A stretch of DNA of 64,000 nucleotides, taken from NCBI RefSeq assembly GCF_003324165.1, contig NW_025407868.1:1-64000 (forward strand). Reading direction: 5' to 3'. Made by a program: the position numbers and the translations under genes. Within the stretch, counting starts at the first letter, position 1. Each line of letters opens with the position of its first letter. Positions 1-64,000 of this stretch are shown piece by piece. The stretch comes from Naegleria lovaniensis (Eukaryota; Heterolobosea; Eutetramitea; Acrasida; Naegleriidae). A model generated the notes under the pieces. That model did no database searches. It saw only the letters and a list, made by a program, of their open reading frames with translations, and had not been told where the DNA came from.

Positions 1-1
1 T

Positions 2-280
2 ATTCTCACATCTGACCTTATCAAAAAAGAGCATCCAGAAGACGTCGCTCGATACATTTCAGTTAGCTCTGAATTCAAAGATTTGATCAGTAAGACAAGT
101 CTTAACAGAAACGTGCTGATCGCTACACATGAAGAAGGAATTCTCGATTCGTTTGGAAGATGGAATATGGCATTCGATGAAATTGAAAGTAATATCAAAT
201 CAGGCGAAGAAGGAGATGATCTTATTGAAAGCGAAGAAGACGATGCTGAAGAAGAAGATTTGGAAGACAATGATGAATAA
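2..280 (+). CDS. 3' end of an unrecognised gene with acidic tail
   Basis: The reading frame is open from the first bases of the window to the TAA at 278-280, so this is the C-terminal part of a longer gene whose start lies outside. The last 30 residues are almost entirely Glu and Asp with a few Leu and Asn, an acidic tail common in nuclear and chaperone-like proteins. The part before it (about 60 residues) is a mixed, probably helical segment. I do not recognise the family. The next gene starts only 32 bp downstream on the same strand. Confidence is for this being real coding sequence, not for a function. Confidence 0.6.
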   Translation: MLTSDLIKKEHPEDVARYISVSSEFKDLISKTSLNRNVLIATHEEGILDSFGRWNMAFDEIESNIKSGEEGDDLIESEEDDAEEEDLEDNDE

Positions 281-312
281 ACTCTCTACGATTCATAAAA
301 GATGTTGAAAAA

Positions 313-1905
313 ATGGGCAAATTTACTCAAAGCAGATACCGAAGCAGTGATTATGATGGTAGTAGGAAATCCCAATATTCTCATAGAGAACCCTATCATC
401 AAACAAGAAGAGAAGAAACAAGACCACGTTATCGTGGTGAGGAGGATGATCAATATTATCGTTCAAAATCTTATCAAAATAATGAATCCTCATCGTCTTA
501 CTATTTTGATAAATCATCATCAAACAGATCGTATCATAACTCAAATTATAGAGGCTCATCATCAAGGACGAGAACAAATTCCTATAAAGAAGAACGCACA
601 TATCGACAAGAGGACACAACAAGAAGAAACCACAAACGATTGAATGAGAAACCCGAAGAAGAACAAAGAGAAAGCAGCAAAACCACTACTTCTCCAGCAC
701 AAGATATAGAATATGAGGTTACTCTTTCCGATGAGGAGGAAATCGCAAAACTGGGTAGCACTACTAATATGCAAGAGAAAACAAAGGACAAGTCCAATTC
801 ATCGGACTCACCTACCTCAAGCAACAATGAGGAAATAATATTTGATTTTAGAAATTCAAAACGAGTGATTGCAATGATACAAAAACTATGTATTGAGAAA
901 AAACTCACAAAAGAGAACAATGACTTTAGAAGTATTTTGAAAGAAAAATTAATTTCAACCATACTCTCTCAAACTAGAGAATTTTTGGAAGACAACACAG
1001 ATGAAAAATTTATTAGAAACTTTGAGCAATACATGACAAGGCGAATGATTTATCGAACTACCAACCACGCCATTCAGTTTTTTGTGAAAAAAACAGAGGT
1101 ACAAAAGAAAAAGACCAAGGATGAAACATTCTTTGAATTTTTGGAGCAATTAGTTCTTCATTTTGAGTGGGATTCTAATGGATTACATGGTGTGTTGCTA
1201 GAACCAGTTCAATGTTTGTTTTTTACAAATGAAGGACAGAAGAGCTATGATTTTGAATCAGCCTTCATGGTTATTTATACAAAAAAACCCAATGAAAAAA
1301 AGTCAGGCTTTAATTTCAGATTTTTGATGTGCCGCATTGAGGATGGAACTCTAAGTTTTCCAGGTGGAAAAAAGTTGTACAAGTCTGAGTCTTTTGATGA
1401 CTGCATAAGCAGAGAATTGAACGAAGAGCTCTATGGAGTTAATGTGCATGCTGCATCGTCCATTAAACGAGGTCCACTATGTTGGATGGCCAACAATGCA
1501 ATTTATGCTCACGAGATTCAATGGAAGGAGGCAATGAAAATCCAACAAAAGATTGAAAGCAATTACAACAAACTGAAAAAAGATGGAGCGATCATGGAAT
1601 ATTCAATTAATCGCGTGTTTGACTCGAGCATTCTTGAATCACCCACTCTAGATTTGGATAAGGTATTGGAGCAAATTAAGAAATTCAAGTATGCAGAGGA
1701 AATTGTTGCATTTAAATGGATGAATGACGACGCAGTTAGTCAGATGGATGGAAATCGAAGTTATTTCTTGAAGCAAGTCTGTCGATTATTTAAAACCAAT
1801 ATTGAAAAACAACTCGCCGAGGCAGAAATGAAACGTGCACAAAAAAAGCCAATAACCAAGAAGGAGAAGATGAAGAAAAAGCAACACAAAAAGAAAAAGA
1901 AATGA
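313..1905 (+). CDS. NUDT16-like Nudix hydrolase domain protein with Tyr/Ser/Arg-rich N-terminus
   Basis: 530 aa, single exon. Residues 1-130 are low complexity, rich in Ser, Arg, Tyr and Glu, like RNA-binding disordered tails. Residues 310-390 hold a Nudix-like segment: LSFPGG, then a degenerate Nudix box with the core RELNEEL followed by YGV. The canonical box is G-x5-E-x7-REUXEE-x-GU; here one extra residue sits before the first Glu and one before the final Gly, so catalysis is likely but not certain. The segment after the box (IYAHEI...) resembles the NUDT16 group, which removes caps or inosine diphosphates from RNA and nucleotides; that assignment is by eye. The Lys-rich C-terminus (last 30 residues) may be a nuclear or nucleolar signal. 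The start is the first ATG after the upstream gene. Confidence 0.65.
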   Translation: MGKFTQSRYRSSDYDGSRKSQYSHREPYHQTRREETRPRYRGEEDDQYYRSKSYQNNESSSSYYFDKSSSNRSYHNSNYRGSSSRTRTNSYKEERTYRQEDTTRRNHKRLNEKPEEEQRESSKTTTSPAQDIEYEVTLSDEEEIAKLGSTTNMQEKTKDKSNSSDSPTSSNNEEIIFDFRNSKRVIAMIQKLCIEKKLTKENNDFRSILKEKLISTILSQTREFLEDNTDEKFIRNFEQYMTRRMIYRTTNHAIQFFVKKTEVQKKKTKDETFFEFLEQLVLHFEWDSNGLHGVLLEPVQCLFFTNEGQKSYDFESAFMVIYTKKPNEKKSGFNFRFLMCRIEDGTLSFPGGKKLYKSESFDDCISRELNEELYGVNVHAASSIKRGPLCWMANNAIYAHEIQWKEAMKIQQKIESNYNKLKKDGAIMEYSINRVFDSSILESPTLDLDKVLEQIKKFKYAEEIVAFKWMNDDAVSQMDGNRSYFLKQVCRLFKTNIEKQLAEAEMKRAQKKPITKKEKMKKKQHKKKKK

Positions 1906-1956
1906 AAATTGGAGGTTGGGCCAAACATTTTGTATTCATTTGAATTTTACATTTTA

Positions 1957-2766
1957 TTACAGTAGATCAAAATTCATGTCACAAAAATCTGACATGTTAC
2001 TAAATTGATCAGTCGATACCACAGGTGATGCAACACTGGTGGTTCCAAACAAATTCATATTCTCAACTTGTGGTTCTATTGGTATTTGAAACAACGCTGC
2101 TGCTTGATTCGCATTGGTCAACAATCCTTGAAGAAACACTTGCTCGAGCGCTTTCATGATTTGAGCTTGTTGATCCACCGTAGAGTTGGCAAGCACCGAA
2201 AAAGGATTTACAAAGAGAGAGGTTGGAGAGCATGTATCTGAGGAAGAGGAGCTTTCTGTGCTGCTACTGCTGTTCTTGTGAGGATTATTGATTGAAGATG
2301 ATTGTATTTGAGGAGAGGAAGAGGTAGAAGGAGGAAGGGATGTTGAAAGTCGTTCAGTAGTTGGTTCTTCTCTTTTCACTTTCTTGGTTGTGTTCGCACA
2401 CGATTTGTTTGCTGTCGATTTTTGAGTTCTCTTCTTACTTGATTTTCGTTGTGGCTGTTTTGAGGAGTGTGGGTTCACTTCCAAAACAAAATAATTCTCT
2501 GAAAAGTGATTGCATTGTCTCAATTGCTTTCTCAGCTGAGTGTATCGTCCACTAATCTTGCCAGTCACTTGATGAGAGGGATCAATATGATTATGTTCAT
2601 CGAGCAATGGATCCGATGATTGACTGTCTAATGCATGGATGAGGTTGGTTGGAGAGGATGCATTCGTGTTGGAATGATTATCCTCTAGTTGATTGTTGTG
2701 ATCGAACACGTTCATGGCAGGCTCAACGCTCAAAGATGGAATTGTTGTTGTGATGGTGGATGACAT
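1957..2766 (-). CDS. Low-complexity protein with a basic segment, unrecognised
   Basis: 269 aa, single exon, ATG at 2766. The N-terminal third is Asn/Ser/His-rich. Residues 70-130 contain a patterned stretch (YTQLRKQLRQ, then ENYFVLEVN) followed by a strongly basic run with KKRTQK, a plausible nuclear localisation signal. Ser/Thr-rich linkers follow, and the C-terminus has a hydrophobic helix-like part (MKALEQVFLQGLLTNANQAA). The overall look is that of a transcription regulator, but I recognise no domain. It converges on the Nudix gene with about 50 bp between the stops. Confidence 0.55.
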   Translation of the reverse strand: MSSTITTTIPSLSVEPAMNVFDHNNQLEDNHSNTNASSPTNLIHALDSQSSDPLLDEHNHIDPSHQVTGKISGRYTQLRKQLRQCNHFSENYFVLEVNPHSSKQPQRKSSKKRTQKSTANKSCANTTKKVKREEPTTERLSTSLPPSTSSSPQIQSSSINNPHKNSSSSTESSSSSDTCSPTSLFVNPFSVLANSTVDQQAQIMKALEQVFLQGLLTNANQAAALFQIPIEPQVENMNLFGTTSVASPVVSTDQFSNMSDFCDMNFDLL

Positions 2767-3237
2767 TACTGATATTTTATTTTAAGATTTTTACTTCATA
2801 TGCTCCACCTTAAAAGTCATTGGGACTTTCCTTGTGCGCTTAAGGTGGCATAAAATTTTCTAAATTTGTTCCTCACAAAAAATTGACTCATTTAGAAGCG
2901 GAGCAGATTTAGAGTAGTATTCACCCGATGCGATAAAGTGAATATTCACGGTTGAGCCAATTTGTGGAATGGTACCAATGACATTGTACAAGAATATATC
3001 ATCTCTAGCTTAAACATTATTACTTTCTCAGCGAAATCCAATTACGAGTTTTCAAGAACTTGAAAAAGGTCTTTTAATGGCAATATCAACAAGGTTTGAA
3101 ATATTTCCTCCATCATGGCTGACTATGAGACAGTCTCCATATTTACACTTTAAAGGTTCTCATCTGAAAATTGTCATCTCTGTTGAATATTATATTTTTT
3201 AAATAGGAAAGACCATCGACAAGTGAGTAGTGAATAT
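2767..3237. other. Intergenic, no gene seen
   Basis: About 470 bp between the 5' end of the low-complexity protein gene and the 3' end of the transporter gene. No ORF with coding character, no repeat and no RNA gene was seen. It presumably holds the promoter of the gene at 1957-2766 and the terminator of the one at 3238-5365. Confidence 0.5.
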
Positions 3238-5365
3238 TTAAAAAGGTTTCTCAGGCCATGCCCATCCAATAATTGAATAAACAATATCAAAGACTACAGC
3301 AAAGAGGAAATAGGCAGCTACAATTCCCACCGTTGCATAAATAAATAACTTGGGGAGAGGTACAGAAATAACATGATGACTATATCGTGCTCGGCATGAA
3401 ATTAAGAGAATGAGTGAAATGAAAAAACCACTTTCCAAATTGAGTGCCATCGAGGTAAACACTTCCATCACTGTTAAAAAACTTCTCGGATTAATTTGTG
3501 CCATCACATAGGTCGGTAAAAACGTGGCACCATATAATACAATTTTCAAGAGCAAGGACATGCGTGAGGGTTTGTGTTTAAGGAAGGTCATTTTGGAGTA
3601 GAGAAATTCAGAGAAACGTGAGGCCACACTTCCAACTCTCTGTTGTGCCATCTCAAATGTTTTCACATATCCATCCAGCATGTGTTTGGCTCCGGCAGAC
3701 ATGGTACAAAAACTCACAGTAATGCTCAGTGAGATGAAGAATTGTACAAAATATCCCAACCAAACGTATTGAGGATATTTGAGTTTGATAATTTCAATGA
3801 TTGGAACGGTGGAAATTTCTCCCTTTTCTTTGGATTTGTGGAGAGATGGATAATTCTTGTCTGTGCTGGAAGATTCTTGTGGTACAATTCGCAACACAAA
3901 GAGACACCACAGTACATTAATGACAAAACATACAAAGAGACCTAAAATGGCGCTCCATCGAAAGATTTGAATTTTTAGTGCCTTCACTCGAATTCTCATT
4001 CTTTGAATTTGGAAAGTGATGACAATTATTGATTATATTGTGTATGGGAAATACAATTGTACACTTACTCTTCGGTAGTTTCATCTTCATCTTCATTAAC
4101 GACAGCAGGTGGTTGACTTTGACGTACAATTTTCGAATATCTAAAAGTGTGTCACATAAACATTCATACATGCCAGCGACAGTACAATTACTTACACTAA
4201 AGGAATGAAGGTTATAAAAATTTCTAGAAATTCGTTCATGAAACTTACTCACAGGCAAAGTGTTCATCACACCACCCAAACTCACTGTTCCAATTAAGAA
4301 AGGATGTCCAATGTATTGAAAATTATCTGTAAAATTCAATTTCGTTTGTTGACTAATAAATCCAACCAAACCAACCATTATTAACAGTAAAGCTCCCTTA
4401 AAGATGGTTGCTGCTGAAATAATGTGAGATAAAAATCGTTCGAGTAACAACACAAATATGGTTAAAATTAAAACAAAACCTGGAATAAAATATGGATAAT
4501 AATCCTTAATATTAAATAATGAAGCTATTGCAATTGGTCCAGCAATAGAGTAGCTAATTAAAATTGAGATGAAGTGAATGATCACGGAAAAATCGAATAA
4601 AATTTGAAGTACTCTGTTCAAAAACAATCTTCCAATTGCTGTTATTGTAACATGTGAACAAATATTATGAAAAAGTGAGCTTGACAATAAATTCTACATA
4701 CTGTGCAAATCAGGTTCAAACACAATGGGTTCCTTGTTTTCTTCTTTCACTGGAACACTAGTCGTTCCAACTTGTTCTATTGTTTCAATAGGTTCTTCCT
4801 CTTCTTGATCATTGCTGTTCGTATGAGTAATGTCCTCGACGTCTTGCTCACTGGTTTTTTCTTGCATGATATTTTCTTCTTCCAAAGATTCTTTTTTACC
4901 ATGTTCCTCCTTCATAATTAATTCTGTTTTTTGAAGTATTTCTGTCAAGTATAATATAATCATTGCTTGCATGATGAAACAAATAATAAAGGTGGAAAAG
5001 AATGGCCAAAATCCAGTTTGATACAATTTAACTGGCAATCCCAAAATTCCTGTTCCTAATATTGTTGCAATTGAAACAAAGAAGGTTAATATTCCAATTG
5101 TCCATATGGATAACTTGTCTTTGAGTGAGAGTGGTTCATTGCTTCGCTTTTTTGCAACTTGTTGCTCGATGAAATCATGAAAGGCTTCTTCACTCATTCC
5201 TAGATCTTTATCATGACTACCGACAGGAGCATCATCATGATCATCACCAACCAGTGGATGAGTTTGACCTGAGGAATTGTCTGCAGGTGTTGATGAAGAA
5301 AGGTGTGTGATTTCCTCTTCTTCGGGATCGGAGAGAGTCTCTTGATGGTTGTTGTTCGATTGCAT
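3238..5365 (-). CDS. Amino-acid/auxin-permease-like multi-pass transporter, five exons including a 1-nt exon
   Basis: Predicted 629 aa. Exons: 5365-4702, 4638-4249, 4196 (one base), 4140-4069 and 4000-3238, with introns of 63, 52, 55 and 68 nt, all GT-AG. The coding sum is 1890 nt, divisible by three only with the single-base exon. The N-terminus (about 90 residues) is acidic and cytosolic. The first membrane segment carries ILGTGILGLP, close to the G-[ST]-G-I-L-x-L-P signature of AAAP (SLC36/38-like) transporters. About 11 hydrophobic segments fit that family. An acidic, Glu-rich loop lies between segments 2 and 3, and a short acidic loop before the segment starting at 4000. Substrate cannot be told; amino acids are the family default. 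Localisation is plasma membrane or endolysosome by inference. Confidence 0.72.
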
Positions 5366-5519
5366 TTTTTGATTAATAATTTAAAAAAAATCTTTTAAAT
5401 TGTGCTTCTTGTAACTATCCTATGGCTATCCTTCTGCTGTTAATTTCGTTAATATTAAAGATCTCAAGCCTCAATGCTGTAATGGTGCTGTATATTTCTA
5501 ATTTTATCGTCTTTTTGAT

Positions 5520-6688
5520 TTATTTATTGGTGCCAGAGAGTTCTCTACTTTGACGTAAGGCACTTTTCAGTTTACTGACCGTAGAGGATGGTCTAGATGG
5601 CAGTGTTGACGTCGTGGTGGATGGAATGGAGGGTGTGATGGATCGAGAAGGAGGTTTCTTTTCTTTTGTGGCTGTTCTCGTCGAGGAGGTAATTGGTGGT
5701 GGCTGTAAAGGTTTGAGTGGAGTTGATTTCATCCTTTCTGGAGGTGGCGTAGATATTCTAGCTTTTTCTTGAAGCTTATTTTCAAGAGCTTTTAAATCCA
5801 AAATACTTGGTACCTTAAATTCCTGCAATGATTTGTTATAAGAAAATTCCTCATCAATTAATTCTCGAATATACTCAATGTCTTCTTGCAGTATTTCCTT
5901 TTCAAAATTAAATGCTTCCCTTATTTTACATAACACTTCCTCAATGGAAAGAAAGTTTAACTTCTTTTCTACTTCACTCAGCTCCAGTCCTGCAGAAAAC
6001 CCCGAAGATGAGCTAGTATTGCTTGAATGTGAGGATTGGAGAGAAGATGGACGTGGCGTTTCAGGTCTACTAGGGGGCCTAGATTCATTTAGAATAAACG
6101 ATACTGAGAGGAGCCTTAGTATGGGATTGATTGATCATCTTACTTACACACTTGTTTTTCTTTATCAGATTCTATAAACATGTCATGTTGCTGAAATCAA
6201 TGCTTGTGTCAAATCAGAAATGTTCAATGAGCTAGTGTTGAAACAAACCTTTTTCAACATTTCTGTAAGAGTTTGAATATTGAGCTTCACTTTTTTGAAA
6301 ACCGTGTCTCCTTGAAAGGACATTCTTTCCCATTCGACTTGTTTTTCACTTTTAATCGTTTCACCTCTGTAATCATATAAAATCTCTATCAAGCTTTGTA
6401 ATTCGCAATGTAACTCCTAATTAATTATTATTGATTTTTAAAGATCCCATAGACGCATCACAATCAACATACTTCATTTTCCGAAATTATTTTCTCCCCG
6501 ATTTGTCTCCGAATTGCATCTCTTTCTATTTCTTTAATACATCCACAAAATTGTGTCCAGAGCAGGTCTTTGGTTGCTAACATCCTCACTTCCGGTACTC
6601 TTCCAATAAATTTGTCGTACCAAATCATTTCTTGTTTTTTAAAATCCGATCCCAAACTTGATGTTGGACCCTCGTCATATCTACTCAT
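5520..6688 (-). CDS. Coiled-coil protein with Pro/Ser-rich tail, unrecognised
   Basis: Spliced model: exons 6688-6473, 6416-6249, 6190-6144 and 6078-5520, with introns of 56, 58, 52-65 nt range (6417-6472, 6191-6248, 6079-6143). The total is 990 nt, 329 aa, in frame throughout. I chose ATG 6688 (reads MSRYDEG) because the frame extends further upstream without any ATG and the start has an A-rich leader. The first half is helical and charged. A Ser/Pro linker follows, then a coiled-coil block around EDIEYIRELIDEEF and a Pro/Thr/Ser-rich basic tail. It could be a centrosomal or cytoskeletal CCDC-type protein; no family recognised. It is divergently arranged with the WD40 gene at 6981, sharing a roughly 290-bp promoter region. 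Confidence 0.6.
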
Positions 6689-6980
6689 TGTTGTTGGAGA
6701 ATGTTTGCCGTTTGTTGCAAAACAAATTTTTTTTAGTTCTAAAAAAACGTAATGGCACACGATAGCATTCGGCGGCAACTTTTGTGTCTTTGATACATAA
6801 AAAAATATGAAACCATCTCGTTCCCTCAATACATCATCTTCATCGGGCTTGTCATCATTGGCATCATCGACCGATTCCTTGGAAACCCCGTCTTCGTCAA
6901 CAAGTTCCAAACATGCTCATCATAATTTGAGCTCAATCAGTGAAAATGTTGGTAGGTTTTAGAATTTCTTCAGCGGTTGT

Positions 6981-8081
6981 ATGAATGTTGTATTCCTTAA
7001 AGGCTTGTCCTACACTGTATCTAAAAACAAGTTTTTAACGAACGATTCCGAAGTGTTTTGTTTAAAATTTAATCCAGATTCTAAATATTTGGCTGCAGGG
7101 TGTAGTGATGGGTTAGTGAGAGTGTTCTCAGTTTCCGATGGTAAAAATTTGTACAGTCTTAACACGGCACAGAAACAACAATTATCTCTTCCAGTGACAT
7201 CTATTAAATTCAAGCCACACTATGGTTATGGTTCATCACAGAATATTCTCCTGGTATCAGGATCTAAGGGAGTTGTGCAACATTGGCACGTGACATCTGA
7301 AAAACTACTAAATGAGATTGTTGAGGAAGACAATCAAGTATACGTTGTAGATTATAGGAAGGATGGCTCTTATTTTGCAACAGCAGGAAAAGACTCCACT
7401 GTTCGGCTCTATGATGAAGAGACTAATGTCTGTGTGACTCAAATGAGAGGAGGAAATGGTGTCACCACCGCTGGACATACCAATAGAATATTTTCTCTAA
7501 AGTTTCATCCCAATGATGACAACATACTCATTACTGGAGGTTGGGACAATACGTAAGTGTCCAAATTGTTTTCAAATTTAATATGACCTTATAATTCTTC
7601 TAGTGTTCAAATTTGGGATAAAAGAATGGATTATGCAGCACGAAGAATTTTTGGGCCTCACATATGTGGAGATGCTATTGATGTTGATGTAAATGACAAT
7701 TTGCTCACAGGATCCTGGAGGTCAGAGGAACAACTACAACTGTGGGACTTTGGATCTGGGAAATTGATTGAGGTAAGTGTGACTAATATTCATGAAATTA
7801 CTAATTTTCCAAAATTGCAATAGAATGTCAATATTCCACATTCAGGTGGTCAACATACATTGAATGCATATTGTGCACAATTTGGTGACAGCTCAGGTTC
7901 ACTCATAGGTGTTGGTGGCTCTGGAACAAACGAAGCTCTCATACTGGCCAGAGGATCTGGCAAGGTGGTCGGAGCAATTAGAGAGCTCGAAAGAGCAGTA
8001 TTTTGCATGTCGTTCTCTTCAAGTCAAAATCATTGTGCTGTGGGGACAGGATCTGGATCCATTTTCCTTCTGCATAAATAA
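6981..8081 (+). CDS. WD40-repeat protein
   Basis: Exons 6981-7552, 7604-7772 and 7824-8081 with two 51-nt GT-AG introns; 332 aa. It has at least five WD-type blades with typical GH/S-D and W-D ends: DGLVRVFSVSDG, KGVVQHWHV, DSTVRLYDEET, a strong blade at GHTNRIFSLKFHP...GGWDNT joined across intron 1 to VQIWDKR, and LQLWDFGSG. The last about 80 residues form two weaker blades (GSGTNEALIL, GSGSIFLLHK). One seven-bladed beta-propeller is expected, acting as a scaffold in a complex. No catalytic domain, and I cannot assign the orthologue. Confidence 0.82.
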
Positions 8082-8193
8082 TAAAATCCAACAAGGTGTA
8101 CATAATTGTTTACATGTAGTCGCTAAATAATTACACGGCCACTTGCATCATCAGATATCTTTTTCTCTACAAGTGTATTTCGGACTAGAAGTG

Positions 8194-8397
8194 TCAGAAA
8201 TTAGTAATAAGTTTGTTATCATCATTGCATTCACAAAAGGTTTGTTGTTCGAGGATTAACAGTGCCATGTCTTCCTCGCAAGCCACTTTCAAGCGGATGC
8301 TGCTGCGAATTGTGGTTTTGGCATTTTTTAATAATTTATTAAACAAGTCTCCACAATCCATGCTTATGAATATCTTGAAAGAATAATCCTTCATCAC
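8194..8397 (-). CDS. Possible small protein (50-67 aa)
   Basis: A short open frame between the WD40 and RPC3 genes. From the internal ATG that reads MDCGDLF it encodes about 56 aa, amphipathic and helical, with no low complexity. Composition looks coding-like, but there is no recognisable motif, and about 400 bp of spacer allows such an ORF by chance. A transcript or a conserved homologue would decide. Confidence 0.28.
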   Translation of the reverse strand: MMKDYSFKIFISMDCGDLFNKLLKNAKTTIRSSIRLKVACEEDMALLILEQQTFCECNDDNKLITNF

Positions 8398-8490
8398 CTA
8401 AATATCACCTAAATATGAGTGATACATATTGTATGTTGAATACTTGTATCTCGTTGGCAGTTGAGCCTTTCAACATCATCATTCAAAAAA

Positions 8491-10377
8491 ATGAACAAAC
8501 GAACTCTCGCTTTCGAAATTCTTTCGGACCAGTTTGGTGATGTGATTGGAAAGGTCGGAAGCGTGCTGATGCAATACGGACCACAAACCATGGCCGAATT
8601 AATTCAAGCAACATCCATGCAATTTCCACATATTCGGAATGCTTTACTCGTACTAATTCAGCACAACATGTGTATTTATTATGACAAGAATATTCATTTA
8701 CAAAACTTGGAACAAGGAAAGCAACGAGAAGCCTCGGAAGAGGATGACATGAAAACTCAAACAGAAAAACAACGAGAACAAGAAGAAAGAAGAGAGAGAT
8801 GGAAACACAAAGGAGGAGGTGGAAATGATATCGGAGTAGCTCCAACTGCTGCAACTGAAGAACAAGAACCCGAGTCCATACGAAACGAAAAACAAAAACT
8901 ATTTGAAAAGCAAAGCAAAATTATTTATTATCAAATCGTTATTGATAACATTATTGTGAGATTGAAGAGTGCCAAATTCTTGGATATTGTAAAGACAAAA
9001 TATGGAGGTGATGGAGAAGAATTGTTACACACCTTGTTACAACATGGAAGACTCACCATGAAAGATTTAATCCAAAAATCATTGGAATCCATCGCCTCTC
9101 ATCACAATGGTAAGTGCAATTTTGAAATTCTAACTTGTTGATTAACAGTCAACTTTTAAGACTTGATGTTCTCTAGTGAGAGTAAAAGGACTACATTTCT
9201 CACAACGTTCCAAAAGATGGTAAAAGATAGATATATCAAACGAGTACAGCCCTATATGTCTTCTGTGCAAATTGAAGAACAAAAAAAGAAATCAAAAGAA
9301 AATACCAACTCGACTAGTGGTATATTCAACAAAATTGCCAAACACAAAGACAAGGAAAAAAAGAAGAAAACAGAGAAAAAAGGAAGCAGCAAAAAGCGAA
9401 AGACTCTTGTTGATGACGATGAAGAGGAACCAGCTTCAACTATGGAACCTGAGAAAAAGAAGAAAAAGCAAACAACAGAATCAACCCTTGAATTTGATGT
9501 AGAAGATGATCTAGCGGATTCAACAACAGCAGAGGAGGATAGTGGTTCTTACATTGACGCTGAAAATATACTTTGGACAACAAACTATGCTCAATTTATT
9601 AGAACTTTTAGAAACGAATCCATTTTACAATATGTTGAATCTAAACTAGGAGAGCAATTTTCTTCAATTGTTGCAGCGGCATTTGAAGAAACTGCACCAT
9701 ATCAGCGAACAAAGAATGACCCAATGTCAACACCTATAAAGTTTGAAAGGTTATATGAAAGAATACAGGAGACAGAGGAGATTGGAAGAAAAGTTCTTGA
9801 AAACAATTTGACCTTTTTATATAATCCTGAACTCGATATTATGAGACAAATGGGAAAAGACACTTACGTCATCAATCTAAAAGGAATTTCAGACAAGATT
9901 AAGCGACAAGAAACAGAAGTAATAATTACGCAAAAATTTAGTGTGATTGGTTGTCGTTTATTTAGATTGCTAATCGAAAGGAAGTTTTTAGAGCAACGAC
10001 ACATTGCTGAAGTTGCACTTCTTCCTTCTCATGAGGCTAGAACACTCTTATTTAATATGCTCAGAGGAGGAATGTTACATCTCCAAGAAATTCCAAAGAA
10101 TAAGGAACACGCACCAGAACAGACATTTTTCTTGTGGAGTGTTAAGTTAGATGAAGTGTTTGAGAAGATAATTGATGACATGTACAAAACTGTGCGAAAC
10201 TTGAGAATGAGGTTAAAGCATGAGCAACAACACATTATTGAATCTGGTATTCTAGAAAGCGCCTATTTGAGCGAAGAACAAGAAAATCAAATTAAGAGCT
10301 TGAAAAACATTGAAGACAGACTGGAAGCATCGCTCATTAAGCTTGTTGACCTGATTACCGTTTTTGAAGACTTTTAA
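8491..10377 (+). CDS. RPC3: DNA-directed RNA polymerase III subunit RPC3 (RPC82/POLR3C)
   Basis: Exons 8491-9109 and 9161-10377 (51-nt intron), 611 aa. The N-terminus (LAFEILSDQFGDVIGKVGSVLM...GPQTMAELIQAT) matches the first winged-helix domain of the RPC82/RPC3 family. The middle has a second wHTH around GRLTMKDLIQKS, then a long Lys/Glu-rich insert (about residues 270-350) that is not usual in animals. The C-terminal half has further winged helices (RHIAEVALLPSHEARTLLFNML, FFLWSV) and ends in a long coiled coil. In the family this subunit forms the RPC3-RPC6-RPC7 heterotrimer needed for promoter opening by Pol III in the nucleus. Length is close to the family's usual 530-650 aa. Confidence 0.85.
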
Positions 10378-10421
10378 ATGAACGACTAGAGAAAATTTCA
10401 CACAATCATGACCTTTATTCT

Positions 10422-12141
10422 TCAATTTCTCATTTTGGAGCTCATACTTGGTACTGGAGGCAATGGCTTTGTAGCAGGTCCGTGCAAAACGCTGCCATCC
10501 ATTGCGGAAAATCTTGAGCCATGACAACTGCAATCAAACGTTTGCTCTGCTGCATTCCAATCCAAGTGACAACCCAAGTGACTGCATGATGGAGAGAACA
10601 AGTGAAATTCTCCATTCTTGTCTTTGTAGGCGGCCACTGTCTCCATGCCATGCTTACAAATACCTCCCTCATCATTCACTAAATCTTCAATGTCCTTGGC
10701 CTTAATGACATCTCTAAATCTAGTTGCCACAAAATGCTTCGAGACATGAGCTTGAAATTTCATCATGCTAACAGTCGAATGTGCAAGATCCCATCTTCTT
10801 GCATCAAATGTCTTGGCCCATGCTGCAGTTTCACCTGCCTTATTGCCACAAATCATATCACTGACAATCATGGCAGCACCAGCTGATGTTGTGAAACCCC
10901 ACTTTTTAAATCCTGTTGCAGTATACAATGTATTAATTCCATGATGCAAATGGCCAATATATGGAATATAATCGGCAGTGACATAATCAAGACCAGACCA
11001 ACAACAAATGACGTCCTTCACTTTGAAATACCTCTTTCCAAAATCAATCAAATTCTTGTAGAGATCTTCGCTGTTTCCAGTTGGTGGAAACTCTCCAGTT
11101 TTGTGTGAATTCCCAGAGATGACTAGTATTTTTCCTTTACAGCACCTACGAATCGATTTTCCTCCAAATTCATCATACATGCCTTTGGTAATGTAATGTC
11201 CCAATGGTGCTTCAACTCCATCTTGCATTTCAAAGGCCACACAATACGAAGAAGTTGGAGTGACCACTCCCCAATGTCCACTTCTGTTCAATATTGGCAA
11301 ATGAGTGGCAATCACTACTTGTTGTGCTAGTACATTTCCTTCATCGGTTTGAACCGTATGTGGCTGTGAATAGTCCACATCTTGCACACGAGAATCTTCA
11401 TAAATGTAAGCTCCATTCTTTTCCAAAGCCTTTACAATTCCAATACAATAGTCATACGAATTGAAGATTCCTTGATTTGGTAAACATATGGCTCCCTTAT
11501 TGGCGAATGGAATTTCATTCGAAATGGATTGAGGAGTGGCTATAAAAGTTTCCAAACCAGCTCTCTTAAGGGATGCCATTTCTTCCTTAATATCATCCAA
11601 CTCATCGGCATCTAGAGCAATGGTATACGAATGAGAATCTTCCCATTCACAATCAATATCATACGACGAGATGATTCTTTTAATTTCATTCAAACCTGCT
11701 AAATTCATTCGACCATAATGGATGGACACTTCAGGACCGAACTTGTTTTCAATGGTACTATATGCTATATTGTGAAGACACGTGACTTTGGCTGTGGTAT
11801 GGCTAGAGACACCACTGGCAATTTTATCGGCTTCAACCACGGCCACACTCTTTCCATGTTCTTGTAATTTCAATGCTGTTTGTAAGCCAAAGACACCTCC
11901 ACCAACGACACAGACGTCAACCTCAGGGCCTGTCCAACAGTTGAAAACAATATTCCATGGAATCAATATTAATAATAATACAATTCAATCATTCATTGGA
12001 ACAAGAATTGTATTTGGATGTATTCAATCATTCATTAGAACAGAAGAAGTACGTACCATTTCCAGTGAGTTTTGGATAGGAAGGAATTTTGTTCCGAACA
12101 TGATTGGTTTTTTTCCAAATCGATCCAATGGGAAGTCGCAT
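10422..12141 (-). CDS. DAO-family FAD oxidoreductase fused to a C-terminal Rieske [2Fe-2S] domain
   Basis: Exons 12141-12057 and 11929-10422 (127-nt intron), 530 aa. After a 29-residue lead comes a dinucleotide-binding site VDVCVVGGGVFGLQTA (GxGxxG) and an FAD loop VVEADKIASGVSSHTTAK, as in DadA/GlpO-type DAO proteins. The second FAD contact is near the Rieske linker (YTATGFKKWGFTTSAGAA). The last about 80 residues are a Rieske domain with C-x-H (CSHLGC) and C-x2-H (CSCHGS), so all four cluster ligands are present. This architecture is known in bacteria and some protists; the substrate is an amine or amino-acid derivative by analogy, not proven. The first 29 residues are basic and lack acids, so mitochondrial import is possible. 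Confidence 0.85.
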
Positions 12142-12803
12142 GATCAGAAATGATGATGTTGTTGTTACAAGATTTGTGGTTACTGTGTGAAATATTGTCA
12201 CAATACGTTTAACAATATTTTTCTTGATGTGGTGAAGAGTCAGTGAGAAAAATTATATTAAGGGGTGGTGTTTTCACTGAATATAATTTTGGAGAATAGA
12301 CAGAGTTGGGTGGATATAACAGTGAATGCTTGTACTTTCAGGAAATGATACTAATTTGGAAAAGATGCTACTCGTTTTTTCACTTGTTTCAGCTCTATTC
12401 AGCAATGTTGACAAGACCACTTCATAGCCCTAGGGTTTAAGGAATCGAATTTATGTCTACCCAGCCGAATCATATGATTCGGCTGTATTACTTTCATTCG
12501 AGTTGATTTACAGCCAAAATGCATTTTACTCAAATTTGATTAGCTGCGAAAGTATCCAGAGTAGTAGCAGCAACGAATCCATGTCAACATGGATGATCGT
12601 CGGATCATTGCACGGTTGACACTGTTCACTGCACGGTGGCATACAGTGGAATGATGTGAGATTTCATCTTCTAGCTAACATACTTGAAAAGACATGTTTA
12701 TTCCAACGGCTGACGATGCAGAGTCTGAAGAATGAACTTTAAAAAAATAGAAGACTTCTTTGTTGTGCTTTTCTTGAAATATTTAATTCTTCACTGACTC
12801 AAC
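12142..12803. other. Intergenic, contains one perfect palindrome
   Basis: About 660 bp between two divergent genes. No coding frame is convincing. The only structure I see is the 24-bp palindrome at 12462-12485, listed separately. The region must hold both promoters. Confidence 0.5.
12462..12485. repeat. Perfect 24-bp palindrome
   Basis: Two 12-bp arms, CAGCCGAATCAT and its exact reverse complement, meet with no spacer. It lies about midway between the divergent FAD/Rieske and desaturase-like genes. It could be a dimeric transcription-factor site or a small cruciform. Confidence 0.7.
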
Positions 12804-13895
12804 ATGAAAGCCATTCACCAAAAGGAAAAAGAGTCCACAGCATTGAATCGTTCCAAACTTCTCTCCATCATTCCCAGAGAGTTATTTAAACCCAATGTGA
12901 AAAAGTATGTCCTGGACATGATTCTCTCCTCTCTCACGTCCCAACTCATGATTCTTGGAGCATGTAAGATTCTTTCACTGACAGAGAGTTCAATTTCTCC
13001 ATATTGGGTCTACTCGGCTGGTCTTGTCATGTGCATACTCGCTGCATTTCCTACCTATAAGAGTTGTCTCTTCATTCATGAAGCAGTTCATCAAATACCA
13101 AACATGCCTTTCATTGCATGGTTCTACAATTTGGTCAATGGTTTTGTGAATCGAATGCCCTTCTATGCATATACTCCTCATTTGCGACATCACATGCCAG
13201 AAAATTATGGAACACTCCAAGATCCAGAATATGATTATCTGGCTTCGTATTCAGTGGCATTCAATTTTGTGGTTGCTCCTATCGTGAGTTCATTTGCGAG
13301 TGCTGTTTTTGTATTCATTCGATTTGGTTTGATTCCTTTTCTGTTGCCTTTCGTTGGCTCCTCTGCACGAAATTTCATTTTCAGATTTGCAAGTACATTG
13401 GTCATGAATCCCAAATACGATCGAGGATTACCAATGAATCAAACAGAACGTTGGAATTGGTACTCTCAAGATTTTGGATGTGCCGTTTGGACATGTCTCT
13501 TGATGATGGCATTGCATTGGAATTGGATTGGTGTGAATTACTTGTTGGTGAATTTTATGGTCACATTCTGTACCTTTTTGGTGAATTATTACAGAGCGAT
13601 CATGGCACATCGATATTTTGCAGATGGTCGTTGCACATTCACTCGAAAGCAAATGATTCTCGACTCGGTGAATTATGAGAATGATAGTTTTTGGAGTGAA
13701 ATGTTTTTTCCATTTTCGTTGAATTATCACGGATTGCATCATGTGTTTCCAAATATTCCTTATCATTCGTTGAAAAAGGTTCATTCCATTATTATGGAAT
13801 ATATTGAGAAACAGGATCCAAATCATCCTTACAAGTATACAGTTGTGAAAAGTTATTGGAATGCTGTTGCGTTGCAAGCCAATGGAGAAATGTAA
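12804..13895 (+). CDS. Membrane fatty-acid desaturase/hydroxylase-like di-iron enzyme
   Basis: 363 aa, single exon. The three histidine boxes of the membrane di-iron superfamily are present in order: HEAVH (HxxxH, about residue 93), HLRHH (HxxHH, about residue 129) and HGLHH (HxxHH, about residue 312), plus HRYF at about residue 270. Four or more hydrophobic segments flank them, as expected for an ER membrane enzyme. The reaction is oxygen-dependent desaturation or hydroxylation of an acyl or sterol-like chain; regiospecificity cannot be read from sequence. Length is typical. Confidence 0.82.
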   Translation: MKAIHQKEKESTALNRSKLLSIIPRELFKPNVKKYVLDMILSSLTSQLMILGACKILSLTESSISPYWVYSAGLVMCILAAFPTYKSCLFIHEAVHQIPNMPFIAWFYNLVNGFVNRMPFYAYTPHLRHHMPENYGTLQDPEYDYLASYSVAFNFVVAPIVSSFASAVFVFIRFGLIPFLLPFVGSSARNFIFRFASTLVMNPKYDRGLPMNQTERWNWYSQDFGCAVWTCLLMMALHWNWIGVNYLLVNFMVTFCTFLVNYYRAIMAHRYFADGRCTFTRKQMILDSVNYENDSFWSEMFFPFSLNYHGLHHVFPNIPYHSLKKVHSIIMEYIEKQDPNHPYKYTVVKSYWNAVALQANGEM

Positions 13896-14006
13896 ATGAT
13901 GCTTGATAAATAGGTTGTGAGGATCGTTATTGTTGTCAAATGAACAATCCATTCTTCGAGAATTCAGGTCATAAAACTTGATTCATCTCTGTCAAATGAT
14001 TCCAAA

Positions 14007-17000
14007 TTAATTTAATAATCGATTTCTTCGTTCTTCATCGCTGTCATCAGCCGAGTCAGTAAACTCTTCTTCCTCATCGTCATCAAAGACGTGAGCCAAA
14101 GATGATGATGTTACTTTTGTAGATGTTGTTGGTGGCAACTCTGCATCCAAATCAGCCAAGTACTTGGATCGACTGAATACTTGACCAATACCTCTTCCAA
14201 AATATTCACACACCAGTGAATAACCATCAAACTTCTTACTATTCAGTTGTTTGAAAAATGATTCGTGTTGATCACTGGACTCTTCGAATTTTCTCTTTCT
14301 TTGCAGAATTTCTCTGTGTTTATCGGCACACACTCGACATTCGCCCTCATTACCAACCAATAGACACCGTTGGTGATAGGAATGGTTGCACATGAAATGA
14401 ACTGCAGGTAAATCAAGTTGGGCATTACAGAAGGTACATGTCGTGGCTTGGAACGTTTTGGCACTTGTTTGTAAATCATGAATTTCCTTTCTCATTTGAG
14501 CTGTTTCTGATTGAAAGTCTTTAATTTTCTCTACATCTTCTCTGATCATTTCTTGTTCTTTTTGTATTTTTGAGATGAGATAATCTTTGATGGTATAGAG
14601 TTTTGTCTTTTCATTCTTTCCAAGAATTTGAACGACCAATAAAGGAGGAAGAATTTCCTCTTTTTCAATCTTTTCCAAAACTGTGGCAATTTCTTGCTCT
14701 ACATCATCCTCCAATGTTGCAAAATAAGTTAAAACTTGAACCCAAAGGTTTGGATCCTTATCTCCATATTGATTACATGCTGTGATCACATTCTTATAGT
14801 CACGTTGTTCCATATAGTATTGAATAATATAATAATGAAGTCCCAAACTGTCGTACATTTTAAGAACTCCTTCTTTAAAGTTTTGTGATTGAACCAACAC
14901 TAATACATGTTCCTTGTCATAATTCGATTGTGGATGATCCAGTGTATAGAGTAAACGATCTTTGAAAGACAAATTTGTAATGTCGGTACTTGGTGAGTGA
15001 ATTTCATATCTGTCAACAACTCCTGGAGTGATTTCTAGCTCTGGTCTCTTTTTAGCATCTGCATCAAGATATTTGAGATAAAGTTCAATTAATGTATTGT
15101 ACACGACCTTGGAATGTGAAACATCAGGTCGTAAAGTTCTCCAAATAACATTCTCCAAAAATATCATCAACCAATACTGATCTTTGCTTGAGAAACAGTG
15201 AATATACTTCTCAGGTTTGGGCTTTTCAAAAGTTTCATTCACATTATTGTACAGGTCATCAAATCTTGTGGTTTGAGCAATTTGAGATTCAAGATTGCCT
15301 GATGATGTCTGTTTGAGACTTCCAAGAAGAATATTCATGATACCTTCTTTCTTCTTCTCAGGTTCTTTGGTTGCTTCATTTGTACGTTGAGCTACTCGTT
15401 GTTTGTGACTTTCCATAATTCTCTTTTGGGTGGTTCTAATGTCACTATCAAGAACTCTATTCGTTTCAGCAGGGTGAATAGGGAAGTAGTCCGTACATAA
15501 TCTTATAAGCACGTTTGTTGTTTCTTTAGGGAGATGTGAAATCAAGGTTTTGCCATACGTTTTCAAGTATTGCTCTGCTTCAGTCAATGAAAGAGATTCT
15601 ATATATTTAAGAGCTCTTCTAAAGTTTTCTTTCAAATCCATTCTCTCTGCACCATCGTTTGCAGAGTAATCAGTGTCATCAAAATCCTCAAGATGGATTT
15701 TAATATACCAATCGTGTTGTTTGTGCTTCATAGCCAATATCAGAGCATGTTCTTTGTAACCTGCTTTTCTACAAACTCTAATTGCCGTTTCCACATCGTA
15801 CATGAGCTTATCTTGCATGCTAATAAACTTGTCAAGCTTTTCCTTTCGTTCATCTTTGAGTTTTGTGTAACAATTGAGTAAAAGTGTGGTGTGATCTGAT
15901 GTGGCTTGTCGTTTTTCGTGCAGAGCTTCGAGGTATTCTGTCAAATTACGAATTCTATTCGCATCAAGAAACTTTCTAATGACATACGAAGGTTCTAATC
16001 TTCCAATGGTGCGACAAAATTGTTTCATTGCGCCATCATAGTCTTTCTTAGAATATAAGTGATCACCGTACTGTTTTGATATTTCAGGAATATAATTTGA
16101 GTCAAGTTGCTCGCTATTCACCAAGCTAATGGCAATAGAGTAGAAATTCTTTCTCAAAAGCAACTCAAGTTTGGATTGAGTATCCTTTTCTTCGAGAAGA
16201 TACATTTGTTGTTGTGACTTGTTTTCATCAATATTGGACAATAGGAAAACATTTCCCCACTCTTGTAGTATGTGAGTGATATGCAACTTGTCACTAGAAT
16301 ATCTAAAGGCAATATACTTGTTTTTGAGATCATAAATGGTGATCACTTGTTGAGCCTTGTTGGAGTTGTTGTTAATTTCACTGCTGACTATAATGAGATA
16401 ATTTCTAAACCATTGTGCCAAAATCTTTTTGCCTTCGAACGCAAAACATGCTCCTTTACCTTCTGGCTTGTAAAACCATACTGCAGATTTCGAAGCAACC
16501 ACAAAGTCACCATCAATGCTCATTGTGCTGCATCCAACTTCACATCCAGTGGTATCGTCAAGAATTGTCTTTGATTGTTCAAGTGCTCGTTGTGATGTAC
16601 TACTGCTCGTGTTAATGGAATATTTGAAGACTTGAGTGACAGAGCAACAAAACAAAGTGTAGTCATTCGGAGAGCTACCATATCTTCTAAATCCCAATCC
16701 TGTGATTCTTTCGGAAGAAACGCCGTCCAAATAAAATACCTTGTGTGATGACTTTCCTCCAATCTTTGTAAAGTCACCTTCGAATATAACAATTTTACCA
16801 TTTCCAAGACCGAGAGCAATACAATTAAAATCTTGATTGGTTTCAAAGCAACAAACTGGGTATGGCTCTATTTCCTTGATCTGACCAAATATCTTGATAT
16901 CCCGAACCAATAAATATTGTCCAATACTCATATGTGCTGATTCTCCTTTCGTATATTCCTTGTATTTATCCAAAGAATATATTTTCAAAACATCCTGATA

Positions 17001-17258
17001 AGCCTCTCCTCCATCATCACCAACCACAATCAAACAATTTGATTTTGGCACATGTTTGATGTGATTGATCCGGACTTCAAACGCTTTGCACTGTCTAGTA
17101 TTTAAATTTTTATCCATCACGTGGAAATAACCCCGATTATCTCCAAAGATGATTTTACTGGCACCACTCGTGCAACACGTAACATTGACTGATGCGAAGA
17201 ATTTTGTTGATTTTTCATCACTCACAGTGTGCTTATCAAAGAAGTTGAATTTTTTCAT
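14007..17258 (-). CDS. VPS11: VPS11, HOPS/CORVET tethering complex subunit
   Basis: 1083 aa, single exon, ATG at 17258. The N-terminal about 400 residues are a beta-propeller. An alpha-solenoid follows with the clathrin-repeat-like block DGAMKQFCRTIGRLEPSYV, characteristic of VPS11. A coiled coil precedes a C-terminal RING (CTFCNAQ...MCNHSYHQRC...CRVC) at about residues 940-980. In the family VPS11 is a core subunit of both HOPS and CORVET, driving endosome-lysosome fusion. The protein is slightly longer than the human one (941 aa), owing to loops and an acidic tail (last 40 residues). Intact by eye. Confidence 0.93.
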   Translation of the reverse strand: MKKFNFFDKHTVSDEKSTKFFASVNVTCCTSGASKIIFGDNRGYFHVMDKNLNTRQCKAFEVRINHIKHVPKSNCLIVVGDDGGEAYQDVLKIYSLDKYKEYTKGESAHMSIGQYLLVRDIKIFGQIKEIEPYPVCCFETNQDFNCIALGLGNGKIVIFEGDFTKIGGKSSHKVFYLDGVSSERITGLGFRRYGSSPNDYTLFCCSVTQVFKYSINTSSSTSQRALEQSKTILDDTTGCEVGCSTMSIDGDFVVASKSAVWFYKPEGKGACFAFEGKKILAQWFRNYLIIVSSEINNNSNKAQQVITIYDLKNKYIAFRYSSDKLHITHILQEWGNVFLLSNIDENKSQQQMYLLEEKDTQSKLELLLRKNFYSIAISLVNSEQLDSNYIPEISKQYGDHLYSKKDYDGAMKQFCRTIGRLEPSYVIRKFLDANRIRNLTEYLEALHEKRQATSDHTTLLLNCYTKLKDERKEKLDKFISMQDKLMYDVETAIRVCRKAGYKEHALILAMKHKQHDWYIKIHLEDFDDTDYSANDGAERMDLKENFRRALKYIESLSLTEAEQYLKTYGKTLISHLPKETTNVLIRLCTDYFPIHPAETNRVLDSDIRTTQKRIMESHKQRVAQRTNEATKEPEKKKEGIMNILLGSLKQTSSGNLESQIAQTTRFDDLYNNVNETFEKPKPEKYIHCFSSKDQYWLMIFLENVIWRTLRPDVSHSKVVYNTLIELYLKYLDADAKKRPELEITPGVVDRYEIHSPSTDITNLSFKDRLLYTLDHPQSNYDKEHVLVLVQSQNFKEGVLKMYDSLGLHYYIIQYYMEQRDYKNVITACNQYGDKDPNLWVQVLTYFATLEDDVEQEIATVLEKIEKEEILPPLLVVQILGKNEKTKLYTIKDYLISKIQKEQEMIREDVEKIKDFQSETAQMRKEIHDLQTSAKTFQATTCTFCNAQLDLPAVHFMCNHSYHQRCLLVGNEGECRVCADKHREILQRKRKFEESSDQHESFFKQLNSKKFDGYSLVCEYFGRGIGQVFSRSKYLADLDAELPPTTSTKVTSSSLAHVFDDDEEEEFTDSADDSDEERRNRLLN

Positions 17259-17502
17259 TTTTTTTTAATAATTTGAAAGATTTTATCAAAGAACAGATGA
17301 AGTCCCTACGTCTCACTTCTGAAATAACCATTTCGATGCCTTTGTACACGTTAGTAACGACTTGTCGTTTTGTGAGGCTCATTTCACAGGGTAATTGTTG
17401 AGCCTTTCAAAAAAATCAACCATCTTCATCATCGGCCATTTCATCCTTACACTCGGACATCATTGTTGTTGAAAATTGTGTCATCATTGTATATTATACA
17501 TC

Positions 17503-19833
17503 ATGAGTGCCGAGTTTTTACTCCTTCTCAACGATCTCACTGCTTTTTATTCAAAAATCATTCTCCGCAATGACTATGCTTTGACCTATCTCGATAATAA
17601 TTATCATTCGTTGGTGTTTGTAGGTGGAATACTCTTTGTGATATGGACGTTCCTTGTCGTCATTCCCATCTATGGAGTAATTTGGTTATTGGATGTTCGG
17701 AATTGTTATCGGTTGATCCGTAAAGATGATTATTCTCAACAACCCAATCTCTCCAATTTGGAAGAAGAAGAAACCCTTGATGAAGAAGAATACTCTACCA
17801 GTAACCACCATATTCATCGTTTGGAATTGAGAAGAAAATTATATCAGAGTCAAAATCAAGGCTTGTGTCGGAAGTTTTTCAACGGTTGTGCGAGTCTGGC
17901 TCTATTCGTTGCGTGTGTGTTGATCACGTACATGCTCGTCATGAATTCAACCTTTAGTCGAGTTCATTATCTATGGGTTGGAGTGATTGCTACTGGTTTC
18001 TTTATGGCTTGGATTCTGAGTGTCCATGTCGTGGATTGGAAATGGATCTTGGTCTTGATGTATTTCAGACTATTCAAGAATGAGGACTTGTCAAATTTCT
18101 CAGCCTTATCCACTCGTGTGGAGTTGAATGATACAGATGCACAACAGGATGAAACACTGTTACGCTCTTCCACACAAGATGACACAATGAATGTGAGACC
18201 AACGCTTAAAAAGAGAAATTCTTTGGGTAAGAGCAAATTGGTATTACTGTGTTTGGATATTGTGAGTCCAAGAGTTGCTGCCAGACCAAAGATGACAACC
18301 GTGATTGTGATTGCTTGTGTGGCCATCTTTTTCTTGATTTCGACCTTAGTGTCGTATTTTTGTTATCATATTTGCATTGCGTATGATCCGGTTGAAGTTT
18401 CAACATTATTCTCAAGGACGGTTCTATCCAAGAGAACTTGTGAATATGATGAGATTTGTTATACTTATTTGACTGTCCCTGAAAAGATGAGTTCAGAAAT
18501 GATTGTGAATTTTCAAGTTTCGACCAGCCATTTCTATAAGGGATTTGTAGAACTTGGCAAGTTTGACCCAGAAGAAGAACTGAACATTGCAAGTTCTGTC
18601 ACATTTGACAAGAATAAGCAAGCAAGCTGTTTTTTAATGGAAAATATTTTCGAAGAATCCAGATACCAATGTTATGCTGAATTAACCGAGCTAGAATCTG
18701 GCTCGTCGTACATTGTTAGAGCAGGTTATTCACAATTCCAAAACGATGATAGTGGAGTACATTATGGCTCAATTGTGAAATTTAGAACCACTCCCTCAGA
18801 AGAGGATGACGATGCTTTGGAAAACATTGCTTTCATCAACGGTGGAGACTTGGCATGGAGAAATCCAACCATTGCTCTTGGAAAATATATTAACATGATT
18901 GGATATTCTCAAAAGTCAATTGCTCCTTATTTTGCCATTGTCGGTGGTGACGTGAGTTATGACAATGGTTGTGCAGCTTGTTATCGAAGATGGGATGATT
19001 GGTTCCATTATTGGGCTCAATATATGACGACCACCATTCAATATGGATCGACCAATCATACCTATGCTCTTCCAATCATTACAGCTGTTGGAAATCATGA
19101 ATCAGGAAATTTCTTGAGACCACGTTCAGATGACGCATTCTACATTCGATACTTTCCAATGTCAATTTCTGGAGAATCTGAACGAGTTGCAAAAGATCCT
19201 CAAATGACGAGAAAGCTTCAACATGTGCATTATCTTTCCAGTCACACCATGATCGTGGTGCTAGATAGTTGGGTTCATGACTCACCTCAAGATCAAATCG
19301 AGTACATTACAAAGGTATTTGAGAATACTCCTGCAAACAAGTATCGAAACAGAATTGTTGTGATTCACCATCCCATGTACACCTCGGCAAAATACAAATC
19401 TTTCATCGCTAAGGAAATGATTGAGAAATGGGAATCGTTGTTCCTTAAAATGAACGTGACCTCTGTATTTGAGAATCATGTACACACATACAAGCAAACG
19501 TATCCTTTGAAAGATGGAAAAATTGTTACCAAGAAGAGCTCAGACAGTTCAACGGAATCCTTTACATATACCAAGGTCCCAGAACAATACAATCAACATG
19601 GAATCATTTATGTTGGGGATGGAAGTTGGGGTGTAACTTTTTGGAATGTCCAAATGGACGTTAAAAATCCAATATTCAGACAAATTGGAGCATTTAGTCA
19701 TGTGTATCATGTCAATACGAGGTTATTGAATTCTGGAACTACGGCTTTAGAGTTGTCTGCTCTTGGATATAACAACACTTGTGGAGCAATTTACCATGTG
19801 GAAGGCTCCAAACTTAGGATTCTTACTGTGTAA
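17503..19833 (+). CDS. Purple-acid-phosphatase-like metallophosphoesterase with N-terminal membrane segments
   Basis: 776 aa, ATG at 17503. About four hydrophobic segments lie in the first 290 residues (around 43-65, 135-155, 160-185, 265-290), separated by acidic loops; the rest is likely lumenal or extracellular. A fibronectin-like domain (about 300-430) leads into the catalytic domain with metal motifs in the family order: GGDLAW, GGDVSYDNG (GDxxY), VGNHES, VIHHPMYTS and ENHVHTY. The last normally reads GHxH; here Gly is Asn, but both His remain. Purple acid phosphatases hydrolyse phosphate monoesters with an Fe-Fe/Zn centre. The multi-pass anchor is unusual compared with soluble PAPs. Confidence 0.85.
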   Translation: MSAEFLLLLNDLTAFYSKIILRNDYALTYLDNNYHSLVFVGGILFVIWTFLVVIPIYGVIWLLDVRNCYRLIRKDDYSQQPNLSNLEEEETLDEEEYSTSNHHIHRLELRRKLYQSQNQGLCRKFFNGCASLALFVACVLITYMLVMNSTFSRVHYLWVGVIATGFFMAWILSVHVVDWKWILVLMYFRLFKNEDLSNFSALSTRVELNDTDAQQDETLLRSSTQDDTMNVRPTLKKRNSLGKSKLVLLCLDIVSPRVAARPKMTTVIVIACVAIFFLISTLVSYFCYHICIAYDPVEVSTLFSRTVLSKRTCEYDEICYTYLTVPEKMSSEMIVNFQVSTSHFYKGFVELGKFDPEEELNIASSVTFDKNKQASCFLMENIFEESRYQCYAELTELESGSSYIVRAGYSQFQNDDSGVHYGSIVKFRTTPSEEDDDALENIAFINGGDLAWRNPTIALGKYINMIGYSQKSIAPYFAIVGGDVSYDNGCAACYRRWDDWFHYWAQYMTTTIQYGSTNHTYALPIITAVGNHESGNFLRPRSDDAFYIRYFPMSISGESERVAKDPQMTRKLQHVHYLSSHTMIVVLDSWVHDSPQDQIEYITKVFENTPANKYRNRIVVIHHPMYTSAKYKSFIAKEMIEKWESLFLKMNVTSVFENHVHTYKQTYPLKDGKIVTKKSSDSSTESFTYTKVPEQYNQHGIIYVGDGSWGVTFWNVQMDVKNPIFRQIGAFSHVYHVNTRLLNSGTTALELSALGYNNTCGAIYHVEGSKLRILTV

Positions 19834-20056
19834 CTGTGACACGTCCAATTTATTGGTGTAGAAGAAGCAAACTTGAAACAGCATTCCTCCAATTTAGGAC
19901 AGACGCTGCATGAAAGTTTTTGAAGAACGAAATGATACGCAGTCGCTTTAGGAAGACACGTTAATACGATGGAATGATTGTTGCTGTTAAAACCTTACAT
20001 AATCCATTAAAAGAAACACCAATCTATTTTCAACTAAAGCTTGGACTTTTTAATTG

Positions 20057-21346
20057 TTACACACCATGGGTGGTCAATAAGTTACGGAGGCGAGAGCACA
20101 TTTTGAATGCGTTGGTTAAATGGTCCAAACCTGCAGAAAAACTGGAAACCTTAATTTTAGACACATACTCTTCACTGAAAAAACCAATTTCGTTATCTTC
20201 TGTAATAAAATGTCTGTGACGAGATTCTGAACTCATGTTGGAATTTTTGAGCTGAGAAGCCGAAGAAGTAGCAATGGATGTGTAACTGATACCATAAACT
20301 CCAACGTGCAGTTGTGAATTGTTAATAGAAAATTCTACAAGAGCTTCTTTCGGTAACCGTGGATGGTACGCTTGCTGAATAAGCTCAATGTTTGTCTTTT
20401 CCGAAATGGAGCTAGATAGTCTGTACTCATCCGTTAAAAATCTCAAACCGCCATACATTGTTAATTGTTCTCGTCCTTGTTGTACAAGTATCATTACGCG
20501 TTCTAAAATGGATAATATTGTTGTCACGTCCCTCTCAATTTTTGATGTTTTAGAAAAATAACTATTATTGTTCATATCCACTTCATTATCCTCATCCCCT
20601 TCCAGAACAATATTCGAACTTTCAGAATATTTCTCAATGTCAATATTCTTCATCTTATTAAGAGCATAGTCTGCCATGTGGTGGGCCCTTTGAACTTGGC
20701 TCAAAGTGTATGGGTCATTTGGTTTAATCTCAGCTTCAAAACTGTTCTTCATCTTGTGTAACTTGAAATTGATTTTTCCACCCAAAATACGATAACCCTC
20801 TACCAATAAATATCCTTTTAGAATGGAATGGTTTTGATCGGTTATATGTAGCTGAATTCTCTCAGCATTAGTACCCTTTCTACTGAAACTGGCATTAAAT
20901 CGGGAGTGTGCAGCTGGTGTGATAGGAGTACGTGGCTCACCTTCGTTTGTAGATGATAAAGCATGATGTTGTTGTTGTACTTCCGATGATCCTAAAGTGT
21001 TTGGTGTGATGGGTCTGTCTGTATTTGGTGTAATGGATCGTTGATGAGGTTCATTATTCGTGTTTGGAGTGATGGATGTTGATGAGGTTCCTCCTTGTAC
21101 CTGTGCATGGAGAGTATTAATCGCATCGTTCAATCCTATGGGATGAGAGGTCATCACTTCACCGCCCAAATGATTAATTGCTAATTGAATTTCCGCAATA
21201 ATTTTACTCCATTGTTGTGGTACTATATTGTATAGAAGATGTTTCAACTCCTTCATCATTGTTTCCTGTTCCAGAGATTGAATCATTTCTTCTTCCGATT
21301 GATGCTGTGGGAGAGAAGGTGATATGCTGGGTGTTGAGTTTATCAT
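20057..21346 (-). CDS. Rogdi/RAV2-like V-ATPase assembly factor
   Basis: 429 aa, single exon. Three blocks resemble Rogdi: an N-terminal helix (ELKHLLYNIVPQQWSKII), a middle LLVEGYRILGGKINFKLHKM with a helix after LSQVQRAHHMADYAL, and a C-terminal LPKEALVEFSINNSQLHVGVYGIS with a final helix pair (LDHLTNAFKMCSRLRNLL). Rogdi/RAV2 is the smaller partner of DMXL/RAV1 in the RAVE complex, which reassembles V1 and Vo sectors of the V-ATPase. A 70-residue Thr/Pro/Asn-rich insert (PITPNT repeats, about residues 88-150) is lineage-specific. The match is by pattern recall; a profile search would confirm. Confidence 0.68.
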   Translation of the reverse strand: MINSTPSISPSLPQHQSEEEMIQSLEQETMMKELKHLLYNIVPQQWSKIIAEIQLAINHLGGEVMTSHPIGLNDAINTLHAQVQGGTSSTSITPNTNNEPHQRSITPNTDRPITPNTLGSSEVQQQHHALSSTNEGEPRTPITPAAHSRFNASFSRKGTNAERIQLHITDQNHSILKGYLLVEGYRILGGKINFKLHKMKNSFEAEIKPNDPYTLSQVQRAHHMADYALNKMKNIDIEKYSESSNIVLEGDEDNEVDMNNNSYFSKTSKIERDVTTILSILERVMILVQQGREQLTMYGGLRFLTDEYRLSSSISEKTNIELIQQAYHPRLPKEALVEFSINNSQLHVGVYGISYTSIATSSASQLKNSNMSSESRHRHFITEDNEIGFFSEEYVSKIKVSSFSAGLDHLTNAFKMCSRLRNLLTTHGV

Positions 21347-21418
21347 TTTTATTTTGATGAAATGAGTTATTAAATTTGTAAAATGTAAATTTTAAATCGA
21401 AAAGCTTCATGTCATTAA

Positions 21419-24133
21419 TTATTTGTGGAATGAATTTGCATATCCTCTGTTTGTTCTGTTTGTTGGATGGGCCTTTTCTGTCGATTTGGCTCTGCTCTGC
21501 ATTGTAGGTGCTCTACTAGTAGAGATGGACGTCATCGAAGTATTTGATGGCTTGGTGTTTGGGCTGCTGCGTTCCTCGATCAGTTTCTTGAGGGTCTCTT
21601 TGCATTGATTATACTCTTTTTGTAAGTTATTCACATATTCTACTGCTTGATGAAGAAGACTTTCCTTTTCTTCAAGTGATGCTTGTAGTTTTCTATTGAA
21701 TTCCACCGAAATATTGAGTTGAATTCGAGTATCTAGTAGTTTAGATTTTGCATCCATCGCGAGAGCAATGTCATGTAAATGTTTCAAAACTTCTTGGCTT
21801 GTATCAAGATCTGATTGTTTCAACAGTCCCATAACTTTTTCCACACCCTGATTGATCTCTGAAAGGGCTGTTCTTGTGCTGACAAGATCTTGTTGCATGT
21901 CCCTAACTACTTCGTTATGAAAGGCTATTCTTGCTGTAGCTTGCTTAATTGCATCATCTGGGTTTTGGGGGTGCCCTTGTCTCAGCTCCTCTCTTTCTGC
22001 CAAAAGGGTTTCTATTTCTTTTTTCATTTCTTCTATGACTGCCATGTGATCGTTTCGTTCTTTGGAAATTGCGTCTTGCAACTCTTTTTTAAAGATTTCT
22101 GCTCCTTCTCTAAGAGACTTTTTTGCAGATTCCAGGCTTTTTTCCAATGCGTCAATCAGCTTTTGTTGTTTTTCAATCTTGAGTCTGGTGTTATCGTTAT
22201 CAATCGACTCAAAGACACGGTTTCGTAATAACTCGTTCTCTTCCTTTAAAATTGTCATTTCCTGCTCATAATTATTAATCTTTTCTTTAAGTTCATTTTC
22301 GATTTTGGCATGTTTCACTTTTTCAATTCGCTCTGTTTCTTCTTGTTCGTACTTTGTTTTCAGCTTTTCGATCAGTTCGTCTGCTTGGTTCTGGAAATGA
22401 TTTGCCATCTCTCTTAATTCATCATTTTCCTTTTCTAGCCTCTCAATTTCGTTAGAATCATCATTGATTTCAGGAGGAGTATCTGTCTGTACTGCTACAA
22501 CAACCTTTTCAGATAAATCTTTTTCTAGCAACTGGGCTAGCTCTTCGCTTCTCTCCAGTAATTGGTTATAATCAGTAGTAAGAGAGGAAAGCTCGTACTG
22601 GTACATTTCTGATTGAGAGTGAAAATGGTTCTTTTCTTTCTCTAGGTCTGCATACTCTTGTTTCAACTTTTCTATCTCAGACTTTTCATTATTTACATTT
22701 TTAAGACTGGTAATTTCTTGATTCAGTCTGTTAATATTGTCCTCCATAGTCCTAATTGTTTGATCCTTATTTTCTATATCCTCCTTCAATTGTTTCACTG
22801 TAGCGCTCTCTTCCATTTCTAACTTGGAAGCTTCAGCCCCGTTTTTTAGCGTCTCTTTAAGCTGTTTTTTCAAATTGGAAATTTCTAATAAGAGACTTTC
22901 AATTTGTTCTTGCTGAGATGATACAAGAACAGCATAGTCATCATCGTTTCCAGTTTTTGAATCGTTTAAATGTTTCTGAATGATAGAGACGGTTTTGTCC
23001 ATGGTCATTACTGTTTTTTCAGAATTTGAAAGCAATTCATTAAGGTTAGATTGATTCTCAAGTAAATTATTGGCATTTTCTTTTTGCTTTCTTTCAAAGT
23101 CTTGAGCGTAAAGCGCTGATATTTCAGCTGTAAGATTGTGATTTTCTTCTTCTAGCTGCGATTTTTCAATGTCTAGTTCCTTCATCTTTTCTTGCTTTTC
23201 TATCAATTGTCTCTTCACTTCATTGAAAGCTTGGTTCATTTCTTCAAGTTCTAACAAGGACCTTGAATACATTTCACGCAACTCCTTGTTTTCCATATTC
23301 AACATTTCTTTTGTAGAAGATATAGAATTATTGTTTGCTTTTTCTTTTTCGAGCGACTCAACACGTGATGACGCATCTTCATACTTATGCCTCCAGCTTG
23401 CGACCTGTTCCAATAATTCTTGGTGTTGGATGTTGGCATTTTCGCATTCCTTTCGGTATTTCTCTTTCTTTTCTTCTAATCTCTTCGCTTCTTTTTCTAG
23501 GTCGGTTAGTGCCTGTTGTAGAGACTCTATTGTTGAATCCTTCATCTTCACCGCGCTTTCTTGATCACGCACGAAATTCCTGTTCGTTTAAAAAATTCAT
23601 AATTAACAATTAATTTATCATCGCTATTTCATACCTTTGCTTGTTCAACTCTTCCTCCGAAACATCTAGCGCGTGGGTAATTGTAAGAACTTGATTTCTA
23701 ATGTTTTCATTTTCCTCTTCCAATAGGTTGATCTGTTCCTCCAGATTTTTATTTCTTTCACTCAAGATTTTAATTTCTTTCAACGCTTCCGATTTATCTT
23801 CTGCTGGTGGTGAGGCTTCTTGCTGCTGATTTTTTCCAATTTTAATCAGCGTGTGTTTCAGTTTTTCAATCTCTTTATCCTTCTTTTCCGATAAGGCTTT
23901 AAGAGATGCAATCTTTTTTGATGATCCTAAATACTCGTAACACGAAATCATCGACCTACCTCTTTCTCAGCAAACATCACCTCTTCAATCACCACAGACA
24001 GATCCTTTTGCTTTTTAGCCAGCTTTTGCTCCAGATCTTTAATCTTTTGTGCCGATAATGAGTCTTCATTTTGATTTGCCGCTGTTGGAACGTTGGTTGT
24101 TTGAGACGAGAGCTTGCTCTTAAGGAAGCTCAT
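21419..24133 (-). CDS. Long coiled-coil protein (golgin/centrosomal type), unrecognised
   Basis: About 876 aa in three exons. The last intron is clear (23580-23634, GTATGA...ACAG). The first junction, near 23927-23960, is awkward: the frame is restored only by a 29-nt intron with a weak GTCGAT donor (23927-23955), or by a one-base sequence error; the better GTAGGT donor would break the frame. Almost the whole length is heptad coiled coil rich in Glu, Lys, Gln and Leu. The C-terminal 50 residues are basic, Ser/Thr-rich and disordered. I see no GRIP or other defining domain. It could be a Golgi tether, a basal-body or a cytoskeletal protein. Confidence 0.75.
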
Positions 24134-24239
24134 TTTTTTGCCTTAATTTCTTTATTGTGGTTGGATCGTTATTGGTACTCGTCGATCATCATTACAAGAA
24201 CCATACTAGTATCAATGCATGAATACAAGTTTGGAGGTA

Positions 24240-25030
24240 TTACATGTAAGGAGAGCTTTGTGAACTTTGCAATTGTTGGTGTGGATGCATTTGATTGGTT
24301 TTATGTGCCTCTCGCACCCCAAAGCAAACGGTACAACTGATGACACCACAACATGCCAATATTGGAACCACCACAGCCACAATCGAGCATATCAGAATGA
24401 CAATGGCAGCTATTACAGAGCCAACAATGACTCCAATGATCCAATCAGCGAAGGCTTGAATCACAGCTCCGCTTACACTCGAAACACTCAGTGTAAATTT
24501 GTTATTTTGTGAAGATGATCCTTTTCCGAATACTCCAATGTAATAGGTGGTGGCTATTTTCATTGGCAACAACAAATCCGTTCAATTAATAAGAATCCAA
24601 AGAACATAAGTGTAGCATGCATGATTAGATTTGGGATGATTTGAATGTTGCCAAGAGAAATGAAACGATTCAAGACAGACTTACCTAATTTCACTCCCAC
24701 AGTTCGCGAATAATTGGACACTATATAGTCGTAATTCGTGAGTGAAGGTTGAGAAAGTCTTTTGAAAACAACCGTTACGTTGTCATTCATACCAATGGAC
24801 ACGGTCAATAGTCGATCGGAATCAACATCCATCGAATACATGTTTGAGTTTCCTCCAGATACAAAAGCAATGACTGTCTGTCCTCCTTTCGAGAGAGGTG
24901 TCACGGTGGTGGATTGAGAGATGGAACGAACCATCGAAAGGGAAAATGCATTGGAAAATCCAATCATGTGAGATAATGCCAGCATGACCACGAAAGCAAC
25001 ACCGCAAGAGAAGATCCGAAAAGATGACAT
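24240..25030 (-). CDS. Secreted/surface protein with signal peptide and one C-terminal TM segment
   Basis: Exons 25030-24685 and 24553-24240 (131-nt intron), 219 aa. Residues 1-28 are a signal peptide (FVVMLALSHMIGFSNA). The ectodomain is about 130 residues with Ser/Thr and N-glycosylation sites. A long hydrophobic segment (WIIGVIVGSVIAAIVILICS) is followed by a Cys-containing juxtamembrane part and a short Gln/Ser-rich cytosolic tail. Type I membrane protein; no family recognised. The next gene upstream (25361-26101) is also secreted and on the same strand. Confidence 0.7.
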
Positions 25031-25360
25031 GTCTCAGAGAGGTGATTGTTGCTTGTTTTTTTTGAAAGCGTGCACTCGAGATGAAATCGATTTGAAGGCA
25101 GTTGACATTTATCAAAATCGAGGAGCTCCACCATTTTCAGAAGGAATTTTGAATCACCAATTGGAATGAGTATGATGCAACGATCAGGTCTAATGAAATA
25201 TGCTCTCTTTGATGTCGACCCAGATCAGGCACTTTTAACATTTCATCAACACTGCAAAGTTTGTGAACTGCTTTTTAATGAGGTTGATCAAAATGTGAAA
25301 TCAGAATTCAAAAGGAAATCCATCATCATTGATGTGAAGGAAGGAACTTGATAGGATCCT
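25031..25360. other. Intergenic, no gene seen
   Basis: 330 bp between two minus-strand genes. A 60-codon plus-strand frame exists but has no coding features and is rejected. Likely promoter plus terminator. Confidence 0.4.
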
Positions 25361-26101
25361 TTAAAATGGTTTACAATTGACATGAATACATTTGTTGGGT
25401 AAATCAAATAATGATGGATCGACCTTACTCGTCTCAAAATTATAGAAATTACTCTCATCCACATAATAACCGCCAGCACTTATTGGCCCATCTGCAAAGA
25501 TTAGCGAACGAAACGGAAAGCATTCATTCTTTCCCATCTTTTCACTATTCGAGATGAACCAATTGTCATGATTCTCTCCAGTATTGGGATTGGTAAGATA
25601 TAAACGAGTCACATTCATTCCAAAGACATTCAAGAGCTGGACGTTCCAATCGTTGTTATTTCCTCCAAAACATTGTTCCAAACCTCCATTGTATAAGGAA
25701 CGACATATGCAATCCGTTCGATTGGCTTTCCAGTAGTACGAATAAAGTACATTTTGATCAATGAATTCGATGGTTGAAGAGTCTAAGGTCATTCCATCGT
25801 TCACATAAACATCTTTTCTCAAGCGTGGTTGACTACGAGTGCTAAATTCAAAGTAAAGGATCTCTTTGGACACACTGAATGGTTTTTGATTGTACGATGC
25901 AACTCGAATTGAACTAAAAGAACCATGAGATGGAAGACAGCAATAACCGTTGTTGTTTTGTTTGGTGGTGGACATGGGTTTAGAGACGATCTGAGAAGAA
26001 GCAACACCTCTTAATATCATCGAGCTCGAAACATGCACCACAAGGTAAGATGTAAGGACAAGACAAAGCAGAGTGGTTGGCGAGATCATGGAAAGTAACA
26101 T
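25361..26101 (-). CDS. Ependymin-like secreted protein
   Basis: 246 aa, single exon, ATG at 26101. A signal peptide (about residues 1-26) precedes the mature part. The layout fits the ependymin (EPDR/MERP) pattern: an early CC-LP motif, paired Cys in the middle (CIC, then C at EQCFGG), NVTRLYL, then ECFPF, a YNFETSKVDP strand and a closing FDLPNKC. Ependymin-related proteins fold as a beta sandwich with a hydrophobic pocket and are secreted or lysosomal; they occur outside animals in several protists. Assignment is by motif spacing and should be checked with the family profile. Confidence 0.6.
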   Translation of the reverse strand: MLLSMISPTTLLCLVLTSYLVVHVSSSMILRGVASSQIVSKPMSTTKQNNNGYCCLPSHGSFSSIRVASYNQKPFSVSKEILYFEFSTRSQPRLRKDVYVNDGMTLDSSTIEFIDQNVLYSYYWKANRTDCICRSLYNGGLEQCFGGNNNDWNVQLLNVFGMNVTRLYLTNPNTGENHDNWFISNSEKMGKNECFPFRSLIFADGPISAGGYYVDESNFYNFETSKVDPSLFDLPNKCIHVNCKPF

Positions 26102-26289
26102 TGTGTTGTTGTGGATTTTTTTGAGTTATGAAATAAGAATACTAAGCATCTTGTTTGAGATTTTGTAACCCGAGGGGTTGAGGTGAGGATTCGGATTTCA
26201 GGAGTTGAAGAATTGTAACAGAAGGATTCGTTAGTTCATGATACCAGAATTTGGAAAGTAAGAGTTTGCAAATAAAAAATGAAACAACC

Positions 26290-28823
26290 ATGATGTCTCA
26301 AGTTCATCACGAGGTGATCATTAATAATTTCAAATACGATGAAAATTCTAGCTCACCGAGTATTCATTGGAGAGAGCCTGTATTTGAATATCGTTATGGA
26401 TTATTTCCTTTCTCAAAGGATGAACTCTTGCTTCATATCCGAAAAGAAATAACGAATATCAATCATCAAAGTACGGCAGAGAAAATTTATTATTCTGATG
26501 AAAATGTGAGAGGAATTTATATGTTTGGCTCTAGGGTTTCGAAAACAAATGTCAATGATTCTGATTTTGACATGCTACTAATAGTTGACGAGTTGCATTC
26601 AGAGATGGCTAAAGAAGGAGGCTATTCAAGTAACATGCAATACATGCTACACTCATCAATTGAATGTGAGGTGAAAAACAAAAGCAGTGGTGTCAATGTT
26701 GTGGAGAAGTTTGAAATTGAAGTGCATTTGATGAGTACATATTTCTTTGTGGAATATGTCTATTCAGAACTTCCAATATTCATGTTGAGCGCCCAACAAC
26801 CAAACGCCGATTATGTTCTGTATGAATGTGCGAGAATGAAACTATGGAGACAACACTGGAATCAATGGTTTCTGAGGATTGCGAGAGCAAAAAATTCTTT
26901 CTTGCACGAATTGAAGTATTGTTTCAACAAATCATCTCGATTTTGGAACGGCTTGAAAAATGGAATTTTCACAACGGATCATGGAAGAAAGAGCGCCTTA
27001 AAAAAGGTGAAAAAGAATTTAGCTCATGGTATAAGGTTGGTATTTATCCATACAATCTTTTCAAACTCAAAATTCCTTTGTCATTTAGGTACTGCAAATT
27101 TGCATATCAAATAGTTTTTGGAGGGTGTATTTATGATTACAAAGAGACAAACAAAGTGTATGATGATATTGTTTTTAACACTGACCATTACAAAACCTGG
27201 GAAGAATACAAAATCCATGCAGAGCAGCATTACAACAAGTGGAATATAGAATTCAAGGATGATTTGAAAAATGTTGTTAAAGATGCTTTGGAGAATATGA
27301 AAAAAATTAGCCCAAAACCTGGATCATTAACTATTGTTGAATTTTTAAATCGCTACTTGGCTTGCTTTAAAGTGAATGGAACGTTTATTGACACCAACAA
27401 TAACGTGATTCTTCGCCATACTTTCGATAAGAATTATTCATTTCAATATTGCCACGGTCCTTTCTCTCTAATGCGACTCTTTGCCATCAATGTAACGCCA
27501 ATTGATTGGCATGACAATCCTAATAAGGCTAAACTATTCAAGCTGAACATGGACTGGAAGTACATCAACTTGGAACTCGCTTCGGTATTTTATGAAGTGT
27601 CATCCTATTTAGAGTGTAATGGAACCATTGTTGGAATTACTAACAAAGATGGAGGTCATGAACAATGCATACAAGTTGAATATTAAACAGCTCTGGAGAA
27701 GAAAATCGTGAGTTGGTTGTACCAAGGATTCGAGTTCGCAGTTCCTGTAAGCATTCCAAGACGTTATTTAGAAGAATATGAAAACCTTTCCAACCGTCAT
27801 GCAAATATTGATTTCACCAAAAATCTCTGCAAATTCTCCATCTATGTGAAACCTAGGGGAATTACATGCGAATTGTTTTATTTCGAAAATCAATGGCATT
27901 TCACTCTCGATACAGAGAAAGAAGAATGGATTTATTGGGTTGCACAACCTAGAGAAAACGACGAAAAAAAGCAATTATTGGGGATGTTGAAACAACTTCC
28001 AAGCGTGGAAGACTCTCATATGACATTTTACTTCATTCTTCAAAAGAAAACAAATCGGCTTATTTTTCGAGGGTGTAGAGATTTAACAACATTGCGTGAA
28101 TGTTATGACTGGAGAAAGTATGGAGAAAAATATGGATGGCAAGACCAGGTAGAACAACTGTCGATTATTGACACGACTAGCGTCTCTGATTTAACCGATC
28201 TAATTAATAACTTTTCTAGATATTCTCCATCTGATTTTGAAGGATTAGAGTTAATTAACTATTCAGAAGAGTACCAAAGCTTTTCCATTCTGTCTTCTAT
28301 TCATGCCAATATACCCAACCTAAGGATATGCAACGCCAACTACATGCTCAATCTTCTTAATCCAGAAATTTTCCAAGATCCTCCTGACGAGCTTACTCAG
28401 TCCAAATATAACGAATCCAGATTATTGAAGGTCATTGTTCAAAGTTTATATGCGCAAGATATCTCTGAAGAATTTGTCATTCAAGAATTGAACCCACTGT
28501 TTCTAGTTCCCTACACAAAGATGAAGACCGCCTATCTTCAACTGTGTGAATTACTCGATCAATTTTATAGGGATAACCTCCTTTCCAAGGAAGGCGATAT
28601 TGAAGCTTTCAATAGCACAGCCATCACCTTTCCTTTAAATCAGAACAAAATCACTGGTCTATTTCACAATCTCAAAAGGTTCTACAAACAAGCTAAGATT
28701 GTGTCAGCATCGAGCTATTGGAAAAATTTATTTATTTACAATGCTGAAGGAAAGGATTTTGTCTCACAGTCACGCTGTTTACTTGATCTACTATCCGCTT
28801 TCGAGAAGCTGCAAAGCAAGTGA
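26290..28823 (+). CDS. Nucleotidyltransferase-like protein (large C-terminal region unrecognised)
   Basis: Model: exons 26290-27035, 27089-27615 and 27691-28823; introns 53 nt (GTTGGT...TTTAG) and 75 nt (GTAATG...ACAG with a TACTAAC branch-point-like box at 27638-27644). Total 2406 nt, 801 aa, in frame. The second intron removes an in-frame TAA at 27684-27686; without it the gene would split in two. Residues about 75-150 carry a pol-beta-type NTase signature: MFGSR, then DSDFDMLL, then a third acidic strand EIEVHLM. Substrate unknown (nucleic acid or small molecule). The C-terminal 370 residues match nothing I know. A second, 5'-truncated copy lies after the N gap. Confidence 0.62.
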
Positions 28824-29281
28824 GACATTTCCAATGTTAATAGTCAATTAATTATCTTTGTTTTAATTAAATTAAAAACGCTTTGAGTTTTTAACAAGAT
28901 ACATCGAGCTGTGTACGTCAAAGTGGGAACATGTCCAAGCATGAATTCAGGTAATCGTTGTAAGGAAAAACCAGTGATAATTTGTTAAACAGTAACTGGT
29001 TTTCAGATATGCTGCTAAATTGAATTGTACATATTGGTAAGAAATTTAGAAGGAAACACAGTGGTTTAACTCGAGCCAAAGTTTGCCAACGAGTTTGTTG
29101 GTTGCCTCTCGCCCTGCTGAAACCACCATGTGTAATTTGAAAAGAACTAGTTCAGAGTAAATATTTGAATTGTGCAAGATCGAGAACTGCGTAGAGAAAA
29201 TTATCATCACACACCTAAAAATAAAATAAAGGGAGTTCATTTGAAAGACACCAGCAAAACAAAAAAAATGGCATCTGAATC
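27589..29281 (+). repeat. Copy A of a 1.7-kb repeat (empty-site allele)
   Basis: From 27589 this sequence recurs at 29793 with a constant offset of 2204, covering the 3' part of the nucleotidyltransferase gene, the intergenic region and the first UBA3 codons. The only difference I see is a missing G near 29178 compared with the second copy. Here the sequence runs on directly into UBA3 without an insertion. Confidence 0.9.
28824..29267. promoter_or_regulatory. UBA3 upstream region (intergenic)
   Basis: About 445 bp between the nucleotidyltransferase stop and the UBA3 ATG. It must hold the UBA3 promoter and 5' leader. No motif is distinctive; the leader ends in eight A residues running into the ATG. 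The same sequence at 31028-31472 is now separated from intact UBA3 by the LINE. Confidence 0.45.
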
Positions 29282-29782
29282 AACTCCAAGCATCACTGCC
29301 CCTTTCTCTCCCGAAATTGAAGCAGAAAGATGGAAAGATCTCGATTACATTCTCAAACGATCAGGTCCATTTGCTCCAGAGGATTTCCAAGCAGGAGAAG
29401 AAACCAAACAATTTTTACAAGATACCTGTAAAGTTTTGATTATTGGAGCTGGTGGTCTTGGATGCGATCTCGTCAAAAACTTGGCAATGAGTGGATTCCG
29501 TTCAATTGATATCATTGATATGGACACGATCAGTACTAGCAATTTGAACAGACAATTTTTGTTCCGTGATGGTGATGTAGGAAAGATGAAGGCTGAAGTT
29601 GCTGCCAAGTTTGTGAATGAGCGTGTGGCTGGTGTAAAAGTAACACCACACATTTGTGCCATTCAAGAGAAGGACAAGGACTTTTACAGACAATTCGGAA
29701 TCGTGATTGCCGGTTTGGATTCAATTCCAGCCCGTAGATGGATCAACTCAACTCTTCTCTCCTTCATTCAATACAATGATGA
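29268..29782 (+). CDS. UBA3: UBA3, uninterrupted 5' part, cut by assembly gap
   Basis: Identical to the first 171 codons of the complete gene at 36451 (through the GAGGLG nucleotide-binding loop and the [12 protein letters not shown] block) and then lost in Ns. It keeps its natural upstream region with no transposon. It is partial because a contig ends here, not because of a mutation. Most likely the other allele of the gene at 36451. Confidence 0.85.
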
Positions 29783-29792
29783 NNNNNNNNNN
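29783..29792. other. Assembly gap (10 Ns)
   Basis: A run of exactly ten unknown bases, a typical scaffolder placeholder for a gap of unknown size. Sequence after it restarts 2.2 kb back in the preceding sequence, which suggests overlapping contig ends that were not merged. Confidence 0.98.
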
Positions 29793-31027
29793 TTTATGAA
29801 GTGTCATCCTATTTAGAGTGTAATGGAACCATTGTTGGAATTACTAACAAAGATGGAGGTCATGAACAATGCATACAAGTTGAATATTAAACAGCTCTGG
29901 AGAAGAAAATCGTGAGTTGGTTGTACCAAGGATTCGAGTTCGCAGTTCCTGTAAGCATTCCAAGACGTTATTTAGAAGAATATGAAAACCTTTCCAACCG
30001 TCATGCAAATATTGATTTCACCAAAAATCTCTGCAAATTCTCCATCTATGTGAAACCTAGGGGAATTACATGCGAATTGTTTTATTTCGAAAATCAATGG
30101 CATTTCACTCTCGATACAGAGAAAGAAGAATGGATTTATTGGGTTGCACAACCTAGAGAAAACGACGAAAAAAAGCAATTATTGGGGATGTTGAAACAAC
30201 TTCCAAGCGTGGAAGACTCTCATATGACATTTTACTTCATTCTTCAAAAGAAAACAAATCGGCTTATTTTTCGAGGGTGTAGAGATTTAACAACATTGCG
30301 TGAATGTTATGACTGGAGAAAGTATGGAGAAAAATATGGATGGCAAGACCAGGTAGAACAACTGTCGATTATTGACACGACTAGCGTCTCTGATTTAACC
30401 GATCTAATTAATAACTTTTCTAGATATTCTCCATCTGATTTTGAAGGATTAGAGTTAATTAACTATTCAGAAGAGTACCAAAGCTTTTCCATTCTGTCTT
30501 CTATTCATGCCAATATACCCAACCTAAGGATATGCAACGCCAACTACATGCTCAATCTTCTTAATCCAGAAATTTTCCAAGATCCTCCTGACGAGCTTAC
30601 TCAGTCCAAATATAACGAATCCAGATTATTGAAGGTCATTGTTCAAAGTTTATATGCGCAAGATATCTCTGAAGAATTTGTCATTCAAGAATTGAACCCA
30701 CTGTTTCTAGTTCCCTACACAAAGATGAAGACCGCCTATCTTCAACTGTGTGAATTACTCGATCAATTTTATAGGGATAACCTCCTTTCCAAGGAAGGCG
30801 ATATTGAAGCTTTCAATAGCACAGCCATCACCTTTCCTTTAAATCAGAACAAAATCACTGGTCTATTTCACAATCTCAAAAGGTTCTACAAACAAGCTAA
30901 GATTGTGTCAGCATCGAGCTATTGGAAAAATTTATTTATTTACAATGCTGAAGGAAAGGATTTTGTCTCACAGTCACGCTGTTTACTTGATCTACTATCC
31001 GCTTTCGAGAAGCTGCAAAGCAAGTGA
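29793..31027 (+). CDS. Second copy of the nucleotidyltransferase gene, 5' part missing at contig edge
   Basis: Same sequence as 27589-28823, including the in-frame TAA (at 29888-29890) and the proposed intron around it. The 5' two exons are absent because the contig starts here. Treat as the allelic copy of the gene at 26290, not as a pseudogene or a paralogue. Confidence 0.75.
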
Positions 31028-31465
31028 GACATTTCCAATGTTAATAGTCAATTAATTATCTTTGTTTTAATTAAATTAAAAACGCTTTGAGTTTTTAACA
31101 AGATACATCGAGCTGTGTACGTCAAAGTGGGAACATGTCCAAGCATGAATTCAGGTAATCGTTGTAAGGAAAAACCAGTGATAATTTGTTAAACAGTAAC
31201 TGGTTTTCAGATATGCTGCTAAATTGAATTGTACATATTGGTAAGAAATTTAGAAGGAAACACAGTGGTTTAACTCGAGCCAAAGTTTGCCAACGAGTTT
31301 GTTGGTTGCCTCTCGCCCTGCTGAAACCACCATGTGTAATTTGAAAAGAACTAGTTCAGAGTAAATATTTGAATTGTGCAAGATCGGAGAACTGCGTAGA
31401 GAAAATTATCATCACACACCTAAAAATAAAATAAAGGGAGTTCATTTGAAAGACACCAGCAAAAC

Positions 31466-31486
31466 AAAAAAAATGGCATCTGAATC
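31466..31486. repeat. 5' target-site duplication of the LINE
   Basis: Eight A residues followed by TGGCATCTGAATC, the UBA3 start region. The same 13 bases with an A-run reappear at 36452-36464 directly after the element's poly(A). The duplication is 13 to 21 bp; the exact length is hidden by the A-run. Confidence 0.88.
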
Positions 31487-31507
31487 TTCGAGGAAAAAAA
31501 ATAACAC

Positions 31508-31526
31508 AACACCTCCGCTAGGTGTT
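31508..31526 (+). other. Hairpin 1 in LINE 5' leader
   Basis: Perfect 7-bp stem AACACCT/AGGTGTT around a 5-nt loop, 21 nt from the element's 5' end. Could protect the 5' end or act in translation or integration. Confidence 0.6.
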
Positions 31527-31615
31527 CACATTGAGCACCCTCTAACATCTACCCAAAGAACCTATCTCCGAATCATTAAAATTATATTTAAAACTTATCT
31601 CTCCCTCTCTGCAGA

Positions 31616-31640
31616 GTACTGTACTAATTTAGTACCGTAC
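31616..31640 (+). other. Hairpin 2 in LINE 5' leader
   Basis: Imperfect inverted repeat: GTAC-t-GTACTAA facing TTAGTAC-c-GTAC, one mismatch. It lies about 60 nt before the first ATG of ORF1. Confidence 0.55.
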
Positions 31641-31701
31641 AACTATCACCCGTTATAAATTGTGACCGTTGTGATCAAACTGTAATCGAGACCCTATTAC
31701 G

Positions 31702-32082
31702 ATGGCAGTTATTAAAATCAAAGCACCAATGACCGAATGGTATTTAATCAGAACTACAAGATCAGTCTCTTTATTCAAAGACAATGCAATTAGGATAATC
31801 AATAGGATCGGTAAAATAAGATCCAATCGTACAGAACTTGGATCAAAACGGAGTCTGAAACTGGACATAGGATTTAGAGAATTGACAAACACCATCAAGT
31901 CTGATAATGAAGAATTAATGATTACCAATAGGATTGCAACTCGAGCTTTCTTATATGACTGTACAAAGGATTGTACCAACAGGAAGAAATATGAAGATGA
32001 AATTGAGGAATGCCACAAAAAGCTTAAATTATTATCTCACTTCAGTAGCTCCAGAATTATCTATTCTAACTCTCAATATTAA
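31702..32082 (+). CDS. LINE ORF1 (126 aa), unrecognised
   Basis: Begins at the first ATG of the element after the 5' leader. The product is basic (many Arg and Lys) with no zinc knuckle or RRM visible, so it does not look like a standard ORF1 nucleic-acid chaperone, though its charge would fit RNA binding. It overlaps the start of ORF2 by about 130 nt in another frame, which suggests frameshifting or termination-reinitiation for ORF2 expression. Confidence 0.6.
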   Translation: MAVIKIKAPMTEWYLIRTTRSVSLFKDNAIRIINRIGKIRSNRTELGSKRSLKLDIGFRELTNTIKSDNEELMITNRIATRAFLYDCTKDCTNRKKYEDEIEECHKKLKLLSHFSSSRIIYSNSQY

Positions 32083-35000
32083 TGGTCTCAGAGCAGAACC
32101 ATTATCAGCCCTAAAAGGCTACCTCAATTCAATCACTCCTGATATAATCATGCTCCAGGAAGTTAAAAGCGTCTATATTGGTCCAGATTTTCCCTCTATA
32201 TATTATTCTTCATTTACGTATTATCATGATCCAAGAGATTCATGTGGTGTATCTATTTGCCTTAACAAAAGTACTTTCAAAGATATTGAAGAAATCATCT
32301 TAGATCCGATCATTAGAAGTAACGCGCGAATTATTGGAGCGAAATGTAAAGTCAATTCGATCAATACTCTAGTTATTTCTGCGTACTTTCCAAACCAACC
32401 AGCTGACAGATGTGAATTCACATATATTCTTGACGACCTAATTGAAAAATATCCTAATCACAAAATCATTATTGGAGGTGATTATAATGCAATCTTATCA
32501 GAGAATCACTCCTCAAATGAATCCAGAAGAACTGATCAAAATATATTAGATCTTATTAACAAGAGAAATCTTAATTACTATCCTTTCCCACATTTATCAT
32601 GGCACCTTCATTATACTATTAACAAACAATCCAAGTCTATAATAGACTACATATCCACAGATTTTCCTATTGCATCTGGTGAAGTATTGAATGCCAATTT
32701 CATATCAGACCACAAAATGGTTAAAATTCTACTTGATCTCTCATGTCAACGAACACCTTTGTTAATTCGAAAGAAACGTAACTTCCAAGATCCCAAAAAT
32801 AAGAAAGAAGTGTTGGCCATTAGCAAAGAATGTGTATCTCAAGTTAAGAATTTAGAAACTGATAACGACAAATGGCTTTTCATTTGTGATAAACTAGGCG
32901 ATAAATTTGTGGAGGTCAATCCACCTAAACTTGATCCTAAAATCTACAAATATAATAAGCAATACAAGAAGCTCATGTTAATACTTGATAGAAGTGAGCA
33001 CGGATATCCTTGTGACAAGTTATTGGCCACTATCGGTAAAACTTTAGAACAGGTTCCAAAATGTCTAGCAAGTGTCAAAGAGAAGATCAAGAATCATATC
33101 AAATGGAGCCATGACAAGGCTTTGAATAGGAAGATGAAATGGTGGGAACAGAATTATGCAACCAACTCTAAACACTTGCGAAAGAAAATTTACAAAACAT
33201 CATCACCACCATACAAATTATCTATTGACGGAACTGAAATTAATGACCCCAATGAAGTTGCCAATGTGATCAAGGACAAATATCAACAAAATCTCAACTT
33301 TAGAGGAAGGAATCATCAAATTGACATTACCAAGTTTTTCAAGCACAAACATCCATTAATTGATAATTGCAATGACAAAATACTCGGTAGAATTACCACG
33401 GAAGAGAAAGAATGGATAATTCAGAATTTAAAATCCACAGCACCCAACGAACTAGGTTTAAGACAAAAAACCATCAAATACATGTGTAAAGAATTACAGG
33501 AGGAAATTTTTCAAATTATTGAAAATATCATTACTACTGGATTTACTCCTGAATCAATGCAAAGTGTCAGCATTCTCCCAATTCACAAAAAGAATAAGGA
33601 CCACTCAAACCCTGCTAACTATAGACCTATTGCCCTCATGGACTCAGGACTTAAAATAGCTACTAAATTAATCACCAAAAGATTGAAGGAAGTTTTAAAG
33701 GGAAGATTATCATTAGCTCAATTTGGTGGTGAAGACGGCAGAGAAACTATTCACAGAGTTCTTTCAATTTACAATATGATTGCTTGGGCAAAAAAGGACA
33801 AGAAACCTTTTTACGGTTTGGCTGTTGACATCAAAAAAGCTTATGACTCATTACCGAGAATTATGCTTCGAGATGGACTGCTTTTCTTAGGGATTGATGA
33901 AATTACTGCTGATGGAATTCTGGAAATATTAGGTGAATCTACGACAAAGTTTGTTATACCTAATGGTAAATCAGAATGTTTCACTGTGAAAGATGGATTG
34001 AAACAAGGTGACACCTTCTCTCCCCTTGCATTCAAAATTGCACTTGAGCCTCTCTTACAATTTTTAGAAATAACATATAATGGTGCTAGTGTTGCAAATT
34101 ATTGGAACATTAGTACAGGCGCATGGATTGATGATTTGAATTCATTTTCCAATGAATTACCTGAAATTGAAAATTCTTTGCATGACATTGAAACCTATCT
34201 CCATGGCTATCACATGGAATTAGATCATTCCAAAACTAACCTCTTCTCCGATAAGGAATGTAGTATCAAGACATTATCTGGAAGTACGATCAAAAGTAAT
34301 GATTCTGTTATTATACTAGGTAATAATATTACCAATAATACTGAGGAACAAAAGAAATACACTACTTCAATTATTGAAGAAGTTAAAAGAAGAACTAACT
34401 CTATTGGCTGGAATTTTCCAATACAAAACATTGTCAAAATTATCAACACAGACATTGTTCCGTATGCACTGTACCACCTAATTCCTCTCGCTAATGACCA
34501 TCTAGAGAAACAAATTGATAAATTCCTTCGCAACTTTATATGTGAAAGATTAAGAACCAAGAGAAAATTAGCTCTCGAGTGGTTTTATACTCATCAAGAC
34601 AAAGGTGGACTTGGATTAATTTCTGTTCAAGAAATGAGTTACTCGGACCTAATGTGTAAAGTCAGAAAGTTCCTTGAACAATATGATATCTGTCTTGGAT
34701 CTTCTACAAGATTCCTTTGTGAACGAATCAAACAGGAGCATGGTTTTGACATCCTCAATGATCCAATCCCTACTTGGTATAAACCAGACCCATGGATTCC
34801 TCAATATCTCAAGAGAATAATTTTCATGAACAAATCTTCCAATATTAGATTGTGGCATTCGAGTGACCAATGGCATGAAAAAACTCTCATCCCTTATGGA
34901 AAATTCCCTAAAGGTTTAAGACAATTCCTGCTCTACAAAGATTGGAACAGATTAAGCATGTGGGTTCCTGACCCTAAAAATTTACAAGTGAAATTACATG

Positions 35001-36193
35001 ATGATATCAAACATTCCAATCATATCACCCAGATTCGCAACATTCTCAATAGCATGGATTTTGGAAAAATCAAAGACGAGAGCAAATACTACAAATATGT
35101 TGGTAACAACACATCCCTGTCAAACCTCTTGAACAAAGCTACACTAATTGGTACTGACGGATCATGTAACAATAATATTGCTGGTTACGGTATTGTAACT
35201 GATCAGAATGTTTCCATCTCAAGTCACACCTTAGGACAAGGAACTGCCTACAACAGTGAAGTTCAAGCACTCCACACAGCTGTTAGATTGCTAGATAACA
35301 ACACTCCTAGAACAATAGTCATAGATGCGAAAAGTATTTATGACCAACTTTTCCAATTCAGAAAATCTAGAGATCCTTATGTTGAAGAAATTCGTAATTA
35401 TTTAAAAGTGAAGGATCAGATCAAAATTATGCATGTTAATAGTCATACAGGTAAACAAGATATCTATAGCCGTATAAATGAATTAGCAGATAGGGCTGCT
35501 AAGAAAGGTGCTGATTGTAACAATATTCTTACTAATATTCCATCCAATAATTGGTATATTATTATCAACAATGTATTATACACTCAAAACACTAGACAAA
35601 CAATGTACAAACTTCTATTTCAACACCTCCACAAAAGAACATACACGCCAAAGAACCTTCCTCCCAAGAACAGAAAGTTCACCAACATTTACCCCTCAAT
35701 AGGAATCGGTTTCAGAACCATAAATCTAATATTTAAAATTAGAGTGAACGTGATGAAGACTTTGGAAAATTTAAACAAGATATCCAAGACGAACTTGCTA
35801 TGTCCTTGCTGTAGTAGAGAGACAATGCAACACATTATTTTTGAATGTAAATACTATAGTGATATAAGAAAAGAAATGTTTAGGAATTTATATAATATCT
35901 CAATATATGCAAAGAATAACAGGAAATTCTCCAAACGACTATTGTACCTCATCAAGACTAAGCAAGATATCCATAGCCTAACAGGTGCTAAAGTTGGATT
36001 GGGTAAGAAATGGGACAAAGTATTTACCAAGGAAGCTTATCGATCTATTACTAAAATGTGGATGAAACGAAATCATTTTTTCATGGAAGAATTGAAACTC
36101 ACCTGGAATGAATTTGAACAACAATACGATTTTAATCCCAATTTCATTGATTTGAACAAGTTTAAACTATACATGAAATACCCACGACCATGA
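31955..36193 (+). CDS. LINE ORF2: endonuclease, reverse transcriptase, RNase H, zinc motif
   Basis: 1412 aa from the first in-frame ATG (31955). Endonuclease/EEP domain (about residues 35-260): NINGLR, LQEVK, GGDYNA and SDHK, so the key Asn, Glu, Asp and His are present. RT (about 535-800): ILPIHKK, NYRPIAL, motif A AVDIKKAYDSL, motif B LKQGDTFSPLAF, motif C WIDDL (YADD position, both catalytic Asp kept, Tyr-Ala replaced by Trp-Ile). RNase H (about 1060-1190): GTDGS, NSEVQAL, IDAKS, then NSHTGK and NELAD. The zf-RVT-like CPCC...H...C follows at about 1283. No stop or frameshift: apparently functional. Codon use is as AT-rich as the host's. Confidence 0.93.
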   Translation: MTVQRIVPTGRNMKMKLRNATKSLNYYLTSVAPELSILTLNINGLRAEPLSALKGYLNSITPDIIMLQEVKSVYIGPDFPSIYYSSFTYYHDPRDSCGVSICLNKSTFKDIEEIILDPIIRSNARIIGAKCKVNSINTLVISAYFPNQPADRCEFTYILDDLIEKYPNHKIIIGGDYNAILSENHSSNESRRTDQNILDLINKRNLNYYPFPHLSWHLHYTINKQSKSIIDYISTDFPIASGEVLNANFISDHKMVKILLDLSCQRTPLLIRKKRNFQDPKNKKEVLAISKECVSQVKNLETDNDKWLFICDKLGDKFVEVNPPKLDPKIYKYNKQYKKLMLILDRSEHGYPCDKLLATIGKTLEQVPKCLASVKEKIKNHIKWSHDKALNRKMKWWEQNYATNSKHLRKKIYKTSSPPYKLSIDGTEINDPNEVANVIKDKYQQNLNFRGRNHQIDITKFFKHKHPLIDNCNDKILGRITTEEKEWIIQNLKSTAPNELGLRQKTIKYMCKELQEEIFQIIENIITTGFTPESMQSVSILPIHKKNKDHSNPANYRPIALMDSGLKIATKLITKRLKEVLKGRLSLAQFGGEDGRETIHRVLSIYNMIAWAKKDKKPFYGLAVDIKKAYDSLPRIMLRDGLLFLGIDEITADGILEILGESTTKFVIPNGKSECFTVKDGLKQGDTFSPLAFKIALEPLLQFLEITYNGASVANYWNISTGAWIDDLNSFSNELPEIENSLHDIETYLHGYHMELDHSKTNLFSDKECSIKTLSGSTIKSNDSVIILGNNITNNTEEQKKYTTSIIEEVKRRTNSIGWNFPIQNIVKIINTDIVPYALYHLIPLANDHLEKQIDKFLRNFICERLRTKRKLALEWFYTHQDKGGLGLISVQEMSYSDLMCKVRKFLEQYDICLGSSTRFLCERIKQEHGFDILNDPIPTWYKPDPWIPQYLKRIIFMNKSSNIRLWHSSDQWHEKTLIPYGKFPKGLRQFLLYKDWNRLSMWVPDPKNLQVKLHDDIKHSNHITQIRNILNSMDFGKIKDESKYYKYVGNNTSLSNLLNKATLIGTDGSCNNNIAGYGIVTDQNVSISSHTLGQGTAYNSEVQALHTAVRLLDNNTPRTIVIDAKSIYDQLFQFRKSRDPYVEEIRNYLKVKDQIKIMHVNSHTGKQDIYSRINELADRAAKKGADCNNILTNIPSNNWYIIINNVLYTQNTRQTMYKLLFQHLHKRTYTPKNLPPKNRKFTNIYPSIGIGFRTINLIFKIRVNVMKTLENLNKISKTNLLCPCCSRETMQHIIFECKYYSDIRKEMFRNLYNISIYAKNNRKFSKRLLYLIKTKQDIHSLTGAKVGLGKKWDKVFTKEAYRSITKMWMKRNHFFMEELKLTWNEFEQQYDFNPNFIDLNKFKLYMKYPRP

Positions 36194-36195
36194 AT

Positions 36196-36350
36196 AATAA
36201 TTGAAATTTACAACAATATTTGAAATTAACACTAACCTTGATGACAAAAACAATAATTGAAATTTACAACAATATCTGAAATTAACACTAACCTTGATGA
36301 CAAAAAAAATAATTGAAATTTACAACAATAATTACACTAACTTTGATGAC
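36196..36350 (+). repeat. 56-bp tandem repeat in LINE 3' UTR
   Basis: Units start at 36196, 36252 and 36308 (each beginning AATAATTGAAATTTAC), period 56 bp. The third unit has an internal deletion of about a dozen bases, so there are about 2.7 copies. Tandem 3' UTR units are common in some LINEs and may be recognised by the reverse transcriptase. Confidence 0.85.
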
Positions 36351-36439
36351 ATGAACCACCTTTAACTGCACTAATTGCACACACAGCCATGAATAACGTT
36401 TGAATTTTCGAACAAATAAACGCATGGACAGTGATTATT

Positions 36440-36464
36440 AAAAAAAAAAAATGGCATCTGAATC
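36440..36464. repeat. LINE poly(A) and 3' target-site duplication
   Basis: Eleven A residues of element tail run into the ATG of UBA3, then the 13-base duplicated target (36452-36464). The last A of the run is the A of the start codon. Confidence 0.88.
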
Positions 36465-37818
36465 AACTCCAAGCATCACTGCCCCTTTCTCTCCCGAAAT
36501 TGAAGCAGAAAGATGGAAAGATCTCGATTACATTCTCAAACGATCAGGTCCATTTGCTCCAGAGGATTTCCAAGCAGGAGAAGAAACCAAACAATTTTTA
36601 CAAGATACCTGTAAAGTTTTGATTATTGGAGCTGGTGGTCTTGGATGCGATCTCGTCAAAAACTTGGCAATGAGTGGATTCCGTTCAATTGATATCATTG
36701 ATATGGACACGATCAGTACTAGCAATTTGAACAGACAATTTTTGTTCCGTGATGGTGATGTAGGAAAGATGAAGGCTGAAGTTGCTGCCAAGTTTGTGAA
36801 TGAGCGTGTGGCTGGTGTAAAAGTAACACCACACATTTGTGCCATTCAAGAGAAGGACAAGGACTTTTACAGACAATTCGGAATCGTGATTGCCGGTTTG
36901 GATTCAATTCCAGCCCGTAGATGGATCAACTCAACTCTTCTCTCCTTCATTCAATACAATGATGAAGCAAAGACTGAGGTGGATATGAGTTCAATGATCC
37001 CATTGGTTGATGGTGGTACTGAAGGATTCAAAGGTCAATCAAGAGTCATTTTGCCAGGTGTTACAGCTTGTTATGAATGTACTTTAGATTTGTTCCCTAC
37101 CGATGAGACAAATTATCCAATGTGTACTTTGAAGACAACTCCTCGTTTGCCTGAACATTGTATTCAATATTGTTATATTGAAGAATGGCGTAACACAAAG
37201 GGAAAGGAAGGCATCGCCGATGATGAACAAGTTGATGGAGATAATCCAAGACATGTTCAATGGATCTATGAAAAATCAGTAGAACGTGCAAAGAACTTTG
37301 GTATTGCTGGTGTTACTTATCGTTTAACACAAGGTGTCATCAAGGGTATCATTCCTGCAATTGCATCAACTAATGCTATTATTGCTTCATCATGCACAAA
37401 CGAAGCCTTCAAATTGGCCACTTTCTGTCTTCCATTCTTGGATGACTACATGATGTACAACGGAAGTGAAGGAATTTACACTTTCACCTACAAGAACATG
37501 AAGAAGGAAGGATGTTTACAATGTGGTCCTGATGGTATCGCAAAAACAATTAATTGTTCTGCTGACATTACATTGAACGACTTCAGAGATTTATTAAGAA
37601 CTGACAAATCTATTCAATTCAACAATTCATCATTGCGTGATTTGACAAATGAAAAGACGCTCTATTTCACCAAACCAGCCACATTGAGACAAATGACAGA
37701 ACCAAACTTGAACAAGAAGCTCAAAGAATTGTTCAGCACTGGTACAGAACTCTACGCCACTGACACTGAAGTTATTGCTGATCGTGGTGTTACTTTGATC
37801 GTCAATTTTACAGACTAA
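36451..37818 (+). CDS. UBA3: UBA3, NEDD8-activating enzyme E1 catalytic subunit (complete)
   Basis: 455 aa. The adenylation domain starts with [13 protein letters not shown] (nucleotide loop) and [16 protein letters not shown] (ATP-contact Asp, Asn, Arg). Zinc pairs CYEC and CLQC are both present. The catalytic Cys lies in YPMCTLKTTPRLPEHCI at about residue 224, matching human UBA3. The last about 90 residues form the ubiquitin-fold domain that recruits UBC12. With APPBP1/NAE1 the enzyme adenylates NEDD8 and forms the thioester needed for cullin neddylation. The coding region is intact, but on this allele the ATG lies directly after the LINE poly(A), 5 kb from the native promoter. The start codon is the duplicated target copy. 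Confidence 0.95.
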   Translation: MASESTPSITAPFSPEIEAERWKDLDYILKRSGPFAPEDFQAGEETKQFLQDTCKVLIIGAGGLGCDLVKNLAMSGFRSIDIIDMDTISTSNLNRQFLFRDGDVGKMKAEVAAKFVNERVAGVKVTPHICAIQEKDKDFYRQFGIVIAGLDSIPARRWINSTLLSFIQYNDEAKTEVDMSSMIPLVDGGTEGFKGQSRVILPGVTACYECTLDLFPTDETNYPMCTLKTTPRLPEHCIQYCYIEEWRNTKGKEGIADDEQVDGDNPRHVQWIYEKSVERAKNFGIAGVTYRLTQGVIKGIIPAIASTNAIIASSCTNEAFKLATFCLPFLDDYMMYNGSEGIYTFTYKNMKKEGCLQCGPDGIAKTINCSADITLNDFRDLLRTDKSIQFNNSSLRDLTNEKTLYFTKPATLRQMTEPNLNKKLKELFSTGTELYATDTEVIADRGVTLIVNFTD

Positions 37819-37943
37819 GATGTAACAGGAATGTATTTATTAAAATCATGAAATTAGCTCGATGGTGTATAATAACAATATTATGCTATGGTAGGTGTGT
37901 AAATCTTCAATTTGAGGATGCGTAAGTTAACAACCAACAAAAA

Positions 37944-40081
37944 ATGTCGCAAAAAGAAGAAGGCTCAAAAGAAGCGATCATTAACACCTCAACAACAACA
38001 AGACCGCCAACGGAAGAGGACTCTTCATTTGAAAAGAAACTAACCACACCACCATCCTCCAATACAACTCCGATCAACAATTCTCAACAACAAGATCAAG
38101 AATCTGATGAAAATGATGAGGATTATGAAGACTATGAAGATGATTCCGAAGACTTTGAAGACATAGACAATGAAATATTAGAACTTGCCAAGCTAGAATC
38201 CAAACAAGATTTATTGGATCAAATGATGATGCAGTTTGTAATGGGAAAGGATGGAACTTTGATCAAAACCGATCATGATCCTTTTGCATACGAGGAAGGA
38301 ATCGGAGATGAGAGCGAGGATGATGATGATGATGATTACTACGATGTCGATGATGATGATGAATTTGATGCAGAATTGGGTGAAGAATTTTTCAACAAGA
38401 TGCTAAATAGTGTAAATAAGCAAAAGTTTGATAACGTGTTGTCTCCAATGAAAAAATCAAAGAATAACACTCCCTCAAAAACTAAGAGTGTAGATATTGA
38501 AGAAGTGGACGATGCTGTTGAATTAGATTTGGTCACAGGAGGTGCTCGTGAAATTATGAAGCAATTAGAGGAAAATGAGGAATTGGATTTAGAAAATGAT
38601 CAAGATTTCCAAGATGGCATTTTCCATACTTTTTCGATTGACACTTACCCAAATTTAATCCAACAAATTTCACTTTTTATCTCGACAGACATTTGCATGA
38701 GCGAAAACTCGGGCTATTATAATATATTTCAAAGTGCAATGAAACGATTTTACATGGATCTGAAGAGGTATCTTTTAACGCAAAAAGTGAGAAAAGAATC
38801 GAACGATCCTACGCTACAAGTCTCTACAACTATGTCCAGTGAAGATTTGAAAATACGTTGTTATGAAGGTTTGTTTTAATAATGTTTTCAATTAATGTTA
38901 AAGATCACAATTGTACCATAGTTCAACCAAGCGTGAATTATCTTCAACATATTGTCACCAATGCATTTCTCCCAAAATCTAATCAACACAAGAGTGAAAA
39001 TATTCTAGAAAATAATGAACTCGTTCGAATAGCAAAGAAAGTGATACAATCTAAAACTGAAAAGAAGGAGAAGCTTTCAAAGATTATGAAAGATTTTGTA
39101 TGGTCAGAAGATTTCGATACCAACAGAACTTCAATATCTGGTGAAGAAGAAATGGAAGAGTTTGACGACGATCCTGATGATCCAGAATATGAATCAGTCG
39201 ACAATCCTGATGAATTAGACAAATTGAAGAGATTCAAGACGAATGGAGGGCACATTAAATTGCTAAAAATTGGAAACTTTGTTCCATCGGTGAATTATGA
39301 TGGCCAATACGTATTGAAAGCTTCACCACTTACACAAAAGCTCTACTACAAATTATTTACATTTTTACCAAGATATTACCCTCATCCAAAAACCTTTTCT
39401 GAGAAACAATATCTGGAAAACATTTTAATGACCTCCTCTGTGAGTGCAAAAACTTTCAATACCGAAGTGTTGAGAGATTTTTCACGGTTCAAAGTCAGTC
39501 ATCTGTTATCCATTGAGATTGATTATGAAGATATCATTGGTATTCATTTACAGAAAGTTCCAATTTCTAAATCTATTCAAGACCATCCACTAGCATTGTT
39601 GGTGTTAGATCTTAAACAACAACCAAAATTTTACACCAAACGAATCTATTGCACCGAATTTGAAAGAAATGACTCTAGAGAACGAACAGACTTTACCAAA
39701 AATAAGCAAGCATCTCAATACAGTAGACATTACGTTATCGGTGACGATAGAGAGTTGCGAAGAATACTATCGGTGATGATTCATAGTGACAGCAGTGGTC
39801 GATTAGCTCAAATATATGAACAAGGAATGCAAGATATTAGCTTCCAAAATGAACCTTCGTGGAAGCTCACGGAAGAAGAAACCCCCAAATTTAACAAACG
39901 AGAGAATATCGAAATGGCCATACCTTTCAATCCTGATTTACCAGAAGGATTTTTAGTTTATGAAGATGAAGAAGAGGAAATGCTCAATCATGCCAATTAT
40001 GATTCTGAAATGGACGAATTTGATTTCAAAAATATTGAAACAGTGCATCTTTATGATTACCCAAACGCATCAGAAGAGTAA
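37944..40081 (+). CDS. Acidic protein, unrecognised
   Basis: Exons 37944-38868 and 38904-40081, separated by a 35-nt intron (GTTTGT...TAAAG); 700 aa, frame conserved across the join. The N-terminal 200 residues contain several Asp/Glu runs (including a 6-Asp run), typical of nuclear histone- or RNA-associated proteins. After residue 210 a folded-looking region begins, with KRFYMDLKRYLL, then a second acidic linker (EEEMEEFDDDPDDPEYES) and a long globular part with HPLALLVLDLKQQPKFYTKRI. I recognise no family. The gene starts 125 bp after UBA3. Confidence 0.7.
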
Positions 40082-40203
40082 AATGATTTGAGTACTCAAA
40101 CATTTGTTCATGTTGCATTTTGGGCGAATCTAGAACATTACACGAATTTACATGTCTATTAGTCTCCTAAAGCTTTAGAAAGCGTGGTGCTCTTCGTTCA
40201 TTC

Positions 40204-41578
40204 TCAGACAGTTGTAGTGATTTTGTCATGCAACTGTAACATGTTCTCGTCTTGTGTGCTCTTTTCCTCACCGGCACTCCTACTTATCGTTTCTAGTTGT
40301 TGTGGTTGATTAGACTCGAACGACATGGAATGAGTCACTTGAATCTCATTGAGAGGTCTGTAAATAATTATAAACAAAATCAAAATAGCAGCCAAGGTTG
40401 AGTCATGCAATCCAAAAAAGATCAACATCGAGTTACTATTCAAAATAGTAAATGGAATACAAAAGAATCCTACACATTGAAGAAATATACTAATGGTGAC
40501 CCCGATCAAGATCGTGATTGCTTTCTTTAAAGCCACACGTTTGGTATTGACTGTTTCGAATTTGGAATAGGGTATATTTTTAGATGGTGGTTCAGATTGA
40601 GAGTCTGATTGTGATTTGGGAAGTGCTACAATGGAGCTTGCTAATATTTTCTTTTCTCCTTGTTGAATCGATCGAAGTAATAGATATCCAACATACTTAA
40701 ATTTAAGGAAATGTTACATTCGAACTGAATCAAAACAATTTCACTTACATGCATAAACGCAAGTTGAAGGAAAGTTAGCAAGGTAAATGCAAGAGCTGCT
40801 ACAATAAGGATTGTCATGACAAAATAATTTGCAATTATTGTTCCCAAATCGGCAGCCAATATTCCTCCAACTACTAACGCTAAAACAGCAACGGAACCAA
40901 CAACGACAACCAGTGTAATGGTAAAGAAATGCAGTACTAGAAATCTCAATAGTTTAAACTTCTTCTCTGAAATGGCTCCAACTTTTCGAGTGGTCACCAA
41001 ACTGTCAAAAGTCATCATTAAAAAATCCACAATTCCAAACTTTGTACTTACAATAAATGTGAAACAAATGTAATCAACATAAATTCAAACAAGGTCGTCA
41101 AGCAGATCACACTTCTGTCAAATCCTTTCAAAATTGAAAACACAATCAATACAGTTTTAGGTTGAGTACTAATATAGGCCATTTCAGCTCCAATTCTCGT
41201 AATCATATTAAACAATGAACATAATGAAAGAGTCAACAACAATGAAAACAAAATTCTTTGATTTTTTCTAGCATCTCTTCGATGATTCCTTTTGTTTGTA
41301 CTGTCACGACGACCTCTATGGTCATGACACAATTTCATCATGATGGAAGCAATGACAATACTCAACACCAAAAAGACAATGACGAAAGGACCATTAATAC
41401 CAAAAGCAGCATATTGATAACTGGTCATTAAATTCGTACGGGTGGCATTGGCTGACGACGATATATTGGACATGTTCGAAGAATTGTCGGAGACGAGTTG
41501 CAGCACAGCAACATCGGAGAGGATCATCTTGTTCAGAGAAAATGACGGATCGAGGAGCTTGAAAGAGTGTGTGGTCAT
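40204..41578 (-). CDS. Seven-transmembrane protein (GPCR-like)
   Basis: Exons 41578-41052, 41001-40749 and 40695-40204 with introns of 50 and 53 nt; 423 aa. The N-terminal about 50 residues have N-glycosylation sites (NMSNIS, NATRTN) and no signal peptide, as in many receptors. Seven hydrophobic segments follow: three in exon 1, two in exon 2 and two in exon 3. A basic loop (HRGRRDSTNKRNHRRDARKNQR) follows segment 1 and a Ser/Pro-rich loop lies before segment 6. Consistent with a 7TM receptor or a TOM1-like 7TM protein. No DRY-type motif seen; ligand unknown. Confidence 0.68.
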
Positions 41579-42134
41579 GATGGTGGTCTCTTGAGTTTTT
41601 TGAGAGAGAAAAATATTTTTTGTGTGGTACAAGTGTTTGGCAACGCACCACCGTGTAAAAGCTCTGTTTTCGAAACGCCATATCTCTCTAACTTTGAGAG
41701 ATAGAAATGAACTAGGAGATGAGATACTAATCTGTCCATCGAGATAAATCAAAATCAAAAGATTCACATTGTCTTTTAAATTTTTCCAGCAAGTGAATTG
41801 TCTTTTAAATTTTTCAAGCAAGTGAATGCCAATTCAATTAGACTGTATCTACGGTCATAGCAATCTAACGTTGATTTTCCTTACTCATGAGGACATGTTA
41901 AGGTTTTTTGTGGTTGAGATGAACTCGTAACGAAAATTGCAGAAACTTTCATTACAACATGTAACCACCAATCCACGTACTGCCCTTGTTACCACTTAAT
42001 AGTCGAATTTTTGACAATTTTGCACCTTTTTTTTGCCACCTCCAAACACAGGCTTGTTGATAAAATCGCAGCGATCAACCTCAGATAGCATTCAAAAACA
42101 CAAAAAAAAAACAAATTCGTTCATCAACTCAAAA
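41579..42134. other. Intergenic with a 29-bp tandem duplication
   Basis: About 555 bp. The only structure is a two-copy tandem repeat at 41769-41797 and 41798-41826, each beginning TTGTCTTTTAAATTTTTC, one mismatch. Divergent promoters for the 7TM gene and the small cysteine protein are expected here. Confidence 0.5.
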
Positions 42135-42293
42135 ATGTGCAAGTATAGCTCTGGCTGTGGTTCATCCGATAAGATCTATTGTAAATCATGTGGTACTGCA
42201 ATGTGCAAGCAATGTAAGAGAAACTTGGGTGATGGAACCCCTGTGAAGAGTGGTAATAGTGCTGCTTGTGGTAAATGCGGTAACAATTATTAA
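42135..42293 (+). CDS. Small Cys-rich, probably zinc-binding protein (52 aa)
   Basis: A short intact frame from an ATG preceded by an A-rich leader. It contains eight Cys in the pattern C-x5-C, C-x2-C-x4-C-x2-C, C-x2-C (MCKYSSGC, IYCKSCGTAMCKQCKR, AACGKCG). The central part resembles a small B-box/LIM-like zinc ribbon. It may bind two zinc ions. A free-standing 52-aa domain could be a regulator or adaptor. Family unknown. Confidence 0.55.
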   Translation: MCKYSSGCGSSDKIYCKSCGTAMCKQCKRNLGDGTPVKSGNSAACGKCGNNY

Positions 42294-42503
42294 GAGAGAG
42301 ATTGATTATTCTCTTCGTGTTCTGAATTAGATCCGTTTCAAAAGAGGAATCAATAAATTCTGTACCATATTTTCTCTCAAAAATTTTGATCAACATTTTG
42401 GAGATGGCATCCGTTCTCTTTTTTGATCCTTCCTCAGTATTTTCTACACTGGCCGCGGTATCATAATAATCGTTCGAAGATGTTTATTTGGCTCAACTGT
42501 ATC

Positions 42504-43660
42504 TTAAGTTAATTGGTAAACCTCCATTTCTCTGACTGTAAAGTTTCGACTTCCTGTGAAATAAGACTGAGCTTGTGTGGTGTTGAACTGGTATCCGTTA
42601 GGGCAGGAAAACGAATGTCCCAAATTGCAACTGTTGGAATTGGATGAAAAGTCAGAACAGATCAAAAGATCGTTTCCTCCACCAAATGTTGGCCCATAAC
42701 CTGCCACACCATAGATGGAATATTGATTTCCATGTTGTGGACCGTCATTCTTAATTTTCACTGCTGTCTTTTCTCCATTACTTCTCACCAAACTAAACAA
42801 AAAGGTTTGGTTATTGCATTGATGGGCGTTGTTGGAATTCCAATTAAGAGGAGTATACCCACCAAAGATGCAATCATTAGATGATTTTATGATGGTTACC
42901 GTTGCGCCCTTGTTGTCGCATTTGTTGTGAAATTGTGACGCATTAAAACCATCTCTTGAAGCTCTAAACAACAGTGACGGCTTTGTTTTTTGAGAAATGA
43001 CATCTGACAACATAATCCAAAGTTTCACACCTTGATCTCTTGTTAGAATTTGACTTCCTTTAAACATGCTCACTGAATATTCTTCGTTGAGATGCTCCAC
43101 AACATCAGCATGCTCTTCTTCAATGTAATCCATCAGACCTTGAACATTATAATAACGAGCTTCTAAATAAATACATTCAACGGCATGTTTGTCTTGTGGC
43201 ATTGAAAAATTATGAATCATTCCTGCACATCTCAAGTAATTCAAAATATATCCAAAGTATTTTCCATCTCTGATATCAGTGTTGAGTCATCATGAAATTT
43301 GGGAAGAAAAAAAGTTAGCAACACATACCGATCAATAAAAATTGAGCCATCCTTGTCCAGAGTCAATGTGTGCATTCCTGATGCAATTATAGATAACATG
43401 TGAGGTTCATAGTATTCATCTTGATCATCCCTCTCTCGTGAAAAGTTTTTAATTCTTTGTGTCAACGTTTCTTTCAGAACTGCAAAGGATCTTCCTCCTA
43501 CATTGAACCTCATAATTTCACCTTCTTTGAAATTGTACTTTTTTGCTTGTTCTTGAATTTTATAAAACATATTTTCTCTTTTAATCATTTCTTCATTCCA
43601 TGTTTCTGCTTCTTTGTTCAGCTGTCTGATCGCTTGTTGGAGGCCTTGTAATCGTGACAT
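42504..43660 (-). CDS. BTB/T1 (KCTD-like) plus TLDc domain protein
   Basis: Exons 43660-43329 and 43269-42504 (59-nt intron), 365 aa. An N-terminal coiled coil (about residues 1-48) precedes a T1-type BTB domain: IMRFNVGGRSFAV, then DKDGSIFIDRDGKYFGYILNYLR across the intron. The C-terminal half is a TLDc domain (LLFRASRDGFNASQFHNKC, IFGGYTP, FLFSLV, closing near REMEVYQL). T1 domains oligomerise, often as cullin-3 adaptors; TLDc domains appear in oxidation-resistance and V-ATPase-binding proteins. The fusion is a recurrent type in Naegleria and other amoebae to my knowledge. Fragments of related genes occur at 46430 and 54929. Confidence 0.85.
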
Positions 43661-43870
43661 TTTTTTTAAAATTATTTGATGTTTCATGTCATCCAGCTGA
43701 GGGTCAAACGTTGGGAATTCTCATCTTTAACAACAACAATTTTCACATAATTAAGAAAATCGCAAACAGGTGTTGACGAACTCGTCAGACCTTTGTGAAA
43801 TAAGGTCGATGTCATTTATCACAAACAAGCAATGTGACATAATGAACACACGAACGAGTTCTCAATTTAT

Positions 43871-44500
43871 TTACATATTCACATTTTCATGTGTAGTTGA
43901 AGAGACACGAGTCTCTTCTTCCTTTCCTCCATGCATGAGTTTATCCATTGCTCCTGTAATGGGATGCAACAACTTGGTTCCCATTTTCATGGGTGCCTTA
44001 GGATGAGGCAAGGTTGGAGCATTCTCTTTGCCTCGCACCAAATCCGAATATAATTCACTCATTTCTTGTTGAGTCATGAGAGAAGTGAGTTTTGGAAAAA
44101 CAAATTGTTCTTCTTCACTCATATGATCTAATAAATCCATGATGAATTTTTCGACAGTCTTATTGAAGAGTAATTGTTCATTCTGATTCAGGGTCAGTGT
44201 ACTGTGCATGTGATCAATGAAGTATTGCAAGACTTCTTTGGCTTGTTGATGATCCAAGTAGTTTCTGTCACTAATCATTTTAGCTCCAGAGTCTCGAATT
44301 TTTGATGTAATGAGAGGATAGACAAAGCGTTCTTCAATCGAGGAGTGAATACATATTTCTTTGATGAATTGTTCAATGATGAGGATTTTTTGTTGCTGTG
44401 AAGAAATACTTTTGAAATTGTTAAATAATTCACGAACATTGTCGTGGTCTTTGATGAGTAATTTAAAAGGATCGTTTAAAAGGATGGATGATTCAACCAT
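43871..44500 (-). CDS. Hemerythrin (HHE) domain protein
   Basis: 209 aa from ATG 44500. A four-helix HHE domain covers residues 10-150: IKDHDNVRELF (first His), HSSIEERFVYP (His and Glu), DHQQAKEVL (His), then HMSEEEQFVFP (His and Glu). These are the expected ligands of a non-haem di-iron site. Roles in the family include iron or oxygen sensing and nitric-oxide protection. The C-terminal 50 residues are basic and Pro/Lys-rich, then charged. The frame extends upstream without ATG, so an upstream leader intron is possible. Confidence 0.82.
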   Translation of the reverse strand: MVESSILLNDPFKLLIKDHDNVRELFNNFKSISSQQQKILIIEQFIKEICIHSSIEERFVYPLITSKIRDSGAKMISDRNYLDHQQAKEVLQYFIDHMHSTLTLNQNEQLLFNKTVEKFIMDLLDHMSEEEQFVFPKLTSLMTQQEMSELYSDLVRGKENAPTLPHPKAPMKMGTKLLHPITGAMDKLMHGGKEEETRVSSTTHENVNM

Positions 44501-44656
44501 TTTCTTTTGGGGTTGTGCAGTGGACAAGGTTGAACATTTTTGTATCGTTTGATTAAAAAGGAAAACCACCTTAATACTTACTGTCAAAAGTAAAAATTTA
44601 CAAAAAGGAAACTGTACAATTTCTAAGATGTTCAGAATGGAGTCATCGATAAATTG

Positions 44657-46394
44657 CTACCACCCCTTTGCTTGGTTTGCAATCTTCATCAAAACATCCT
44701 TATCACAAGTAAGCGACTCATGCACAACAGTGAATAACGTCCTTTTTTGATCCAATGCTCTCAGTGTTAAATCTTTCATTCTTCTCAAGCTTTCATGAGC
44801 AAACTTCAATGAATTTCCATCTTGCATAATGGCTCGAATGACCACTTCACGATCCATTTTCAACTCTTCATCCACATAGTTCAAACAAGCTCCACACAAA
44901 TCTAAAATTTTTAACACAAATAATCGATTTCGTTTCAACTGTGAACTCGCATAATTGAAGAGTAATGGATTTGGACATGTTTCTAACGCAGTTAAAATGA
45001 TTTGAGGATCATTTCGTATCTCTTCATGAGCAGTTATCAAAATAAATGGATCTTTTGAAATGAAAGCCAACATGAATGTCTTGTCTCTCCATAATTCAGG
45101 AATCAATTTTTCTCTACGAATTGGGTGTCTAGTATAATACATTACTGCTTGCATCATGAATTCCTTATCGTGCTGTAAATGTTGAGGAATTTCACTTAAA
45201 TTTAGCGATTTCAATTCAAGAGCTTTTAAAATGAAGTCCTTATCATTTTCATAACATTTTGGAACTTGAGATAAGAAGGACCGTTTTGTTTCTTGCAATA
45301 ATTCCAACATAAAGGACCGATCTCTCTGAATTTCTTCACTTGCTTGTGTGATCTCGTTGGGAACGAGTTTAAGAAATTTCTTTACAAATTTTTTGTTCGA
45401 TTTCAAACTTTCATCCAACTTGTCAAATCCGAATCCATACATTCGGTATGGGGAGGAATGGTATTGTAAAATAATTTCTGGATCAGTTTCAAATTGAGCC
45501 CGACAGTCCTCATTAGCTATTAAATAACTGGCTTCATATTTCAGTAGTTTTAACATGGCCTCACGATTATTCCGTAATTCACGACTTGCATATTGAATGA
45601 CTGACTCGGGTTCACACCATGCACTTCCATTAAGAACTCCTTGCTTCACAGCTGTCAATACCACTGTTAGATCGTTTTTTAAGTCGTCATGCGCAAATTG
45701 TAGAACTTGTCCATAATTTTTCACTGCCTGCAAAACTATTTCACGATCTTGACACAATTCAGGAGAGGCAAATTTCAGAGCCATTCCATCATTTTTCACT
45801 GCTTTCATGACCACAGTTCGATCTCTTTGCAATTGAAGTGAAGCAAACTCGATAGCTCTCCCACAATTAGAAACTGCTTTGGAAACAATGGATTTTGATT
45901 TTCTAAATTTTCCGGAGCATATTTCAAAGCAAGTCCATCATTACTCACAGCTTGCAATACCACTTGTTTGTTTTGTTTCAATTCTTCGCTCACATATTTT
46001 AACGAATCTCCATTCTTGGAAACAGCATTCATGACCACTTGTTCATCATTTCTCAACTGTTCACTAGCATATTGTAACATGCAATAACCATTCGGACTTT
46101 CCAGAGCTTTCATCATCCATGATTTATCATTTCTAAATTCCTCACAACAATATTGGAAATTTGAGCCATTCAATGAAACAGCCTTCCACGCGATATCATG
46201 ATCGTTTTTCAACGAGTCGGAGAGGTATTGAAAAGAGGTCGGATCATGATCTAGAATTTGATGGGCAATTTCCCGATCTTGTTTCACTACTTCACTTGCT
46301 TTTGAAAAATCAAGCACTCCATTCTTGAATAATTTGATGAGAATATTTTTTCCTTCTTGATGATCATGTTCGGAAGAGGAAGGAAGAAGAAACA
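44657..46394 (-). pseudogene. DUF4116 repeat protein, broken by one frameshift
   Basis: Two overlapping frames on the minus strand together form one DUF4116 array (about 50-residue repeats of the type VVLQAVKN-G-LKFAS-LR-D). The first part reads to about 45905 and the second takes over there, because an A-rich stretch (45891-45915) lacks one base. Restoring the frame would keep the repeat pattern across the break. No other damage is visible, so a sequencing error and a recent mutation are equally possible. About 11 repeats can be counted. The start is ATG 46394. DUF4116 function is unknown. Marked pseudogene only because the frame is broken as given. Confidence 0.7.
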
Positions 46395-46429
46395 TGCGTT
46401 CAATTTCAGCCTGAGCATTCAAGAAGGGA

Positions 46430-46710
46430 GATGGAGTGAGATGGTATCTGTAACATCGCTTGGATGGCTCGCATGAAGAAATGAAGGAAGACGAAGGGGT
46501 GAATAAATACTTGGTGCACCAAATTGTACTGGCTTTGTGAGGTCATTAAATCATAATGTCCAAAACAAGGACCATATTCACTGGTGCAGAGAATGGAACA
46601 GAGTTCATTGGTACCAATTTGAGGCATTTTCACACAGAGATCTTCATAGTTAGGACCTACCAAACTAAAAAGGAAGGTACTATTTTCCTCAAACGCTTTG
46701 AGACCAGGCT
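46430..46710 (-). pseudogene. TLDc domain fragment
   Basis: A minus-strand piece reads ENSTFLFSLVGPNYEDLCVK, then CTSEYGPCFGHYDLM, matching the second half of the TLDc domain in the gene at 42504 (TFLFSLVRSNGEKTAVK ... AGYGPTFGGGNDLL). It has neither an N-terminal half nor a start. Its upstream edge is exactly where the 78-bp RGS-START repeat begins (46711), so that end looks like a rearrangement breakpoint. Confidence 0.55.
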
Positions 46711-46788
46711 CATGTGGGATTTGAATGGAACGAGAAGTGAAAAAATTTTTAGAGAAATTTGTAAAGATCCTTATTCGAATTTTACATT
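46711..46788 (+). repeat. 78-bp copy of RGS-START coding sequence in its own 5' flank
   Basis: Exact duplicate of 48535-48612, same orientation, about 125 bp before the RGS-START ATG. It keeps the coding frame of the source and is open through to the gene's start region. Confidence 0.9.
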
Positions 46789-46912
46789 CATTGTCCTCAT
46801 TCGTCTTGTGAGAATTATTCATAACCAAAGAAATACCAAGATTTTGATATACTATTCTGCATTTTCATCATTGTCTCTGCCTCACCACCACCACAACCAC
46901 AGAATCATCATC

Positions 46913-49056
46913 ATGATGGACTCGATCATGACAACCATGAACGCACCGAATGGTTCACTTTCGAATGCAGCACAATTTTTTACTCTTGTCAAGGAAATGA
47001 CCAAATGTTATTCGATTAAATTCAATGAATTTCTAGAGAGAGGTCGAGAGGATGATTTTGTGATGGCATTTCGAGAATTCTTGACATGTGAACACAATGA
47101 CATGACTCTTGATCTCATTTATGAAATTGAAGATTTTAAATTGTGTCCAAAAGAGGATTACAAAAAACGATTTAAAAAGGCAAAGAAAATGATTCAATGG
47201 TATATTAGAGATGATTCATCGAGACAAGTGAATTTACCAGCAACTCTGAAAGATCAATGCATGTCAGAATTTGAAAAGTCAACAATTTCTAAAAATGGAA
47301 ATCATGACAATCTGTCCTCACTTGAAGCCATCTTTGACAAGATTTACACACATCTCCATTACTCTCTAAAAAGTGATAATTTCTTCAGATTTACATCGAG
47401 TGACCTTTTCGTGAAATGTATTCTTCAAAATTTACAAATTCTCAAACAAAAACTTCAAAACTCCAACATGTCCAATTCCTCAAACAATAACAACAACAAT
47501 CAGTCACCACCAAATTCAGCTCCTTCTCATTCCAACACTCCCACCTCTCCTCGTCAACAAGATTCACAAAGTCAACAATTATGGAATAATGTCTTGGAAT
47601 TATTTTTTTTGGAAATTGGAGAAAAGAAATTATTACCATCCAACCTTAATGCTCCAAACAACAATGGAAACAACTACAACAATACTGGTCATAACAATGG
47701 TGCCATTCATGACTCAAGTCCAGTATCTTCTCAGAGTCAATCATCTCAAGAAAATGATTCCAATGTCACGAATCATCCAAAATTGGTACCTTCCCAATTC
47801 TTCCTTATTGTAAATAGTTTCAATTCCTCATCAGATTCTCAATCCTCATCGCCCAATTCTTTATTGCCTTCCACTTCTCCTCCTCCTACTCTTTCTCCAA
47901 GAGGTTTAAATCAACAATTACTTACAAAAGATTTAACACAACTAGCTTTGGAATTGGATGAAATTTTAGAAGAACCATTCACTCAAAATCGAATGGTTCA
48001 TGAAAAACATTTTCGATTTATTCATTCATTGGCAATGTCGAATAATTTATTTACAAAATTAGATCCACCTATTGTGAACCATGAAAAACAAGAAAATACA
48101 AATCAAAATGGATCCAACGCTCCAGTTGCATCCATGAATTGGACATGTGCCTATACTGCTGACTTAAAACATCCAAAAAAGAAGAAATCTTATCGATTAT
48201 TTAAACAAACTGGAATTTTAAATGCATCTCCGTTGGAAGTTTTGTATTCGATTTTGGATGCTGAATATTCGAGAATTGTTGGAGATCAAATGAATGAAGA
48301 ATCCAATCCATTGGAATATGTGTCATGTGATTTTTCCACAAATAGAAAGAGGAGAGCATTGTCAAATCCTCCGTTGAAAGAAAATGGGAATTCCAATTCG
48401 TGTGAAAACATGACATCTTGTCAAGAAGATGAATTTCACTCGACTTGGGCCACAAGAATGCTTTTCAAATTAGGTTTTCCTTTGAAATCAAGAGAGTTTT
48501 TAGTGAGCATGTCATTGCGAAATGAAACATTGGCCATGTGGGATTTGAATGGAACGAGAAGTGAAAAAATTTTTAGAGAAATTTGTAAAGATCCTTATTC
48601 GAATTTTACATTGGTGAGGGCTCCTTATCAATACAATGAGGATAAGATTGATGTTGTGAAGAATCATACACGTGGAATATTTTTTGGAGGTTGGTAGTAT
48701 TTTTTGATGAATGGACTCCTAACTGTCAATTGTCAATAGGAACCATTATTGAAAAAGTTTCTGAAAACCAAACACGATTCACTCTCGTTTCACATATTAA
48801 CATGAATACCAAAATACCAACATCACTCTATTACAGCTCTGCTCAAAATCGAACGGTCGAAGTTATTTCCTCCATTCAGTCCGTTGTTGAAATTCTCAGA
48901 AATCGAAAATATCAAAATTCTACGTCAGACGAACATTCAAGCAGTGAGAGTTTATCTTCTTCTTCTGAAACAAGTTCGAACATGAAATTATTTCCAACTT
49001 CTCCTCGAATTTTGGAAAACCATCAAATCAGAAATGTTATTAAGGACACTGAATGA
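46913..49056 (+). CDS. RGS domain plus START-like lipid-binding domain protein
   Basis: Exons 46913-48689 and 48740-49056 (50-nt intron), 697 aa. ATG 46913 begins MMDSIMTT. Residues 20-155 match an RGS (regulator of G-protein signalling) fold: IKFNEFLERGREDDFVMAFREFL, KKMIQWYIRDDSSRQVNLP, then IFDKIYTHLHYSLKSDNFFRF. A 200-residue Asn/Ser/Pro linker follows, with Asn and Ser runs. The C-terminal about 200 residues resemble a START domain (PLEVLYSILDAEYSRIV ... RFTLVSHINMNTKIPTSLYY). RGS domains accelerate GTP hydrolysis by G-alpha; START domains bind lipids or sterols, so this could couple G-protein signals to membrane lipid. RGS is clear; START less so. Confidence 0.75.
48535..48612 (+). repeat. 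78-bp source copy inside RGS-START exon 1
   Basis: Identical to 46711-46788; encodes part of the START-like domain (AMWDLNGTRSEKIF...). 1.8 kb separates the two copies. Confidence 0.9.
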
Positions 49057-49207
49057 AAATATGCAAAAAATTGGATCAAAATATGGATTTACCATTGAAG
49101 AGTTGATTTCACATTAAACAAAATTATTATTTCCAAATTCAAAAAATTTCGAAATTTGTTCTTAAAAAATCTTTCAAGAAAATTAAAAATCAACAAAAAT
49201 ATTGGAG

Positions 49208-50547
49208 ATGACACCACCACTCCGATTGCTTGTAGAACAGGGTCAATTCGATCTCATTGATGAAATATTTTCGTATTGCGATAAACGATCGATTTTTCGA
49301 GTGTTATTTCAATGGTTACAATTTTACAAAAACTTCATCAGTCCAAATAATGATTCGGAAATATATCAAAATTTTTTTTTAAATAATGTGCAAGAAATTC
49401 TAGATGTGTATGGATTTAAATTTATGCAATTTCGAATTTGGAATGTTTATCGACGTGTAGTTGAAAAATTTGAAAAATACATCGAGTTGAAAATTGCAAA
49501 CGATCAAGACTATTTGTTTGATAAACGTTATGAAACAAATACTCCCTGGATTAGAAACGTCACAGAGGTGAAAACTCTTTTCCATGTCTATAAAACTTTG
49601 ACACAATTATTTATTACCAAAGATGGAATTATGTATATTCCCAAATATAATCAGAATGACATACATTCACAGCTTGAAACCATCAAAGATTGCATCACTC
49701 AACATTTATCTTTACATTCAAAATTATTTAACAAATTTCACAAGGACATGACTCTATTCGAAATGTATAATCAAATTCTTCATTTCGAAATCCAACAATT
49801 AACATGTAATTTTTGGAAATTTAATAACCAACCACTAGTTCGGTTACGTAGCTCTACAAAACCCATACAAAAGGATTCAAAATCTTGTTACCTCTTCACA
49901 TTGCCTTTCACATGGATGATGAATTAATGAACGATGAAAATTATGATCGACATAATTTACTTCGAGATTTTGAATATTGCGTCTATTCAGAAGCTGGTCC
50001 TCTCATTCCTTATTGTAGTTTAACAATTTCTCAAACTATTATTCAAGGATTGAATTGTCGCTTAAAATTTGCACGTAATGAATCAAACACTGAGATGAAT
50101 TTCAAGAACACATTTTTCAAAGAAGGAAATTATTGTGAGAAAATTGAAGAGAATTTGGATGAATTGTGGAAGAATCGCGATGCTCTTTATTTCAGTGATG
50201 CAGTGATATTTTTATTTGATTCTATGAAATTGAAAGAAATCAAGTCAGAGATCAACCTTGACACATTGGAAACCGTTGAGTTATTACCTTGCTTACGTCG
50301 GGTGATTTTACAATATCCTTTTTCTCCCATTGTTCTCGTGCTCTCAGATATTTATACTGCCAACGAGTTTGAGAATCAAATTTCTCGTACATTATTGAAC
50401 TTTCCTCATGTCACTGGTGTTTATGAGTATGCACAAGATAGAACAGTATTGGAGGTGGCTTGTAACAGTGCATTGTATGGTTTGAGGAGCTGTGCACAGT
50501 TGCATGTTGACCTCACGCAACAACGAAAAACATGTGAATTGCAGTAA
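49208..50547 (+). pseudogene. Unrecognised gene with one frameshift near 49870
   Basis: Two plus-strand frames overlap at 49870-49927. The first (from ATG 49208) is a helical, aromatic-rich protein; the second begins around the KILLPLHIAFHMDD block and continues 210 residues to 50547. Splicing the two by a one-base change gives an uninterrupted roughly 445-aa protein. Possible GT-AG pairs at the break would make only 26-nt introns, which I consider unlikely. The PLHIA segment is reminiscent of an ankyrin helix, but no repeat array is present. Family unknown. Confidence 0.55.
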
Positions 50548-50798
50548 GAATGTACTTGTTGTTCTACTTGGATTAAAAATCAATGAGGCAAACAATTTTG
50601 AGAATAACCAAGATCCATGTTTCCATGTCATGCAATGTCTCAGGTTCAAAATCATTATTTGTTGTCGTTGTTAGGATTTTTCCACAGAGCTTGTGGTAAA
50701 TCAGGTCGTTCACTTGTTTGAGGCTAAAAAACAGGAAACCTAGTTTCGAAAATTTATTGGGAATGAGTTTGTTACACGATGCCTTTTTTGTGATGGAC
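50548..50798 (-). pseudogene. Internally deleted relic of the gene at 52130-53360
   Basis: 50548-50739 resembles 52106-52290 (3' end of the minus-strand gene) and 50740-50798 resembles 53313-53372 (5' end, including the start region). The two ends are joined with about 1 kb of the gene missing. Similarity is roughly 75-85 percent by eye, so the relic is old. The first codons would be destroyed (ATG to GTG-like change). Confidence 0.65.
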
Positions 50799-50987
50799 GT
50801 ATCGTTATTATGTTCGATTGTTTTGATTTTTTACAGCAATCTGGAGTAGGCAGACGAATAGGTATTTAGCAAAAGAAGATCCTAAAAGAGCCGGTAATTC
50901 TCACTCAGCTAAAAGCCCCTCTTTTAGATCAAGATCGGGATTGTTATCGAAACCTCACACACACCAACGAAAGTAGTAGAAACTGTA

Positions 50988-51587
50988 TTATTTATTATTA
51001 TTTTGTTGTTTTTGTAGTTCTTTCATCAAATCCTGGTGCTGCTGTTTTTGTTCTTGCTGTTGCGCAATCAACACACCCATCAAATCCTGGTGCTGTTGTT
51101 GTGAGGAGCGCATTACATTGAGCAACGCATGCAATACTTCCTGATGCTGTTGCTGATGCTGTTGCCGTTGCTCATACAACACATTCAACACTTCCTGATG
51201 CTGCTGCTGTGTCTCGCGCATTACATTCAACATCTCCTGTTGGCGGTCGTCAGACTTTTTCGAGTAGTCTTTGAGCTCCACTAGAGCCTTATGGATACCG
51301 GAAAGGCTTACCATGGTTTTTTTTCCTAGTGAAGACTCCATTTCATCAAACTCGGTGTTTGACTCACTTAATTCATCGACCTGCAAATCTCCCTTTTGAG
51401 GAGAGGAAGTCTTGCTTGACGAGCTTTTTGAGCTCGTTGATGAATTCCCATTCTGCTCAATGAGTACAATATTGCGCTCATTATCAGCGTCTACTGCAGC
51501 TTTTTCATGGACGCTCAGGGTTAGGTAACTTGCAGCATTATTGGACATACTGTATTCATTGGATGATGATGGATGTTGTGGAACCAT
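50988..51587 (-). CDS. Gln-rich repeat coiled-coil protein
   Basis: 199 aa from ATG 51587, with an A-rich leader. The N-terminal 95 residues are Ser/Asn-rich and acidic. The C-terminal 75 residues contain four related units built on QQQHQ[ED][VL]L (EVLNVL, EVLHALLNVM, DLMGVLIAQQ, DLMKELQKQ), visible at the DNA level as repeats of CTGCTGTTG-like sequence. The pattern predicts a parallel coiled coil with a polyglutamine tendency. No function recognised. Confidence 0.6.
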   Translation of the reverse strand: MVPQHPSSSNEYSMSNNAASYLTLSVHEKAAVDADNERNIVLIEQNGNSSTSSKSSSSKTSSPQKGDLQVDELSESNTEFDEMESSLGKKTMVSLSGIHKALVELKDYSKKSDDRQQEMLNVMRETQQQHQEVLNVLYEQRQQHQQQHQEVLHALLNVMRSSQQQHQDLMGVLIAQQQEQKQQHQDLMKELQKQQNNNK

Positions 51588-52129
51588 TTTTTTGTTATTG
51601 GTGTTAAGGTGGTGGTGGTTCAAGAGAAACTTATAAGTGTTTCAAAGCTATTCATCACTCCCGCTCGTCCGTTGTTGGTCCAACTACAATTTTTTAAAGC
51701 CTTTGCAAAGCCTATGAATCCACAGTGAAAAGGAATCACATTGTAATTTCATGTTGTAAAACTATTACTGGTTTTCAGTAAAGCGGTAAATTGGATTTCC
51801 AAACTAGCCATAATGAGGCAAGAAATCTCAATATACTATCAACATGATACTGCTTACATTACATTTATTTTAACATAGTTTGTTTTTAAATGAGAGCAGA
51901 GCGGTGTTTGTTTGAATTGATTGAACTCACAGTGATAGGTCTTTGTTGGATGTTTAAGAAGTGACAGTCGCGTATGTTAAGTTATTTGTCTTCCATGATC
52001 AATGACTATGGACATGGTTTTGTTGTTGCTCGTTTTCTTGGGGCCAGGACAAGCATCCTGCTGTAATACAATGCTTGATGAATAAAGTTTCACACCATTA
52101 TTCAAAATGTACTTGTTGTTGTTCTTCGA
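51588..52129. other. Intergenic, nothing seen
   Basis: About 540 bp. I see no ORF, RNA gene or strong repeat. A short stretch near 51770 vaguely resembles one near 28990 but is too weak to claim. Confidence 0.4.
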
Positions 52130-53360
52130 TTAAAAATCAGTGTTCTCAAAAGTGTAGTGTTTGCAAGTTATGGAAATGTTATGCAACGTCTCAGGCTCAA
52201 AATCATTATTCATTGTCGTTGTCATGATCTTCCACAGAGCTTGTGGTAAATCAGGTAATTCACTTGTTTGAGGCCAAAACACAGGAAATATTAAGGCAAA
52301 TTCTGGAACATGAATTTGTGTCATGATCAATGTCCATACTGCTTTTAACAATGGTCGTGTTTTGGATGAAACTAAATTATTTTCGAATAATAATAATCGT
52401 TTGAACCCAAACACTTGGATGAGAATTTCTTTGGCAAATTGAACACATGGATCGGAAATGTCTCTTGTCAATTTTGAACACCAGATCTTGTGAATACTCT
52501 GGAACTTGTTCCAAGAAATGAGTATTGAATGAAAAGATGCTTTTGAGAATCATTTCTCCATTGAATATGAGTGTGTTATAACACAAGAATGGCATGTCCT
52601 CTATCAAACATTCCTCATATTCAAGTTCTTGAGAGTTGTAAACTATTTTCATCCATTTTCTTCTCAAATTGATGTTAAATTTTGATTTGAATAATTTGAG
52701 TTCATCAAAATGAAATTCTGTCACGTTTTCGTCACTGATCATGGATTCATGACAACAACTGACACAATACGACACCAATTCTTCGGAGGACATAGTGGCA
52801 CTCTTTTTAACAATAAAATTCTCAATCATTCTTTTCTCGTTCAATTCCAATAAACATCCAATATCCAATCTTGCAACATGTTGTTTCACATATCCTTCTC
52901 CCCCATCTAAAAATTCAATTAAATAAGTCCATGCTGCTTGTTCACTTGAGAAATAATCGAGTAGTCCACATAATCTACATGCTTCTATTTGTTTTTGATA
53001 AGAAATAGATGAATTATTTGAGTTATTTCCAGAAATGTAAATTTTCAATTCCAATGATGTCACACAATCCTCGCATGGCTGTCCATAGAGCTCTCGATTT
53101 GAACAAATTGCAATCAATAATTGCGGATTTGTCAATGAGGTTGTTTCATATTGATACACAACATGTTGGCCAACGTCTTTCTTGATAGCTGTCAGTCGAA
53201 GTAATACTTGTCCTGTGATAGGATGTGTCATCCTTCTTTCTGGAATTTCACTTTGAGCAAAGCAGGAGTTCGTCTTGTTGGTTTCATGGTCGTTGTTGTC
53301 CGAGTTTTTCAATACTAGTTTCGAAAACCAGTTCGGAATGAGTTTGTTCCATGGTGACAT
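52130..53360 (-). pseudogene. Unrecognised Cys-rich gene with one frameshift near 52455
   Basis: Frame 1 runs from ATG 53360 to about 52455; frame 2 continues from there to the TAA at 52130. The break lies in an AAAA run (reading FK, then LTRDISDPCV); removing one A joins them into about 410 aa. Several Cys pairs (CEDCVTS, CRLCGLL, CVSCCHE) suggest a zinc-binding or disulfide-rich fold. A basic, membrane-like helix is absent. An internally deleted relative lies at 50548-50798, so this belongs to a small family. Confidence 0.55.
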
Positions 53361-53519
53361 TTTTTTCGGTGGTGTCTCACCTCAATGTGTTTAATTAACA
53401 ATGACCGGAAATAATTTTGCACACAATGAACTTGCAATGCTCACAAAGAGAAATTAGTTGAACTGGAAGGTTGATGACTCCACAAGAGAATGTATAATGG
53501 CTCACAGTGAATGCACACC

Positions 53520-54773
53520 TTAAACAAGTGATTTTCTAAATACCACTGAAGGTCCAACTTCATGAAATTCTCCTCGCGTAATCCATTGTGATTGAAATGT
53601 AGAAAGAGAGGATAAAATTGAGCCACCAATCCATGCTGAATGAAGCCGTTCAGGAGGGGCCACTACTTTGATTTTCACAGCAGAGGGAGCTCTTGCTATC
53701 ATTTCACTGCTCACTCTTGCGCCCAGGTTGGACATGAGAGTGTTTCCTCCGCTCAACACAAGATTTCCATATAAATCTTTTCTGCAATCAATTCCAGCAC
53801 CACTCACTGCTTCGAAAATTAAATCTCCTAAACCTGTCAAACTCTTGGCAGAAGTGTCAGTGTGCATGAAACATTCTGGTTGAAACATGAGCTCTCCACA
53901 CTCTTGTAAATCTCGTTCACACAATTTCAAAACACCACCTTCTGGAAGTTCATATTGCTTGAATGTCGTATCATCATAAGTTTCCCAATAAGATGTCCTA
54001 ATGGAGCATTGTTGTTCCTTGATCTTTTTCACTTGTTCGTGACATTGATAATAATGATTCATGCTCTTGAAAGTTTGGTTGTTGCTAGTTGCAGATAAAG
54101 TATTATTCATCATGGATGACAACTCGCCTCTCTCCATCAATCGTTTCATCAACTCATCCGTGATATCTCTTCCTCCCAAATCCAATCGTTTGATACAACT
54201 TGGCATGGTATGTCCCTCGTAGATGGGCAATATAGTGGTCACGCCATCTCCAGATTCAATACTGAATGCAGAAAATCCTCCTGAAGCATAGACAGATAAT
54301 ACTCCAGTGAGCTGGTATTGAGCTGTCTGTACTTGAAAACGTTCAAATAATAAGGAAAAGTATTGCAATCTATTTTCAATAGGGTTGAGAGCAGGTTCTG
54401 TAAATAGAATCATCATGGAAGTCAAGGCGTCTTCTTGAGCTGTTGAATTGTTCGGATGTTGCTTATTGGCAAGAACATTTAAATAGTGTTCTATCAATAA
54501 TTCCATTGAATCCCAATGAGTAACCACTCCTCTCTCGATGGGATATTCAATATCCAAATATTCCGGAATGGTTGATGATGATTTTAAAAATTGATCTTGG
54601 GGAGTTGTTGAAATGAGCTGAACTTGAGGATCCCATGATGATGAAAAAATTGAATCTTGTTGATGATTATGATAACGACCAACCACACTTTGGAACACTA
54701 CATAGGGTGCATCGTCACCAGAGAAACCAATACGAGATTGACTCGAGCCCAGATCAAACACCAACGAACACAT
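53520..54773 (-). CDS. Divergent actin-related protein (Arp)
   Basis: 417 aa from ATG 54773. Actin-fold motifs in order: VFDLGSSQSRIGFSGDDAP (phosphate 1), IESGDGVTTILPIYEGH (phosphate 2), LDLGGRDITDEL, LVLSGGNTLMSNLGARV (adenosine contact) and APPERLHSAWIGGSIL near the C-terminus. It is about 40 residues longer than actin, with inserts near residues 45-70 and 230-260, and the actin C-terminal KCF is absent. This is a divergent Arp rather than cytoplasmic actin; I cannot place it in a numbered Arp class. Likely nuclear or cytoskeletal. Confidence 0.87.
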   Translation of the reverse strand: MCSLVFDLGSSQSRIGFSGDDAPYVVFQSVVGRYHNHQQDSIFSSSWDPQVQLISTTPQDQFLKSSSTIPEYLDIEYPIERGVVTHWDSMELLIEHYLNVLANKQHPNNSTAQEDALTSMMILFTEPALNPIENRLQYFSLLFERFQVQTAQYQLTGVLSVYASGGFSAFSIESGDGVTTILPIYEGHTMPSCIKRLDLGGRDITDELMKRLMERGELSSMMNNTLSATSNNQTFKSMNHYYQCHEQVKKIKEQQCSIRTSYWETYDDTTFKQYELPEGGVLKLCERDLQECGELMFQPECFMHTDTSAKSLTGLGDLIFEAVSGAGIDCRKDLYGNLVLSGGNTLMSNLGARVSSEMIARAPSAVKIKVVAPPERLHSAWIGGSILSSLSTFQSQWITRGEFHEVGPSVVFRKSLV

Positions 54774-54928
54774 TTTTTTGTGATTGAGATCTTTGTGCAA
54801 GTTCACGAGTTGTTGAGTGAATAAATTTATTTGGACCTCTTCAATTCCCAAACACAAAAGTGAACTATCCTAGAGTGGCTTAGTTTTTCGACTGGAACTG
54901 TTGTTAAGATGGTTATGTGTTACAACAA

Positions 54929-55150
54929 ATGATGAAGCAACTCCAGTCCACCATCTCTACATGGACACAAGATTTAAACCAAAGAGAACAAGAATTTACC
55001 AAACTTCAACAACTCTCTTCCAAATATTCTTTCAAAGAAGGTGAAATTATTGTCATATTCTGTCTTTAAAGAAACTCTCTCACAACGCATCCATGTGAGT
55101 CGAGTAATGTCGAGATGCTACACCTTCGAAAACATGTGTTTTTCTGACTA
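54929..55150 (+). pseudogene. BTB/T1-TLDc gene 5' fragment
   Basis: From ATG 54929 the peptide resembles the N-terminus of the BTB-TLDc protein at 42504-43660: a shared helix around TWTQDLNQREQEF and the block KYSFKEGEII (source KYNFKEGEIM). Then it hits a stop at 55067 after a small deletion that removes the NVGG core. A different frame continues with VFKETLSQRIH (source VLKETLTQRIK). No further BTB or TLDc sequence follows. Clear relic. Confidence 0.72.
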
Positions 55151-55240
55151 ATCAAATGTCCCTGTAATTAACCTCATCCATGTACATCCTATATTAATCA
55201 AAAAGAAACTTTTACAATTGGTTTGTTGCGTATTGCGATT

Positions 55241-57106
55241 TTAACTCTGCAATGAGCTTGGTCGCATATAAATATACACCAACCATATACTCATCACTTG
55301 TGATAGCATAATGTGAAAAAGAAGCTGGAACATCAGTAATGCTTTGCATTTCATCGCGTGACAAGAGTGGCTGTACGTATTGAGAAAAGGGAATGCTCCC
55401 ACCAAAACATGATCCAATAAATACTCCAATGCCTTACTCATTTCCATCACATGAGTGTAATAGTAATTAAAATAGCTGTTTCTAGTGTTCACGCTCACTT
55501 GGTGGATGAATGAAACGTCAAAATCCATAGAAACTACACGAGTCATTAAAAGCTTAACACTCTCTACTACCTCATCATACGAAAATTGACGTTGAATCGT
55601 CGTTTGCATAGATTGGCGCATAACAGCAATTTCTAGTTCTGGATTGTTCGGAGAAATTTGTTGAGCTAACTTGGTTAGATCAATATTCTGATATCCAAAT
55701 TCTGTAAACAAATATCCTAAAACCTTTTCAGCTGAATAGCTTGCGTAGGTGCAAATATAATTTCGTATCATGTTGATATTCTTATTGTTGGTTTCGTCAT
55801 GGGCAACGCTATAAATATCTATGTTGGCTTTTCCCATGCAATATTTTGCAATATGAGGATACAGACAACCGTAATAATGGAATATGAATAATAAATCATC
55901 ATGGTTGAGCAAGCCTCTAGGAATGAAAATTGTATCACAAATGTCAACAAAATGAGGAATGGCCAAGATAGGTCTAGCGTTACGCCCAAGTTTTTGTACA
56001 TCAAAATGTTCAATTTCCATCACGTCAATGTAGTCAACTATCGCTTTGGAACATAATTCAAGGTCTGTATATCCCGAATAAGAGAGCGTATCAATAGCAC
56101 TAATTCTACTTTCCAAAGCGTCAATGTAATCTTTCCAAGCATTTGCATTGTTGCATAGTTGAATAAAAAGGTTTTTTGTTAATCTTGCAGCGTCAAAGTT
56201 AAATCGTTGAAAACATTCCCTTATTAAGCTGTTCAAAAACCCTTTTCTGTAATACTGTTCATTGGGTTTCAGCCGTGTAGTGTTCTCAAAATTGCCAGAT
56301 TGGCTAATGTAATCTTTAAAAATCTCATAACTTGATGGACGTACATAAAACATGTTAGAAAAGTACAACAATAAATGCTCATCTGTCAATATAGGATTGT
56401 ATCTTGTAAAAAATCTCTCAAGATCAATATCAACGACCTGTAAGGAGTCCAAATGGTGAAATATGTAAGTGGTAATTGCGTCTAAATGCTTATTTCTGAG
56501 AATGTCATAAAGTATACCATTCTTATTTGCAACCACTTTTTCAATGGTCTTGAATAGAATATCACACACAGTTCCAGTATCTACCTTTCCGTTCAGGCAT
56601 TGTACTAATTGTGATGGATAATTATTCATTATTATGTTACTCCATGATCTTGATATTGTGGTGCTGAACTCGGCAACAACAGCTGAAGTAAACAATTTCT
56701 TAAAACGGCAGCCAAATGTAATAGATCTTCCCATTTCTGATTCTTCATCTTTTTCCATATACTGTTTAAATTTTTCTCTATTTACCGCCTTTTCTTTCAC
56801 GATATGCATTTCATGGAATTTTTTACATTGAGCGATTAAAACTTTGTAAACGTCGGAATGGTGTTTAGTAGGACTGTTGTTCAATAATAATTCATAATTC
56901 TTTTGATGGCTCTTTACATAATGAGATAAAATTTGTTTCCAAAATATTTCAAATTTTTCTAACCGATTCCACGATTTACAAACAAGCAGCATGTGATAAA
57001 TATCAGACACTGGAAGAAATTCCATGATGATGAATACAGAGTCTAGAGAAAGCTCCGATACCATAGTCTCATGTTCGGTATCACTCTGAGATTGTGGACA
57101 CATCAT
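55241..57106 (-). CDS. F-box protein
   Basis: 621 aa from ATG 57106. Residues 15-60 form an F-box (LSLDSVFIIMEFLPVSDIYHMLLVCKSWNRL), the SKP1-binding motif of SCF ubiquitin ligases. The remaining 550 residues are helical with no LRR or WD repeats visible, so the substrate-binding part is unknown. The 3' end is uncertain: in the annotated frame the last about 50 residues look less protein-like than another frame, which runs to a stop at 55212. See findings. It starts 6 bp after the stop of a beta-helix fragment on the same strand. Confidence 0.75.
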   Translation of the reverse strand: MMCPQSQSDTEHETMVSELSLDSVFIIMEFLPVSDIYHMLLVCKSWNRLEKFEIFWKQILSHYVKSHQKNYELLLNNSPTKHHSDVYKVLIAQCKKFHEMHIVKEKAVNREKFKQYMEKDEESEMGRSITFGCRFKKLFTSAVVAEFSTTISRSWSNIIMNNYPSQLVQCLNGKVDTGTVCDILFKTIEKVVANKNGILYDILRNKHLDAITTYIFHHLDSLQVVDIDLERFFTRYNPILTDEHLLLYFSNMFYVRPSSYEIFKDYISQSGNFENTTRLKPNEQYYRKGFLNSLIRECFQRFNFDAARLTKNLFIQLCNNANAWKDYIDALESRISAIDTLSYSGYTDLELCSKAIVDYIDVMEIEHFDVQKLGRNARPILAIPHFVDICDTIFIPRGLLNHDDLLFIFHYYGCLYPHIAKYCMGKANIDIYSVAHDETNNKNINMIRNYICTYASYSAEKVLGYLFTEFGYQNIDLTKLAQQISPNNPELEIAVMRQSMQTTIQRQFSYDEVVESVKLLMTRVVSMDFDVSFIHQVSVNTRNSYFNYYYTHVMEMSKALEYLLDHVLVGAFPFLNTYSHSCHAMKCKALLMFQLLFHIMLSQVMSIWLVYIYMRPSSLQS

Positions 57107-57112
57107 TTTTTT

Positions 57113-57551
57113 TTAAGTTGACCAAGCATTTCTGTTGTTTATTGGCTCTGATGAAGGGCTTTCATAGTCTACATCTTCCAATTCAAAAGCAAAACCAATA
57201 GTAGAGTGGACATTACAACCAATAACCGGGCGCATGGATTTCAAATCTCCAACATTTTCTGAATCGCCAATTAAGGAAGAATCTAAAATTCCAACAGGTC
57301 CCTAATATTTTACCCAAACAAGTAAAAAAGAATAAACATGATGATGTACAAACAATACCTACTGGTGGGCATCCTATTTGAATTCTATTATCGCAAGCAA
57401 TTACGTTAGAAAACAACACTGGACCCCCCTCGGACCAAATTCCATATCTTCGATTCTTCAAAGAGACTACACCTTTGAAATGAGCCACGACTGGCTTTCC
57501 AAAGCGATCTGCAGGTCGATACAAGGTTGTTTCAGTCTTTCCATTAGTCAT
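57113..57551 (-). pseudogene. Fragment of a parallel-beta-helix surface protein (CEMIP/PKHD1-like)
   Basis: Exons 57551-57363 and 57301-57113 (61-nt intron), 125 codons in frame. The text reads GVVSLKNRRYGIWSEGGPVLFSN, then a beta-helix pattern (VIACDNRIQI, GILDSSLIGDSENVG) as in PbH1/G8 proteins. It lacks a signal peptide, G8 and most helix rungs. A possible further upstream exon (around 57565-57611, reading SYLRTYVIGTTG) hints that more sequence once existed. Its stop is 6 bp before the F-box ATG, so it could still be transcribed with it. Likely a gene remnant. Confidence 0.5.
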
Positions 57552-57783
57552 GACCTTTCATCAATATTAATACCTGTTGTTCCAATCACATACGTTCGAA
57601 GGTAAGAGCTATATTGAGCGGTTGAAAATATCTTGAAATTTCCTACCTGGGAATGTGTTACTTTCTATGCTCACAATATGTGACTGTAAATTCAGTCTCA
57701 TTAAGCTACGGACGTTCTTTTGAAAATGTCACAAATCCACCAGTGGCATTAACAACTCTCTTCGAAGAACAAAATGTCAATAA

Positions 57784-58431
57784 TTCTCTGCTCACAATCA
57801 AAGAGCCAATGACAGCTGTCAAACTCCAACAACACCAATCGAACGCAAGCCAGACCACAGCACTCCGCCTTACGCTTCTTCTTCGAGCCTACCTGGTACC
57901 AACCAGGTTAGTCGTGCTCCAACTGATGTTATCTGTTTTGGTCCAACCGTCGTTCCATATCCAGGCTTTTCTTTATGGCTTTGGTTAGTACCACAACACG
58001 AGAACACTGCAACTGATCAAGGTGCTGATAACAATCGTGAACTTGAACGCTGGCTTAAACAGCACAAACGTCTCATTCAAAAAGGGGAGCCTGTTCCTTT
58101 CAACAAGGACAGATTCGTTATCGATTGTCGCTCCAACGATGGCACCTTGGAAATGACCATTTTCAGACAAGTTAACAGTAGAGCCGCCACAAAGCCCAAA
58201 CTTGAATACGTTGGCGTGGTGTCCTTCAGTTGCACTCCAAATGGTTGTACTGCATACAATGATCATTCCAAATGGAGAGAGTGTGGACATGTTCTTCAAT
58301 TCTCCAAGCATAATTATTATGCCTGCATTCCGAATATGGGCTACCCACTTGTTCTCCGTTGTGCAAAGATAAAAGCACACAACCGTCTTACGATCGATGC
58401 CAATGGAATGACCACTTCTTCAAAACATTAG
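57784..58431 (+). CDS. Unrecognised protein, 5' end unresolved
   Basis: An open plus-strand frame from about 57784 to the TAG at 58429-58431 with good coding character: ADNNRELERWLKQHKRLIQ, then RFVIDCRSNDGTLEMTIFR and CTPNGCTAYNDHSKWRE. There is no ATG in this frame before 58153. An upstream exon on the plus strand is therefore required, or the gene is truncated. Cys residues are spaced like a small secreted domain. Family unknown; a minus-strand reading of the same DNA looks less protein-like. Confidence 0.5.
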   Translation, partial: FSAHNQRANDSCQTPTTPIERKPDHSTPPYASSSSLPGTNQVSRAPTDVICFGPTVVPYPGFSLWLWLVPQHENTATDQGADNNRELERWLKQHKRLIQKGEPVPFNKDRFVIDCRSNDGTLEMTIFRQVNSRAATKPKLEYVGVVSFSCTPNGCTAYNDHSKWRECGHVLQFSKHNYYACIPNMGYPLVLRCAKIKAHNRLTIDANGMTTSSKH

Positions 58432-58542
58432 TTAACTCCAAACAGTAACTCAGTTTAGAAGATCGGAGGTTGTTTGAGATTAGAAACTCACGGTCAAATG
58501 ATTAAGATGATCTCAAAAATTGTCAACCCTCTTCATCGATAC

Positions 58543-58639
58543 ATAAAAGTGGCGCAGTTTTTGCATGCAAAAACTGGCGATCATAGGTAGTCGTACCTAG
58601 GCCAGTTTTGGTAACAGGCAAAAACTGCTCCACTTTTAT
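58543..58639. repeat. Nested inverted repeats (foldback element or structured RNA)
   Basis: Outer arms 58543-58564 and 58618-58639 pair over 22 bp with one mismatch. Inside are a 22-bp perfect palindrome built on CAGTTTTTGC (58555-58576), arms AAAACTGGC (58570-58578) and GCCAGTTTT (58601-58609), and an innermost TAGGTA/TACCTA hairpin (58584-58599). The motif CAGTTTTTGC thus occurs in alternating orientation. Three nested stems could fold into one long hairpin or a cruciform. Not coding. Confidence 0.75.
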
Positions 58640-58804
58640 TTGCAAACTTAAGACACATCGTCTTGTGTCTTGATTTTGCAAAGATGGCAATGATATGAAA
58701 AGGGCTTTTTTGTTGAATGTGCTGTTTTTAAATCCAATAAAATTGGTCTGGGTTTAAAATAATGTTATTCAAAGTTCTTGTGTTTGCGAGAATTGTAAAA
58801 AAAA

Positions 58805-59852
58805 ATGGAACAAAACCGTCGAACACGATCATCTCCTTTGTAAGTTTCTTTCAGTGGAATCATCATTTTCGTCTGATTTTACAAAGATCCAAGCTCAACT
58901 CCCTTCTTAACAATCTTTACTCTAGACATTCCAAACTAGTCATCCATAACGTATTAAAAGCCTCCGACATGGAACAGTTCAAAAACGTGGAACGAAAATT
59001 GAAAGATTGCTTGTATGAAACAAGACAACAATTCCTTGTCGAGTTGGAAAAGGCGTTCGACAGTGTACCTATTCATCATCAAACCACGATCACTGTTGTA
59101 AACTCAAAGAAGAAAACTTCAAAACTGAAAGAAAGCTTTGATAGCGATGAAGTGTTAGGGAAAATTAATGATGATTTACAAATGGTTTGTTTCCGATGAT
59201 CATGTTCATCTCTTGTATTTCTCATCACCAACTGTGTGGCTTATCTGTTTGAAAATCATGCTTAAAGATGGACAAATATGTTAGGTCATTAGAAGAGAGT
59301 ATTTCATCTCTCAAACAGTCCCAAGAGGACAATGAAATCGGAATAAGAGACCTCCGAATCGACCCAAACAAGGATCACAATGAAATCATCACTACTCCCA
59401 ATAATGAAAGCATCTCAGCAAGTAAGAAAAGGAAAAAGAAGTCTAAAAAACCCAAAACCATGTCGAACAAAAAGAAAAAGACCATTCAAGTTCGAGAACC
59501 AGAGTCATCAAAGGATTCAGAGCGAGCTAAAGTTGAGACCCAAGACGAGCAATCAGCAATGGAACAAACAAATACTTTGGATGACATGGTTCAAAGAAAC
59601 CAAGCGGTATCATCCTCCAGCCGACGACGAATCAGCTTTTCGTCCTCAGTGGTGTTTTATGAAGATCTTGTAGAATGTCCTTTATGTCAAAGAAAATTCA
59701 CAAAATACCAAATTAAGATTCATATGGACAAAATTCATTACGATAAGGACAAGACCCTTAACAAAAAGAAAGCTAAACTCACTAAAACCATCATTGCACA
59801 AGTGAAGGAATCAGAGATGAAAAAGAAATTGTTTGGAATCTTGAACAAGTAG
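58805..59852 (+). CDS. Basic protein with C-terminal C2H2/UBZ-like zinc finger
   Basis: Exons 58805-58839, 58887-59184 and 59268-59852 (introns 47 and 83 nt); 305 aa. Exon 1 encodes MEQNRRTRSSPL. The middle is helical, then a strongly basic nuclear-type region (SKKRKKKSKKPK, SNKKKKT) is followed by acidic Ser/Glu linkers. Residues about 252-275 form ECPLCQRKFTKYQIKIHMDKIH, a C-x2-C-x11-H-x4-H finger of the UBZ/Rad18 kind, which binds ubiquitin or nucleic acid. A DNA-damage or chromatin role is possible but not shown. Confidence 0.62.
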
Positions 59853-60201
59853 TAGTAGGGTCATGAATGGAAAGTGCATCTAAAATATTAAGTTAAATGA
59901 AAAGAATAATTTGTGAGGAATAGCTGAAGAAAGTTGATCACGGATCTAGATCCCGAGAAAACCTCACTCACCCACGAACATCCAAGGTGTGCCATTCTGA
60001 AAAGAATTACACTCAAATGGCATGTATAACATGTTCAAGATTTACAATAATTCTTAGAATAATTTATTATAATGATAAAAACAAAAGAGAATATGGTGTG
60101 CGTGTGTTGAGAGTAATGAATGAGGAATGTTTTGAGAGAGTATACAAGCAAGGATGTAACAAGTCAATGACCACAACAAATGGGATGAGAATAGAGAAGA
60201 A
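59853..60201. other. Convergent 3' spacer, nothing seen
   Basis: About 350 bp between the convergent genes at 58805 and 60202, expected to hold both terminators. A short open frame at 59987-60205 is not convincing. Confidence 0.4.
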
Positions 60202-63200
60202 TTAATATCCTTGTCCATCTTCTTCCTCATCTATCAGGTCTTCTTCTACGGCATAGAATCCACCATTTTGATCATCCTCATTACCGGTATAGAAAACTCT
60301 AGCAGTTGCTTTAAATACAATTCTTCTTGTTTGCTTTTGTTCTTCACCACTTGGAATTATGATACCAGTTGGAGTGTAACCACTGGTAGCCGTTGGGACT
60401 GCTCTAAAGTTTGGATTGAAAGAAATTCTTTGTTCCTCTTGTCGGATCTTCAAAATAGATTTGAGAGGTTGTTGACCAACAGGAAGTGGATTCTTCTTAG
60501 TGACACGTTCATAGACAGTATTGTTAGAATTTTCAGCATCTCCATTTCCAGATTCACCAATGTGAGAAGCCGAATGACCAGCTCTACGTTCCAATTTAAC
60601 GACTTCACGTTTCTTGCTGTTGTTTGTCTTCTTTGGACTCTTGAACATGTTCACAAAAGGAGAAAACCATTTTGATTTTGGTACAGTGAAATCCTTCACA
60701 GAGAAGAATGGTTCAATGACTTTGTAATTGGGATGAATTCTTTTCGAGTTGGCATTTGCAATGGCATATAAACACCATGAAAGCTCTGTTAAAATACTCC
60801 TAATATCTTCAACGTCAAACTCCTTTTCTTCACTGTGAGGTAAAAACAAACTTGCATACTCTGCAACTTCCTTACTTCTGTCAGGTCTTGGTCTTTCAGC
60901 CTTCTTCTTTTTCACACGAGTTCTTGGAATACCACTGTCTTGCAATAATTGATAACTCAATGTTTGCAAGAAGGCAAATTGTTTTCCTGCTGCAGAAGTC
61001 GTGAATTTCATCGAGTCACGAGCTTTGATAGAACTCTTTCTACCATCTCCTACAAGAGCTGCAGTATCTTCAGCTGAAATGATACCCTTCTTTCGTTTTT
61101 CATGGAGATAAACTTTCAAACCTTGAATAGCTCCATTTTTAGTATTTTCAATATCACCTTGTTCTGTAAAGTAAAAATTGCAAATATCATGTCTCTTAAA
61201 GTGTTTGGGTCAAAACCAGTCTTGACATCATATTTGAGAGTCCAATATGCTTTATCAGTGAGAACCAAATAACGATCTTGACTGATTTGATGTTTGTTCA
61301 CTTTGATCACATGCCATCCTTTGATAATTTCTTCATGGAAAGGATTATTGATATTTTCATCTTCATCAAATCCATCATCTTCTTGCATACCATCATCTTC
61401 ATAGTTATTCATCAAATTCTCATCATTATTTTGTTGATTATTTCCAGAGCCAGGTTTTAACTTTAAATCACGTCTACGAGTATTTTCATTAATAAATAAA
61501 CGTGCCTTTTCAATGACACTCTTTTCTGATTCTGTTGGAGTCCACCAATTCAAATCTGGTCTTGTCAATAATCTCTTTAAAACACTCAAATCAGCATATT
61601 CACGAACTTTGTACAATTGTGCTGCAGAGGATAAAAGTTCAAATTTAAAGAGTGGTGTGACATCGGTATTGTACAAACCAGCCAATTTGATGATTGGCTT
61701 CAATTCATCTTTGAAAAACATTCCATTCATGTCATGACCTTCTAACACAAGTCTCAATGTCAATGTTTTTGAAGATTCATGAATATCAAAATCCTTCTTT
61801 GGTTTTTCTCCAGTTCCAGAGTGTGGAATTGGTTGTAATGTAATGGCAATTGTGGTGAGACCAAGTGACAGCGCATCCACAAGATCATCTTCTTCAAAGG
61901 CACAAATGTCACTCAGTGCCAAATAAACTTGTTCAAGTACATATTGAGATTGTTCCTTATAAATTCTCTCAACAGCACGAGAGTAATCAATGGCAGCATA
62001 TTTCATGTGATCCCAATTCACTTGTAATTTAAGAGGATGCAAAAATTCATTCAAGATTCTTCTCTCAAATTCTGGAACATAGTACTTGTCAATAATGAAT
62101 TGTTGAATATCGGTACATCGATCGAGATTTTTAGTGATATCTCTGAAAATCCATTGAATTTCTTCATCTTGTGTGACTTCAATTTCTACAACATCGACAA
62201 TGACACCATCCTTGTAGTAACCAACGTCACGTGGATCATCGCTGTATTTGATGACATATTTCTTTAAATTTTGTTGGAGGAAATCTCTAATGTGAACATG
62301 TTTGGATTTTTCATTATCTTTTTTTCATGAGATCAAGTGGTGTGAACAAGTTCAAGTTGTTGTGTGAATCAGTAAATAAGTTGTTGAATCGAGTGAGTGA
62401 TGTGAATCAAGTGAGTGGTATGAATAAGTTGTGAACAATTTGGTAAAGAATAAACATATATATATAAATAGACAAAGTCATGGATTGTTATAATAAAATA
62501 ATATTATACCACCTCTGTGTTGTTATTATTCAATACTTACGGTTTTGTGGAGGTTTACAATATTGTGAAATCAAAGTACCAATCAAAGATGCTGCACATG
62601 ATTTAGACAAGAACGAATTCAAAATGGTTTCAATCACTTCTGGTGCTCCCTCATTAAACAAGGTATTAAACAATTCATTGAAACTCTCCCAGTCGACTTC
62701 AACTTCAATTTTTCTCTTTTCAATTCCATCAGATTCTTCACACAAAGTGTCAGAAGTGGTATTTGGAGTGACAGATGTCGAATTTGATGGAGTCGTTGTT
62801 GTAGAAGTAAATGATTGTTGATCCGTTGTAGTAGTAGTAGTTGGTGTTGTAGTGGTTGTAGTCGTAGTAGTTGTTGTAGTTTCTGAAGAAGAAGAAGAAG
62901 GAGAAACTAATGTTCCATTCATTTCAGATGAAATTGTAGCAGTTGTCGTAGAAACTGCTATAGTAGTAGTACTGTTACTATTACGTTCCTGACTTGTAGT
63001 GGTAGGAGATGTAGTGGTAGGAGATGAAGAAGAAGGAGATGCCCCTTCCGAAGGTGACGATACTTCCTTCACTACAGTAGCTACAATTTGATTATCTTCT
63101 TCAACCATTCTTTCCACTTCTTGAGCATCTTTCAATTTTTGTTTATAGATTTGACAATGAATGGGAGGAGCAAAGAGAGCAGCAGTGATCATTTCAGAGA

Positions 63201-63258
63201 ACTTTTGAAGTTTTTCAAAAGTAGGAGCGAGGAGCTCTCCTTTCTTTTTGGAATCCAT
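60202..63258 (-). CDS. Large Thr/Ser-rich protein with PH-like segment, unrecognised
   Basis: Exons 63258-62541, 62317-61217 and 61163-60202 with introns of 223 and 53 nt; 926 aa, frame conserved. Residues 65-170 are Thr/Ser-rich with poly-Thr runs. A conserved-looking region begins after intron 1 (VHIRDFLQQNLKKYVIKYSDDPRDVGYYKDG) and runs about 300 residues, ending in GWHVIKVNKHQISQDRYLVLTDKAYWTLKYD, which looks like a PH or GRAM-like strand set (lipid-binding, hSac2-like). The last 300 residues have Lys-rich and disordered stretches, including KSKWFSPFVNMFKS. No family named. A membrane-trafficking role is possible. Confidence 0.62.
62818..62884. repeat. GTA/GTT-type microsatellite encoding poly-Thr
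   Basis: Low-complexity tract of GTAGTAGTTG-type triplets in exon 1 of the gene above, read as ACT/ACA/ACC codons on the minus strand (poly-Thr). Likely length-variable. Confidence 0.7.
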
Positions 63259-64000
63259 AATGATGTTATTGTTGTATTTAATGTTGTTTTGTCTGGATAA
63301 TAGGATCTATGATTGGACAGAAATGAATGTTGTTGTTGGTTGTTGGTTGTTATGGAGATGATTCAGATATCATTCATTTGAAAAGAATTGAAACATTGGA
63401 TGACGGTTGTTGAGGATCCAATGTTGATACAGTTGTCAGGAGTGGTGATATTGTTATTGTTTGTTGTTATTGTTGTGGATGATGATCATTAATGAAAGAA
63501 ATATCATGATGATGATTTCATGTCAGAATTCAATTTTAGAAAATGTGTGTAATGAATGACACACACCGTTGTTGTGTTTCAAATATTGACATTTATGATT
63601 TCACAATCGTTGGATATCAACAATGGAAGATGACAATGATCATACCATTATATATCATCATCAGATAAAGTATATACTTTTATGAAAACATACATGAGCT
63701 ATTATTGTTGTATAATGGTCAAAATTGTGAGTGGTCGACGTCAAACAAGAAGAATCATCCAATGATATCGCACTCAACAATAGAAAAGACGAAGAAGGAG
63801 GAACACTCTATGTGTGATGGAGCGAATACGAAGTGTGTGTGTGGTTTTGCTCTCCTTTTCACTTGTTGTCAGCAGAGAGAGTCAGATCGATGTTTGATGA
63901 TTTATTTTTTTGGTTGATGGGTGGTTTTGACATTGAGTGACAAATTGCTTCACGCATGTTGGTTTTGCCGTTTCGAACGAACGAGTGCTGATTTGTCTGT
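63259..64000. other. 5' flank of the Thr-rich gene, nothing seen
   Basis: About 740 bp to the window edge. It contains TTG/GTT and GATGAT low-complexity patches but no convincing ORF or RNA gene. A 70-codon plus-strand frame at 63705 is rejected. It must hold the promoter of the gene at 60202-63258. Confidence 0.45.

Follow-up and report, generated by a model that had tools for sequence, protein, structure and literature searches.

A LINE insertion across the start codon of a UBA3-like gene of Naegleria lovaniensis, next to a probable assembly join

A target-site duplication that flanks the insert is the footprint of target-primed reverse transcription, by which LINEs generally insert. Among the LINEs that bear an RNase H domain are ingi and L1Tc of trypanosomatids, in which the host is a discobid and insertion follows a site motif; their likeness to the LINE reported here is one of description only. 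In amoebae, comparable elements of compact genomes are TRE5/TRE3 of Dictyostelium and Dp_NLTR-A, which insert without damage to coding sequence in a gene-dense genome, as does the LINE on the contig studied here (C47; hereafter the C47 LINE). However, TRE5/TRE3 and Dp_NLTR-A select the flanks of tRNA genes (available text of PMC5006619), whereas the C47 LINE, like other copies of its family, lies at the start codon of a protein gene, where the target-site duplication rebuilds the codon.

The window (the whole stretch of 64,000 nucleotides that was analysed) contained 0 tRNA genes and 0 Rfam families at the gathering threshold, and there was thus no RNA-gene target within it. Its GC content was 36%. 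In the literature texts available to our search, we found neither a LINE that targets start codons nor an account of the C47 LINE. The available text of the genome paper sorts repeats into DNA, LTR and non-LTR classes, and its repeat library may contain the C47 LINE (PMC6125883).

A repeat without substitutions at a 10-N gap

When the window was compared with itself using BLAST, positions 27589-29281 recurred at 29793-31486 (99.94% identity over 1694 columns, with 0 mismatches and one gap, G versus GG). Further, positions 29256-29782 recurred at 36440-36965 (99.81% over 527 columns, with 0 mismatches and one gap). Chance could not plausibly produce a substitution-free repeat of such length. 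The window has a single run of N, the 10 N at 29783-29792, and the edges of the repeat meet there; copy 2 begins directly after the N and the UBA3 match of copy 1 ends directly before it (Table 1). The initial annotation had reported the recurrence with one extra base in the second copy, a first copy that runs straight into UBA3 and stops at Ns, and a complete UBA3 that matches the broken one. All of this agrees with the alignments, except that the broken UBA3 (29268-29782) is 515 bases long and not 514.

Table 1. Positions of the features in the window
Feature	Position	Strand	Remarks
Flank copy 1	27589..29281	+	Upstream of UBA3 and leads straight into it; empty allele, end of putative contig X
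Empty target site	29260..29281	+	A-run then ATGGCATCTGAATC; bounds approximate
UBA3 ORF, 5' part	29268..29782	+	515 bases, truncated by the gap
10-N run	29783..29792	.	Putative contig join
Flank copy 2	29793..31486	+	Start of putative contig Y; stops at the LINE
Target-site duplication, 5' copy	31466..31486	+	21 bp; contains the original UBA3 ATG
61-codon ORF	31473..31658	+	Original UBA3 ATG and first codons, continuing into the LINE 5' region
LINE	31487..36439	+	Full-length as judged against the long copies on C65 and C22; 3' end placed to within a few A
ORF1	31702..32082	+	Short, 126 aa, no Pfam match; overlaps ORF2 in a different frame
ORF2	31955..36193	+	1412 aa; endonuclease 38-256, reverse transcriptase 543-769, RNase H 1061-1186, zf-RVT (below cut-off) 1240-1302
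LINE 3' region	36193..36351	+	Short tandem repeats; a 56-bp stretch is missing from the C65 and C22 copies
Target-site duplication, 3' copy	36444..36464	+	21 bp; restores the UBA3 start codon
UBA3 ORF, complete	36451..37818	+	455 aa, 3' of the LINE

These results suggest that a contig X (window 1-29782, with the empty allele) and a contig Y (from 29793, LINE-filled) overlap by ~2.2 kb and would have been set in tandem with a 10-N spacer, with no true tandem duplication involved. In addition to the repeat ends at the gap, the upstream flank of UBA3 occurred only once on another contig, C65, of which the whole 92,014 bases were read. We consider it highly probable that X, the gap and Y are two overlapping contigs placed in tandem and that the apparent gene duplication is an artefact. 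Such an arrangement, with overlapping contig ends in tandem across Ns, resembles the uncollapsed-allele (haplotypic) duplication of draft assemblies; unlike the usual case, the two overlapping ends on C47 differ by a LINE and not by substitutions.

Alternatively, a true tandem duplication of ~2.2 kb could have been followed by insertion of the LINE into the second copy alone. The order is the one written in the assembly, and 0 substitutions between the copies would suit a very recent event. However, the junction of the duplication would have to coincide exactly with the 10-N gap, the flank on C65 is single, and the flank of copy 2 begins in the middle of an ORF while copy 1 ends inside UBA3, and we therefore regard a tandem duplication as very unlikely.

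The available text of PMC6125883 describes the published N. lovaniensis assembly (FALCON/Quiver) as 30.8 Mb with an N50 of 657,933, a GC content of 37% and a mean read length of 6893 bp. It lists 18 duplicated BUSCOs compared with 4 in each of two other Naegleria, which is what uncollapsed alleles would yield. In further support of the join, two other 10-N gaps were present among the loci that we fetched, one located 86 bp upstream of the LINE on C22, with no duplicated flank adjoining it, and one inside a related element on C64; note that this count of gaps at LINEs is biased, because the fetched loci were chosen mostly around LINEs. An unexplained run of 30 N was seen at the start of C17.

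The LINE and its site in UBA3

The complete 455-aa ORF at 36451-37818 possesses ThiF and E2_bind domains (Pfam) and matched solved chains of the NEDD8 E1 catalytic subunit (E1C) with an E value of ~1e-138 over residues 21-439; judged by these matches, the ORF is UBA3-like. It is the sole full UBA3 found in the assembly, in which a search for a second UBA3 locus gave just the two places on C47 and two short weak matches.

The LINE interrupts codon 5 of UBA3 (ATG GCA TCT GAA TC|) and is flanked by a perfect 21-bp target-site duplication, an A-run followed by ATGGCATCTGAATC, at 31466-31486 and 36444-36464. Copy 1 carries the duplicated site once and has no insert, and is the exact empty site of which copy 2 is the exact filled site. 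The position in codon 5 and the empty and filled states of one insertion, both put forward in the initial annotation, are thus borne out by the junctions and by the duplication. A feature absent from that annotation is that the duplication spans the UBA3 start codon. Because the duplication contains this codon, the full 455-codon ORF is restored 3' of the LINE, and the original ATG has become the start of a 61-codon ORF that enters the LINE.

We suppose that one LINE inserted via target-primed reverse transcription at the UBA3 start codon, into the A-tract that adjoins it on the 5' side and across the codon itself. The duplication of 21 bp would place the A-tract and ATGGCATCTGAATC on both sides of the insert and would leave the UBA3 ORF intact behind the LINE, while the original start codon and the 5' flank of the host would end up in front of it. 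Note that any effect of the insertion on the expression of UBA3 or of the LINE is what we infer rather than observe.

Pfam domains over their cut-offs were found in ORF2 of the C47 LINE for an APE-like endonuclease (Exo_endo_phos_2, 4.7e-9; Exo_endo_phos, 1e-6), followed by reverse transcriptase (RVT_1, 3.2e-24); an RNase H domain (RNase_H, 1.6e-8, residues 1061-1186) lies after the reverse transcriptase. The 3' end of the element is an A-run, the self-BLAST revealed no long terminal repeat, and the 21-bp duplication is present, as in an APE-type LINE. The relatives on C14, C3 and C54 are 5'-truncated and retain the 3' end only. The endonuclease, reverse transcriptase and RNase H in a single ORF2, the 3' A-run, the target-site duplications and the truncated copies are all shared with APE-type LINEs with RNase H. 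In contrast to these, ORF1 of the C47 LINE is just 126 aa without a Pfam match, and the insertions of its family cluster at A-tract-ATG start codons. By its domain architecture, the C47 LINE appears I-group-like. As read from its domains, the element itself belongs to a known kind, the APE-type LINEs with RNase H.

ORF2 lacked a stop codon in all three long copies of the LINE (C47, C65 and C22). The pairwise synonymous/non-synonymous differences among them were 9/6, 16/11 and 17/13, which corresponds to a rough dN/dS of 0.17-0.19 with the neutral expectation taken from plain site counts. This synonymous bias suggests that the lineages were probably copied while the ORF2 protein was in use. The recent age that had been claimed for the insertion is loosely supported by the perfect 21-bp duplication and the intact ORF2.

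Contig C65 and the flank haplotypes

C65 is collinear with C47 17744-29281 (99.1% identity over 9945 columns and 98.7% over 1539). Its UBA3 flank goes directly into a LINE with the same 5' junction as in C47, except that the A-run is one shorter. The flank of C65 differed from that of copy 2 by 16 substitutions in 1632 compared bases (~1%, from a list transcribed by hand), compared with 0 substitutions in ~2.2 kb between copies 1 and 2. Thus, the flanks of copies 1 and 2 represent a single haplotype, once empty and once filled, and the diverged haplotype of C65 is also LINE-filled. These three states (A-empty, A-filled and B-filled) do not fit a plain diploid heterozygote. The initial annotation had proposed two haplotype contigs in tandem; the overlap and the tandem placement are supported by the single flank on C65 and the repeat edges at the gap, but the two haplotypes are not, since copies 1 and 2 do not differ by any substitution and C65 is filled.

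The three states could be explained by extra ploidy or aneuploidy, a mixed culture, transfer of the LINE between homologues, precise loss of the LINE, or blending of the consensus in polishing. If the LINE had been lost precisely by recombination between the 21-bp duplications, the empty copy 1 would be a former filled allele, and the join would still be an artefact. Given that the flank haplotype of copy 1 is also that of copy 2 and that the diverged C65 is filled, the filled state may be the older one in the strain, which suits such a loss. However, LINE transfer between homologues, aneuploidy, a mixed culture or consensus blending would give the same pattern, and precise loss is, to our knowledge, rare for LINEs, which makes it a most improbable origin of copy 1. 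Other strains of Naegleria are mainly heterozygous diploids with some aneuploidy, according to the available text of PMC9928731.

Between the LINEs of C47 and C65 there were 20 substitutions, a lower rate per base than in the flanks (Fisher, 0.011). They were unevenly distributed, the first 1760 bases having 2 and the other 3137 having 18 (Fisher, 0.017; the breakpoint was picked post hoc), a pattern that a chimeric C65 LINE would show. Past the LINE, C65 carries an F-box-like gene in place of UBA3 (F-box-like domain, 3e-5, with 24.1 bits against a cut-off of 24.3). The empty start-codon site of this gene was found on C36, where the allele is interrupted by a repeat of 1.2 kb whose ends are similar to each other in inverted orientation. 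When another contig with the upstream flank of the C36 gene was sought, just two short 71% matches were detected outside C36. The succession of UBA3 flank, LINE and F-box-like gene on C65 therefore arose either from a mis-join through the LINE or from recombination of two LINEs, and C65, which is not a clean allele, may itself be mis-joined.

In the second case, C65 would be a true chromosome in which ectopic recombination between the UBA3 LINE and a LINE of the F-box-like gene produced a translocation that also broke the assembly at UBA3; this is compatible with the assembly join on C47. The 5' flank of UBA3 before and the F-box-like gene after one LINE, the empty F-box site on C36 and the uneven divergence from the C47 LINE all point in this direction. 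A mis-join through the repeat is nevertheless simpler, and the mean read of 6893 bp (available text of PMC6125883) barely exceeds the 4.95-kb LINE, and we consider a translocation unlikely.

Start codons among the insertion sites of the LINE family

A DNA search of the 30.69-Mb assembly with the C47 LINE detected three long copies (C47, C65 and C22), two 3' fragments (C14 and C3) and two diverged remnants on C49. The remnants (77-79% identity) were considered as further insertion sites and rejected, having no usable junction. The 23-base pattern of the 3' end, with up to 3 mismatches, occurred at six places and added C54; a copy that lacks this end would escape detection if it were also below the length that the DNA search can find. 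Target-site duplications were found at five of the six sites, and the F-box-like site is known from the 3' junction and the empty allele only.

Four of the six insertions found in the C47 LINE family lie at an A-run followed by the ATG of an ORF, namely UBA3 on C47 (455 aa), the F-box-like gene on C36/C65 (466 aa in C65), an ORF at the C22 site that is related to CFAP21/EFHB (362 aa, 1.4e-9) and an ORF at the C14 site without a Pfam match (174 aa). The exceptions are the C3 site, where AAAAAAC-ATG is followed by a 6-codon ORF, and the C54 site, AAAAATAATT, which has no ATG.

As background, we examined A5+ tracts on both strands of 175,966 bases of the genome. There were 1076 such tracts, 90 of which precede TG and 24 of which lie at the start of an ORF of 100 aa or more; among tracts outside ORFs, 22 of 380 were at ORF starts. 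The probability of at least four in six was 3.6e-6 against all A5+ tracts and, post hoc and with the two exceptions included, 1.5e-4 against the non-coding tracts (4.0e-4 when ORFs of 60 aa or more were counted and 6.2e-5 when the minimum was 150 aa); these values flatter the pattern, because it was spotted before testing. In a related family, the C64 site is not at an ATG, and the C40 site, seen at its 3' junction only, is an A-tract-ATG with a 12-codon ORF. With this family added, four of eight sites were at ORF starts (P = 6.5e-4). In a more distant LINE family (C31 and others), an ATG was directly at the junction in 0 of the 14 rows used (15 were found, and C3:376434 was omitted as its match ends short of the 3' end). 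As its elements terminate in a T-run, this family serves as a control in which the target chemistry is different. Some of its junctions have an ATG a few bases further.

Insertions inside coding sequence would tend to be lost, and survivorship may contribute to the pattern. The start-codon preference read from these six sites is a lead, not a proof. We tentatively suggest, as a possibility that we hold somewhat short of even, that this low-copy family has an endonuclease preferring A-tracts that end in ATG and would home to protein-gene start codons within the compact genome of an amoeba. The duplication would rebuild the codon and leave the ORF unharmed, with the promoter and 5' leader of the host in front driving the LINE; the translation start would then be a safe, transcribed landing site.

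For the N. lovaniensis genome, the result is a warning against counting the cut UBA3 and the second copy of the gene upstream as paralogues, and joins of 10 N located at LINEs need checking. What deserves to be followed up is the start-codon preference, which could matter more than this warning. If true, it would add one more class of safe site to rDNA and the flanks of tRNA genes, and one that is readable from sequence.

A 57-base segment near UBA3

The window contains a 57-base in-frame segment with a stop codon (27686-27742) that is missing from C65, the contig with a diverged, single UBA3 flank. Without this segment, two ORFs are fused in C65 into one of 646 codons.

Repeats, LINEs and gaps elsewhere in the assembly

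The F-box-like gene on contig C36 was interrupted by a 1.2-kb repeat, the ends of which are inverted and similar to each other. Further, a second LINE family possessed an EN-RT ORF and the terminal sequence GTATTTTT, with 11 matches at 99-100% identity among those listed. Two further 10-N gaps were located within or adjoining LINEs.

Coordinates of repeats and gaps
Feature	Location	Identity
Second LINE family	C31:285801-289041 and other places	
1.2-kb repeat	C36:50920-52101; C65:36880-38060	99.7% between both
10-N gap	C64:36122-36131	
10-N gap	C22:459957-459966	
Short repeat, 5' of UBA3	window 29038-29102; 31242-31306	

Short repeats in the window

Self-BLAST detected an 82-base direct repeat (46707-46788 and 48532-48612; 98.8% identity), and an imperfect palindrome (78%) was observed at 58543-58639.

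The short repeat upstream of UBA3 was found at 23 further places among the matches listed (approximately 78-91% identity), and an alignment of seven copies revealed a strongly conserved core of approximately 45 bases. An Rfam search of the window returned no match. The element is possibly a SINE-like or regulatory repeat.
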